Shown here: positions 1-42,082 of the stretch, piece after piece
How positions within the stretch are numbered: position 1 is the first letter of the stretch
Layout: each line of letters begins with the position of its first letter
Assembly: GCA_016934265.1 (NCBI GenBank)
Contig: JAFGTF010000125.1
Coordinates: 1-42,082, forward strand
Source: Spirochaetota bacterium
GTDB lineage: Bacteria > Spirochaetota > B62-G9 > DRHN01
Direction of reading: 5' to 3'
DNA length: 42,082 nt
Made by a program: the position numbers and the translations under genes
Notes under the pieces: model-generated
The model's database searches: none
Told to the model about the DNA's origin: nothing
Seen by the model: the letters and a program-made list of their open reading frames with translations, nothing else

Positions 1-551
1 ACATCGGATGATGTTGTCTTACGCCTCGTAATGACACAGTATGATCAATACGTCCATATTTATTGCAACTAATTTGGAGATGAACCTTATTTATTAATTG
101 TGGTACATTGATATTTCCTTGAAGCCACGTAAGTTGCATCGGTCTTCATTCTATTTCTATCAAATTCAATCACTTTTTTTTCAAATATATCTATATTCGA
201 AGAATGTCTTTTCGGATATAGGACCTGTGTCGTTTTGTCCCTTATACGGGCGATCTGCTGTATATGAACTATTTCTGGCCGCCGAGAAATAATCTATACA
301 GGTCTACCGAGTATATCTCTTTTATAGTTGATCTTTTTTGTGGAGGTATCAATAAAAGACAATATCAAATAGCCTGTAGCGTATCTAATTTATCGGAACC
401 CACTAATGGAATCACGATCGATATTCCTGATTTCACCGTTACTCCGAGAGGTTTAATACTGCTGTTTAACTAATAACAGACAACGACCTCCTCCATGATT
501 CTTACCACTCTTATCGACGAGTCGACAGCCTGTTATAAACTGACTCCATTT
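1..551. other. AT-rich stretch without a recognisable gene
   Basis: This is the downstream flank of the first importer permease. Two short plus-strand frames (98-292 and 264-473) are open, but neither has a convincing Shine-Dalgarno site or a recognised motif. The C-terminal part of the second (about 355-473) reads somewhat like real protein, so a decayed plus-strand gene converging on the permease is possible but not shown. No clear terminator hairpin is visible after the permease stop. Confidence 0.4.
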
Positions 552-1517
552 CTATCTTTTTCTTATCTGGTTCACTACAACGACTAGGATGATCAAGGAT
601 CCCATAACGAACTCCTGCCAGAATCGAGAAACATTAAGGAGATTGAGGCCGTTGCTGATTACACCCATTATAAAAGCACCGACAATCGTGCCTCCTATGG
701 TGCCGGCACCGCCGTAGAGATTGGTTCCGCCGATAATAACGGCTGCTATCGCCTGTAATTCTTTACCCCCTCCCATGAGAGAGTTTGCGGAAAAGATTCT
801 TCCTACCTGGACAAGGGATGCTATGGAAACACAGAACCCTATCAAGGCGTAAAACTTTACCTTATAGTTCGCAACGTTCATTCCAGCCGCTCTTGCAGCT
901 TCAATGTTTCCGCCGATTGCATATGCACAACGACCGAGCATAGTATAATTGAGAATAAACCACATGAGTATTGACATTATTACCGCGACCAGAACGGAAA
1001 CGGGGATGATTTCGAATACCCGGGCTGATCCGAAGAACACGAGCAGCGGCGGCAGATCGGTAATAGGGAATCCTCTTGTAATAATCAATGCCAGACCCTT
1101 TGCTGCTGAGAGCATCCCCAAGGTCATAATAAAATCCGGAATCCCGGTTCTGCTTATAACAAATCCGTTGAACGCCCCTATCCCCACGCCGACGATTATT
1201 CCTGATAGGATCGCTAAAACGGGATTCAACCCCAATAGGGTGCTCATCTGGGCCATCGTACAGCCGCTCAGGGCTAAAACCGAACCCACGGAAAGATCGA
1301 TGCCCCCGCTGATAATGACGGTGGTCATCCCGAGAGCGATTATCAGGTTAATGGACGTCTGCTGTGCTATGTTTATAATATTGTTTACACTAAAGAAATT
1401 CTTACTGGTCAATGAGAGTACAAAGATCAATATCAATAAGGCCATCAATGGACCGAAGCTTTGAAATTCCCTTATTCTATTGCTAAACGAAGCCTTAGTG
1501 AATCCGTTTTCCTTCAT
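552..1517 (-). CDS. Ribose-type ABC transporter permease (RbsC family)
   Basis: Inner-membrane permease of a CUT2-type (ribose/xylose/galactose family) sugar importer, about 321 residues and of usual length. It shows the family's string of hydrophobic helices and the typical segments GGIDLSVGSVLAL and a late GGTNLYGGAGTIGGT loop. The frame stays open upstream to 1592, but I place the start at the ATG at 1517, which has a GGGAGGAG ribosome site 8-9 bases upstream and leaves only a short overlap with the ATPase gene, whose stop is at 1495. It is the last gene of the sugar-acid operon and should pair with the double ATPase just upstream and the binding protein at 5738-6892. The substrate is not readable from the sequence; a sugar acid or related compound is inferred from the neighbours. 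Confidence 0.9.
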   Translation of the reverse strand: MKENGFTKASFSNRIREFQSFGPLMALLILIFVLSLTSKNFFSVNNIINIAQQTSINLIIALGMTTVIISGGIDLSVGSVLALSGCTMAQMSTLLGLNPVLAILSGIIVGVGIGAFNGFVISRTGIPDFIMTLGMLSAAKGLALIITRGFPITDLPPLLVFFGSARVFEIIPVSVLVAVIMSILMWFILNYTMLGRCAYAIGGNIEAARAAGMNVANYKVKFYALIGFCVSIASLVQVGRIFSANSLMGGGKELQAIAAVIIGGTNLYGGAGTIGGTIVGAFIMGVISNGLNLLNVSRFWQEFVMGSLIILVVVVNQIRKR

Positions 1518-3024
1518 TCTTGACACTCCTCCCTGTAGCGCTCTTGATAATATTTTCTTGAGTAATTTCTTCGCCTTTATACTCAGCTGCAATAGAACCC
1601 TGATACATCACATAGACCCGATCGGATAGGCTGATGATTTCAGGCAGCTCCGACGAAATCAGGATTATCGCCTTTTTCTGCGTTAACAGGTCGTGCATTA
1701 AATTATATACTTCTATCTTTGCGCCGACATCGATACCTCTTGTAGGTTCGTCGAGTAAAAAAACATCAACATTACGATAAATCCATTTCGCCAGTACCAC
1801 CTTCTGCTGGTTTCCGCCGCTCAAATACATAACCTTTTGCGATTCGTTCTGGGCTTCGATCTTCAGTTTGTCTATGAAAGTACGTCCGATAGCCTTTTCC
1901 TTATCCTTATGAAGGATGCCGTTCTCAAATATCTGAGAAAGGTTGGGGAGTGTAATGTTGCAGCTTACACTTAGAGGAAAAATCAGGCTCTCCTTTCGAT
2001 CTTCCGCAAGATACGCGACCCCCGATTCCAGAGCGTCTCGAGGGCTTTGTATATTTACCTCTACATTCTTGACGGTTATTTTCCCGCTGTCTTTTTTATA
2101 CAATCCCACCAAAGTCTTTGCCAGTTCCGTACGCCCCGCACCCATCAATCCTGACAACCCGACAATCTCGCCCTCTTTTGCATAAAAACTGCAGTTTTTA
2201 ACCAATCCTTCAGCGGTTACACCGTCGACCTTGAATATAGTATCGCCTATCCATGCCTCTTTTTTTATGTATCGATTCTTTATTCTTCTTCCCACCATAA
2301 GCTGAATTATTTGATTTTCATCCGTATCGGATATATTCAACGTCTGAATTTTCTCTCCGTCTCTAAACACGGTGACTTTATCGGCAATAGTAAAAGCCTC
2401 CTCCAGACGATGAGTTATATAAATAATCGCCACATCCTTTTTTCGTAATATGTTTATAATACTGTCGAACAATATACGTATTTCTTCTTCCGAGAGTGCA
2501 GAGGTGGGTTCATCCAAAAGAAGCAGTTTTACATCTGTAGAAACCGCCCTGATGATTTCAACCAACTGCTGCTGGCCGACGCCCAGTTGGTTTATTTTCT
2601 TTTTGACATTAATCTTCAACCCATATTTCGTAATCTCGGATTTCGCCTCATCATACATCCGTTTCCAATTCATAACCCGTAACACTTTCTTTTTATGGAA
2701 TGCATGTCCCTGAAAAATATTCTCGGCGACCGATAAATAGGGAACGAGGCTAAGCTCCTGATAAACCATTGCAATACCCAGATGATGTGCTTTCTGTGTA
2801 TTTTCAATTTTTACCCTGGTTCCATCAAAATAGATTTCACCGCCATCAGGCTGTAAATTGCCGCTCAATATTTTTAGAAAGGTGGATTTTCCAGCACCAT
2901 TCTCCCCGATGAGCGCATGGACCTCACCCTTTTTTATTGAAAAATCAATATCTTTGAGTGCGTCGACACCGGGGAAAGATTTCTTTATTCCTTTAACCTC
3001 AAGTATTTTGCTGTTACCAGTCAA
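1495..3024 (-). CDS. Sugar ABC transporter ATPase, double-domain (RbsA/MglA type)
   Basis: Cytoplasmic ATPase that powers the permease encoded downstream. The 509 residues hold two nucleotide-binding domains, as usual for RbsA/MglA. Domain 1 has Walker A GENGAGKST (about residues 40-48), signature LGVGQQQLVEIIRA and Walker B LLLLDEPTSALS. Domain 2 has the degenerate Walker A normal for this family (GLMGAGRTEL), signature LSGGNQQKVVLAKWI and Walker B VFLLDEPTRGIDVG. The start codon is TTG at 3024, preceded by GGGGTG at about 6 bases; no closer ATG fits. The gene is separated from the alcohol dehydrogenase by about 500 bases and overlaps the permease by 23 bases, so ATPase and permease are translationally coupled. 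Confidence 0.93.
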   Translation of the reverse strand: MTGNSKILEVKGIKKSFPGVDALKDIDFSIKKGEVHALIGENGAGKSTFLKILSGNLQPDGGEIYFDGTRVKIENTQKAHHLGIAMVYQELSLVPYLSVAENIFQGHAFHKKKVLRVMNWKRMYDEAKSEITKYGLKINVKKKINQLGVGQQQLVEIIRAVSTDVKLLLLDEPTSALSEEEIRILFDSIINILRKKDVAIIYITHRLEEAFTIADKVTVFRDGEKIQTLNISDTDENQIIQLMVGRRIKNRYIKKEAWIGDTIFKVDGVTAEGLVKNCSFYAKEGEIVGLSGLMGAGRTELAKTLVGLYKKDSGKITVKNVEVNIQSPRDALESGVAYLAEDRKESLIFPLSVSCNITLPNLSQIFENGILHKDKEKAIGRTFIDKLKIEAQNESQKVMYLSGGNQQKVVLAKWIYRNVDVFLLDEPTRGIDVGAKIEVYNLMHDLLTQKKAIILISSELPEIISLSDRVYVMYQGSIAAEYKGEEITQENIIKSATGRSVKNEGKRIH

Positions 3025-3524
3025 GGTTTCACCCCACTATTTTTTTCCTATGACCAATTGTAAAAATTGGGCGCCGCCGTACAATGTCGTCAAGGGCCTG
3101 TTATATTCTCAATTCTTTCTCAGCATCAAAAAAACCGAGTGCCGTTATCTTATCATTTTATCTCGGAAAAAAGTACCGCCCTTTACACAATACAGATCGA
3201 CTATCAATGTCATCTTCGCCTGCGTTTTTATTGCGGACATCACTACTTCACATTCCGTTGTATCGATATCGTAATGCTCTCTGTACCCCACTATTTCAAA
3301 TCAACTAGCTCTTTGAAACAGTACTCCCTGCCAAAGGATTGCTGAACAGCCGGGGTTGAGTCCTCCCACCATGATAAAAGCAGCAAACACGATTCGCACT
3401 GTGTTGCCGGCATGTGTTGCTGGTGGCTGTGTACTTCTCACAGGTATAGAACATATTATTCTGCATACAGATGTTAATCATGTCTTAGACGATTTACGAA
3501 ACTGAATTCAGCCCACTCAGGTTA
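3025..3524. other. 500-base gap inside the sugar-acid gene run
   Basis: The gap lies between the iron alcohol dehydrogenase and the importer ATPase. On the minus strand a stretch ending at a stop near 3302 is open for about 45 codons and reads plausibly as a hydrophobic, Gly-rich peptide, but it has no ribosome site and I do not recognise it. No strong terminator or consensus promoter was found. The length suggests either a separate promoter for the ATPase-permease pair or a remnant of a lost gene. Confidence 0.3.
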
Positions 3525-4721
3525 CTATAACATTTTCCTGTATAATTCGATGAACTCTTCTTTCTTAGTAGCTCGTGCGTTAACCGCGCGATCAGGGCTC
3601 TTCATTGCCTCTTCGGCAAGTTCTTCGATATCTTTCTCCTTTATGCCGAATTCACTCAAGTGTAAAGGAAGGCCGACATCTTCTGCCAATTTTCTTACTG
3701 CAATCGCCGCCTTTTTAGAGCTTTCCAGCAATGTCAACCCTTGAATATTCTCACCCATCGCCACCGCAATATTCTCAAACTTTTCGGGATTCGCCATCTC
3801 ATTAAATTCCATTACTGTGGAGATAAGCATTCCATTCGCAATCCCATGCGGTATATGAAACAGCGCGCCAAGCGGATGTGCCATTCCATGACATATACCG
3901 CATACCGTGTTCGAATGGGCCATTGCAGCCATGCTCGCACCCAAAAGCATATTGTACCTTGCTTCCTTGTTAAGATCGCCCCGCGCAACGGCCTTTCTCA
4001 AATTATTTCCGATAAGTTGTATCGCTTTGAGTGCTAAAGCTTCGGAAACCGGCTGGTTGCACCATGATGTATATGCTTCTATCGCATGCGTTATAGCATC
4101 CATTCCTGTCTCTGCAGTAAGATTCGGAGGAAGCGTCAAGGTCAGATCAGGGTCACAGACGGCCAAACTCGGAATTATATACGCACTGCCGATGGCCATT
4201 TTCCAGCCTCTTTTTTTATCGGTAATAACCGCCCAAGGAGTCACTTCCGCCCCCGATCCTGCCGTTGTGGGCATGGCTACTATCGGTAACGGCGGTTTCC
4301 CAATTCCTCCCCAGCTGTCATAGTCTTCTATTTTTCCGCCGTTTGTAACAACGGTAGCAGCCCCTTTAGCGGCATCTATTGCACTGCCCCCGCCGAGGCC
4401 GATTACCAACTCGTAGTCTTTTGCTATTTCAGCAATTGCATTTACGGTATCCGCCGAAGGGTTTGTTTCAACGTTATCAAAGACTCCAACCTCAATGCCG
4501 GCGTCCTTTAGCGGCTTTTTGACTTTCTGTAATATGCCGGCCTCCGCGATTCCCTTGTCCGTGATAACAATTACCTTGTTGGCCCCCAGCTTCTTGATCT
4601 CCTCTCCGATTTCATCGACAACCCCGTGACCGAATATCATGCCTCCGAAAGGGTTAAACCGGAAAGTCTTCGTATAAGGGACGAATGTCATCGGCAAATA
4701 TGCCACTTTTCTATATTCCAT
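3525..4721 (-). CDS. Iron-containing alcohol dehydrogenase
   Basis: Group III (iron-dependent) NAD(P)-linked alcohol dehydrogenase of 398 residues, the usual size. The N-terminal Rossmann-like part has the GGGSAIDAAKGAA nucleotide-binding motif; the helical C-terminal part has the metal-site histidines in HSNTVCGICHGMAHPLG and the downstream IPHGIANG segment. It interconverts an aldehyde or ketone with an alcohol in the cytoplasm. The ATG at 4721 follows a GGGGGTG ribosome site. It lies 56 bases after the SDR gene, in the same direction, and probably reduces or oxidises an intermediate of the sugar-acid pathway; lactaldehyde- or glycolaldehyde-type substrates are possible but unproven. Confidence 0.92.
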   Translation of the reverse strand: MEYRKVAYLPMTFVPYTKTFRFNPFGGMIFGHGVVDEIGEEIKKLGANKVIVITDKGIAEAGILQKVKKPLKDAGIEVGVFDNVETNPSADTVNAIAEIAKDYELVIGLGGGSAIDAAKGAATVVTNGGKIEDYDSWGGIGKPPLPIVAMPTTAGSGAEVTPWAVITDKKRGWKMAIGSAYIIPSLAVCDPDLTLTLPPNLTAETGMDAITHAIEAYTSWCNQPVSEALALKAIQLIGNNLRKAVARGDLNKEARYNMLLGASMAAMAHSNTVCGICHGMAHPLGALFHIPHGIANGMLISTVMEFNEMANPEKFENIAVAMGENIQGLTLLESSKKAAIAVRKLAEDVGLPLHLSEFGIKEKDIEELAEEAMKSPDRAVNARATKKEEFIELYRKML

Positions 4722-4777
4722 TGTTCTGCACCCCCTAATTCAATTATACGGTCATTATATAAAAAGAGGTGTACGAT

Positions 4778-5551
4778 TCAGCACCCGTACGCCAAGAAAC
4801 CCCCGTCCACCGGGATAGTTATACCGGTAATGTAATCGGAAGCTTCCGAAGCTAAGAATACTGCTGCTCCGGAGAGTTCTTTCGTCTCTCCGATTCTTCC
4901 GATCGGTATGTTGGATTCGACATATCGTTTCTTTTCAGGATCGGAAAAAAGCTGCGATGATAAATCAGTTATAAAAAACCCGGGTGCTATTGCATTTACC
5001 TGAATATTATCTTTCGCCCATTCCAGCGCCATGCTCATTGTCAACTGACTGACCCCTCCCTTGCTTGCAGCATATGCACCGGAGCCTGCTATTCCGATGT
5101 ATGAACACATTGATGCGATGTTGATCACCTTTCCGCGTTTTTGCTTCATCATTATAGGCGCAAATATTTTAGTCGTTAGAAAGACGGACTCGAGGTTTAC
5201 CTGGAGTATTTTCCTCCACGACTCCAGAGGCAGGTCAACAATATCTCCCCTTATATCCATTCCCTGCGAATTGAGAAGGATATCCACATGACCGAACTCC
5301 TTCATCACCTTATCTCTCAGTTTCTCGAGTTGACCGGCATCCGTTGCATCCACTGACATTGAGATGGATTCCCTTCCCAGGTTTCTCACTATTTCCGCCG
5401 CTTCTTTCGACTTATCAAGTCTTCTGCTCACGGGTACAACATCGGCTCCTGCCTGTGCAAAACCGACAGATATCGCCCTTCCGATACCGGTAGTTCCACC
5501 CATTGTAACCGCAACCTTTCCTGTTAAATCAAAGTTTGCGTATTTCTCCAC
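4778..5551 (-). CDS. Short-chain dehydrogenase/reductase (SDR), first copy
   Basis: Classical SDR of about 257 residues, cytoplasmic, NAD(P)-dependent. It has the cofactor motif TMGGTTGIGRA, the active-site YAASK (Tyr and Lys), an upstream catalytic Ser region (NIASMCSY), and the usual C-terminal ITGITIPVDGGF. I choose the GTG at 5551 as the start because a GGAGG site sits 6-8 bases before it; an in-frame ATG at 5569 would put that site inside the gene. It is similar in type to the SDR at 7781-8539, and the pair brackets the cyclase and binding-protein genes. Likely role: oxidation of a sugar, sugar acid or 2-keto-3-deoxy acid; exact substrate unknown. Confidence 0.9.
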   Translation of the reverse strand: MEKYANFDLTGKVAVTMGGTTGIGRAISVGFAQAGADVVPVSRRLDKSKEAAEIVRNLGRESISMSVDATDAGQLEKLRDKVMKEFGHVDILLNSQGMDIRGDIVDLPLESWRKILQVNLESVFLTTKIFAPIMMKQKRGKVINIASMCSYIGIAGSGAYAASKGGVSQLTMSMALEWAKDNIQVNAIAPGFFITDLSSQLFSDPEKKRYVESNIPIGRIGETKELSGAAVFLASEASDYITGITIPVDGGFLAYGC

Positions 5552-5620
5552 GGAAGACCTCCACGTCATCTTTAGAAAATTTAAATACTCTTACTACCAT
5601 TGCCGTGATAAAAGATGCGA

Positions 5621-5644
5621 ATACTATCACGTGAGTGATAGTAT
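5621..5644. repeat. 10-bp perfect inverted repeat between SBP and SDR genes
   Basis: ATACTATCAC and its exact reverse complement are separated by GTGA. The repeat lies 70 bases upstream of the SDR start and downstream of the larger hairpin at 5691-5727. It could be an RNA stem or a protein-binding dyad; the sequence does not decide. Confidence 0.6.
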
Positions 5645-5690
5645 CGTCCGCACTTGTGACTCTTCATGTAAGCCGGTACAGCAATCAAAG

Positions 5691-5727
5691 AAAATTGGTA
5701 TGGCCTGAAACCGGCCATACCAATTTT
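5691..5727 (-). terminator. Perfect 15-bp hairpin after the binding-protein gene
   Basis: The two 15-base arms (5691-5705 and 5713-5727) pair without a mismatch around a 7-base loop, starting 10 bases after the binding-protein stop. Read on the minus strand the second arm ends in AATTTTC, so it can act as an intrinsic terminator, probably leaky, or as a 3' end stabiliser that keeps binding-protein mRNA in excess over the downstream genes. Confidence 0.8.
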
Positions 5728-5737
5728 CCGTTTCATA

Positions 5738-6892
5738 TTACTTGCTCAGATAATCTTTGATTATCTTATCCCATGGATGGGGTTCCAACTTTACATTCGG
5801 ATAAAAGTTATCCGCATTGCCGATATATTCTGTTCTCGGACGAACATCAAACTTTGATGGTACTTTAAGGCCAAGAGCAGCCATTACCGCAAACCTTCCA
5901 CCATACCAACCCCATTCCGGAAATCCATGCCATGTCTCGGACAGTATCCGGCCCTCCCTGATCATATCGACCGATTCTTCCGTTCCATCCTGCGTGACCA
6001 TCACCATCTCATTTGCACGTCCTGCCGCCTCTATCACCCGGACCGCCCCTATAGCCATGATGTTACACGCTGCATAGACAGCGTCTATATGGTTATACGT
6101 CTGCAGAATGTCTTCCATCACATTAACCGCCTTCTCCCTATTCCAATCGGCAGGGAGTGTAGTCAATACCTTGATACCGGGATACTGATCGATCACGGAG
6201 TGAAAACCCTGGAGTCTTCTCGTCGAGAAGAACCCGCCGCAGACACCCTCGATGATGGCTATATCGGCCTTTATGTTCAAGTCCTTCGGGTTGACATCTT
6301 TGTAAAGATCCTTCCAGAATGCGAGGTCAAGATATTCAGGAGGATTGGGAAGCATTTTCCCTTTACCTAAAACTCCAGGCCCTCCAAGATAGTCTATCAA
6401 AGTGTAACCCGCAACCGCAGCAGCGTCGATATTACTGAAACCGATATAGGATGCTACTTCCAAACCTTCAATTGGATCCAGGAGATTGACGATAATAACA
6501 GGTATCCCCGCTCTATTCGCACTTTTCACAGCCGGTTTGATAACTTCAATCTCAGCCGGCGAAATGACGATACAATCGACTTTGTTCGCAATAAAATCTT
6601 CGATTATAGCGACTTGTCCTCCAAAGTCGGTGTGCGATGCAGGGGAATGCGTTACTATCTTTACATTGATCCCCGCTTTTTTCGCATCAGCCGCTGTTTT
6701 TTCAAAGTATTCAGTAGCTGTAGCGAATACGTTTTGAATATCCGGAGGGGTCCATCCGATAACGATCTCATCGGGCAGCTTCTTTTCTCCGGTTGCAGGT
6801 TTTTCTGATTTCTCCTGCGCCGCAAACACAATAGCCGCGGTGAACATGCAACACGCAAGTACAATAAAAAGAATACAAATTACCCTTTTCAT
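5738..6892 (-). CDS. Periplasmic sugar-binding protein of a CUT2-type importer
   Basis: Substrate-binding protein of 384 residues (type 1 periplasmic fold, RbsB/XylF-like). A signal peptide with positive start and long hydrophobic core precedes a likely cleavage after VFA near residue 24; a VLACC stretch in the core is a poor lipobox, so a soluble periplasmic protein is favoured. Typical segments are IVISPAEIEVIKPAV (domain 1), IGFSNIDAAAVAGY (hinge side) and AVYAACNIMAIGAVRVIEAAG (domain 2). The ATG has a GAGGAGGT ribosome site. It is separated from its presumed permease and ATPase (552-3024) by two dehydrogenase genes, which is unusual but fits a substrate-specific operon. A strong hairpin follows the stop. 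Confidence 0.92.
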   Translation of the reverse strand: MKRVICILFIVLACCMFTAAIVFAAQEKSEKPATGEKKLPDEIVIGWTPPDIQNVFATATEYFEKTAADAKKAGINVKIVTHSPASHTDFGGQVAIIEDFIANKVDCIVISPAEIEVIKPAVKSANRAGIPVIIVNLLDPIEGLEVASYIGFSNIDAAAVAGYTLIDYLGGPGVLGKGKMLPNPPEYLDLAFWKDLYKDVNPKDLNIKADIAIIEGVCGGFFSTRRLQGFHSVIDQYPGIKVLTTLPADWNREKAVNVMEDILQTYNHIDAVYAACNIMAIGAVRVIEAAGRANEMVMVTQDGTEESVDMIREGRILSETWHGFPEWGWYGGRFAVMAALGLKVPSKFDVRPRTEYIGNADNFYPNVKLEPHPWDKIIKDYLSK

Positions 6893-7095
6893 CTCTACCT
6901 CCTCTAACGATTTTGAATTTACCTCATTTGTGCTTCACTTCAACCCGACCGGAAGGGCATCACCTCCTTTATCGCAGCACTTGTTTACTTCTATTATGAC
7001 AGTCCATTCACTGGTACTACGCAACCCATTAATGAATTTTTGTGTCGTCCCTCTCATTGTATCCGCTCATTTCGCATTTAATCCATATGCCTTCT

Positions 7096-7743
7096 CTATA
7101 GCATCCCTTCAATCGCAACCGCTCTACAGGGAGCCCCGTCTCCTCCCTTTATTTTCAGCGGAAGGCAAATGAAAAAGAAACGGCCCTGTGTGATCCGCCC
7201 CAGGTTGGCGAGGTTCTCTATTATCGGAATACCTGCTCCTAAAATCGTATAATGCGCATCCGCGGCGGAATCCTGATATGGGTCAACGGAGGTCGCGTCT
7301 GTAGCCAGTGTAGCGACACCCTTTGATATAATCCATTGCGCCGCTTCCCTGCTTATTGCAGGGTAGTTATGAGTATATTCTCGAGTTCCATACCTTTTAT
7401 AGATCCCGGTATTCAAGATCAGAATATCTCCCCTTCTGATTGTCTTGTCATAGGGGACTAACTCTTCAGGGTCTATCAAGCCCGCTTTTCTGTCCTTTGC
7501 AAGTTCAACTACTACCGCCTCTCCCATGACTTTTGACAGCTGTATCTCATCCACAGTCACTCCAGTATCATAAAAGTGCCGTGGCGCATCGACATGCGTC
7601 CCCGTATGGGTAATAAGTGTCATTCTCTTAATGTTTACGCCGTTTTTTGCGATGGTCGCTTCCTCTTCCACCGCCGGTTTGAAAAGCCCGGGATACATCA
7701 CAGTATCTTTTGATAGATCATACGACAGATCGATTATCCGCAT
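7096..7743 (-). CDS. Cyclase-family metal hydrolase (kynurenine formamidase fold)
   Basis: A 215-residue protein of the PF04199 cyclase family. The signature HTGTHVDAPRHF provides the metal-binding His and Asp residues; DLSYDLSKDTVMYPG at the N-terminus is also typical. Family members hydrolyse amides, esters or lactones. In this sugar-acid operon a lactonase-like step, opening an aldonolactone made by one of the SDRs, is a reasonable inference, but other hydrolyses cannot be excluded. It lies 37 bases after the second SDR and 203 bases before the binding protein, in the same direction. The ribosome site is weak (GGTAACG), which fits translational dependence on the upstream gene. Confidence 0.88.
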   Translation of the reverse strand: MRIIDLSYDLSKDTVMYPGLFKPAVEEEATIAKNGVNIKRMTLITHTGTHVDAPRHFYDTGVTVDEIQLSKVMGEAVVVELAKDRKAGLIDPEELVPYDKTIRRGDILILNTGIYKRYGTREYTHNYPAISREAAQWIISKGVATLATDATSVDPYQDSAADAHYTILGAGIPIIENLANLGRITQGRFFFICLPLKIKGGDGAPCRAVAIEGML

Positions 7744-7780
7744 AACGTTACCTAATACAAAAAATCAAAGCAAGCCCGCG

Positions 7781-8539
7781 TTACCATGTAAGTCGCCCCC
7801 CGTCAACAAAGACGGTAATGCCGGTTATATAATCAGCCTCGGACGACACGAGAAAATTCACCACCCCTGCAACATCCGAAACCTTCGCAACCCTTCCCAA
7901 CGGTATATTCTTTGTTATTGATCTTAATTTATCCGGTGATTTGGTCCAGGGCTCCAGTATCTCCGTTTCCGTCGGTCCGGGCGCTACCGCGTTTACATTA
8001 ATTCCATACGGCGCAAGCTCATAAGCAAGCTGTTTGGTCAACATGATGATACCGGCCTTCGAGACTTCATACGGAGCATGAAACGCATCGGTCCATACAG
8101 TTACACCCTGGACAGATGCGATATTGATTATCTTGCCTCCCTTTTTATCCGCCGCCATTACTCTGGCCGCAGCCTGTGCGCAGAGAAAGTAGCCTTTCAA
8201 ATTAACGTCTATAGTACGGTCCCAGACCCCCTCGGTAATATCAAGAAACGGACTGTCTATTACGACAGCTGCATTATTCACCAGTATATCTATCCCTTTA
8301 AACCGATGAATTACTTCATCGATCATCATATCAACATCTTTCTTGCTACTGACATCCGTCCTTATAAAGCAACAGGTATTCCCCTCCTTTTGAATTCCAT
8401 CTATTACATCATTTGCAGCGGATTCGTCCCTTGCCGCGATAACTACATTTATATCTTCTCTCGATAATCTTATGCTGATACCCTTTCCTATCCCCTTATT
8501 CCCACCCGTAACGACTGCTGTCTTTCTATGAGTCTTCAT
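7781..8539 (-). CDS. Short-chain dehydrogenase/reductase (SDR), second copy
   Basis: Classical SDR of 252 residues. Cofactor motif VTGGNKGIGKGI, structural NNAAV, catalytic Tyr/Lys in YEVSKAGI, and the C-terminal ITGITVFVDGGR. NAD(P)-dependent oxidoreductase acting on a sugar or sugar acid, in the cytoplasm. The ATG at 8539 has AGGAA upstream. It sits between the 2-hydroxyacid dehydrogenase and the cyclase, with short gaps, so it is transcribed with them. A dehydrogenase-plus-lactonase pairing with the downstream cyclase would match non-phosphorylating sugar oxidation, but this is inference. Confidence 0.92.
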   Translation of the reverse strand: MKTHRKTAVVTGGNKGIGKGISIRLSREDINVVIAARDESAANDVIDGIQKEGNTCCFIRTDVSSKKDVDMMIDEVIHRFKGIDILVNNAAVVIDSPFLDITEGVWDRTIDVNLKGYFLCAQAAARVMAADKKGGKIINIASVQGVTVWTDAFHAPYEVSKAGIIMLTKQLAYELAPYGINVNAVAPGPTETEILEPWTKSPDKLRSITKNIPLGRVAKVSDVAGVVNFLVSSEADYITGITVFVDGGRLTW

Positions 8540-8593
8540 GCTATTCCTCGATACATGACATCATATAACGATCCGAATGTCCTTAATCCCGCA

Positions 8594-9568
8594 TTAAACG
8601 GCATACAGAGGTTTATTTTTCGTAAGCATTTCATAGACATTCAAAGCTGTCTTTCTCTGTAACTCTCCTATCGATTCCTCCGAATACCACCCTATGTGGG
8701 GTGTAATTATAACCCGTTCCGGATATTTGAGAAGCACGGAATCAGTATATTTATCATCAGGATATTCCAAGACATCAAGACCTACGACCGAAACCTTTCT
8801 GCTTTTGATGGCTTCTTCTAAAGCATTCTCGTCAATAAGTCCGCCTCGCGATGTATTGATAATGGAAACTCCCTCCTTCATCAATGCGATTGAATCCCGG
8901 TCAATCAAATGATGGGTCTCTTTATTCAGAGGCGCATGAATTGAGAGAATATCGGAAGAGGAAAGCAATTCCTCAAAGGATAGGAATTTTACCCAAGGGA
9001 ATTCACCCTCGTGGTGTTTATAATATGGATCGTGTGCTACTATAGTTGTATTCGACGATCGTAATTTCTCCGCCACCCTTTGTGCGATATTACCAAATGC
9101 AAGTAAACCGATGGTAATATCCGAAGCCCTTCTTATAGGCCTTATCTTTTCATATGACCATGCACCATTTTGAAGTAAATAATTGGCAAAAGAAGTTTTT
9201 CGTATGGCATTAAATATAAAAGCGACCGCACTGTCCGAGACCTCCTCTACACAGTAATCCGGGACGTTAGAGACGACGATATTCCTTCTTTTTGCCTCTT
9301 CCACATCTATGTTGTCAACACCTATTGCATATCGGGCGATGATTCTGCATTTCGTTAAATGTTCAATCACTTTCTTTGAGATATCAGCGAACTGCACGAT
9401 TATCGCATCAGCATCCTTCGCATACCGTATCACCCCGTCTTCGTCCTTAACTCCCCCTTCTTTTATCCTCATACAATCAACGATATCAACGTCACCCAGC
9501 TTCTTAAGAATCTCTACTTCCATCTCATTGGTCGGATAATAATAATCCGTAAAAACAATTTTATACAT
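8594..9568 (-). CDS. D-isomer-specific 2-hydroxyacid dehydrogenase
   Basis: NAD-dependent dehydrogenase of about 324 residues. It has the nucleotide-binding stretch GLLAFGNIAQRVAEKL (a variant of GxGxxG), the catalytic Arg in NTSRGGLIDE, the acidic residue region VGLDVLEYPDD, and the catalytic His in ITPHIGWYS. It should interconvert a 2-keto acid and a D-2-hydroxy acid; glyoxylate/hydroxypyruvate-like or phosphoglycerate-like members look similar. The frame is open to 9610, but the ATG at 9568 has GGAG about 8 bases upstream, lies next to the stop of the kinase gene (9585), and gives the normal N-terminus for the family. The neighbouring LarA-like racemase also works on 2-hydroxy acids, so the two may share a substrate. 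Confidence 0.92.
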   Translation of the reverse strand: MYKIVFTDYYYPTNEMEVEILKKLGDVDIVDCMRIKEGGVKDEDGVIRYAKDADAIIVQFADISKKVIEHLTKCRIIARYAIGVDNIDVEEAKRRNIVVSNVPDYCVEEVSDSAVAFIFNAIRKTSFANYLLQNGAWSYEKIRPIRRASDITIGLLAFGNIAQRVAEKLRSSNTTIVAHDPYYKHHEGEFPWVKFLSFEELLSSSDILSIHAPLNKETHHLIDRDSIALMKEGVSIINTSRGGLIDENALEEAIKSRKVSVVGLDVLEYPDDKYTDSVLLKYPERVIITPHIGWYSEESIGELQRKTALNVYEMLTKNKPLYAV

Positions 9569-9584
9569 CACGAGCTCCGCTGAA

Positions 9585-10610
9585 TTATAGTAATCCCGCT
9601 TTTTTTGCAATATGGAACGAGCCGTTGATAGTAAGCCTGTCGATATCCACCTCGCTTGTAATCTTTAAAATATTTTTTTTATGAGGCAGTTTCTTTTTCA
9701 ACAGGTACTCGTAGAGACTGCATCTTTTATTCTCACCTACAAGGACATAGTCAGTTTCATGTGGAAACCCCAATGACTCGAATTGATTCATGGCCCGCAT
9801 GTCTTCCGTTGCTATGGCTGCATGGACAAACAATCTTCTTTCATACCATTTTGTTTTCAGAAGTGTATCAAGAAACCGCGGCATAAGCATCGTTCTTAAA
9901 AATCCGGAAGTCGTTACCCATTCAAACGCGACGTCTATTATTCCATAATCCAAGTAGTCTGTTTCATCGAACGCGTCCGTGTTTCTAATTGACTTACCGA
10001 TAAAAGTCTCCTTTACTATCGCTTCATACATCTGCCCGGAAATGGTCGTAATACTTCCTAGAATATTCTGTTTATTGTCGATAGAAATAAACTTCGTGTG
10101 TGATGAAAGGATTATGACCGTTACCGGGAACTTCAAATCGTAGGAGGAGATCAATCCGGCGACCTGCGCCTCCTCACCTCTCATGAAATCGAGTAAACCT
10201 ACATCCTTTACCTGTGTCGTTGACGGATCATATTTATTTTTTATCCCGCGTATGAAATATATGGGAATATCAATAGGGAAAACGGATGTATCGTGGACCT
10301 TATAAATACTGGTTGAGAGACAATCGATATTCGCAGGAGCCCATATATGCGGTATCTCCAGCAAACCGATCTCTGAAGTAATCATGCCGGAGGAAACAAT
10401 AAATTCTATTTCGGAAAGATCACGATCAGCAGACTTCAACACACTATTAAAAATCTCTTTTAATCCTTCTTTCAATCTTTTATTGTTGCCATCAATTGCC
10501 GTGTTTCGAACGCCTACCTTCTTACTCGCCTTTCCCAGTACTTCTCCACTTTCATTCAAGATATAGGCTCTCGAATTTGTTGTGCCGCAATCAATAGTAA
10601 CAAAATACAT
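9585..10610 (-). CDS. 2-dehydro-3-deoxygalactonokinase family kinase (DgoK-like)
   Basis: A 341-residue sugar-acid kinase of the DgoK family (ASKHA fold). The N-terminal phosphate loop IDCGTTNSRAYIL and the family segment SSGMITSEIGLLEIPHI are clear, as is MRGEEAQVAGL in the middle. DgoK enzymes phosphorylate 2-keto-3-deoxygalactonate at C6 with ATP. The start codon directly follows the stop codon of the aldolase gene upstream, with a GGGGGT ribosome site inside that gene, so the two are translationally coupled. It is longer than the roughly 290 residues of the E. coli enzyme. No DgoA-type KDPGal aldolase is visible; the DapA-family aldolase next door may supply cleavage instead. Confidence 0.85.
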   Translation of the reverse strand: MYFVTIDCGTTNSRAYILNESGEVLGKASKKVGVRNTAIDGNNKRLKEGLKEIFNSVLKSADRDLSEIEFIVSSGMITSEIGLLEIPHIWAPANIDCLSTSIYKVHDTSVFPIDIPIYFIRGIKNKYDPSTTQVKDVGLLDFMRGEEAQVAGLISSYDLKFPVTVIILSSHTKFISIDNKQNILGSITTISGQMYEAIVKETFIGKSIRNTDAFDETDYLDYGIIDVAFEWVTTSGFLRTMLMPRFLDTLLKTKWYERRLFVHAAIATEDMRAMNQFESLGFPHETDYVLVGENKRCSLYEYLLKKKLPHKKNILKITSEVDIDRLTINGSFHIAKKAGLL

Positions 10611-11498
10611 CTATAGTACCCCCATTTCTTTTAAGGCAACTTCTATCTCTCGCTTTTCTTTTTCTTTAGCAGGAATAAAGGGAGATCTCGGATATGCCTT
10701 GATGACACCTCTCAACTCGAGCATTGTATAAATAGCCAATTGCGTGGATTTCGCTAAATACATAACATCACGTAGCTCATTTACCTGAAACTGAGTCTTT
10801 CTACATTGTTCTATATTGTTCGACATGCCTTCTTCATACATCATGTGACATATCTCCGGAAACGCATTCCCAAGCCCGGGGATATACGCCTCGCAACCAA
10901 GCGCCCTTGCAGAAAGCCACATTGCTTCCGTACCGAGTACAATATCAAAGTTATCACTACCCAACTCACGCATTAGTGTTGCAAAGACCAATATGTCAAA
11001 GGATGCATCCTTTACTCCATGAATCCCTATATCCTTTAGCTTCCTCATAGTGTCTAATGAGATAGAATATCCCGAAAATTTCGGATTATAATACACATAT
11101 ACAGGAAAATGACTGCTTACGGATTTTATCATTTGCGAATAAAATTCAATCACGCTGTCCTCATTATGATGAAAATAATAAGGTGCAACTGCAGCACAAC
11201 AATCGCAGCCGATTTTTTCCGCATGTTTTATCAATTCGACTGTATCTCTAGTATTTGTTGTCCCTGCATGAACTACTACCGGAATCGTGTCTTTTATTAC
11301 CTTCTTAACGGTATCAGCAACCTTCTTTCTTTCTTCAACGGACATCAAAGGTCCGCTTCCATAAGATCCGCATATAAACAACCCATCAACTTTATCTTTT
11401 AAGAAATTCACAAGTGTCTCTAAACTATGTAGATCAAGTTGTCCGTCAGGTTCAAACGGAGTTATCATCGGCGGAACAACACCTTTCAGCTTGAACAT
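10611..11498 (-). CDS. DapA-family aldolase/lyase (KDG aldolase or NanA-like)
   Basis: A 295-residue TIM-barrel lyase of the dihydrodipicolinate synthase/N-acetylneuraminate lyase family. The Schiff-base lysine is in IHGVKDAS and the catalytic tyrosine in VYYNPKFSGY. The usual GTTGE substrate loop reads GSYGSGP, so it is probably not a housekeeping DapA. Given the DgoK-like kinase coupled to it, cleavage of a 2-keto-3-deoxy sugar acid to pyruvate and an aldehyde is the likely job. It is the first gene of the minus-strand operon: a sigma-70 promoter (11602-11630) lies about 100 bases upstream and the ATG has a GGGAGG ribosome site. Confidence 0.9.
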   Translation of the reverse strand: MFKLKGVVPPMITPFEPDGQLDLHSLETLVNFLKDKVDGLFICGSYGSGPLMSVEERKKVADTVKKVIKDTIPVVVHAGTTNTRDTVELIKHAEKIGCDCCAAVAPYYFHHNEDSVIEFYSQMIKSVSSHFPVYVYYNPKFSGYSISLDTMRKLKDIGIHGVKDASFDILVFATLMRELGSDNFDIVLGTEAMWLSARALGCEAYIPGLGNAFPEICHMMYEEGMSNNIEQCRKTQFQVNELRDVMYLAKSTQLAIYTMLELRGVIKAYPRSPFIPAKEKEKREIEVALKEMGVL

Positions 11499-11601
11499 TT
11501 ACAACCTCCCTATAGTACTGCACTCTTTAGCTGTTTTTCTCTCTCTAAAAAATATCTATACAACAGAGTTTCACTATTATATTTTATTCTAAGCTTTCAG
11601 A

Positions 11602-11630
11602 ATGATACCATTCAGCGGTATACTTGTCAA
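11602..11630 (-). promoter_or_regulatory. Sigma-70 promoter of the sugar-acid operon
   Basis: On the minus strand, TTGACA (11625-11630) and TATCAT (11602-11607) are separated by exactly 17 bases. Transcription would start near 11595 and give a leader of roughly 100 bases before the aldolase. A further dyad, ATACC...GGTAT (11605-11621), lies in the spacer, and a TGGTTTTACCA site abuts the -35 box. Confidence 0.75.
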
Positions 11631-11631
11631 C

Positions 11632-11642
11632 TGGTTTTACCA
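11632..11642. promoter_or_regulatory. Candidate FadR/GntR-type operator TGGTTTTACCA
   Basis: An 11-base perfect dyad of the form TGGT-N3-ACCA, the pattern bound by many FadR-subfamily regulators. It lies directly upstream of the -35 box of the leftward promoter, in the region shared with the divergent regulator gene. The natural ligand-responsive binder is the FadR-type protein encoded at 11751. Confidence 0.6.
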
Positions 11643-11695
11643 TTTTTTTGATTCTCATTAATTTTTATATTATATTTCTTATCATCATACGACTA

Positions 11696-11708
11696 ATGGC
11701 TTGACCAT
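11696..11708. promoter_or_regulatory. Second candidate operator, overlapping the rightward -35
   Basis: ATGG-CTTGA-CCAT is a 13-base dyad with the same TGG/CCA outer bases as the site at 11632-11642, centred about 65 bases away. It overlaps the TTGACC box of the regulator gene's promoter, which fits autoregulation. Confidence 0.5.
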
Positions 11709-11730
11709 TTTTTAAATTGCACAGTAAAAT
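11701..11730 (+). promoter_or_regulatory. Sigma-70 promoter of the regulator and racemase genes
   Basis: TTGACC (11701-11706), 18-base spacer, TAAAAT (11725-11730). The start would fall near 11737, very close to the ATG at 11751, with AGAGG as ribosome site. The -35 is inside the second dyad operator. Confidence 0.55.
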
Positions 11731-11750
11731 TCATCAGAGGATCAAACTAA

Positions 11751-12473
11751 ATGTTTAATAAGATTGAAAAACCAACAACCCCTATGGCTGTTATTAATCA
11801 GATCCTGCATGCTATTTCAGAAAATAAACTAATCCCTGGTCAGAAGTTACCTTCAGAACGCGAGCTTGTTGAATTATTCCAAATAAGCCGCCCTGTCATT
11901 CGGGAAGGGGTAACGGCCCTTAATTTTCTAGGAATAATTCAGAAAAGATGGGGAGGGGGAAACTATATTTCTGAAAACCTAAATATATCGATAATCAGCA
12001 ATTCATTACAATATCTTGTAATATCCAAAGAAAAAGAGGTACGGGATCTGCTGGAAGCTAGGAAGGCTGTTGAGACCGAACTTATCGCGCTAGCTGCTCT
12101 CCGGAGAAAAGAGACACATATTTTAGAGATGCATCGAAATCTATTGGATTTGAAGAATTGTAAAAGCAATTGTGACAAACGGGTACAGATAGACTATGAT
12201 TTTCATAAAATAATCGGAAGAGCCGCAACAAACAAGATACTATATGGGCTCCAATTGGCATTGAGTGAAAAAGTAATACAAATTATGGAAATCGGTGTGT
12301 ATCTACCTGAAGCACTGACCGACACCGAAACAGAGCATGAACTTATGTTAAAGGCAATCATTGATTCCAATGCTTCAGAGGGTAGATCAGTGATGGCGAC
12401 CCACATTAAAAAACTGGAACAAAGGTACATTAATAACCTTGAAAAGATCAGAACATTAAATAACGAGAAGTAA
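11751..12473 (+). CDS. FadR-subfamily GntR transcriptional regulator
   Basis: A 240-residue regulator. Residues about 10-75 form the winged helix-turn-helix with the GntR signature LPSERELVELFQISRPVIREG; residues about 95-225 form the all-helical FCD ligand domain with candidate metal-binding residues in DYDFHKIIGRA, ETEHELMLKAI and VMATHIKKLE. FCD regulators usually sense an organic or sugar acid and lose DNA affinity on binding it. The gene is divergent from the sugar-acid operon and shares its control region, with two TGG...CCA dyads, so it is most likely the local repressor of that operon and of itself. The racemase-like gene follows 30 bases downstream. Confidence 0.93.
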   Translation: MFNKIEKPTTPMAVINQILHAISENKLIPGQKLPSERELVELFQISRPVIREGVTALNFLGIIQKRWGGGNYISENLNISIISNSLQYLVISKEKEVRDLLEARKAVETELIALAALRRKETHILEMHRNLLDLKNCKSNCDKRVQIDYDFHKIIGRAATNKILYGLQLALSEKVIQIMEIGVYLPEALTDTETEHELMLKAIIDSNASEGRSVMATHIKKLEQRYINNLEKIRTLNNEK

Positions 12474-12503
12474 CTTCGGCCGCTCCAATAGAAGGAATCG
12501 ATT

Positions 12504-13796
12504 ATGATCAAGAATATTACGATGGCATACGGAAAAAAAACCGTAGCGTTTGAAATCCCAACTGAGAACCTTATCGCCGCTATTCTCCCCGAAAAGGTAT
12601 CGCCAATTAAAGATTTCTTCTCCGCAGTAGAGAAATCAATTCAGAACCCGGAAGGCAGCCCACCTCTTAGGGAACTTATCGATCCAGCGAAAAAAATCGT
12701 ATTCATTGTCGATGATAATACAAGACCGACACCGACGAAGAATATCATACACCCCATACTGTTATACCTACAAAAATACGGAGTACCGAGATACAATATC
12801 TCAATTATATTTGCTCTAGGCGCTCATAGGAAAATGACTCGTAATGAAATGGCATCTCTGGTTGGAGAAGAAACCATAGATTCCTATGCCGTTTCCAACC
12901 ATGAAGCATACGACGCCAAGGCACTTTTGTATTTAGGAACAACTAGATTCGGTACACCGCTGTATGTAAATAAAACGGTCGTCGATGCAGACCTGAGAAT
13001 TTTGATCGGCATGATCAAACCTCACAATCAGGCGGGTTACACAGGGGGGGGAAAATCGATTCTCCCAGGGGTATGCGGAATCGACACTATAGTAACAAAC
13101 CACAGCTTCAACTCTACCGGACATCCGATGTCCCGGCTGGGTATAACGCGGGGAAACCCGATAAGAGATGATATCGAAGATGCACTTACCAAAATCGGCC
13201 CCTCCTTTATAGTGAATTTAGTAATGGACCATCTCGGAAATATCGGAGGAATATTTTCAGGAGATTACATACATGCACATAAAGAAGGTATCAAGTACCT
13301 AGATGGTCTAGTTAAAAAAGAGATCAATGAACAGGCCGATATCTGTATCTGCGGAACTCCTTCCCCTATTGATATTAATTTTTATCAGATGTTGAATTCA
13401 TTGAGCGCACCCTATCGCGTACGAAATCCAATTTTAAAAGACAATGGTATAATTATTGTTGCGGGCCGGGCGGATGAAGGTATCAGCTCCGGTAACTTCT
13501 ATCAATCAGTATCAGAATCGGAATCTTTATCATCTTTATGGGAAAAAATAAAAACAACTGGCACGATATCGATTATCGATCGCGCCGCACTTCATATATT
13601 CCTGGAAGGCGCGTCTAAATATGATATAGTAATTGTTTCCGAAGAAAAAAATAGACCTCTAATCGAAAACATGAATATGAAATTCTTCAATACCATCGAT
13701 GATGCGCTCAGCCATTCATTCGAAATGAAAGGCACTCGGGCCAGAGTCGCTGCATTGCCTTATGCCCCATATACTATTTGTAATTATCATAAGTAA
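12504..13796 (+). CDS. LarA-family nickel-pincer racemase/epimerase
   Basis: A 430-residue LarA (lactate racemase) homologue of normal length. Segments DDNTRPTPT, ALGAHRKMT, KPHNQAGYTGGGKSILPG and TNHSFN contain, at the same relative spacing, the His-108, His-174, Lys-184 and His-200 equivalents of the lactobacillus enzyme; the lysine carries the nickel-pincer cofactor. It should therefore be an active 2-hydroxy-acid racemase or epimerase. In this sugar-acid locus an epimerisation at C2 of an aldonate, or a short hydroxy acid, is more likely than lactate. The cofactor genes larB, larC and larE are not in the window and must be elsewhere. Ribosome site AGGAA precedes the ATG; it is co-transcribed with the FadR-type regulator. 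Confidence 0.9.
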   Translation: MIKNITMAYGKKTVAFEIPTENLIAAILPEKVSPIKDFFSAVEKSIQNPEGSPPLRELIDPAKKIVFIVDDNTRPTPTKNIIHPILLYLQKYGVPRYNISIIFALGAHRKMTRNEMASLVGEETIDSYAVSNHEAYDAKALLYLGTTRFGTPLYVNKTVVDADLRILIGMIKPHNQAGYTGGGKSILPGVCGIDTIVTNHSFNSTGHPMSRLGITRGNPIRDDIEDALTKIGPSFIVNLVMDHLGNIGGIFSGDYIHAHKEGIKYLDGLVKKEINEQADICICGTPSPIDINFYQMLNSLSAPYRVRNPILKDNGIIIVAGRADEGISSGNFYQSVSESESLSSLWEKIKTTGTISIIDRAALHIFLEGASKYDIVIVSEEKNRPLIENMNMKFFNTIDDALSHSFEMKGTRARVAALPYAPYTICNYHK

Positions 13797-14102
13797 TTTT
13801 CTAAAAACCGGATAGATAACACCAAGTATTGAATTTTAGACATGTTTCCTTCCTGTTCATACTCAAATGGGTATAATAATTCGAATATATTGTACCAGTT
13901 CGATTTTCTGTTTGATAAATTTTTTACGATATCCGTATCCATAAAAAACAGCTTGCACCGTTTCTCAATATAGATTTTTATAAATAACTAACATATCACT
14001 ACACACAGCTATCGTCATATTTCAGGAGATTGTCCGACGGATACCGGCCGTTTAGAAGATCCCGTATTACTGCGGCGAGAATCCCTGATTGAACACAGGA
14101 CA
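13797..14102. other. Convergent gap marking a composition change
   Basis: The gap lies between the racemase-like gene (plus) and the cupin (minus). It is AT-rich up to about 14020 and then changes to the GC-richer style of the right-hand genes. No gene, strong hairpin or recombination site could be recognised. Confidence 0.5.
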
Positions 14103-14489
14103 CTAATCCGGAAACTCCACGTTCTCGTAGAACTTGTACATCGAAAGATCGGCCGGCGGTGCGTAAAAACAGATGACCTTCATCTCCTCGCCGCCCGTGT
14201 TCTGCAGCATGTGTACGGATCCCTCCGGGAACAGGACGGCGGTTCCCTTACGGACCGTTTGTATCTTGCCGTCAACCAATACCCTCCCCCTTCCCTCTAT
14301 GATATAGATCACCTCTTCACCCTCGGGGTGTGAGTGCGCCGGCTTTACCGTGCCGCCGGGATGCACCCGTATCACGCACACCGAGTTGTATTTCGCACCG
14401 GTGAGCTCGGGGGATATGAGCCATCTGAGATACCTTCCCGGGAGGTCGTGTTCTTTCACGTCTTCTTCGTTTACACACTTAATACTCAT
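14103..14489 (-). CDS. Small cupin-domain protein
   Basis: Single-cupin protein of 128 residues. Cupin motif 1 is HSHPEGEEVIYIIEGRG with two His and a Glu for metal, and motif 2 is PEGSVHML with the last metal His. Such small cupins include sugar or dicarbonyl isomerases and sensors, and the function cannot be read from sequence alone. It is the last gene of the transketolase operon, 30 bases after it, with an ideal AAGGAGGA ribosome site that lies in a tandem 12-base duplication. Isomerisation or epimerisation of a keto-sugar feeding the transketolase is a guess. Confidence 0.85.
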   Translation of the reverse strand: MSIKCVNEEDVKEHDLPGRYLRWLISPELTGAKYNSVCVIRVHPGGTVKPAHSHPEGEEVIYIIEGRGRVLVDGKIQTVRKGTAVLFPEGSVHMLQNTGGEEMKVICFYAPPADLSMYKFYENVEFPD

Positions 14490-14497
14490 ATATTCCT

Positions 14498-14521
14498 CCT
14501 TGCGCCGCTCCTTGCGCCGCT
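14498..14521. repeat. Tandem 12-base duplication at the transketolase-cupin junction
   Basis: CCTTGCGCCGCT occurs twice head to tail and reaches into the transketolase stop codon. On the minus strand one copy supplies the AAGG part of the cupin ribosome site and the other a second AAGGAG-like site upstream. Probably replication slippage. Confidence 0.85.
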
Positions 14522-16601
14522 ACCTTCTTCCGGACTTGTTCACCTTTTTCGAAACGAATCCGGCAAGCGCTTCGGCGCTGAGACCGAAGCGGGCGGTAAG
14601 CTGGTTATAGGTCGCCGAGTGAATGAACTGCGGTTTTCTTTCCCCATCGAGCGTATTTACGGCGTGAAGCCTCGATGTATCGATCTCTTGCTTTTTTTCG
14701 AACAGCGTTTTCATGAAGTGGGTCCAGATACGGCCGTTGTTCTGCTCCGCCACGACGATATGCCTGCCGGATTCGTACAGCTCGAGGAAAAGTGTCTCGT
14801 CTATGGACGGCATGTCGACGACTCCCGTTTTTACGCCTTTCTTACCGAGAAGGATCGCCGCCTTTTTCGCCTCGTACACCCCCCTGCCGCTCGAAACGAA
14901 AACGACCGACGAGCCGTCCACCGGCTCAGCGATGTACCCCTTTTCGTACTCGAATACGAACCGCTCGTCGTATAATACGGCGGCCGGGGACCGAAGTATC
15001 CGCACATAGCAGAGCCCCCTGTTGCCCTCCATGATCCAGCGCATTACGCCTAAAAGCTGTACCGGGCATGAAACGTCGATTATCTTGAGGTGCGCCATCC
15101 CGTCGAATATCGTGATGTCGTCGTTTCCCATGTGCGTCGCACCGTTCGTCTTGGTCTCGAAGTTCGGCGCAGTGGCGACGAATGTGAGGTCGAGCCCATG
15201 CCCCTCCGTCAGCCATGCCCCCTTCGTTTTCATGGCCTCGATCCGCTCCTGCTGGCCGATAGCGATCCTTCTCATCACCTTCCAGTCGAAAAACGGGCAG
15301 AACGTCGAAACCCATACGTTATGGCCCATCGCGGCATACGCTTCCCCGATGTTCATCATGTTCGCCTCAGCGACGCCGACGTTGAGCGCGCGCTCGACGT
15401 CGACGAACCCGACACCGGCCTGCAGTCCGCTTGTGGAAGCGAGGTCGGAGTCGATGGAAACGACTCTCGGGTCCTTTGCGAATACCTTCATCGCCGCCTC
15501 GATGACGCCGCTCGCCGAATACTCCCTGCCCGCCTCGAACGCAGGAAGCGCTTTTCGTTCGTATACGATCCTCTTATCCAATGGTGGCGCGGGTTTTGTG
15601 CGAACCTTGCTGTGTATCGCCGTTACTGTGATCGGACCCTTCTTCGAAACCCGTATGGTTATGTTCATGGCCCGGGCGGTTTTCAAGACGTTCTCTTTAT
15701 CCTGCTGGTGTCGCTCGATCCACCGTATGAGGTCTTTTATGCGGGCTTCCCGCCTCGTTTTCTGTAGAATGATCTCTTGCTCCATGAGCTCTTCGTCTAT
15801 CACGATCTTATGCCCGCTCATGAAGCTCGACAGGCCGCCGTATCCCTTGTACGACCTGCAGATGACGGCCGTCGGCATTCCGTCACGCGGCCCGAATTTG
15901 AACGTTTCGAGGGCGTCGAGCACCGGCGGATACTGCGTACCGTCGACGGTGTGCACCTTCCAGCCGAAGGAAATAAATTTGTCCGAAAGCCTGTCGAGCG
16001 GGAGAACGAGATGATCTATGCGGTCGAGCTGTCCGTAATTCATATCCACAATCATGCAGAGGTTGTCGAGCTTCTTGTGCCCCGCGAACATCACCCCCTC
16101 CCAGATGAGTCCCTCCTGCAGCTCTCCGTCACCGTTGAGACAGAAAACGTCGAAACCGGGATTCTTTTTCCCGACGAGGGCGAACCCGGCGGATACGGAG
16201 AGCCCCTGACCGAGAGGACCGGTCGATACGTGCACGCCGGGCAGAATCGGCCCCGGGTGCCCGTTCAATATGCTCTCTTCGGACCTCGAATTCTTGAGCA
16301 CATCGTAAGAAAAGTATCCGAGGTCCGCGTAAATCGAAGCCATCGGCGCGACCGTATGCCCTTTTGAAAGCACGAAGATGTCGTTTCCCCGCCTCGTCGG
16401 CTGTGCGACGTCCGTATCGATAATACCGCCGTAAAAGAGGGCGACTAGGGGTATCGTCGCGGAGCACGCACCCCCGCTGTGTATCCCCCTGTCCACCGCG
16501 TCTTTGCACTGCTCGAGCGTCATGATCCTGATATCGGAATCCTTGATCGCAAGCAGTAATTCCATGGTCTTTCTCGTCTCATATTCTTTCTGTTTCTTCA
16601 T
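14520..16601 (-). CDS. tkt: Transketolase (full-length, single chain)
   Basis: Thiamine-diphosphate enzyme of 693 residues, moving two-carbon units between keto- and aldo-sugars. The N-terminal domain has GDGELQEG (157-164, TPP/Mg site) and the active-site stretches SKGHTVAP and GPLGQGLSVS; the middle pyrimidine domain has DLASTSG, VGVAEANMMNIGEAYA and the aromatic-rich FCPFFDWKV; the C-terminal domain follows. It lacks some features of the housekeeping enzyme and resembles transketolase-like proteins in sugar operons. It lies between the zinc dehydrogenase and the cupin, so it probably links a pentulose or tetrulose made by the dehydrogenase to central metabolism. Codon use is GC-rich, unlike the genes left of 14 kb. 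Confidence 0.9.
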   Translation of the reverse strand: MKKQKEYETRKTMELLLAIKDSDIRIMTLEQCKDAVDRGIHSGGACSATIPLVALFYGGIIDTDVAQPTRRGNDIFVLSKGHTVAPMASIYADLGYFSYDVLKNSRSEESILNGHPGPILPGVHVSTGPLGQGLSVSAGFALVGKKNPGFDVFCLNGDGELQEGLIWEGVMFAGHKKLDNLCMIVDMNYGQLDRIDHLVLPLDRLSDKFISFGWKVHTVDGTQYPPVLDALETFKFGPRDGMPTAVICRSYKGYGGLSSFMSGHKIVIDEELMEQEIILQKTRREARIKDLIRWIERHQQDKENVLKTARAMNITIRVSKKGPITVTAIHSKVRTKPAPPLDKRIVYERKALPAFEAGREYSASGVIEAAMKVFAKDPRVVSIDSDLASTSGLQAGVGFVDVERALNVGVAEANMMNIGEAYAAMGHNVWVSTFCPFFDWKVMRRIAIGQQERIEAMKTKGAWLTEGHGLDLTFVATAPNFETKTNGATHMGNDDITIFDGMAHLKIIDVSCPVQLLGVMRWIMEGNRGLCYVRILRSPAAVLYDERFVFEYEKGYIAEPVDGSSVVFVSSGRGVYEAKKAAILLGKKGVKTGVVDMPSIDETLFLELYESGRHIVVAEQNNGRIWTHFMKTLFEKKQEIDTSRLHAVNTLDGERKPQFIHSATYNQLTARFGLSAEALAGFVSKKVNKSGRR

Positions 16602-16626
16602 CGCATCCGTTCCCGGGTTTATAATG

Positions 16627-17649
16627 TCAGGGTAAAAAAAGCATCTTTACCGCGTTCTCCGATCTCTTGTCCGCGATGGAGAACGCCCGTTTCGCCTCGT
16701 TCAGAGGCAGCCGGTGGGTGACGAGCGGCAACGGGTCGACCGTGCCGCTCGAGAGGAGGTCGATTACGATATCGAAGTCCTTCTTCGTATACGACCAGCT
16801 TCCGAGGATGTCGTGCTCTCCGAATACGGGAGGGAACATATCGACTGAGAGGGGGCCGTCGAAAATCGCAGGCACCGCTATTCTTCCACCGCGCTTAAGT
16901 GACAGCGTTGCGTCCTGCAGGAGCCTGCCGGCGCCCGCCGCGACGAACGCCACGTCCGCCCCCCGCCCGCCGGTGAAATCCGAGATTTCTTCCGATAGAT
17001 CGCCCGTAGACGTATTGACGGTCCGATCAGCGCCGAGAGATTCCGCCAATTGAAGTTTGAAGTCCTCGATATCGGTAACGATACATCCGACGATTCCGCA
17101 CGCCTTTAAAAGCAGCAGAATGGAAAGGCCTATCGCGCCTGCACCGAACACGACCGCCCGCTCGCCGGGCCTCGTCCCAGCGCGACGCACCGCATGCATG
17201 CTTGCAGCCAAAGGCTCGATCAGCGCGCCCGCTTCAAAGGGAACATTCTCCGGAAGGAGGTAGGTCACCTCCTCAGGTGCAGTCACGTACTCCGCGAACG
17301 ACCCGCTCCAGTCCGCCGTACCCATCGCGACCTTGTCGGTGCAGAGGTTCGACCTCCCCGCGATGCAGAACTCGCACCTCCCGCAGTGCGTCCACGGCTC
17401 AACGGTGACCCGGTCCCCCTCTTTCAGAAGACGCACATCATCCCCGATCTTTTCCACCACCCCTGCAAGCTCGTGACCGGAGATAATAGGCGGGATACGA
17501 AACTTGTGAGTACCCCTGTAAGCATGCAGGTCCGACCCGCAGAGCCCGGTCGCCTTTACGCGCACGAGCACCTCACGTGGCCCCGGTGTCGGGGTTTTCA
17601 TTTCCGCCATTCCGACATCGTACGGTTTATTCAGAACACACGCCTTCAT
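16627..17649 (-). CDS. Zinc-dependent medium-chain alcohol/polyol dehydrogenase
   Basis: MDR-family dehydrogenase of about 340 residues, threonine/sorbitol dehydrogenase-like. Catalytic zinc region GLCGSDLHAYRG and GHELAGVVEKIG, structural zinc cysteines CGRCEFCIAGRSNLC, and Rossmann motif GAGAIGL are all present. It oxidises a sugar alcohol or secondary alcohol with NAD(P). The open frame extends to 17757, but the ATG at 17649 has GGGAGT about 9 bases upstream and begins the normal family sequence; it overlaps the preceding gene by 23 bases less than the longer frame would. It probably feeds a ketose to the transketolase 25 bases downstream. Confidence 0.93.
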   Translation of the reverse strand: MKACVLNKPYDVGMAEMKTPTPGPREVLVRVKATGLCGSDLHAYRGTHKFRIPPIISGHELAGVVEKIGDDVRLLKEGDRVTVEPWTHCGRCEFCIAGRSNLCTDKVAMGTADWSGSFAEYVTAPEEVTYLLPENVPFEAGALIEPLAASMHAVRRAGTRPGERAVVFGAGAIGLSILLLLKACGIVGCIVTDIEDFKLQLAESLGADRTVNTSTGDLSEEISDFTGGRGADVAFVAAGAGRLLQDATLSLKRGGRIAVPAIFDGPLSVDMFPPVFGEHDILGSWSYTKKDFDIVIDLLSSGTVDPLPLVTHRLPLNEAKRAFSIADKRSENAVKMLFLP

Positions 17650-17671
17650 GCAGCCCGTACTCCCGATTGCG

Positions 17672-18229
17672 TTATTCGACCCGTACCCGTCTGACCCTCT
17701 CCTCGCGGACGAGCTCGTCCCAGATAAGTCCCGTGGCCCACGCTGCGCCCTGCCCAACCACCGTCGGACACTTCGTTTCGTGTCCCCCCATGTCGAGAAA
17801 AGCCTTCAGGTCCTCTTCCTTCCACACATCGAACTCCCGCCCGAACATCTTCTTTTGCACGTCCCGGCATCGTATACCGTCATACTCTTCTTTGAACATC
17901 TCGGTGAGACGCTTCACGATCCCCGTGGACTCGCAGTTGTGCATCCTCAGGTCGAACTCCGTCCTCGTCCGCCCGAAAAAGTAGCTTATCATCACTATCC
18001 CCGCACAGAGCGACCCGCACGCCCCGTCATGGCTGTCCCCTCCGCCTCCCTGAAACCCGAATACTGACTTGAAAAGCGTGTCGTCGTGCACATGAAACAC
18101 ATCCATCAGCGCCGCTATCGTTGCCTGCGGGCAGTAGGCGCTTTCGTGCTCGTATTGGAATCCGAGCTCCTTCGCCTGCTGCATGAGCTCTTCCTTCGTC
18201 GTTTTCACTGTTGTCGTTTTTATCTGCAT
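17672..18229 (-). CDS. C_GCAxxG_C_C family protein
   Basis: A 185-residue cysteine-rich protein resembling the C_GCAxxG_C_C family, which is defined by conserved Cys and a glycine-rich motif (here YCPQATIAAL, later GACGSLCAGI, then CESTG, RCRDV and KCPTVVGQGA). The family is thought to bind a metal or act in redox chemistry and is frequent near sugar and anaerobic metabolism genes, but no activity is established that I know of. ATG with GGAGC upstream. It is the first gene of the run that continues with the zinc dehydrogenase, transketolase and cupin. Confidence 0.75.
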   Translation of the reverse strand: MQIKTTTVKTTKEELMQQAKELGFQYEHESAYCPQATIAALMDVFHVHDDTLFKSVFGFQGGGGDSHDGACGSLCAGIVMISYFFGRTRTEFDLRMHNCESTGIVKRLTEMFKEEYDGIRCRDVQKKMFGREFDVWKEEDLKAFLDMGGHETKCPTVVGQGAAWATGLIWDELVREERVRRVRVE

Positions 18230-18337
18230 CGCTCCTTCTCCCGTTAATTAGTTTCTCTCTGAAAATAACTCATAAAAAAACCGCGCTCTTCGAACACGGC
18301 GTCAGTATATACCAATAATACACCCATTTATAAAATA

Positions 18338-18358
18338 CGGTATCTTTTTTATACCCGG
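18338..18358 (-). terminator. Weak hairpin after the pentose-type importer operon
   Basis: GGTAT and ATACC pair around a 7-base loop, and on the minus strand the second arm is followed by TATTTTAT. It lies 44 bases after the permease stop. The stem is short, so termination here is only possible; the 170-base gap also has to hold a promoter for the next operon. Confidence 0.3.
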
Positions 18359-18401
18359 TTACGTGGAAACAATCATAAAGAACCGATTATATTCCTTCCG
18401 A

Positions 18402-19547
18402 TTACGCTCTCGATTTTGTGGAAACGTCGGAAAAAACCGCCAGGATGATAATGATCCCCTTTACCACGTACTGTACGAAGGAGGAAATATTCATCAGGCT
18501 CATCCCGTTGTCGAGCGTGGCCATGAAGAGTGCGCCGAAGAGCGCTCCCCATATCGATCCGACGCCGCCGGACATGCTGCAGCCCCCGATAAAAGCGGCG
18601 GCGATCGCATCGAGCTCCATGAAGTACCCCATAACCGGCATGGCGCCGTCAAGCCTCGCCGACAGAAGTATTCCCCCGACCGACGTTAAACCACCCATGA
18701 TGAGAAACACGAAAAAAGTGACCGCCTGAACATTGATACCCGAATACCTGCTCGCCTGCATGTTTCCGCCGACCGCGTAAATGTACCGGCCGAAAGCGGT
18801 ATACCTGGCGACAAACCACATTACGAGCATTAACGCAATCATCAGCAGCACGGGTATCGGTATTCCCTTGTACCCGTATACGACGTAGATCATCACTAGT
18901 ATGAGAAGGGTGAAAAGCGCAAGCTGTATCAAAGGCTTTTTTTTCGTCTCGAGCTTCTCGTTTCCCCTTGCCATACGCTTCCTGTAGATCCAGAACGCAA
19001 GGTATATGACATATATGGCGATAAAAATAATCATGGAAGCGGTCTTTCCGATAAAACCCTGACCTATCATCTTGGTAGAAACATTCAACGGAGCGATGCT
19101 GATGCCTTTCGTGAAGATTAAAGCCAACCCTCTCAGGATCAACATGCTTCCCAGCGTAGCGACGAAGGAGGGGACCCCCCGTACGGTCCAGAATCCGTTG
19201 AATACTCCCATCAAGAGCCCGATACATATGACCACGATTACCGCCTGGGTGGTGGACCACCTATGCCAGGTCTCTAGGATCGCAAGCGTCGCCCCGCTCA
19301 GCGCCACGCCCGATCCGATCGACAGGTCGATATTACCGCTCACTATGACGAAGACCATTCCGGTAGCGAGCACTCCGTTGATCGCGGTCTGTCTCAGAAG
19401 CAGGGTAATGTTTCTCGGAGAGAGGAAGATCCCCTTTGTAAAGACCTCGAACCCGAGCGCACAGACAATGAGAACCATTATTTTCATGAAAAACTGAAGG
19501 TTTATCGAACTTCTACTCTTTATTAATCCAAACCCTTTCGGTGCCAC
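18402..19547 (-). CDS. Xylose-type ABC transporter permease (XylH-like)
   Basis: Inner-membrane permease of 381 residues in the CUT2 family, the larger XylH-like subclass. It shows GNIDLSIGSGVALSG early and a late IGGCSMSGGVGSIWG loop, about ten hydrophobic helices, and a charged cytoplasmic insert with RKRMARGNEKLETKKK near residues 190-205. The start is GTG at 19547, preceded by AGGAGG at 7 bases. It forms one importer with the ATPase and binding protein immediately upstream. A sigma-54 promoter lies in front of the whole operon. The substrate is probably a pentose or similar small sugar, judged from the transketolase and dehydrogenase genes alongside. Confidence 0.92.
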   Translation of the reverse strand: MAPKGFGLIKSRSSINLQFFMKIMVLIVCALGFEVFTKGIFLSPRNITLLLRQTAINGVLATGMVFVIVSGNIDLSIGSGVALSGATLAILETWHRWSTTQAVIVVICIGLLMGVFNGFWTVRGVPSFVATLGSMLILRGLALIFTKGISIAPLNVSTKMIGQGFIGKTASMIIFIAIYVIYLAFWIYRKRMARGNEKLETKKKPLIQLALFTLLILVMIYVVYGYKGIPIPVLLMIALMLVMWFVARYTAFGRYIYAVGGNMQASRYSGINVQAVTFFVFLIMGGLTSVGGILLSARLDGAMPVMGYFMELDAIAAAFIGGCSMSGGVGSIWGALFGALFMATLDNGMSLMNISSFVQYVVKGIIIILAVFSDVSTKSRA

Positions 19548-19633
19548 TTCTCTCCCTCCTGCCTACCAGCGAATTACACCACTTTGTGGTTTCACGGCCG
19601 TTTGGCGCAGGTGTAAACGGCGCGTTTTTTCCC

Positions 19634-21169
19634 CTACTGCCCCATCGCCATATGCATGATGTGCTCCTGGGAAAACTCGGGCCGTGCAAACTCTCCTCTT
19701 ATCTCCCCTTCCCGCATGACGAGAATTCTATCACACATCCCCAAAAGCTCCGGAAGCTCCGACGAAACCAGGATTATCCCGGCGCCTGCCGCCACAAGGT
19801 CGTTGATTATATGGAAAATCCCCACCTTCGAACCGACATCGATTCCCTTCGTCGGTTCGTCGAGTATGAAAATTTTCGGTTCGGTAAGTATCCATCGTGC
19901 AAGCAGCACCTTCTGCTGGTTGCCGCCGCTCAGATTCTCCACAACGGTATCGAGGCTCGGAACTTTTATCTTCAGCCTGTCGACCATCCTGAAGCCGCCG
20001 GCTTTTTCCGATTCGTGGTTGAGAATGCTGTAGCGCCGATACCGGTGGAGAGAGGAGAGCGAGATGTTGTGAAGCGTGCTCATCGTATGAATAAGCCCGT
20101 ACTCTCTCCTGTTTTCGGTGAGGAGCACGATCCCCTGCTGTATCGCTTCCTTCGGAGATCCGATAAAAGTCCGGGAGCCGTTGATGTAGAACTCACCGCT
20201 CGAGACATCGGGCAGGATCCCGAAAAGACCCATGCAAAGCTCCGTTCGTCCTGAGCCCAGCAAACCGGATATGCCGAGAATTTCACCTCTTTGCAACGTA
20301 AGCGAAATATTCGAAAGCCTCTTTTTGTCTTGTAGATCCTCCTTTTTACGCTGGGAAAGGTTCTTGACTTCAAAGATGACTTCTCCCAGCTCGCAGGAAA
20401 CCTTCGGGTACATCTCTTTTATCTCCCGACCGACTATCATCCGGATGATATCCGATCGCGATATGGCGGAGGTGTTTTGCGTGCCGATCTTTTCTCCGTC
20501 CCGAAGCACCGTGATACGGTCAGATATGAGCTCCACCTCTTCTATCTTGTGAGATATGTAGATACAGGTCCCGCCGGCCCTGCAGAACACCCGTATCAGC
20601 GAAAAAAGCGTATCCGTTTCCGTGTCCGTCAACGAGGATGTAGGCTCGTCGAGAATCAAGATCGAAGGTTCGTCCGATATCGCCTTCGCCACCTGCACGA
20701 GCTGCTGCTCGCCGACGGTCAGCGTTTTGATGATCGCGTGAGAATCTATATCCAGCCCGAGCTTCTCGAGAAACCTGGTCGATTCCGAGTGAAGCGCGCC
20801 CCAGTTCAGTAATCCGAGTCTTGTTTTAGGCATATCTCCCAGATAGATGTTCTCCCCTACCGTCAGATCGGGCACAACGACTATCTCCTGAAAAACGATG
20901 GAAATTCCCGACTCCTTCGCATCCCGTGGGGACTGAAACTTCTTCAGATCGTCCTTGAGGAGGATTTCCCCTTCATACGTTCCGTAGGGATATACTCCGC
21001 ACAGGATTTTCATCAGTGTCGACTTTCCGGCGCCGTTCTCTCCGATGATTGCGTGTATCTCCCCACGCACGAGATCGAAATCCACATTCTTCAGGGCCAC
21101 TACTCCCGGAAAGTTCTTCTTGATACCCCTCATCGTTAGAATGCCGCCAGAACGAATGTCTTCTTTCAT
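19634..21169 (-). CDS. Xylose-type ABC transporter ATPase, double-domain (XylG-like)
   Basis: A 511-residue cytoplasmic ATPase with two nucleotide-binding domains. Domain 1: Walker A GENGAGKSTLM, signature LTVGEQQLVQVAKA, Walker B ILILDEPTSSLT. Domain 2: degenerate Walker A GLLGSGRTEL, signature LSGGNQQKVLLARWI, Walker B IFILDEPTKGIDVG. The AEDR-like linker reads LLTENRREYGL. It powers the permease 86 bases downstream. Domain 1 is the useful comparator for the ABC domain fused to a histidine kinase at 23871-25724. The start at 21169 has only a weak ribosome site; a strong hairpin separates it from the binding-protein gene, so it is likely made at a lower level. Confidence 0.93.
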   Translation of the reverse strand: MKEDIRSGGILTMRGIKKNFPGVVALKNVDFDLVRGEIHAIIGENGAGKSTLMKILCGVYPYGTYEGEILLKDDLKKFQSPRDAKESGISIVFQEIVVVPDLTVGENIYLGDMPKTRLGLLNWGALHSESTRFLEKLGLDIDSHAIIKTLTVGEQQLVQVAKAISDEPSILILDEPTSSLTDTETDTLFSLIRVFCRAGGTCIYISHKIEEVELISDRITVLRDGEKIGTQNTSAISRSDIIRMIVGREIKEMYPKVSCELGEVIFEVKNLSQRKKEDLQDKKRLSNISLTLQRGEILGISGLLGSGRTELCMGLFGILPDVSSGEFYINGSRTFIGSPKEAIQQGIVLLTENRREYGLIHTMSTLHNISLSSLHRYRRYSILNHESEKAGGFRMVDRLKIKVPSLDTVVENLSGGNQQKVLLARWILTEPKIFILDEPTKGIDVGSKVGIFHIINDLVAAGAGIILVSSELPELLGMCDRILVMREGEIRGEFARPEFSQEHIMHMAMGQ

Positions 21170-21216
21170 GTGCCCTGTACCCGTCTTCTCCCGCTGATTA
21201 CGTTACTATAATACTA

Positions 21217-21273
21217 ATGGCACATCTCCGCAGTAAAGTAAGGAATATTTGAACAGAGACGGAGATGTGCCAT
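21217..21273 (-). repeat. 14-bp perfect hairpin between binding protein and ATPase genes
   Basis: Arms 21217-21230 and 21260-21273 are exact reverse complements around a 29-base loop, starting 12 bases after the binding-protein stop. There is no T-run on the minus strand, so a 3' stabiliser or processing signal, as between malE and malF in enteric bacteria, is more likely than full termination. Confidence 0.8.
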
Positions 21274-21285
21274 AAACGATAAGGA

Positions 21286-22338
21286 TCAGTTGATCTTCGG
21301 CCACTTGTTCTTCGGAATGTTTGCGTATACCTGCTCGAGAGAAACATACCCCGGCTTTATGAGCGCTTCAACGATGTTGTTCTTGTCAACCGGAATGTTC
21401 TCTACTGAGATGAGAGGAACGTCGACCTTGCCGTTGAAAAGGGTACCTCTGGTTTTTGGTTTTTTACCCGTCGCGATTGCGTATGCAGCCCTTGCCGCGG
21501 CCGCCCCGAGTGGGGGACAGGGCTTGAAAACCGTCATACCGGCCTTGCCCTCGACTATATACTGCAAATTGGCTATATCCCCGTCCTGGCCGGTCGTATA
21601 GCAGTCGGATGCGTCCATACCCTGCTCCTGCAGCGCCCGCACCGCACCCCGGCACGTACCGTCGTTCCAGCAGCACATCGCCTGAATATCGTTGCTGTAT
21701 TTAGTTAGTGAGTTCTCGGCGATCTTCAGAGCATTCTCCGGCGACCACTTGAGCGCGTGCTGGTCGACTACAATCTTGATATCGCCCGAGTCCACATGAG
21801 GCTGGACGACCTTGAAAAACGCCTCCCGCATGAACGCGGTCGCATCGTCCCCGGGATCGCCCTCTATGAGCACCCAGTTCCCCTTCGGGGCCGCTTTGTA
21901 CGAATACTCTGCGATGAGCCTGCCGACGTCATAGAGGTCGTGCCAGACGAAATAGTCGACGTCTGCGTTCAGTATCGGCCGCGTGTATGCAATAAACGGC
22001 ACATCCTCGTTATGCGTTTTTTCCACGAACGCCGCTGCCGCGCTGCTGTTCACCGCACCGAGCACGAGCACGTCTATCCCCTGGGTCAGCATGTTCTCGA
22101 CCTGCGTCGCTTGAAGCCGTTCGTCGTTGTTCGAAGCCTGAAAGAGCACCTCGGCGCCCAAGCTTTCCGCCTCCTTGATGAAACCGTCACGATCGAGCGC
22201 CCATCGCTCCTCCTGCATCGTGGGAAGAATAAAACCGAGCACCACCTTGTCCTCCGATTCCGCGACTGCTACGGATGCACAAATGCCCATAAGCAACAAG
22301 GAAAACAATAGAATCGAAACCGCTCTTTTAATCCTCAT
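21286..22338 (-). CDS. Periplasmic sugar-binding protein (XylF-like)
   Basis: Type 1 periplasmic binding protein of 350 residues. The signal peptide (basic MRIKR, hydrophobic core, likely cleavage after AVA at residue 26) has no lipobox. The mature part has LGFILPTMQEERW, VLVLGAVNSSAAAAFV, and the helix-strand pattern of the family. It is the first gene of the pentose-type importer operon: AAAGGAGAT ribosome site, an approximately 80-base leader, and a sigma-54 promoter at 22431-22446. A 9-codon open frame beginning in GGAGGTGATG sits in the leader. A strong hairpin follows the stop. Confidence 0.92.
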   Translation of the reverse strand: MRIKRAVSILLFSLLLMGICASVAVAESEDKVVLGFILPTMQEERWALDRDGFIKEAESLGAEVLFQASNNDERLQATQVENMLTQGIDVLVLGAVNSSAAAAFVEKTHNEDVPFIAYTRPILNADVDYFVWHDLYDVGRLIAEYSYKAAPKGNWVLIEGDPGDDATAFMREAFFKVVQPHVDSGDIKIVVDQHALKWSPENALKIAENSLTKYSNDIQAMCCWNDGTCRGAVRALQEQGMDASDCYTTGQDGDIANLQYIVEGKAGMTVFKPCPPLGAAAARAAYAIATGKKPKTRGTLFNGKVDVPLISVENIPVDKNNIVEALIKPGYVSLEQVYANIPKNKWPKIN

Positions 22339-22430
22339 AGCATATCTCCTTTTATCATTGGTCTTACAAACAGAGTGAATAACTACCCATCACCTCCTTC
22401 AATGAAAATCAACACGATTTCATTAAAAGA

Positions 22431-22446
22431 AGCAAGTCCTGTGCCA
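22431..22446 (-). promoter_or_regulatory. Sigma-54 (-24/-12) promoter of the pentose-type importer
   Basis: On the minus strand TGGCAC-AGGAC-TTGCT matches the sigma-54 consensus (TGGCACg-N4-TTGCw) with the invariant GG and GC exactly ten bases apart. Transcription would begin near 22420 and run into the binding-protein gene. Such promoters need an activator of the NtrC type, and one is encoded 3.3 kb away at 25726-27081. No consensus sigma-70 promoter was found in the same gap. Confidence 0.75.
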
Positions 22447-22566
22447 ATAAATCGGCAGCAATTGTTTCTTAATTTCTTTCATGGAAAGTAATTACAAAAT
22501 CAAATGATCGCTGTTACGTCCAAATCCGTTTTATGGGCAATAGTCGCAACATCCGTTTTCCCGAAA

Positions 22567-22584
22567 TGTGCAACCTCTTGCACA
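22567..22584. promoter_or_regulatory. Candidate enhancer site for the NtrC-type regulator
   Basis: TGTGCAA-CCTC-TTGCACA is a perfect 7-base dyad centred about 155 bases upstream of the inferred sigma-54 start, the usual place for an upstream activating sequence. It lies in the non-coding gap after the dehydrogenase stop. A LacI-type operator is the main alternative reading. Confidence 0.5.
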
Positions 22585-22633
22585 ACGTTTTCGAACAAAC
22601 AGGCAAAGAAAAGGTATATGCCGGCTCTTTATT

Positions 22634-23665
22634 TCACTCCGGGATCAGCAGGATCTTCATTCCCTCCTTTTTCTCAGCCATTTCGAATGCCCGTTTCCAC
22701 TCGGACAAACCGAATTCGTGGCTTGCGAGGGACTCGCAGTCCACCATTTTCCTTTCCATAAGTGCAAGCGCCCTCTCCCATGCCGGCCGCCTCTGCGACA
22801 CCGTTCCGCGGACCTCGATCTCGAAAAAGGCGATCTTCTCGAAGTCTATCTCGATCGGTCTTCCGAACAGGCCGACCTGGGTATACTTTCCCCGCTTTCG
22901 TACCATGTTGAGGGCCATGACGGCCGCCTGCGGCACGCCCGAACACTCGAACACCACGTCCGCCCCGTACCCCTGTGTCAGCTCCTTCACCCGTGCCACC
23001 GCGTCAGTGGTCTCGATGTTGATCGTATACGGTATACCGAGCTTTTCGGCCGTCTTCAACCGATCCGTATCCCGACCGGTCCCGCATACGAGCACGTTTC
23101 CGCCCTCGGCCCGTGCGACCATTGCGACGAGCAGTCCGATCGGTCCCGGTCCCGTGACAACGACGAAATCGCCCGCCGATACCCCCGTCTGCTCCGTCAC
23201 CCCGTGAACACAGCATGCGAGCGGCTCCGTCATGGCGCCCGCCTTGAAGCTAACGTTCTCGGGAAGCTTGTGTAAATATATGACGTTGCAGTATTTCGTA
23301 AAGCATCCGTTCGCGGTATATCCCAGTATCTTCCTGCTGTTACAGAGGTTGTAATATCCCGACCTGCAGTACCTGCAGGTCCCGCAGAAATAAATGCTCG
23401 ATTCGCCCGTAACTCTGTCTCCTATCGCGATCTCGTCGCCGACTGAAGCCCCCTTCTCCACGACGACGCCGCTGAACTCGTGGCCGACGACGACGGGCGG
23501 TACTATCGGAATATTGATATCGTTGTGATAGATATGGAGGTCCGATCCGCAGATACCAGCGGCCTTCACCTCCACCGTTACCTCGTTTTGGCCCGGAGGT
23601 CTCTTTTCCACGTCCCGAAGCTCCATGAAGCCGTCGCCTAGCTTATACTTGACGATACCCTTCAT
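22634..23665 (-). CDS. Zinc-dependent dehydrogenase (sorbitol/threonine dehydrogenase-like)
   Basis: MDR-family enzyme of about 343 residues. GICGSDLHIYHND and GHEFSGVVVEKG give the catalytic zinc site, CGTCRYCRSGYYNLC the structural zinc, and GPGPIGLLVA the cofactor site. The frame is open upstream to 23842, but the ATG at 23665 has a GGGGAGG site 6-7 bases upstream and starts the family sequence. It is a paralogue type of the enzyme at 16627-17649. It is the last gene after the regulator-kinase pair, separated by about 205 bases, and probably acts on the substrate of one of the two neighbouring importers. Confidence 0.93.
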   Translation of the reverse strand: MKGIVKYKLGDGFMELRDVEKRPPGQNEVTVEVKAAGICGSDLHIYHNDINIPIVPPVVVGHEFSGVVVEKGASVGDEIAIGDRVTGESSIYFCGTCRYCRSGYYNLCNSRKILGYTANGCFTKYCNVIYLHKLPENVSFKAGAMTEPLACCVHGVTEQTGVSAGDFVVVTGPGPIGLLVAMVARAEGGNVLVCGTGRDTDRLKTAEKLGIPYTINIETTDAVARVKELTQGYGADVVFECSGVPQAAVMALNMVRKRGKYTQVGLFGRPIEIDFEKIAFFEIEVRGTVSQRRPAWERALALMERKMVDCESLASHEFGLSEWKRAFEMAEKKEGMKILLIPE

Positions 23666-23870
23666 CACAATCCTCCCCTGCATGCCAGCTGTCGAACCCT
23701 GTGCATACGAAGTATGATTTTCTATCCCTGGCCGTAACACCACGTACCGCGGCCCATACGGATCGAAAAAACTCATGAAACAGCACGGTTTTACGAAACC
23801 GATGCAGAAAATAATGCACCGTATAGACTGATCACCGTTCAATCCGTTTCAAACACCCGTGCCGAATGCG

Positions 23871-25724
23871 TCACTGTACCGCCCGCTTCAAGCTCTTCTC
23901 CGTATCGACATATAGCGGAAATTGCACGGTAAATACCGTCTTTTTCCCCGGATCGCTCGCACACGAGATGACGCCGTCGTGCAAATCCGCAATATGCTGG
24001 CAGATTGCAAGGCCCAGTCCCGTATTCTTCTTGCTCACCTTTGTGCTGTAGAACGGCTCGAAGATATTTCCGGTTATCTCCGTCGGGATTCCGCATCCGT
24101 TATCGATGATACGGAGATATACGGCGCTTCGGTGCCTCTGCTCGTCTATCTCGATCCTTATCAACCCCTCGTTCACCACCGCTTCTATGCTGTTTACCAA
24201 TAGATTAAAGCACAGCTGTTTCAGCCTGTTCTCGTCTCCCCTGATGTAAACATCCTCTTTGCGTATGCCCTTTTGGAGGGTAATTCTTTTTTCCTCGATC
24301 TGATAGTTCAGAAGCGCGAGCACCTCGTTTATAATATGCACGAGATTTACTCTCCTGTCGGCCGCAACATCGAGCTTTGAGAAGGAGAGGAGATTCCCGA
24401 CGATGCCGCAGATTCTGTTCAGCTCACGTTCTATCTTTACCACTTTCCCGATGACGGCGTCGTCAAGGTTCTTTGCTTTAATAATTTCCAGGTAGTTCTG
24501 TATGATACCGAGCGGGTTGTTGATCTCGTGGGCGACACCGGCGGCGAGGTTCTCGACGGAAGTAATCTTTTCGGTACGGAGCAGATACTCCTTGAACTGC
24601 CGCTCCTTTGTAATGTCCTCGATAAGCAGTATGGTCCCGAGAAATACGTAATCATCATCATGAAACGGGTACACGGTTACCCGCAAATACCTGTCGTCCA
24701 AGAACTCGATCTCATCCCACCGCATCTTCTCGCGGTTCTTGATCTTATCGAGGATTTCTTCTCTGATATTCCAGCATCCGGCGAAGAAAAGAGTTTCGAA
24801 CGACTTGTTCATGACCTCGGCCGATTCTATTCCGAGATTCTTGATCGCGGCGAAGTTGATCATGTAGATCTTATGCTCCGCATCGAGCACGACCACCCCT
24901 ATGGGCAGGTTCTTGATTATCGATTCGTTGTACTGCTTGAAATAAAACAGGCTGATATTCGATCGCTCGAGCTCGTTTCTGCTCAGGACGAAGGAGTAGG
25001 TAAGCTTTATGAGCTTTATCTTGTCGAGATCCTTGATCTTCTCCGTTCCCCTCCTGTAGCCGTCCTTGAGGATGGTGACACGGTCAGCAAACCTGAAGAT
25101 CTCCTCCAAATTATGGGTGATGTACACGACGCTTTTATTCCTCTTCTTGGCATCGAGTATGATCTTGTATATCTTTTCCATCTCCACGGGAGTGAGCTTG
25201 TTCGATATCTCATCGAATATGATAAGCTCCGGATCGTAGCAGATCGCCCGTGCGAGCTCGACCATATACTGCTCTCCGCGCGTCAGCCTGCTTAAAGGTT
25301 CGTGTATATCGAAATGAACATCGAGGGCTCTGAAAAGCTCCCGTGTCTTTCGTATCATCGTCCCATAATCTATACTGCCGAGCCAGGTCTTCAACATCCT
25401 CCCCGCAAACACATTATCCACCGCGCTCAGCGACGGTATCACCTGGACGTCCTGATAGATCATCGAAATTCCGTATTTCATCGACAGATCCGGGGTGAAG
25501 TTAAACACCCTTTTACCGTCGAACATAATATCCCCGCTCTTTTTCTGCACGACACCGCTTAAAAGCTTTACGAGCGTCGACTTTCCCGCCCGGTGCTCTC
25601 CCACGAGGGCGTGTATCTCCCCCCTCTGCACATCGAAGTCGACGCCCCTCAACGCCTCTACACCGCTGTAAGATACATGAATATTCTTCATACGAAGCAG
25701 AGTGGCGTTCTTCTTCGTCATCAT
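23871..25724 (-). CDS. ABC-ATPase/PAS/histidine kinase fusion, soluble sensor kinase
   Basis: A 617-residue protein with three parts. Residues 1-235 are an MglA/XylG-type ABC ATPase domain: Walker A GEHRAGKST (42-50), Q-loop Gln 91, signature LTRGEQ (147-152), Walker B LIIFDE (167-172), switch His 204. All core catalytic residues remain, although the loop after Walker B (ISNKLT) departs from the usual PTSALT. Residues about 262-375 are a PAS domain. Residues about 385-450 carry the H-box with His 399 in VAHEINNPLG; 490-605 are the HATPase with NSIEA, DNGCGIP, FEPFYSTK and GLGLAI. There is no transmembrane segment. The ABC domain replaces the usual sensor and lacks the second ABC half of transporter ATPases. 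ATG follows the regulator's stop by one base, so the two are coupled. Inferred role: dock on or monitor a sugar permease and phosphorylate the NtrC-type partner. Confidence 0.9.
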   Translation of the reverse strand: MMTKKNATLLRMKNIHVSYSGVEALRGVDFDVQRGEIHALVGEHRAGKSTLVKLLSGVVQKKSGDIMFDGKRVFNFTPDLSMKYGISMIYQDVQVIPSLSAVDNVFAGRMLKTWLGSIDYGTMIRKTRELFRALDVHFDIHEPLSRLTRGEQYMVELARAICYDPELIIFDEISNKLTPVEMEKIYKIILDAKKRNKSVVYITHNLEEIFRFADRVTILKDGYRRGTEKIKDLDKIKLIKLTYSFVLSRNELERSNISLFYFKQYNESIIKNLPIGVVVLDAEHKIYMINFAAIKNLGIESAEVMNKSFETLFFAGCWNIREEILDKIKNREKMRWDEIEFLDDRYLRVTVYPFHDDDYVFLGTILLIEDITKERQFKEYLLRTEKITSVENLAAGVAHEINNPLGIIQNYLEIIKAKNLDDAVIGKVVKIERELNRICGIVGNLLSFSKLDVAADRRVNLVHIINEVLALLNYQIEEKRITLQKGIRKEDVYIRGDENRLKQLCFNLLVNSIEAVVNEGLIRIEIDEQRHRSAVYLRIIDNGCGIPTEITGNIFEPFYSTKVSKKNTGLGLAICQHIADLHDGVISCASDPGKKTVFTVQFPLYVDTEKSLKRAVQ

Positions 25725-25725
25725 C

Positions 25726-27081
25726 CTACCCTATTCCCAGTTTCTTCATTCTGTTATAAAGGGTCTTTCTGTGTATTTTCAGAAAATCAGCCGCCTTCTG
25801 CCTGTTGCCGTCGTTTCTTTCCAGCGCGTCCAGGATCATCTCCCTGCTAAGGCTCTCGTACAGCTCCCTGAACCCCCGGCACGGACTCCGGGAGCCGACC
25901 CGGTCGCCGACCTGGTCGCCGACCTGGTCGCCGACCTGGTCGTATTGGGATGACAGATCGCCTTTCTCTAGTATGTCACCCTCACAGAAGATAACCGCAC
26001 GCTGGATGCAGTTCTTCAGCTCTCGTACGTTACCGGGCCACTCGTGCGACAAGAATAGGTCCTTCACTTCCTCGGAGATCGCCCGTATATGCTTGCCGTA
26101 CCTGCCGTTGAAATAGGACAGAAAATAATCCGCGAGGAGCATGATGTCCTCCCGTCTCTCGCGCAACGGTAAAAGTTCGATCGTAACGACCGATAGACGG
26201 TAATACAGTTCTTCCCTAAACTTTTCCTCGCGTATGAGTCTTTCCAGCGGCCTGTTTGTCGCGGAGATAACCCTCGTGTCTGTCGTATGGACCTCGTTGC
26301 TTCCCAGCCGTTCGAACTTCTTCTCTTCGATCACGCGAAGCATCTTGGCCTGGGTGCTCGGGCTCATATCTCCTATCTCGTCGAGGAAGATCGTCCCGCC
26401 GTGCGACAACTCGAACTTTCCCTCGCGCGAATACGCCGCATCCGTGAAGGCGCCCTTTTCGTGTCCGAAGAGCTCGCTTTCGAGAAGGCTGTCGGGGATG
26501 GCGGCGCAGTTGACCTTTACAAACGGGCCTGCGCTTCTCGAGCTGTGCTTGTGCAGCATGTTCGCGACATGCTCCTTTCCCGTGCCGCTCTCCCCGGCTA
26601 TGATCACCGGTACGTCGGTCGGCGCCACCTTCTTGATGTTCGTTATCAGCTTCTTCATACGGGGATTATTAGTATGGATGGTCGTCTTGTCCTCCAGCCC
26701 TCCGTTACGCACTTCGCTCTGCGAATCGAACAGCTGTCGTATCTCCTTCAAAAACGGGCGTATCTTGATCGGCTTGGTATAGAAGTTCAGAGCGCCGCAT
26801 CTCATTGCACGAACCGCGTTTTCAAACGATGGGTAGCCGGTGATCATGATGACCGGAATGGGATTGAAGTCACGTTTCACGACCTGCAAAAGATCCAATC
26901 CACCGATATACGGCATTTTGACGTCCATGACGAGCAGGTCGACGACATTTCCCTTGAGAAGGTCTGAAACCCTTCTCGGGTCCGCTGCGCATAACACATC
27001 GTATCCCTCGTCCGAGAGAAGCTCCCCGAGCGACAGACACATCTCCTCTTCGTCGTCGACAATCAGTATGTTACGATTCAT
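25726..27081 (-). CDS. NtrC-family sigma-54-dependent response regulator
   Basis: A 451-residue activator. Receiver domain 1-120 with acidic Asp 9/10, phospho-acceptor Asp 53 (VMDVKMP) and Lys 103 (YTKP). AAA+ domain about 132-365 with Walker A GESGTGKE (163-170), sigma-54 contact loop GAFTDA (210-215, one change from the usual GAFTGA), Walker B IFLDEIGD and arginine-finger region. A Fis-type helix-turn-helix fills the last 40 residues (GNRQKAADFLKIHRKTLYNRM). Residues 381-396 are four DQVG/DRVG repeats from a 12-base tandem repeat, in the linker before the DNA-binding domain. The kinase gene follows directly. A sigma-54 promoter at 22431 is the obvious target. Confidence 0.95.
   Translation of the reverse strand: MNRNILIVDDEEEMCLSLGELLSDEGYDVLCAADPRRVSDLLKGNVVDLLVMDVKMPYIGGLDLLQVVKRDFNPIPVIMITGYPSFENAVRAMRCGALNFYTKPIKIRPFLKEIRQLFDSQSEVRNGGLEDKTTIHTNNPRMKKLITNIKKVAPTDVPVIIAGESGTGKEHVANMLHKHSSRSAGPFVKVNCAAIPDSLLESELFGHEKGAFTDAAYSREGKFELSHGGTIFLDEIGDMSPSTQAKMLRVIEEKKFERLGSNEVHTTDTRVISATNRPLERLIREEKFREELYYRLSVVTIELLPLRERREDIMLLADYFLSYFNGRYGKHIRAISEEVKDLFLSHEWPGNVRELKNCIQRAVIFCEGDILEKGDLSSQYDQVGDQVGDQVGDRVGSRSPCRGFRELYESLSREMILDALERNDGNRQKAADFLKIHRKTLYNRMKKLGIG
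25894..25941. repeat. Four 12-base tandem repeats within the response regulator gene
   Basis: GCCGACCTGGTC occurs three times exactly and once with one change (25894-25905). The repeat is in frame and encodes DQVG units in the linker between the AAA+ and Fis domains. Copy-number change would alter linker length by four residues without a frameshift. Confidence 0.95.
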
Positions 27082-27184
27082 ACCTCATCCTTTCCGGTAT
27101 GTCACGGCACGTCACCCGGCGGCGAATTCTGTAATACGCGCAGCTTCGAGAGACGATGTATATCCGGTACGCGACTAATAAAGG

Positions 27185-27988
27185 TCAGGGGCCGGGGGTG
27201 CGCAAGGACATCGCACCGACCGCTTCCTCCGTCGTACAGACGTTACAGTAGAAGGCGCCCAGGTTTAAAAGGGTCGCCTCGTGGAACTCTCTTCCGGAAG
27301 CTATGCAGGCGTCATCGACGAGGTTGACGAGATAGCCCCTGTCGAAGGCCTCCCGCACCGTGGTTTCCACGCAGCAGTTCGTCCACGCCCCACATACCAC
27401 GAGGCTTCTGATCCCCAAGTTTTTCAGTATCGTATCGAGCCTCGTCGAGGCGAAAGCACCGTTCGTGATCTTTTTCAAGTATATGTCTTCGTCTCTTATC
27501 CGGTGTCGTATCTCATCTATGATCTCGAACGACCCCGAGTCCGGCGTATAGGGAATGCCGGTGTTTCTTTCTATCTCGCTCCAGATATACCGGTGGTACG
27601 GGCTCATATCTTCAAAACCCGGCAACTCGCTCGCGTACTGCACGAACACGATTTTCAGCGACCGTGTTCTGAACAGCTCGATCAGGGTTACGATGTTCGG
27701 TACGACGATCTTCTCGAGCCTCTCGTAGTAGTCCGGATACACCCTCCGTCTCATCTCGGGTTCGCCGAAAAGCGCCTCGACGAACCGCCACCTGGGAAGG
27801 ATCGAGTAGTTCTGCATATCGATGACTAAAAGCGCGGACCTTTTACCGAACCACTCCCCTTTCGAGATGCCGAACACCCCCTTTTCCGGATCGAGCTTGA
27901 AACCGTAGCTCTCGGCCCGTCCCGACGGCGCGGTAAACCAGCTCCCCTTGAGCCGTTTTTCGTCGTTTCTGACAAACGTATCGTCCAA
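27185..27988 (-). CDS. Isochorismatase-family cysteine hydrolase
   Basis: A 267-residue alpha/beta hydrolase of the isochorismatase/nicotinamidase family. The catalytic triad is visible: Asp in LLVIDMQN, Lys in LKKITNGAFASTRLD, and nucleophile Cys in GAWTNCCVETTVREA (the first of the two Cys aligns best). An N-terminal extension of about 45 residues precedes the core. The start is TTG at 27988, with AGGAGAG 6 bases upstream. Family members hydrolyse amides or enol ethers; the substrate is not evident. It lies between the MalEFG-type importer and the response regulator, on the same strand, and may act on the imported compound. Confidence 0.88.
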   Translation of the reverse strand: MDDTFVRNDEKRLKGSWFTAPSGRAESYGFKLDPEKGVFGISKGEWFGKRSALLVIDMQNYSILPRWRFVEALFGEPEMRRRVYPDYYERLEKIVVPNIVTLIELFRTRSLKIVFVQYASELPGFEDMSPYHRYIWSEIERNTGIPYTPDSGSFEIIDEIRHRIRDEDIYLKKITNGAFASTRLDTILKNLGIRSLVVCGAWTNCCVETTVREAFDRGYLVNLVDDACIASGREFHEATLLNLGAFYCNVCTTEEAVGAMSLRTPGP

Positions 27989-28028
27989 CGTTCTCTCCTG
28001 ACTTTTTTGCTTTTCGATCGACCGTCTC

Positions 28029-28871
28029 TTACCCTTTTACCGACCCCTGCGTCAACCCGGAGATAAATTGCCGCTGCAGGATGAGAAAGAGGATGAACAC
28101 CGGTACCGTGATCAGGGTGGAAAGCGCCATCAGGCCGCCCCAGTTGACGCCGTACTGCCTGATGAAATCGAGGATACCGACGGGGAGCGTCCGCATCTTC
28201 TCCCCGGTAAGCATGGTAAGCGCGAACATGAACTCCTGCCAGGTAACGATAAATATGTATACCGCGGTTGCGCTGATTCCCGGCCGTGCAAGCGGCAGCA
28301 CGACCCGTATGAATGCAGTCAGCCTCGTACAGCCGTCCACCATCGCCGCCTCCTCGAGGTTATACGGGATATTCTTGAAGAACCCTCGCAGCATCCAGAC
28401 CCCTACCGGAACGGTAAAGGCGAGATAGGCGATGATGAGAGACAGGTGCGTGTTTACGATCCGCATCTTGTTGTACAGTATATAGATGGGAATAATGATG
28501 ACGATGAGCGGGAACAGCTGGGTGAATATGATGATCTTAAGCAGAAACTTCCTCCCCCTGAAACGAAGCCTGGAAAAGGCATAGGAGGAAAACAGCGCCA
28601 CAGCGATCACGATGATCGTCGTCCCGATCGTTACGATGAAACTGTTCATGAAGTACCGGATGAATTTCGGCTGCAGCGCCTGTTGAAAGTTCGATAGGGT
28701 CAATACCCTCGGTAAGAACTTCGGAGGAGCGCTGAACAGGTCATCCTCGGCCTTGAATGCAGTTGACACCATGTAGAAAAAGGGGAAGAGGACGAATACC
28801 AAAAGAAGGAGTATCAAGAAGTACCGTACCGCCTTCACGACCGCTTCCCTGCTTCTGTTCTTCATCGCCAT
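28029..28871 (-). CDS. CUT1-type sugar ABC transporter permease (MalG-like)
   Basis: Inner-membrane permease of 280 residues with six predicted helices. The cytoplasmic EAA loop reads EEAAMVDGCTRLTAFIRVVLPLARPG, the coupling motif that touches the ATPase. It pairs with the MalF-like protein encoded 21 bases upstream. No ATPase gene is present in this operon; CUT1 importers often share one MsmK/MalK-type ATPase encoded elsewhere, and none of that type is in the window. Confidence 0.93.
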   Translation of the reverse strand: MAMKNRSREAVVKAVRYFLILLLLVFVLFPFFYMVSTAFKAEDDLFSAPPKFLPRVLTLSNFQQALQPKFIRYFMNSFIVTIGTTIIVIAVALFSSYAFSRLRFRGRKFLLKIIIFTQLFPLIVIIIPIYILYNKMRIVNTHLSLIIAYLAFTVPVGVWMLRGFFKNIPYNLEEAAMVDGCTRLTAFIRVVLPLARPGISATAVYIFIVTWQEFMFALTMLTGEKMRTLPVGILDFIRQYGVNWGGLMALSTLITVPVFILFLILQRQFISGLTQGSVKG

Positions 28872-28891
28872 GAGTCTTTCTCCAACCGCTT

Positions 28892-29782
28892 CTAATCGAG
28901 CATCTCCCTTTTTTCGAGCTCCCGCATATACAGGATGCTGAAGAGCAAGAGAATGATGAACGTGATCATCGCATAGGTCGCCGCGAGCCCGAACCTGAAC
29001 CGGGTAAACGCGAGATTATAGATATATGTCGGAAAGATGTGGGTCGAGTTTCCGGGCCCGCCGTTCGTCATGATATAGATGATCTCGAAATAGTTGAACG
29101 TCCACACGGTGGTTAAAAGCAGCGTAATCCGTATTATGGGCGATATCTCGGGGATAACGACATAGAAGAACTGCCCCCACCTGCCAGCACCGTCGATCTT
29201 CACCGCATCGATGAGCTCGGGGTTCACTCCCTGTAGTGCGGCCATATACATAAGCGCGGAGAACGGAAATCCCTTCCAGATCGCGACGAAAATGACCGCT
29301 AAAAGCGCAGTCTGTTTGCTTGAGAGCCAGGTCAGGTATCTCTCTATGATTCCCAGCTTGAATAGCGTATGGTTTATCAGGCCGAGTTGCGGATCGTAGA
29401 GCAATACCCACAGCATGCCGGTTATCACCCCCGGTACGATCCAGGGAAGTATGACAACCGCCCGGACGACATCCCTTCCGGGAAACTGCTTGTGAAGGAG
29501 AAACGCGGAGCCGAGGCCTAAGAGGAACTGGAAAACAACGACGACGATCGTCCAGATGAACGACTGCAGGAGTATTTCGTAGAAGGTCTTGTCTGAAAGG
29601 ACGGCGATATAGTTACCGAACCCGACGAACTTCGGTTTCGGAAGAACGAGGCTCGACTTATAGAGGCTGTCTATGATCGTCTTAACGAGGGGATAGAAGA
29701 ATAGCGCCGCCACGAGAAGAAATGTGGGGATGATAAAGAAGTATCCCAGCCTGTTTTCCTGCTTGAAGCTTGTCGATTCCAT
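28892..29782 (-). CDS. CUT1-type sugar ABC transporter permease (MalF-like)
   Basis: Inner-membrane permease of 296 residues, six helices, no large periplasmic insert. EAA loop GVNPELIDAVKIDGAGRWGQ followed by FFYVVIPEISP. It forms a heterodimer with the MalG-like protein. It follows the binding-protein gene after an 85-base gap containing a hairpin. The N-terminus (MESTSFKQENRLGYFFI) is short and typical. Confidence 0.93.
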   Translation of the reverse strand: MESTSFKQENRLGYFFIIPTFLLVAALFFYPLVKTIIDSLYKSSLVLPKPKFVGFGNYIAVLSDKTFYEILLQSFIWTIVVVVFQFLLGLGSAFLLHKQFPGRDVVRAVVILPWIVPGVITGMLWVLLYDPQLGLINHTLFKLGIIERYLTWLSSKQTALLAVIFVAIWKGFPFSALMYMAALQGVNPELIDAVKIDGAGRWGQFFYVVIPEISPIIRITLLLTTVWTFNYFEIIYIMTNGGPGNSTHIFPTYIYNLAFTRFRFGLAATYAMITFIILLLFSILYMRELEKREMLD

Positions 29783-29817
29783 CCGTTCCGTCTACCGCCC
29801 GATGATGAAAAACAATA

Positions 29818-29843
29818 CTGTGGCACGGCGAACCGCGCCACAG
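29818..29843 (-). repeat. Hairpin between MalE-like and MalF-like genes
   Basis: CTGTGGC pairs with GCCACAG and, inside them, CGG with CCG around a CGAA tetraloop, with a single A/C mismatch. It starts 24 bases after the binding-protein stop. It matches the position of the hairpins after the other binding-protein genes. Confidence 0.75.
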
Positions 29844-29867
29844 CATAAAATGGGTTGCCGTTTCAAA

Positions 29868-31148
29868 TCACTTTCCTGCAAGCAGGTCGTTCACCTCTTT
29901 GTTCGCGTCGATGCAGGCCTGCCGTACGTTCTTGCCCAAGAGAATCTCCTGCACCATCTGCCGCTGTATCTCTGAGATCTGCGGATACACGGGCACCTTC
30001 GGCCTGGGATATCCCTGGCGGAAGTGGTCGAATATGACGCTCGGACCCACCTTGAATTCGTCGAGGAACTTCGGCGCCGCATCGACATGGGCCGGCGTGA
30101 GGGCCGCCATCTTGTAGTTGTTATCCTTGCTCGAGGCGAATTCGATGAACTTCCACGCCGCATCGTGATACGGACTGTTCTTGAAGATCACGTAGCTCCA
30201 TCCGCCGAGGCAGGGGTGGAACGTTTTTCCTGCGGGCGCCGGCATCGTCGCCACACCCCAGTCCATGTTGGGGGCCCGGTTTCTAATGGTGTCCTGCTCC
30301 CACTCGCCGATCCCCTCCATCGCCACCTTGCCGGTGGTGAAGTAGTTCGAAGACCCCACCTGGTCCCCGCTCGCGACGCCCGGAGGCGCTATGTCGACGA
30401 GCTTCTTGTAGAACTCCATCGCCTCGATCACCTCGGGTGAGTCGAGCATCCCCTTCGTGCCGTCCTTATTCACGATCCAGCCGCCGTTGGACTGGAGAAG
30501 CGAGTCGATGAAGCAGATCGTGCCCTCGTCCTTCGCGCCGAGTAGATAGTACCCCCACTGGTCCACCTCGCCGTTGCCGTCGGTGTCTTTCGTGAGCTTT
30601 TTGCCTACCGTAAGCCACTCATCCCATGTCTTCGGTACCGAGACGCCCGCTTTCTTGAACAGGGCCTTGTTGTAGTACAGCACTTCCCACTGGCCGACGT
30701 CCATCGGGATTCCCCACACCTTTCCCTGATACGATACCGAGTCCCAAGCGCCGGGGAAGAAGTGCTCCTTCTTGACCGGTGAGAGCTTGAGGTAGTCGTC
30801 CACCGCAATGATGAAATTCGCGGCTGCGAACTCGGAGTGCCAGATATGATCGACCACGCATATATCCGGCGGGTTTCCGCCCTTTGCGGCGACCAGCACC
30901 TTGTCCCTGTACGCGGCATACGGAGTGACTTCGAGCTCGACCTTGATGTTCGGATTGAGTCGCTCGAACTCCGCGATGACTGAATTCTGGTTCTCGATTA
31001 CCCTCTTGTCCGACTGCTGCATGGTCCAGAACTGCAGCACGATCTCTCCCTTTTCACCTTCACCCCCCGCAAAGACAAGCGGCAGTGAGCCGATAAAAAA
31101 GAGAGATACGAGCACAGCGACAATCAGATACTTGCTCTTGCCCTTCAT
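29868..31148 (-). CDS. CUT1-type sugar-binding protein (MalE-like, family 1)
   Basis: Extracellular solute-binding protein of 426 residues (cluster B/D fold). A signal peptide ends at VFA near residue 27 and the mature protein begins GGEGEKGE, a style common in spirochaete binding proteins and without a lipobox cysteine. Typical segments: FERLNPNIKVELE, GNPPDICVVDH, VWGIPMDVGQWEVLYYNKALF, and later GGWSYVIFKNSPY. ATG at 31148 with AAAGGAGG ribosome site. First gene of the MalEFG-type operon, behind a sigma-70 promoter and a leader of about 240 bases. Substrate probably an oligo- or disaccharide, not determinable here. Confidence 0.94.
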   Translation of the reverse strand: MKGKSKYLIVAVLVSLFFIGSLPLVFAGGEGEKGEIVLQFWTMQQSDKRVIENQNSVIAEFERLNPNIKVELEVTPYAAYRDKVLVAAKGGNPPDICVVDHIWHSEFAAANFIIAVDDYLKLSPVKKEHFFPGAWDSVSYQGKVWGIPMDVGQWEVLYYNKALFKKAGVSVPKTWDEWLTVGKKLTKDTDGNGEVDQWGYYLLGAKDEGTICFIDSLLQSNGGWIVNKDGTKGMLDSPEVIEAMEFYKKLVDIAPPGVASGDQVGSSNYFTTGKVAMEGIGEWEQDTIRNRAPNMDWGVATMPAPAGKTFHPCLGGWSYVIFKNSPYHDAAWKFIEFASSKDNNYKMAALTPAHVDAAPKFLDEFKVGPSVIFDHFRQGYPRPKVPVYPQISEIQRQMVQEILLGKNVRQACIDANKEVNDLLAGK

Positions 31149-31495
31149 ACATGAGCCTCCTTTGTAAGGTTTTAATACTATCGGAACGGCGTAAAGCCGT
31201 CTTGGTTGCGCCTTTGCATTTCCATATAAAAATGACGGCCTTGCCCTGAAGACGCATACGCAGTGGATCTTTCGTATCCTGCCCTATTCCGGTGGGTTTT
31301 CAGGAGTGAGACCGTTCCCATAACTGTAAGTCAGCCGTACCCGCCTAGGTGGTTATACTGCTTCACAACACTCGTATCATTACGAAGATTTACGTACATT
31401 ATATAAAGATCGGTGTAATTGTCAATTTTTTTTTACCAAAACGGCGCAGCCCGTGGTGAACCGACGGTCGATTCCGGCCCCGGCCCCGCAATTTC
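31149..31495. other. Leader and promoter region of the MalEFG-type operon
   Basis: This 347-base gap holds the sigma-70 promoter at 31398-31425 and a long untranslated leader. In the leader ACGGC-GTAAA-GCCGT (31186-31200) forms a small hairpin, and a GCCGTC stretch near 31232-31238 could pair with the same arm instead. I see no known riboswitch. No terminator for the preceding membrane-protein gene is obvious. Confidence 0.5.
31398..31425 (-). promoter_or_regulatory. Consensus sigma-70 promoter of the MalEFG-type operon
   Basis: Minus strand TTGACA (31420-31425), 16-base spacer, TATAAT (31398-31403): both boxes are exact consensus. Start near 31391. It may also serve the downstream isochorismatase, response regulator and sensor kinase genes, as no other promoter was found between them. 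Confidence 0.8.
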
Positions 31496-32023
31496 TCAGT
31501 AGAATCTGAGAAGCGGTTTGTACAAAACGAGGTAATAAAAGTAGACGGCGCAGTAGAATCCGAGCAGATAGTAGAAGGAATCCATGCGCCCCTGCGCGAA
31601 CATGACGTGCTGACGCATTGCGCACCCCCCCGCCAAAACCGATACGGTTCCCATAAGAAGCGCTCCCGATAAGGTCACGTAAAAAAACGGGGTCGTAAAA
31701 ACACCTTGAAAACGGCCGTTTCCCTGTGTCGTTTCGAAAAAGCCGTCGAGGTATCTCAGCCTGTAGAAGGAGAAGTTGGAACGTTTTATCACCGTGTCGA
31801 TATCGATCTCACCGAACTGGGGAAACCCGGATTTCAGTACGTTCAGCGAATAAAAGAGCGATGTGAGAAAGAAGACCGTTACCAAAAAAGAGACGAGGCC
31901 TAACAAGAGCTCGGTATCCCGTACCAAGAAATAGTCCCTGATACCGGCGACAAAGCACATCCTCGACCGCTGTGCCAGAAACCCGACCGCCAAGCTCAAT
32001 AGAAAGAGCAGCGCAGACATCAT
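31496..32023 (-). CDS. YedE/YeeE-like membrane protein, C-terminal half
   Basis: A 175-residue integral membrane protein. The motifs QRSRMCFVAGIRDYFLVRD and GGCAMRQHVMFAQGRMD match the second half of YedE-type selenium/sulfur transport proteins, with conserved Cys residues thought to lie in the transport path. It has its own GGAGC ribosome site and starts 9 bases after the first half (32033-32536), so this is a two-subunit arrangement rather than a simple frameshift. Located with DUF3343 and a class V aminotransferase, it probably moves a reduced selenium or sulfur species across the membrane. Confidence 0.82.
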   Translation of the reverse strand: MMSALLFLLSLAVGFLAQRSRMCFVAGIRDYFLVRDTELLLGLVSFLVTVFFLTSLFYSLNVLKSGFPQFGEIDIDTVIKRSNFSFYRLRYLDGFFETTQGNGRFQGVFTTPFFYVTLSGALLMGTVSVLAGGCAMRQHVMFAQGRMDSFYYLLGFYCAVYFYYLVLYKPLLRFY

Positions 32024-32032
32024 ATTCCGCTC

Positions 32033-32536
32033 CTATCCAATCCGGCGCCGCGGACGTACCGGCAGTACGGCCGTTTTCAGGCGCTTCATGATGAGCATAC
32101 CGATATATACGCCGGCGAACAGTCCGAAAAGCGCCGTTACCCCGTAGAGATCCCCGTATCCGGCACGCATGACGATTCTCGTCGGACAGCCGAAGATGAG
32201 GATACCGAGGATCATAACGGTGAACCCGGCCAAAAAGTATAACAGAGGCCTGCTTTTTCTGATCCTTCTGTATTCGCCGAACAGCCGGGACGCGACGAAC
32301 GCGCCGACGAGCAGGCCGGGTGAAGTGAGCATGAGCGCCTTCCGGGCGAGGTATGCGGTCTCGAAACGGGTACCGAAGAGAACGTTCGTCACCGTATTCA
32401 CGAGGTCGCGTACATGACAGGTGAGACAGAACGAGTAGCAGGCCGGCGGGTAAAATTTTAAAAACGCCTCGGCTGAAACGAACATGATACCGGCACAGAC
32501 GCCGAAGATCCACGGTTTGATGTACATACGTTTCAT
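32033..32536 (-). CDS. YedE/YeeE-like membrane protein, N-terminal half
   Basis: A 167-residue membrane protein with about four helices. The motifs YSFCLTCHVRDLVN and GCPTRIVMRAGYGD correspond to the first repeat of YedE-type proteins, which in many genomes form one chain of about 350 residues. Here the two halves are separate adjacent genes. It follows the DUF3343 gene by about 20 bases. Likely role with its partner: import of a selenium or sulfur compound for the aminotransferase pathway upstream. Confidence 0.82.
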   Translation of the reverse strand: MKRMYIKPWIFGVCAGIMFVSAEAFLKFYPPACYSFCLTCHVRDLVNTVTNVLFGTRFETAYLARKALMLTSPGLLVGAFVASRLFGEYRRIRKSRPLLYFLAGFTVMILGILIFGCPTRIVMRAGYGDLYGVTALFGLFAGVYIGMLIMKRLKTAVLPVRPRRRIG

Positions 32537-32555
32537 AGCGTCCCCTTTTAGTCTT

Positions 32556-32816
32556 TTACGCCACGGGCAGAAAGATCACCCGCTCGTACTGTATCCTGTT
32601 CTCGGCGAAGAGCGACTCCACCCGCTTTTTTTCCTCCCACTGAAAACGGAGCGCGACCCCGCAGTTTGGGCTTATCTCACGCGGGCCGGGAACGAGAGCG
32701 GTCCGTAACCCGGTTTTTTTCAGTACCTCTTCCGCATGAAGTGCGTGGTGCGAGCTGAAGAATGTGACGATCCCGTCGAGTCCCGTGGCATCGCCGGTTT
32801 TTTTTCTTCTTCTCAT
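32556..32816 (-). CDS. DUF3343 putative selenium/sulfur carrier
   Basis: An 86-residue protein with the DUF3343 pattern: short N-terminal strand (IVTFFSSHHALHAEEVLKK), LVPGPREISPNCGVALRF with its single conserved Cys, and a C-terminal RVIFLPV. Such proteins occur beside YedE and cysteine desulfurase-like enzymes and are proposed to carry persulfide or perselenide on that Cys. GGAAGAG ribosome site; 30 bases after the aminotransferase. Confidence 0.85.
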   Translation of the reverse strand: MRRRKKTGDATGLDGIVTFFSSHHALHAEEVLKKTGLRTALVPGPREISPNCGVALRFQWEEKKRVESLFAENRIQYERVIFLPVA

Positions 32817-32846
32817 CGATCTCTTCCCTCGTACTTTCGGTTCGTA

Positions 32847-33998
32847 TCATTCGCCTCTGTGACAGATCCTGCGTATCGCTCTCGCCGTGAAGAGAGCGTC
32901 TCTCTCTTTTGTAAACACTCCCCAGCTCAGCCGCACCGTCCCGTCGGGAAACGTGCCGATCGTTCGATGGGCCCGCGGTGCGCAGTGAAGGCCGATCCTG
33001 CTCTGTATACCGTACTCCGCATCCAGTATCCCGCCCACCTCGGAAGGCGACAGGCCTTCGATGTTCAGGGATAAAACGCCGGTCTGTTTTCCTCTTTTAA
33101 GCGGTCCGTAGCATTTCACCCGCTTCTCCGTTGAGAGCTCGTTCAGCAGGATTTCCAAGAGCCTGCCGTCGTGCTCCAACACCTTGTCAAGACCGAGATC
33201 GCGAATGTGGCACACGCCGCGGTAGAGCCCGGCGATCCCCACCGTGTTGGGTGTTCCGCTTTCATAACGGTCGGGAAAGAACTCAGGCTGTATCTCCCTG
33301 TCGGACAGGCTGCCGGTACCACCGGTGATCAGAGGAGATAAAAGAAGGCCGTTTCCGATATACAGGGCTCCGGTTCCCTGGGGGCCTAAAAGCCCCTTGT
33401 GCCCGCTGAACGCGAGAAAATCGATGCCGGTCTTTTCAACGTCGATCGGGACGACACCCGCGCTCTGTGCCGCGTCGACGAGGACGCACACCCCGCGCTC
33501 ACGCGCACCCCGGACCACTTTTTCGATATCGTTTATCGCGCCCGTCACGTTCGAGGCGTGCGTGACGACGATGAGCTTCGTATCCGGCCGCAGTGCGCAA
33601 AGCAGCGCGGCCGGATCGATTATGCCCGCCGCGTTGGCCTCAACGACGTCGAAACTGACTCCTTTTTCCCGCAGCTCGGACAGCGGCCGCATAACTGAGT
33701 TATGCTCCATGCTCGTGCACACCGCATGGTCGCCCGCCTTTAGAATCCCTTTGATAACAGTGTTGAGCGCCTCCGTGGCGTTCTTCGTGAATACCATTCG
33801 CTCTGGATCACACGCACCGAAAAATTCGGCGATCGCGGTTCTCGTACGGAGTATCGTTTTCCCGGCCTCGACCGACCTGAAGTGACCCGATCTGCCGGGA
33901 TTCCCGCCGATGCGGCGAAGGTAGCGGCCCATTTCCCGCTGCACTGCAGACGGTTTCGGCCATGAGGTCGCCGCGTTGTCGAAATATCGGCCTCGCAT
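32847..33998 (-). CDS. Class V aminotransferase, cysteine desulfurase/selenocysteine lyase type
   Basis: A PLP enzyme of about 383 residues in the cysteine desulfurase-like family found in selenium clusters. N-terminal YFDNAATSWPKP, PLP-lysine in FSGHKGLLGPQGTGAL, and the reactive cysteine in IGLHCAPRAHRTIG are all present. It should release S or Se from cysteine or selenocysteine and pass it to a carrier such as the DUF3343 protein. The frame is open to 34124, but the ATG at 33998 has AGGAG 7 bases upstream and begins the canonical N-terminus; it slightly overlaps the stop of the preceding gene (34009). Confidence 0.88.
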   Translation of the reverse strand: MRGRYFDNAATSWPKPSAVQREMGRYLRRIGGNPGRSGHFRSVEAGKTILRTRTAIAEFFGACDPERMVFTKNATEALNTVIKGILKAGDHAVCTSMEHNSVMRPLSELREKGVSFDVVEANAAGIIDPAALLCALRPDTKLIVVTHASNVTGAINDIEKVVRGARERGVCVLVDAAQSAGVVPIDVEKTGIDFLAFSGHKGLLGPQGTGALYIGNGLLLSPLITGGTGSLSDREIQPEFFPDRYESGTPNTVGIAGLYRGVCHIRDLGLDKVLEHDGRLLEILLNELSTEKRVKCYGPLKRGKQTGVLSLNIEGLSPSEVGGILDAEYGIQSRIGLHCAPRAHRTIGTFPDGTVRLSWGVFTKERDALFTARAIRRICHRGE

Positions 33999-34008
33999 GC
34001 CGTATCTC

Positions 34009-34689
34009 CTATTGCTCCCAGATACTTCCCGAAATTGTAATATCCGAAAACCATGACTCGTAGAAATACGAATCTTTCGGCTTGGTACCGCTGAGCAACA
34101 CTCTGTTCTCACCGTCGATGACAAGAACCGTGAGACTCGTTCTGAACCGTAAAAGGGAGCACGAACCCAACAGTCTTCCGGTGACCGTTAGAAGATACGC
34201 CTTCTCGAGGCCGTCGATCCCGTACCGTTTTGCGTACTCCTGCGTATCTACGGCGCGCAGGATTCTCGCCTCAACGGACTTCAATGTGACTCCCGTCCCG
34301 TCCGCGCCGAGCTCCCAGGTGTTCCGTTCTATGAATCGATCTTTCGGCGTCCAGCCTCGAAAGCTTCCCGGATCCTTTGCCACCTCACGGAAGAACAGCT
34401 CATCCGTATCAGGTCCCGTCCAGTCCGGTTCGAGTGACAGTTCCCATGCTCGGTCGTACTCTCCCCTGTCGATATGCAGATAGAATGACCTTGCGCTGTT
34501 TTCCGGTGTCTTCGTACCGGGAAAAGTCTTTAGTACGCCCGGCGAGTATATGAGGTCTGTGAGAACTATCCTGTTGCCTCCCAGTATCCGTAACAAGACC
34601 CCCGCCACGACGAAACAAAAGAGCAGAACGACCGGAAGCCTTCTTTTCTTCACACCCGGCTCGTAGCCTGCGTTACCGGTAGCACCCAC
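34009..34689 (-). CDS. Membrane-anchored protein of unknown function
   Basis: A 226-residue protein I do not recognise. A basic KKRR patch followed by one hydrophobic helix (about residues 19-38) anchors it with a long outer domain. That domain has a SFYLHIDRGEYDRAWELS segment, resembling the helix of SnoaL/DUF4878-like folds, and later beta-rich sequence. The start is GTG at 34689 with GAGGAGG upstream. It overlaps the aminotransferase by 11 bases, so it belongs to the selenium/sulfur cluster. Its only clue to function is that context. Confidence 0.75.
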   Translation of the reverse strand: MGATGNAGYEPGVKKRRLPVVLLFCFVVAGVLLRILGGNRIVLTDLIYSPGVLKTFPGTKTPENSARSFYLHIDRGEYDRAWELSLEPDWTGPDTDELFFREVAKDPGSFRGWTPKDRFIERNTWELGADGTGVTLKSVEARILRAVDTQEYAKRYGIDGLEKAYLLTVTGRLLGSCSLLRFRTSLTVLVIDGENRVLLSGTKPKDSYFYESWFSDITISGSIWEQ

Positions 34690-34715
34690 CCCGCCACCCT
34701 CCTCATTGATTGTAA

Positions 34716-34782
34716 TAAGAAGCGGCCGAAGCCGTGCCCGGTCTCGGCACCCCTAAGAAAGCTTCGGCACCCGGGCTTCTTA
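34716..34782 (-). terminator. Nested long inverted repeat between flavin reductase and unknown gene
   Basis: Three nested pairs are exact: TAAGAAGC with GCTTCTTA (outer), GCCGAAGC with GCTTCGGC (middle), and GTGCC with GGCAC (inner). The structure spans 67 bases, 75 bases after the flavin reductase stop. It is likely the terminator separating the two transcription units, although the minus-strand T-run is short. Confidence 0.7.
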
Positions 34783-34856
34783 CGCCTTCTCTTCACTGTT
34801 CTTACGAGCTCTGTTTCGGACGCATATCTTCTTTATTTATCATGAAAAGGCCCCGT

Positions 34857-35366
34857 TTACCCTCCCCAAGCGAGTACGCGGTCCACCCTTCCCACGTACA
34901 TGCGGTGATAATCCTTCTTTGGATAATGGGTGTGTATCTCGGGATCCAGAAATCGCTCCGGCAGCAAGTCCTGGCTGTAAATCTTTTTCAAAAGCAGCAC
35001 AAGACGCGCCTCGTCGAAGTATACGGTATCCTCATCCCATACGGGGGTGAGGCCCGCGGCCTTGACCTTGTCGGTATCGCGGCCCGATTTCGTACCGCAA
35101 ATATCGAGTGCCTTCTTGTACTTCCGTTCGAAGAAGCAGAGGCTGAACGCATCCGTTTTCTCCATGAACCCGTATGTATACCGTGTCGGCCGCACGAAAC
35201 AGAACGCCACGCTCCATGACCACAGGGTTCCGAAACCGCCCCATGCGGCCGTCATTGTGTTGTACTCATCCCGGCTGCCCGCGGTAATCAGCATCCATTC
35301 AGTGCCGATGATCCTGAAAGGACTCTCGTCGAGATCGAGCGGGTCTATCACCCTGAAATCGCTCAT
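34857..35366 (-). CDS. Flavin reductase-like FMN-binding protein
   Basis: A 169-residue split-barrel flavoprotein. ITAGSRDEYNTMTAAWGGFG, FCFVRPTRYTYGFMEK and the C-terminal HRMYVGRVDRVLA follow the flavin reductase-like domain. It probably binds FMN and moves electrons to an unidentified partner. GGGAGG ribosome site 5 bases before the ATG. Single-gene unit by spacing: 355 bases without a gene upstream and a hairpin downstream. Confidence 0.88.
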   Translation of the reverse strand: MSDFRVIDPLDLDESPFRIIGTEWMLITAGSRDEYNTMTAAWGGFGTLWSWSVAFCFVRPTRYTYGFMEKTDAFSLCFFERKYKKALDICGTKSGRDTDKVKAAGLTPVWDEDTVYFDEARLVLLLKKIYSQDLLPERFLDPEIHTHYPKKDYHRMYVGRVDRVLAWGG

Positions 35367-35721
35367 AGAAACCTCCCGGTACCCATTCGAATTAGACTCC
35401 TTTATACAGATACTCGATCCCTCGCATAGAAAAGAATCTTCCGTCTATCCGTTTCCACGCCGTCGCTCGGTTCCCTGCCGGCTTGAGATCGAGGTCGTCT
35501 CCCCCAAAAAGCTAAGCTCGTACCATACCGGTACGATCCTGCACGGCTCTTCCAACGGCCGCATAGACAACGGCAAGGACCGCCCGTTCAAAGCTCTTAA
35601 TGACGGGACTTTCCTAGATCGCCGGATGTATTCCCCCGCCATATCGAATTACCGAACCATCTCCTCGTGTAAGCCGCCTCTCTTCTACCATGGCTTCATC
35701 ACACCGCTTCCCTTTCTTATA
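35367..35721. other. Non-coding gap before the flavin reductase gene
   Basis: A hairpin, TCGTACC-ATACC-GGTACGA (35518-35536), may end DUF554 transcription or be an operator. A long plus-strand open frame crosses the gap but is antisense to both neighbours. No consensus promoter was seen. Confidence 0.4.
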
Positions 35722-36411
35722 TCACGCGACATCAGGAAAAAATCTCGTGAGGATCAAGACCCATACGAGCGCAGGCATGAAATTTACGACCCTGATCCGC
35801 TTTATCTCGAGCAGGTTGATACCGATCCCGATTATCATAGCCCCTCCGATCCCGGTGAGCCCTGATACGAGAATCGGCGTAAAAAATCTCTGGCTCAGGC
35901 GAGCGAAAAGCGTAATTCCCGCCTGGAATAGAAACAGAGGTATCGCCGAAAAGCCGACACCGAACCCGTACATCGAGGCGAGCGCAATCGAGGTGAATCC
36001 GTCGAGAACCGATTTCGCAAGCAGCACGGTGTGATCCCCCCGAAGCCCCTCGTCCATGGCACCCACGATGGTCATCGCGCCTATGCAGAAGATGATAAAC
36101 GCGGTAACGAGCCCCTCGCCGAAACCCTCCCCGCCTTTCTTCAATCTCCCCTGCAGCCTGTCCGCAAGACCTTTAATACGCTCGGTGAGACGTAAAAGCT
36201 CACCGGTTATTCCGCCCAGGATCAGGCTGAATATGAAGATCAAAATACTTTTTGCCTCGAAGGCCATACGCATGCCGATGACGAGTGTCGCAAGCCCGAG
36301 CGCAGCGAACACCATGCGCCTGATGCGCTCGGGAATCCGCTTGCCGAGAAGGGTGCCTAGTACGCTTCCCGCGACCACTGCTGCTGCATTCACGATCGTT
36401 CCGAGCGGCAT
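35722..36411 (-). CDS. DUF554 membrane protein
   Basis: A 229-residue, multi-helix membrane protein of the DUF554 family. It starts MPLGTIVNAAAVVAGSVLG, has a conserved GGITGELL and AKSVLDGFTSIALASMYG, and ends in a hydrophobic helix. Function unknown; a transport role has been guessed for the family. The ATG at 36411 has GGGAG at 6 bases; the frame continues to 36435. A strong terminator lies just upstream, so it is its own unit. Confidence 0.87.
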   Translation of the reverse strand: MPLGTIVNAAAVVAGSVLGTLLGKRIPERIRRMVFAALGLATLVIGMRMAFEAKSILIFIFSLILGGITGELLRLTERIKGLADRLQGRLKKGGEGFGEGLVTAFIIFCIGAMTIVGAMDEGLRGDHTVLLAKSVLDGFTSIALASMYGFGVGFSAIPLFLFQAGITLFARLSQRFFTPILVSGLTGIGGAMIIGIGINLLEIKRIRVVNFMPALVWVLILTRFFPDVA

Positions 36412-36493
36412 GAAGACTCCCTGATGATTCCTCAATGTTTAAAGCCCAATAAGTATAGTACGGGAACGAAAAAAATTAAAGCCGAATATGAAA

Positions 36494-36524
36494 AGGCACC
36501 AAAGCGCCGCGCGCCCTGGTGCCT
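36494..36524 (-). terminator. Intrinsic terminator of the ThuA-containing operon
   Basis: On the minus strand AGGCACCA and TGGTGCCT pair around a GC-rich loop and run into TTTTC. It lies about 70 bases after the ThuA stop and before the DUF554 gene. Confidence 0.75.
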
Positions 36525-36591
36525 CTCCGAAAGAAATATATTCTTTTTTCGTTACGCCCGTATAGCTACCGTGATGCTGCACTCGGCGTTT

Positions 36592-37347
36592 TTACTTCGA
36601 TGCCCACGAAAACCCGCGCGCAATAATTTCAGGTATCGGCTCTTTCATTATCCGTTTCTCGTCATGCCCGAGCGAACAGTAGAACACCTTCCCCTTCCCC
36701 CAGTACTTCGTCCATATCACGGGAATCTCCGCTTTCTTGTTTTCCACATGAGGCCCGTGCGTCACCGCGTCTTCCTCGAAATTCCAAAGGCCGAAACCGT
36801 ACTCCCTATTGATCGTCGCCGTTTTATCCGACCTGCACTCTCCCCCCCGTGACGGCACACTCGTCGTTGCGAGTATCTGTATCGCAGGGTCATACTGAAT
36901 GTAGTACTGCTCGTCGTATACCGTGAAGTCATCGATCCCTTCCACGATCGGGCTGCTTTTTTTCTTGATATTCACTTCAAACTCGAGGCCGTGACCGTCA
37001 ATGCCCGCGGCACCGACATGCGCCACAAGCTGCCCCCCCGCCATGAACTGCCAGTCGGGACTGCTCCGAAACGCATCGCATAATCCCGCATGACAGCCTG
37101 CAAGACCCACCCCGCCCGCCACCACTCCCACCATGTTGTCGAGCTGATCTATCGTCAATTCTCCCATGGTCCAGTGCGGTACGATAAGGTCCATTCCCAT
37201 AAGCTTTTTTTTGTCGCCGTACACTTCCAATGAGTCCGAAAGCTCAACCTCGAATCCCAGGCCTTTCAGCACTCCCTGATAGAACCGCGCGACTTTTTCC
37301 GGTTCGTGTCCGTCCCACCCCCCGTATACAACCAGCGCTTTTTTCAC
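36592..37347 (-). CDS. ThuA-like domain protein
   Basis: A 251-residue protein of the ThuA family (class I glutamine amidotransferase-like fold), linked to trehalose and other sugar catabolism. KALVVYGGWDGHEPEK at the start, LIVPHWTMGELT, and GGVGLAGCHAGLCDAF in the middle with the glycine-cysteine turn. I place the start at the GTG at 37347, which has AGGAGG 7-8 bases upstream; the frame is open to 37377. It is the last gene of the LacI/Gfo-Idh/TIM-barrel sugar operon. Confidence 0.9.
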   Translation of the reverse strand: MKKALVVYGGWDGHEPEKVARFYQGVLKGLGFEVELSDSLEVYGDKKKLMGMDLIVPHWTMGELTIDQLDNMVGVVAGGVGLAGCHAGLCDAFRSSPDWQFMAGGQLVAHVGAAGIDGHGLEFEVNIKKKSSPIVEGIDDFTVYDEQYYIQYDPAIQILATTSVPSRGGECRSDKTATINREYGFGLWNFEEDAVTHGPHVENKKAEIPVIWTKYWGKGKVFYCSLGHDEKRIMKEPIPEIIARGFSWASK

Positions 37348-37404
37348 CGTATTTCCTCCTTCTGGATAGTATTTCAAAAACGGATCCCTAGTCCTGCAAC
37401 CGGC

Positions 37405-38412
37405 TCACGCAGAGTCCCGTATTATTAGTGTGGGCGTAAACAGCTGCGTCTTCGGTTCTATCTCCTCATCCGTTTCGATCAGCTTCAGCAGAAGCTCGGC
37501 GGCGGCGACTGCTATTTCGTATTTCGGTTGCTCCAGACATGTCAGCCTCGGATTGATGATCTCGTTGGCGGCGGCTTCGTCATACCCGATTATTCCGATA
37601 TCCCCCGGCACCCGCATACCGCTTTCATGCAGCGCGCGAAGGCACCCGTAGGAAAGCACGTCGTTCGAAGCGAATATTCCGTCGATATCCACTTTCCTTT
37701 TCAGGAGGTTTTTCATATACAAATACCCCACTTCCATCGTCGTCCCCACCCTGTGGACCATACCGTCGTAAAAAGAGAGGCCGCGCTCGGTTATCGCCTT
37801 CTTGAACCCCTCGGCGCGTTTCTCGGAGTATATCATATCCTTTCCCGCGCCTATGTAGATGATCTTTTTGTACCCCCTGTCGAGGAGAAATTTGGTAGCC
37901 AAATACCCTCCCAACAGATCGTCGCCTACGATGCAGTGAGCCTCACAATCCGTCGGACAGTTTCCGAAGAACACCACGGGAATGTTGCACTGCATCAATA
38001 CGGACTTGCAGACATTATACGGGTCCGAGGGCGATACCAGAAGGCCGTCGACTCCCCGTGATATCATGTTCTTTATTATCTGCTCCTGTCTCGCACTGTC
38101 CTCATACGTGTTCGACACAATGATGCTGTAGGAGTGTTTCTGTGCAACATCATCCACGCCTTTGATTATAGTTGAAAAAAAAGGGTTGCACACGTCGAAC
38201 TGTATGATCCCGATCGACTTCGTCTGTTTTAATCGCAGGCTCTTCGCAATTATATCCGGTGTATAATCCCACCTTTGTGCCAGCTTTTGTATCTTTTTCC
38301 TCGTCTCCGGGGCTACATCACCTTTCCCGTTGAGAGCCCTTGATACCTGGCTCACCGACAGCCCCAACTTGTCGGCGATATCCTGCTGCCGTATTCTACT
38401 GTTATCAGCCAT
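37405..38412 (-). CDS. LacI-family transcriptional regulator
   Basis: A 335-residue regulator. An N-terminal helix-turn-helix (RQQDIADKLGLSVSQVSRAL, residues 8-27) and hinge, then a periplasmic-binding-protein-like effector domain (GIIQFDVCNPFFSTIIKGV; FASNDVLSYGCLRALHESG; IIGYDEAAANEII). It probably responds to the sugar handled by the flanking genes. No clear LacI-type dyad was found in the immediate gaps, so its operator may be upstream of the operon or lost with the group II intron insertion. Confidence 0.94.
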   Translation of the reverse strand: MADNSRIRQQDIADKLGLSVSQVSRALNGKGDVAPETRKKIQKLAQRWDYTPDIIAKSLRLKQTKSIGIIQFDVCNPFFSTIIKGVDDVAQKHSYSIIVSNTYEDSARQEQIIKNMISRGVDGLLVSPSDPYNVCKSVLMQCNIPVVFFGNCPTDCEAHCIVGDDLLGGYLATKFLLDRGYKKIIYIGAGKDMIYSEKRAEGFKKAITERGLSFYDGMVHRVGTTMEVGYLYMKNLLKRKVDIDGIFASNDVLSYGCLRALHESGMRVPGDIGIIGYDEAAANEIINPRLTCLEQPKYEIAVAAAELLLKLIETDEEIEPKTQLFTPTLIIRDSA

Positions 38413-38547
38413 CCCCTATTCTTCCATGAATGTTGTACCGTATCGCCGCCGCATACCGGATGAAACCACTCAGACGACGAACACCACTTCTCTCGTCACC
38501 GGAATCACGCAATCACGCTTTCTCGCAAGCTATGTATGACCGGACCG

Positions 38548-39717
38548 CTATTTTTCGAGCACGAAGTCCGGAAGGTTCGGAGTCAGAGGTTCAGGCTTGG
38601 CACAGGTGCTGGTCAGCTTATAGTATTTCTCGCTCTTAGCGGACTCCATGAAACCGACCATAGTTTCGAGTACGTGGAAGGCCATCTCACCGCTTGCCCT
38701 GTTCGAGCGTCCGGTCTGGATGGCATACGCCATATCGCCGAGCCCCACCCCTCTGCTGTTCCCGTTGTAGCCGTGGATGACCGGAATTTCGTCCCATGCC
38801 GTCATCTTCGGCTTCCTCGGAATCTGAGACGGATATCCGAGCCAGTCGGAATCTTTTCCCCGCCTGAAATAGATCTTGCCGCCGAAAACGTTCGGGCCGC
38901 CGTAGGGGTCGTCCTCATGCATGTAAATCGTTCCCTCTCGTCCGTAGATCTCGATTCGCGGGAGGTGCGGGTCCCATACATCGAAGCTCATCATTACCGT
39001 ACCCAAGGCCCCGCTTGCAAAATCCATTACCCCGGTTATGTGTGTCTCGGTTCCGACCTTGACCTTCTCTCCGTACTTCGCCTGGCTCGTGACGGTTCTC
39101 TCCTTGAAAAACGTTCTCGCGCCGCCGAACACCTGCTTTACCGGACCGAGTATGGAAATCAAGGCGGTCATGTAATATACTCCCATATCGAACATCGGTC
39201 CAGCGCCCTTCTGGTAGAGGAACGCCGGGTCGGGATGCCATACCTCATGACCGTGGAACGCGCAGAACGCCGTCGCTGCGACGGGCTCTCCTATCCAGCC
39301 GTCGTCTATGAGCTTCCTGCACGTCTGAAGCCTGCCGCCGAGGAAGGTATCCGGGGCACATCCGACAAACCGTTTCTTCTGATTCGCCAGCCGGATAATC
39401 TTCTTGCCGTCCTCCAGATCGATAGCCAACGGTTTCTCGCTGTACGCATGCTTTCCCGCCTCGAGCGCGGCGAGATAGATCTTTGCATGCGACTGCGGTG
39501 TCGTCAGGTTGAGCACGATGTCGATGGCGGGGTCGTTGATCAGTTCGTCAACGCTGCACGCCTTCGGGATGTCGTATTCCTTGGCCTTCGCTTCAGCACG
39601 TGCCGAAATGAGATCGGCGCACGCGACGATATCGAGTACCGACCATTTTTGGCAGTTCTGAAAGTAGATGTCGCATATGTTCCCACATCCTACAAGCCCC
39701 ACTTTCAGTGTTTTCAT
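38548..39717 (-). CDS. Gfo/Idh/MocA-family oxidoreductase
   Basis: A 389-residue NAD(P)-dependent sugar oxidoreductase. Rossmann motif VGLVGCGNICD, the EKP motif in KHAYSEKPLAID, and the C-terminal beta domain (GAGPMFDMGVYYMTALISILG) with the catalytic His region are typical of myo-inositol dehydrogenase-like enzymes. The frame is open to 39753, but the ATG at 39717 has GGAGG 8-9 bases upstream. A TIM-barrel isomerase gene lies 58 bases upstream and the LacI regulator downstream, so a small inositol- or glucoside-type pathway is likely. Confidence 0.93.
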   Translation of the reverse strand: MKTLKVGLVGCGNICDIYFQNCQKWSVLDIVACADLISARAEAKAKEYDIPKACSVDELINDPAIDIVLNLTTPQSHAKIYLAALEAGKHAYSEKPLAIDLEDGKKIIRLANQKKRFVGCAPDTFLGGRLQTCRKLIDDGWIGEPVAATAFCAFHGHEVWHPDPAFLYQKGAGPMFDMGVYYMTALISILGPVKQVFGGARTFFKERTVTSQAKYGEKVKVGTETHITGVMDFASGALGTVMMSFDVWDPHLPRIEIYGREGTIYMHEDDPYGGPNVFGGKIYFRRGKDSDWLGYPSQIPRKPKMTAWDEIPVIHGYNGNSRGVGLGDMAYAIQTGRSNRASGEMAFHVLETMVGFMESAKSEKYYKLTSTCAKPEPLTPNLPDFVLEK

Positions 39718-39775
39718 ATAGTATACCTCCGCTCCTATAAATATATTTTCCACTGCACATCGGTTCGAATCCGGT

Positions 39776-40627
39776 TTATAACGACTTCAAAATCGGCGCT
39801 ATATACTCTATGGTATCCCTCGATCCTTTTACGGGGTCCGGGTTATACCCGCCGAAGAAACCCTCGTACTCCGCGTGAAGCCATCCGTCGTATCCCACTT
39901 CTTTCAAGGTCCTGAGGAACAATATAAAATCGATGTCCCCCTCTCCCATCGCTGAATACCCTCTCGCAGCAGGCACGTTGTCATCCTTCTTTTCGAATTG
40001 CTTCGCGTCCTTAACATGCACGGAGACGATGTGTTCTTTCAATGCTTTCACCGCCTCTATCGGATCGTCTCCGCTCTGGAAGTAGTTGCTCGGATCAATG
40101 TTCGCATAAAAGTTCTCCCCGATCGTCTTTTTCGCTTTCATAAACGTCGCCATATTGTCGATCGGCCACGTCGTCACCACTTCCATCGCCAGCTTGATGC
40201 CGTGTTTTCCCGTGTACTCAGACGCCCACGTGAGGTTCTCGATCACCTGCTTCCATATCGCCTCTTCGGACATCCCGGGCGCGGGAGGTCCCGCCACCAC
40301 TACTATCGTCCCTATGCCGAAACGCCGCGACAGCTCCACCACGTCCCTCAGCGTCTGTTTGACCTCCTCTATCCACTCCTCCGTGCCGCTCCAGCGGCTC
40401 ATGATGCACAGGCTCGGCAGCTCAAGCCTCAGCCTCTTCAGGTATTTTTTCAGTTTCTTCTCCTCCTGCAGAAGGTACTTCGCCCCGGGCCTCATCTCCG
40501 CGTCGAAGGGATTGATCCCGAAATCAATCTCCGTCCCCTCGTACCCCAGCTCCGCTATGCTCTCCAGTATCTGCCAGAAAGGCCATCCGACGAACTGATA
40601 CCCCAGCATGGAACATCCAAGTCTCAT
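39776..40627 (-). CDS. TIM-barrel sugar phosphate isomerase/epimerase
   Basis: A 283-residue xylose isomerase-like TIM barrel (AP endonuclease family 2). Metal-binding acids and histidines are placed in LAMEVVTTW, ANIDPSNYF, VSVHVKDAK, GEGDIDF and LHAEYEGF. These enzymes isomerise or epimerise keto-sugars or inosose derivatives. ATG with GGGGGTAAG upstream. It is the first intact gene after the decayed group II intron, and was probably once co-transcribed with the binding-protein gene beyond the intron. Confidence 0.92.
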   Translation of the reverse strand: MRLGCSMLGYQFVGWPFWQILESIAELGYEGTEIDFGINPFDAEMRPGAKYLLQEEKKLKKYLKRLRLELPSLCIMSRWSGTEEWIEEVKQTLRDVVELSRRFGIGTIVVVAGPPAPGMSEEAIWKQVIENLTWASEYTGKHGIKLAMEVVTTWPIDNMATFMKAKKTIGENFYANIDPSNYFQSGDDPIEAVKALKEHIVSVHVKDAKQFEKKDDNVPAARGYSAMGEGDIDFILFLRTLKEVGYDGWLHAEYEGFFGGYNPDPVKGSRDTIEYIAPILKSL

Positions 40628-40639
40628 CTTACCCCCTTT

Positions 40640-41295
40640 GCATATAGAAAGTGCTTTGGTTTGTCGGCAGAATAAGCGTCCGTAAATATTGCAAGGGCAA
40701 ACGGTGGGCTTTCTTTGTATTTTGGCAAATCTTGAATTATAAAAACTCTTATCAATCAGACCGCCACGCCTGCTCTTTTAGCCAAACCGCACTTCATCAG
40801 GTTCTTCACCCGGGTGCAGGTTCACTTCCACTACCGCCACCTAATACATTTAAGCTTTCGCTATATCCAACAGTCAAGCTGCTCAAATATCCCCTTTACT
40901 TCCAAAAAACCTGAAGAAATAGATCCATCCCAAAAGTTATGGTTGTAACCCTTCTTCTATCAGTCGTTTCTCCTTGCGTCCCCTGCCGCAAGGAGGGCGT
41001 CTTTGAGCTTCCCCTTCAATTTATCAACCGATGAGGATGCTACCTTTAGCCAAGGATGCCTATGCCGTATCACCGGTCACCCAAGAAACACCCTCCTCTC
41101 GCATACTTTCTCTCCTTGGCTGTAAGTGCCGAACACAGGTAGAAAAAGCATTCAAGAAACTCCATCACCCTCTAACACCGCTCAGTAGTTACCCCTCCTT
41201 GCCGTGACGTTTTACTCACTTTCCCCGGCCGCCCCCCCCACCCCCCCGCAGATTCTGTCCCTACCCTTCGGTTGGGAATCGAGCTTTTCAGCCAT
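40640..41295 (-). pseudogene. Decayed group II intron reverse transcriptase/maturase
   Basis: On the minus strand the frame starts at an ATG near 41295 (MAEKLDSQPKGRDRICGG) and soon meets a run of Gs and a stop near 41213. Further on, recognisable LtrA pieces appear in shifting frames with stops: WLKVASSSVDKLKGKLKDA (about 40990-41055), the maturase domain with GIFEQLD, RKLKCI, TRVKNLMKCGLAKR (about 40755-40900), and a C-terminal SPPFALAIFTDAY. The reverse transcriptase core (motifs 1-5, including the YADD active site) is missing, so an internal deletion at the poly-C/G tract is likely. No function expected. Confidence 0.75.
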
Positions 41296-41715
41296 GCTAT
41301 TATGCGTCTCCCCAAACCATCGAAACTCTGGCCCCTGTTCTCCAGTATATGTTCAGGTCTTCAGTCCGGTCGAGTGAACCCCTCTCTCCTATGCCCTCTG
41401 CTGACTTCTACAAGCCCCTCCCGTCACCTCCCGGTGACGGGAGCACCTGTAGCCGACTTACAGACATCCCCCTCAACTACGCACCCACCTTCACGCGTAT
41501 GCCCGGCGGCATATCCAACCACACCTTCCGTGCAGGTACAGGTTTGAAGAAATTCGCCTTCTTCTTTTGACATGGCTGCCTACTCTGCGGTTTCTGTCCA
41601 TCAGGCCAGCGCTTTTGCCCGCCGCTTCCTTCAGATTCCGCCTCGCGACAGATACCCCTTCCCCTCCGGATAACGGCTCCTCCTCCCCCCGGGCCCGTAG
41701 ACACTTTTTCCTCTA
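40640..41715 (-). mobile_element. Remnant of a class C group II intron
   Basis: The minus strand contains ribozyme core pieces that match the Oceanobacillus iheyensis class C intron as I remember it: GGAATCTGAAGGAAGCGG (41622-41639) followed by GGGCAAA, the stem-loop with CCGGGAGGT (41418-41443, 11-bp stem), and GAAGTCAGCAGAGGGCATAG (41389-41408) before the protein gene. The 5' end is probably at GTGTC near 41704. Domains V and VI at the 3' end are not found before the next gene, so the element is dead. Its site, just behind a hairpin (41724-41758), is the known class C target type. Confidence 0.8.
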
Positions 41716-41723
41716 CGCAAATA

Positions 41724-41758
41724 TATAGCTGAAGGTCGATAACAGACCCCCAGCTATA
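41724..41758 (-). terminator. Hairpin after the fourth binding-protein gene, intron target
   Basis: TATAGCTG pairs with CAGCTATA, and inside them GGTC with GACC around a 7-base loop, starting 9 bases after the binding-protein stop. On the minus strand it is followed by TATTTG and then by the group II intron. Confidence 0.75.
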
Positions 41759-41767
41759 AAATTATTA

Positions 41768-42082
41768 TTAATAGCATCCGGGCATATACTTCTTATAATT
41801 ATCAGGGGTTGCAACAGGGGTTTCCATGTAGTTCCAATAGGGATCCCACTGCTTACCTGCTTTCCATCCCTCATTAACGACTTTAATGACAAACGGAGCC
41901 AACTGATTCGACTCGTCATCCGGGCACTGGATGATATTTCTTACTATCCAGCCCCCTGCCATCGCTTTCATTCCATCCTTGGCTCCTCCTAAAGATACAA
42001 TGGGTATATCACCAGGCTTATAGCCCGCTTCTTCCATTGCAATCGTAGCTCCGGCCGCCATATCATCGGAATGAGCCCATAC
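41768..42082 (-). CDS. Sugar-binding protein of a CUT2-type importer, C-terminal part
   Basis: The gene runs off the right edge of the window, so only the last 104 residues are seen. VWAHSDDMAAGATIAMEEAG and GDIPIVSLGGAKDGMKAM are the classic second-lobe segments of RbsB-like periplasmic binding proteins; the C-terminus ends KKYMPGCY. Composition is AT-richer than the genes at 14-40 kb. Its importer partners should lie beyond the edge or be those now separated by the intron. It was probably once followed directly by the TIM-barrel/Gfo-Idh operon. Confidence 0.85.
   Translation of the reverse strand, partial: VWAHSDDMAAGATIAMEEAGYKPGDIPIVSLGGAKDGMKAMAGGWIVRNIIQCPDDESNQLAPFVIKVVNEGWKAGKQWDPYWNYMETPVATPDNYKKYMPGCY

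Follow-up and report, generated by a model that had tools for sequence, protein, structure and literature searches.

Our analyses showed that a Spirochaetota contig of 42,082 nucleotides, the whole of which is called the window below, encodes a soluble histidine kinase (P0001) that begins with an ABC ATPase domain similar to that of CUT2 sugar importers, and that its layout, ABC-PAS-HisKA-HATPase_c, is a conserved family of its own. The explanation that we favor, to which we assign a probability of about 55%, is that the ABC domains of the kinase dock as a pair on a permease, which would then serve as a receptor for turning on the operon of the importer. The features of the window are listed in Table 1.

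Table 1. Features of the fusion kinase and of its neighborhood in the window
Feature	Position	Strand	Basis
P0002, NtrC/AtoC-type sigma-54 response regulator, one base upstream of the kinase gene	25726..27081	minus	Pfam, NCBIfam
P0001, ABC-PAS-HisKA-HATPase_c fusion kinase, 617 aa	23871..25724	minus	ORF, Pfam
P0001, single ABC ATPase domain, residues 8-232	25029..25703	minus	Pfam, alignment, motifs, model
P0001, linker, residues 233-262	24939..25028	minus	Model confidence <50 at 244-265
P0001, PAS domain region, residues 263-375	24600..24938	minus	Pfam
P0001, HisKA dimerization and phospho-acceptor region, residues 376-452, His399	24369..24599	minus	Pfam, motif
P0001, HATPase_c kinase core region, residues 453-604	23913..24368	minus	Pfam
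ORF of 402 aa that separates the kinase gene from the importer genes; resembles, by eye, a zinc-dependent alcohol/polyol dehydrogenase	22634..23842	minus	ORF
Sigma-54 promoter-like site TGGCAC-N5-TTGCT, about 90 bp upstream of the gene for P0004	22431..22446	minus	Consensus match
P0004, XylF-like sugar binding protein	21286..22338	minus	Pfam, NCBIfam
P0003, two-domain CUT2 ATPase, the importer's own ATPase	19634..21169	minus	Pfam, NCBIfam
P0005, CUT2 permease	18402..19547	minus	Pfam, NCBIfam

The reading frame of P0001 has no internal stops. Its Pfam matches, each above the curated cut-off, were ABC_tran (residues 25–173), PAS (267–371, with PAS_9 at 275–373), HisKA (391–452), and HATPase_c (496–604); domains of other types, SLC5 and STAC included, were absent from the Pfam results. 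No membrane helix was found with 19-residue Kyte-Doolittle windows (maximum 1.33, threshold 1.6). The original prediction of an ABC ATPase, a PAS domain, and a histidine kinase in one soluble protein was therefore right, also in its coordinates, and had left unsaid only that the gene is on the minus strand.

Residues 5–241 shared 35% identity (83/240) with the first half of P0003, and P0001 has the Walker A, Q-loop, and Walker B with Glu that belong to the first half of CUT2 ATPases (GEHRAGKS with His44, Gln91, and Asp171-Glu172), together with the switch His204 and, in the kinase part, the H-box His399. It had also been proposed that the signature was kept along with these motifs. P0001 reads LTRGE there, versus LSGGQ, and the proposal is true only loosely, because the first halves of MglA-type ATPases are degenerate at that position as well. 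The second ABC half with LSGGNQQ is missing. With one half only and no LSxG, P0001 was rejected as an ordinary importer ATPase.

In NCBIfam, the best matches of the ABC part were RbsA and AraG, over residues 5–241 and at about a quarter of the cut-offs; the RbsA equivalog cut-off was missed with 193 versus 745 bits. The kinase part was nearest to AtoS, with 241 bits over residues 259–606, below the cut-off of 646. The structure model (one model, 25 sequences) had a mean pLDDT of 78, with block means of 83–94 across most of the ABC part, low confidence around the linker (Table 1), and a pTM of 0.43, so that it does not fix the arrangement of the domains. A Foldseek search with this model returned kinases and ABC ATPases.

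The regulator P0002 contains receiver, sigma-54 activator, and Fis-type HTH domains in Pfam, and the NCBIfam AtoC model gave it 418 bits, short of the cut-off of 714. A short in-frame repeat, GDQVGDQVGDQVGDRVG, was seen between its ATPase and DNA-binding parts (window positions 25899–25944). Downstream of the kinase gene, on the same strand, the order is the 402-aa ORF, P0004, P0003, and P0005. The sigma-54 consensus, scanned through the window with at most one mismatch, matched only at the site of Table 1, where the match is exact. Since 0.68 matches were expected by chance, this site alone is not strong; its strength lies in its position and exactness. Solved structures searched with the permease (E up to 0.001) gave no match, and those searched with the ATPase (E up to 1e-30) gave P-glycoprotein only. 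The search for a second kinase fusion within the window had no match. Other transport genes were seen in the window: a second pair of CUT2 permease and ATPase at its low end (552–3024) and, directly upstream of the regulator gene, a CUT1-like importer (28029–31148; two permeases and a binding protein, by eye).

The genome of the window encodes two further copies of the fusion, with 34% and 31% identity to P0001. A survey of the phylum revealed 25 full-length copies in 16 of 392 genomes, these three included; in a survey of the class, 59 of 394 genomes had matches, some of them partial, and the two surveys have genomes in common. When GTDB contigs were scanned for the pattern GEH[GR][AC]GKS[ST], 66 loci were obtained, of which 58 had a PAS-type fusion ORF, one (L119) had a GAF-type fusion, and seven had none (one of them cut by the contig end). 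After copies more than 95% identical were dropped, the non-redundant set held 108 copies; it pools three routes, one of which selects for GEH. Motifs were counted in 105 of these copies, those with ORFs longer than 560 aa. Pfam found ABC_tran, HisKA, and HATPase_c in all of 25 members tested and PAS_9 in 17 of them. The domain order, for which a profile search had been recommended with the original prediction, is that of a conserved family.

The hosts of the 108 copies are mostly Spirochaetota. Other host labels in the GTDB scan were UASB270 (six copies), candidate division KSB3, Poribacteria, Opitutae, Gynuella, Bacteroidia, and plain “bacterium.” We take UASB270 to be Vecturithrix, which belongs to Moduliflexota, and KSB3 is presumably Moduliflexota. 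A plasmid search matched 54 records, none with 80% query coverage, and the best 10 of the 54 were ordinary ABC ATPases.

A stop or frameshift between the ABC and PAS parts, restriction to a single genome, and a decaying ABC domain had been named beforehand as findings that would speak against the fusion. We found no internal stop, and full-length relatives with the same domain order occur in other genomes, which rules out a chance fusion or an assembly joint. Decay of the ABC domain was ruled out by its pN/pS of 0.145, against 0.137 in the kinase part and 0.225 in PAS (65 close pairs pooled, some of them duplicate copies). The ABC part is under purifying selection of much the same strength as the kinase part. 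PAS was also the least conserved folded part, with a mean pairwise identity of 25% versus 34% for ABC.

Each of the 25 copies that were identified from sequence alone has an NtrC-type regulator gene next to it, and 24 have a CUT2 ATPase and permease nearby (the permease at L054 is a weak match), where uniform placing would give 2.4. In the 108-copy set, an ORF like P0002 was adjacent in 101 copies by sequence match, a CUT2-like importer ATPase lay within 8 kb in 91 (one of which, at L059, 7.8 kb away and with GPNGAGKT, looks Liv-type and not CUT2), and a permease lay within 8 kb in 92. The ATPase was divergent and upstream in 68 loci and downstream on the same strand in 18. Of the 17 loci without an ATPase, 14 are on contigs that end less than 8 kb upstream, the usual side of the importer. 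The other three (L053, L230, and L233) have more than 8 kb on both sides and no CUT2 importer there. Five of the seven copies without an adjacent regulator are at contig edges; at L181, the regulator ORF is 234 bases from a shortened kinase ORF, and at L179, there is no regulator within 8.3 kb upstream. The company of a CUT2 importer and a sigma-54 regulator, whose constancy had been put forward as a check, is thus usual and not invariable. As a control, non-fusion kinases were within 8 kb of a CUT2 ATPase in 2 of 48 cases in four single-contig genomes and in 5 of 39 in the genome of the window, 7 of 87 together, among the matches listed and with an ATPase list complete at E 1e-60.

Several observations were made on individual neighborhoods. 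By eye, L053 has a LacI-type regulator and genes for a sugar kinase, an epimerase, and an isomerase as neighbors. The fusions at L230 (8518–10332) and L233 (8460–10283) have a GEN Walker A, and their neighbors look like dehydrogenases, a glycyl-radical enzyme, and an activase; a change of partner is possible at these two loci. The binding proteins at L054, L105, L114, and L225 resemble, by eye, nucleoside-type BMP lipoproteins, and given these neighbors, the family may serve more than sugars. Single-domain ATPases with LSGGQRQ, not of the usual two-domain kind, were seen in CUT2-type loci near fusions at L055 (6542–7423), L057 (1990–2784), L069 (13630–14403), L248 (4245–5036), and L249 (13329–14120). 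In two genomes, the non-fusion kinase that is, among the matches listed, most like the kinase part of P0001 (G348:C1:2283544 and G360:C44:4836) is also within 3 kb of a CUT2 ATPase.

Of 90 loci, 60 have a sigma-54 site in the 3 kb upstream of the importer ATPase, compared with one of 90 in the antisense direction. In the 400 bases before the regulator gene, the count was 1 of 98 in sense and 57 of 98 in antisense, the latter being the direction of the importer when it is divergent. For the first 66 loci, 40 sites were observed, against a mean of 1.55 after shuffling. From gene placement and this promoter evidence, we consider it highly probable that regulator, promoter, and importer form one chain of control.

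The ABC domain retains the residues of the nucleotide site. In the 105 full-length copies, the Walker A Gly and Lys were conserved in 105, Ser/Thr in 104, Gln91 in 103, and the Walker B Asp in 104. The catalytic residues, which the original prediction had seen kept in P0001, do not hold as a family rule: Glu172 was found in 95 copies, the switch His in 72, and both in 70. An LSxG signature was found in none of the 105. The kinase motifs were nearly invariant (His399, Asn511, and Asp541 in 105; Gly571 in 104).

Where the Walker A of the partner ATPases has Asn, 92 of 105 fusions have His (exactly GEH in 75), as do 24 of the 25 copies not chosen by motif (exactly GEH in 20); no GEH Walker A was found among 60 readable motifs of partner ATPases from the 66 loci. 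The comparison with partners used 83 of 91 pairs, after exclusion of those with an ATPase no longer than 450 aa or with a short fusion. The first halves of these 83 ATPases had Lys, Asn, Gln, Asp, and Glu in 82 each and the switch His in 83, and their first-half signature is degenerate too. LSGGNQQ was present in all 83, and the second-half Walker A had Arg in 66 and Lys in 6 (11 were not read). By this pattern of residues, the fusion resembles the first half of a CUT2 ATPase, whose working partner half it lacks. Judged from the residues, ATP binding is conserved and transport-type hydrolysis is not: the ABC domain of the fusion should bind ATP, and some members of the family look able to do without hydrolysis.

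A second type of fusion was found at L119, in a Nitriliruptorales MAG, where an ABC-GAF-HisKA-HATPase_c kinase is followed by an OmpR-type regulator, a Peripla_BP_4 binding protein, and a CUT2-type permease. This type was present in 4 of 66 genomes of the class of L119; the draw of its phylum (396 genomes) returned three of those four and one partial, kinase-only match. All four loci had matches for the regulator, the binding protein, and the permease. L248 and L249 also encode a 263-aa single-domain ATPase. L247 and L250 are 14.5–15.4 kb each, and comparison with P0003 at E 1e-5 gave no ATPase there besides the fusion; the two genomes do encode CUT2 ATPases at other loci. A quick tree (80 rows), with about half of the representative pairs and four GAF-type rows of unusual composition, placed the PAS-type ABC domains in one group (SH-aLRT 99) and the GAF-type ABC domains outside it, beyond the partner and single-domain ATPases. 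From this position, an ABC ATPase and a kinase were probably joined twice beside a CUT2-type permease.

The signals of partner specificity were weak or mixed. In the helical subdomain, the likeness of the kinase ABC domain to its own partner, compared with other ATPases, gave a z of about 3.0 with 45 representatives and about 2.1 with 63; in one variant with 63 representatives, the C-terminal core came out on top (z 2.6) and not the docking region. Likeness to the partner was 0.141 ± 0.068 (n = 22) versus 0.037 ± 0.032 (n = 76) for non-partner ATPases of the same genome, which is within error. Over 83 pairs, distances between ABC domains related to those of the ATPase at 0.09, of the permease at 0.15, and of the regulator at 0.75. 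When kinase-core distances were removed, the partial correlation of kinase-ABC with permease distances was 0.14 (p = 0.024, uncorrected, one of eight tests) and that with ATPase distances was 0.064 (p = 0.20, not significant); the kinase core itself related to the permease at −0.05 (p = 0.77). Since the distances of the cassettes do not follow those of the importers, cassettes appear to switch from one importer to another. Such a switch would be allowed, though not predicted, by a generic docking groove.

The mechanism that we propose begins with the input domain, which would derive from the first half of the ATPase of a CUT2 sugar importer, domesticated as a part of a soluble two-component sensor. 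Histidine kinases act as dimers, so there would be two ABC domains per kinase dimer, the number that an importer needs. This pair would take the position of the true ATPase on the coupling helices of the neighboring CUT2 permease. A change in the permease caused by the sugar-loaded binding protein would move the ATP-bound ABC pair, and the linker and PAS would relay the movement to the kinase, which would then phosphorylate the adjacent NtrC-type regulator. If the sign of the signal is as we suppose, the regulator would activate the importer operon from its sigma-54 promoter. Fresh true ATPase would displace the kinase and so provide feedback.

Other uses of the ABC domain can be imagined. The cytosolic ABC domains might bind ATP or pair with the true ATPase, and report the energy charge or the amount of free ATPase without contact with the permease. 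That the nucleotide-binding residues are the best-kept part of the ABC domain would agree with this, as would the lack of congruence between importer and cassette distances and the loci L230 and L233, without a CUT2 importer in view. An energy sensor would need no CUT2 neighbor, yet 24 of 25 copies have one, and titration of the ATPase is difficult to reconcile with the two GAF-type loci where no true ATPase was found; we think this account unlikely. The loss of LSxG in all 105 copies and of the switch His in 33, and the match of PAS models to many members (PAS_9 in 17 of 25), could instead be read to mean that the ABC domain, left from a gene fusion, serves as a scaffold or clamps the dimer, with PAS or another partner sensing an intracellular sugar or catabolite. 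We find this quite improbable, given that PAS is less conserved than ABC and has the higher pN/pS, that the Walker A Lys was never lost, and that an ABC-kinase fusion seemingly arose again with GAF, again beside a CUT2-type permease.

It is very doubtful that the fusion still works as the ATPase subunit of the importer, powering the permease and signaling as a by-product. No PAS-type copy has LSxG, so a homodimer would lack a complete trans site, and 86 of the 91 PAS-type loci with a nearby importer ATPase have one longer than 450 aa; the two GAF-type loci without another CUT2-like ATPase and the 70 of 105 PAS-type copies that keep both Glu and His are what can be said in its favor. For docking on the permease, we counted the neighborhood, the sigma-54 sites, the retention of the ATP site, the GAF-type fusion, and the kinase-ABC/permease distance signal. 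Against it, we counted the weak partner likeness that falls with sample size, the unrelated distances of cassettes and importers, the loci L053, L230, and L233, and the CUT2 ATPases elsewhere in the genomes of the two ATPase-less GAF loci. We infer that a signal taken by the ABC domain from the permease best accounts for the repeated company of CUT2 permeases and for the loci without another ATPase. The original idea that the ABC domain is the sensor input, possibly by docking on a permease in place of the normal ATPase or by reading its nucleotide state, is partly supported, by the layout and by the gene neighborhood. More tentatively, and at somewhat below even odds, we suggest that the kinase dimer fills both ATPase seats and makes the importer a non-transporting receptor for its sugar. 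Such an arrangement would have evolved at least twice, as PAS/NtrC-type in spirochaetes and relatives and as GAF/OmpR-type in the class of the Nitriliruptorales MAG, with two loci where the kinase is the only local CUT2-like ATPase.

Among open-licence PMC papers, searched by title and start of the abstract, no description of an ABC ATPase fused to a histidine kinase was found in the matches listed, in agreement with the original view that no such family had been described. The ABC part of P0001 matches the first half of RbsA, MglA, and XylG and differs from them in that the second half is replaced by a kinase, that the Walker A has His for Asn, and that there is no LSGGQ half. The kinase core and the regulator are of the same type as AtoS/AtoC, but their scores are far below the curated cut-offs and the input of P0001 is an ABC ATPase. 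XylFII-LytS controls the CUT2 xylFGH genes with a membrane LytS-type kinase that is not known to have an ABC ATPase domain, whereas P0001 is a soluble HisKA kinase. Its binding protein directly contacts the sensor domain of the kinase (PMC6321045), and the likeness is a xylose-type sugar binding protein that feeds a two-component system.

The nearest ideas to the fusion are the CbrA/CrbS, Bce, and Pst-PhoR systems. BceS and PhoR are membrane proteins not known to carry an ABC domain, and Bce-type kinases are defined by two membrane helices and no cytosolic sensor domain, a definition that does not cover P0001, which has no hydrophobic window above 1.6. In BceAB-BceS and PstSCAB-PhoU-PhoR, the kinase signal comes from an ABC transporter through contact between separate proteins (PMC6978683). 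A kinase signal from an ABC transporter is common to these systems and, as proposed here, to the fusion, which differs in being one polypeptide. CbrA and CrbS join an SLC5 symporter, STAC, and a histidine kinase, and were called a unique sensor type for the union of transporter and kinase, with signaling reported to be independent of transport via the SLC5 domain (PMC5715377). They share with P0001 a transporter part and a histidine kinase on one polypeptide; there, a membrane symporter is fused, whereas in P0001 it is a soluble ABC importer ATPase and the membrane part is a separate gene. The 13-helix SLC5 and STAC are absent from P0001.

In the known ABC-coupled kinases, motor and kinase are separate proteins linked by contact, and this link is hard to follow; the fusion has the motor domain and the kinase on a single soluble polypeptide. 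If docking is true, the state of nucleotide and permease could be read in vitro as kinase activity, how an ABC importer informs a kinase would become directly testable, and the regulator pairs beside sugar importers in Spirochaetota would gain a signal input.
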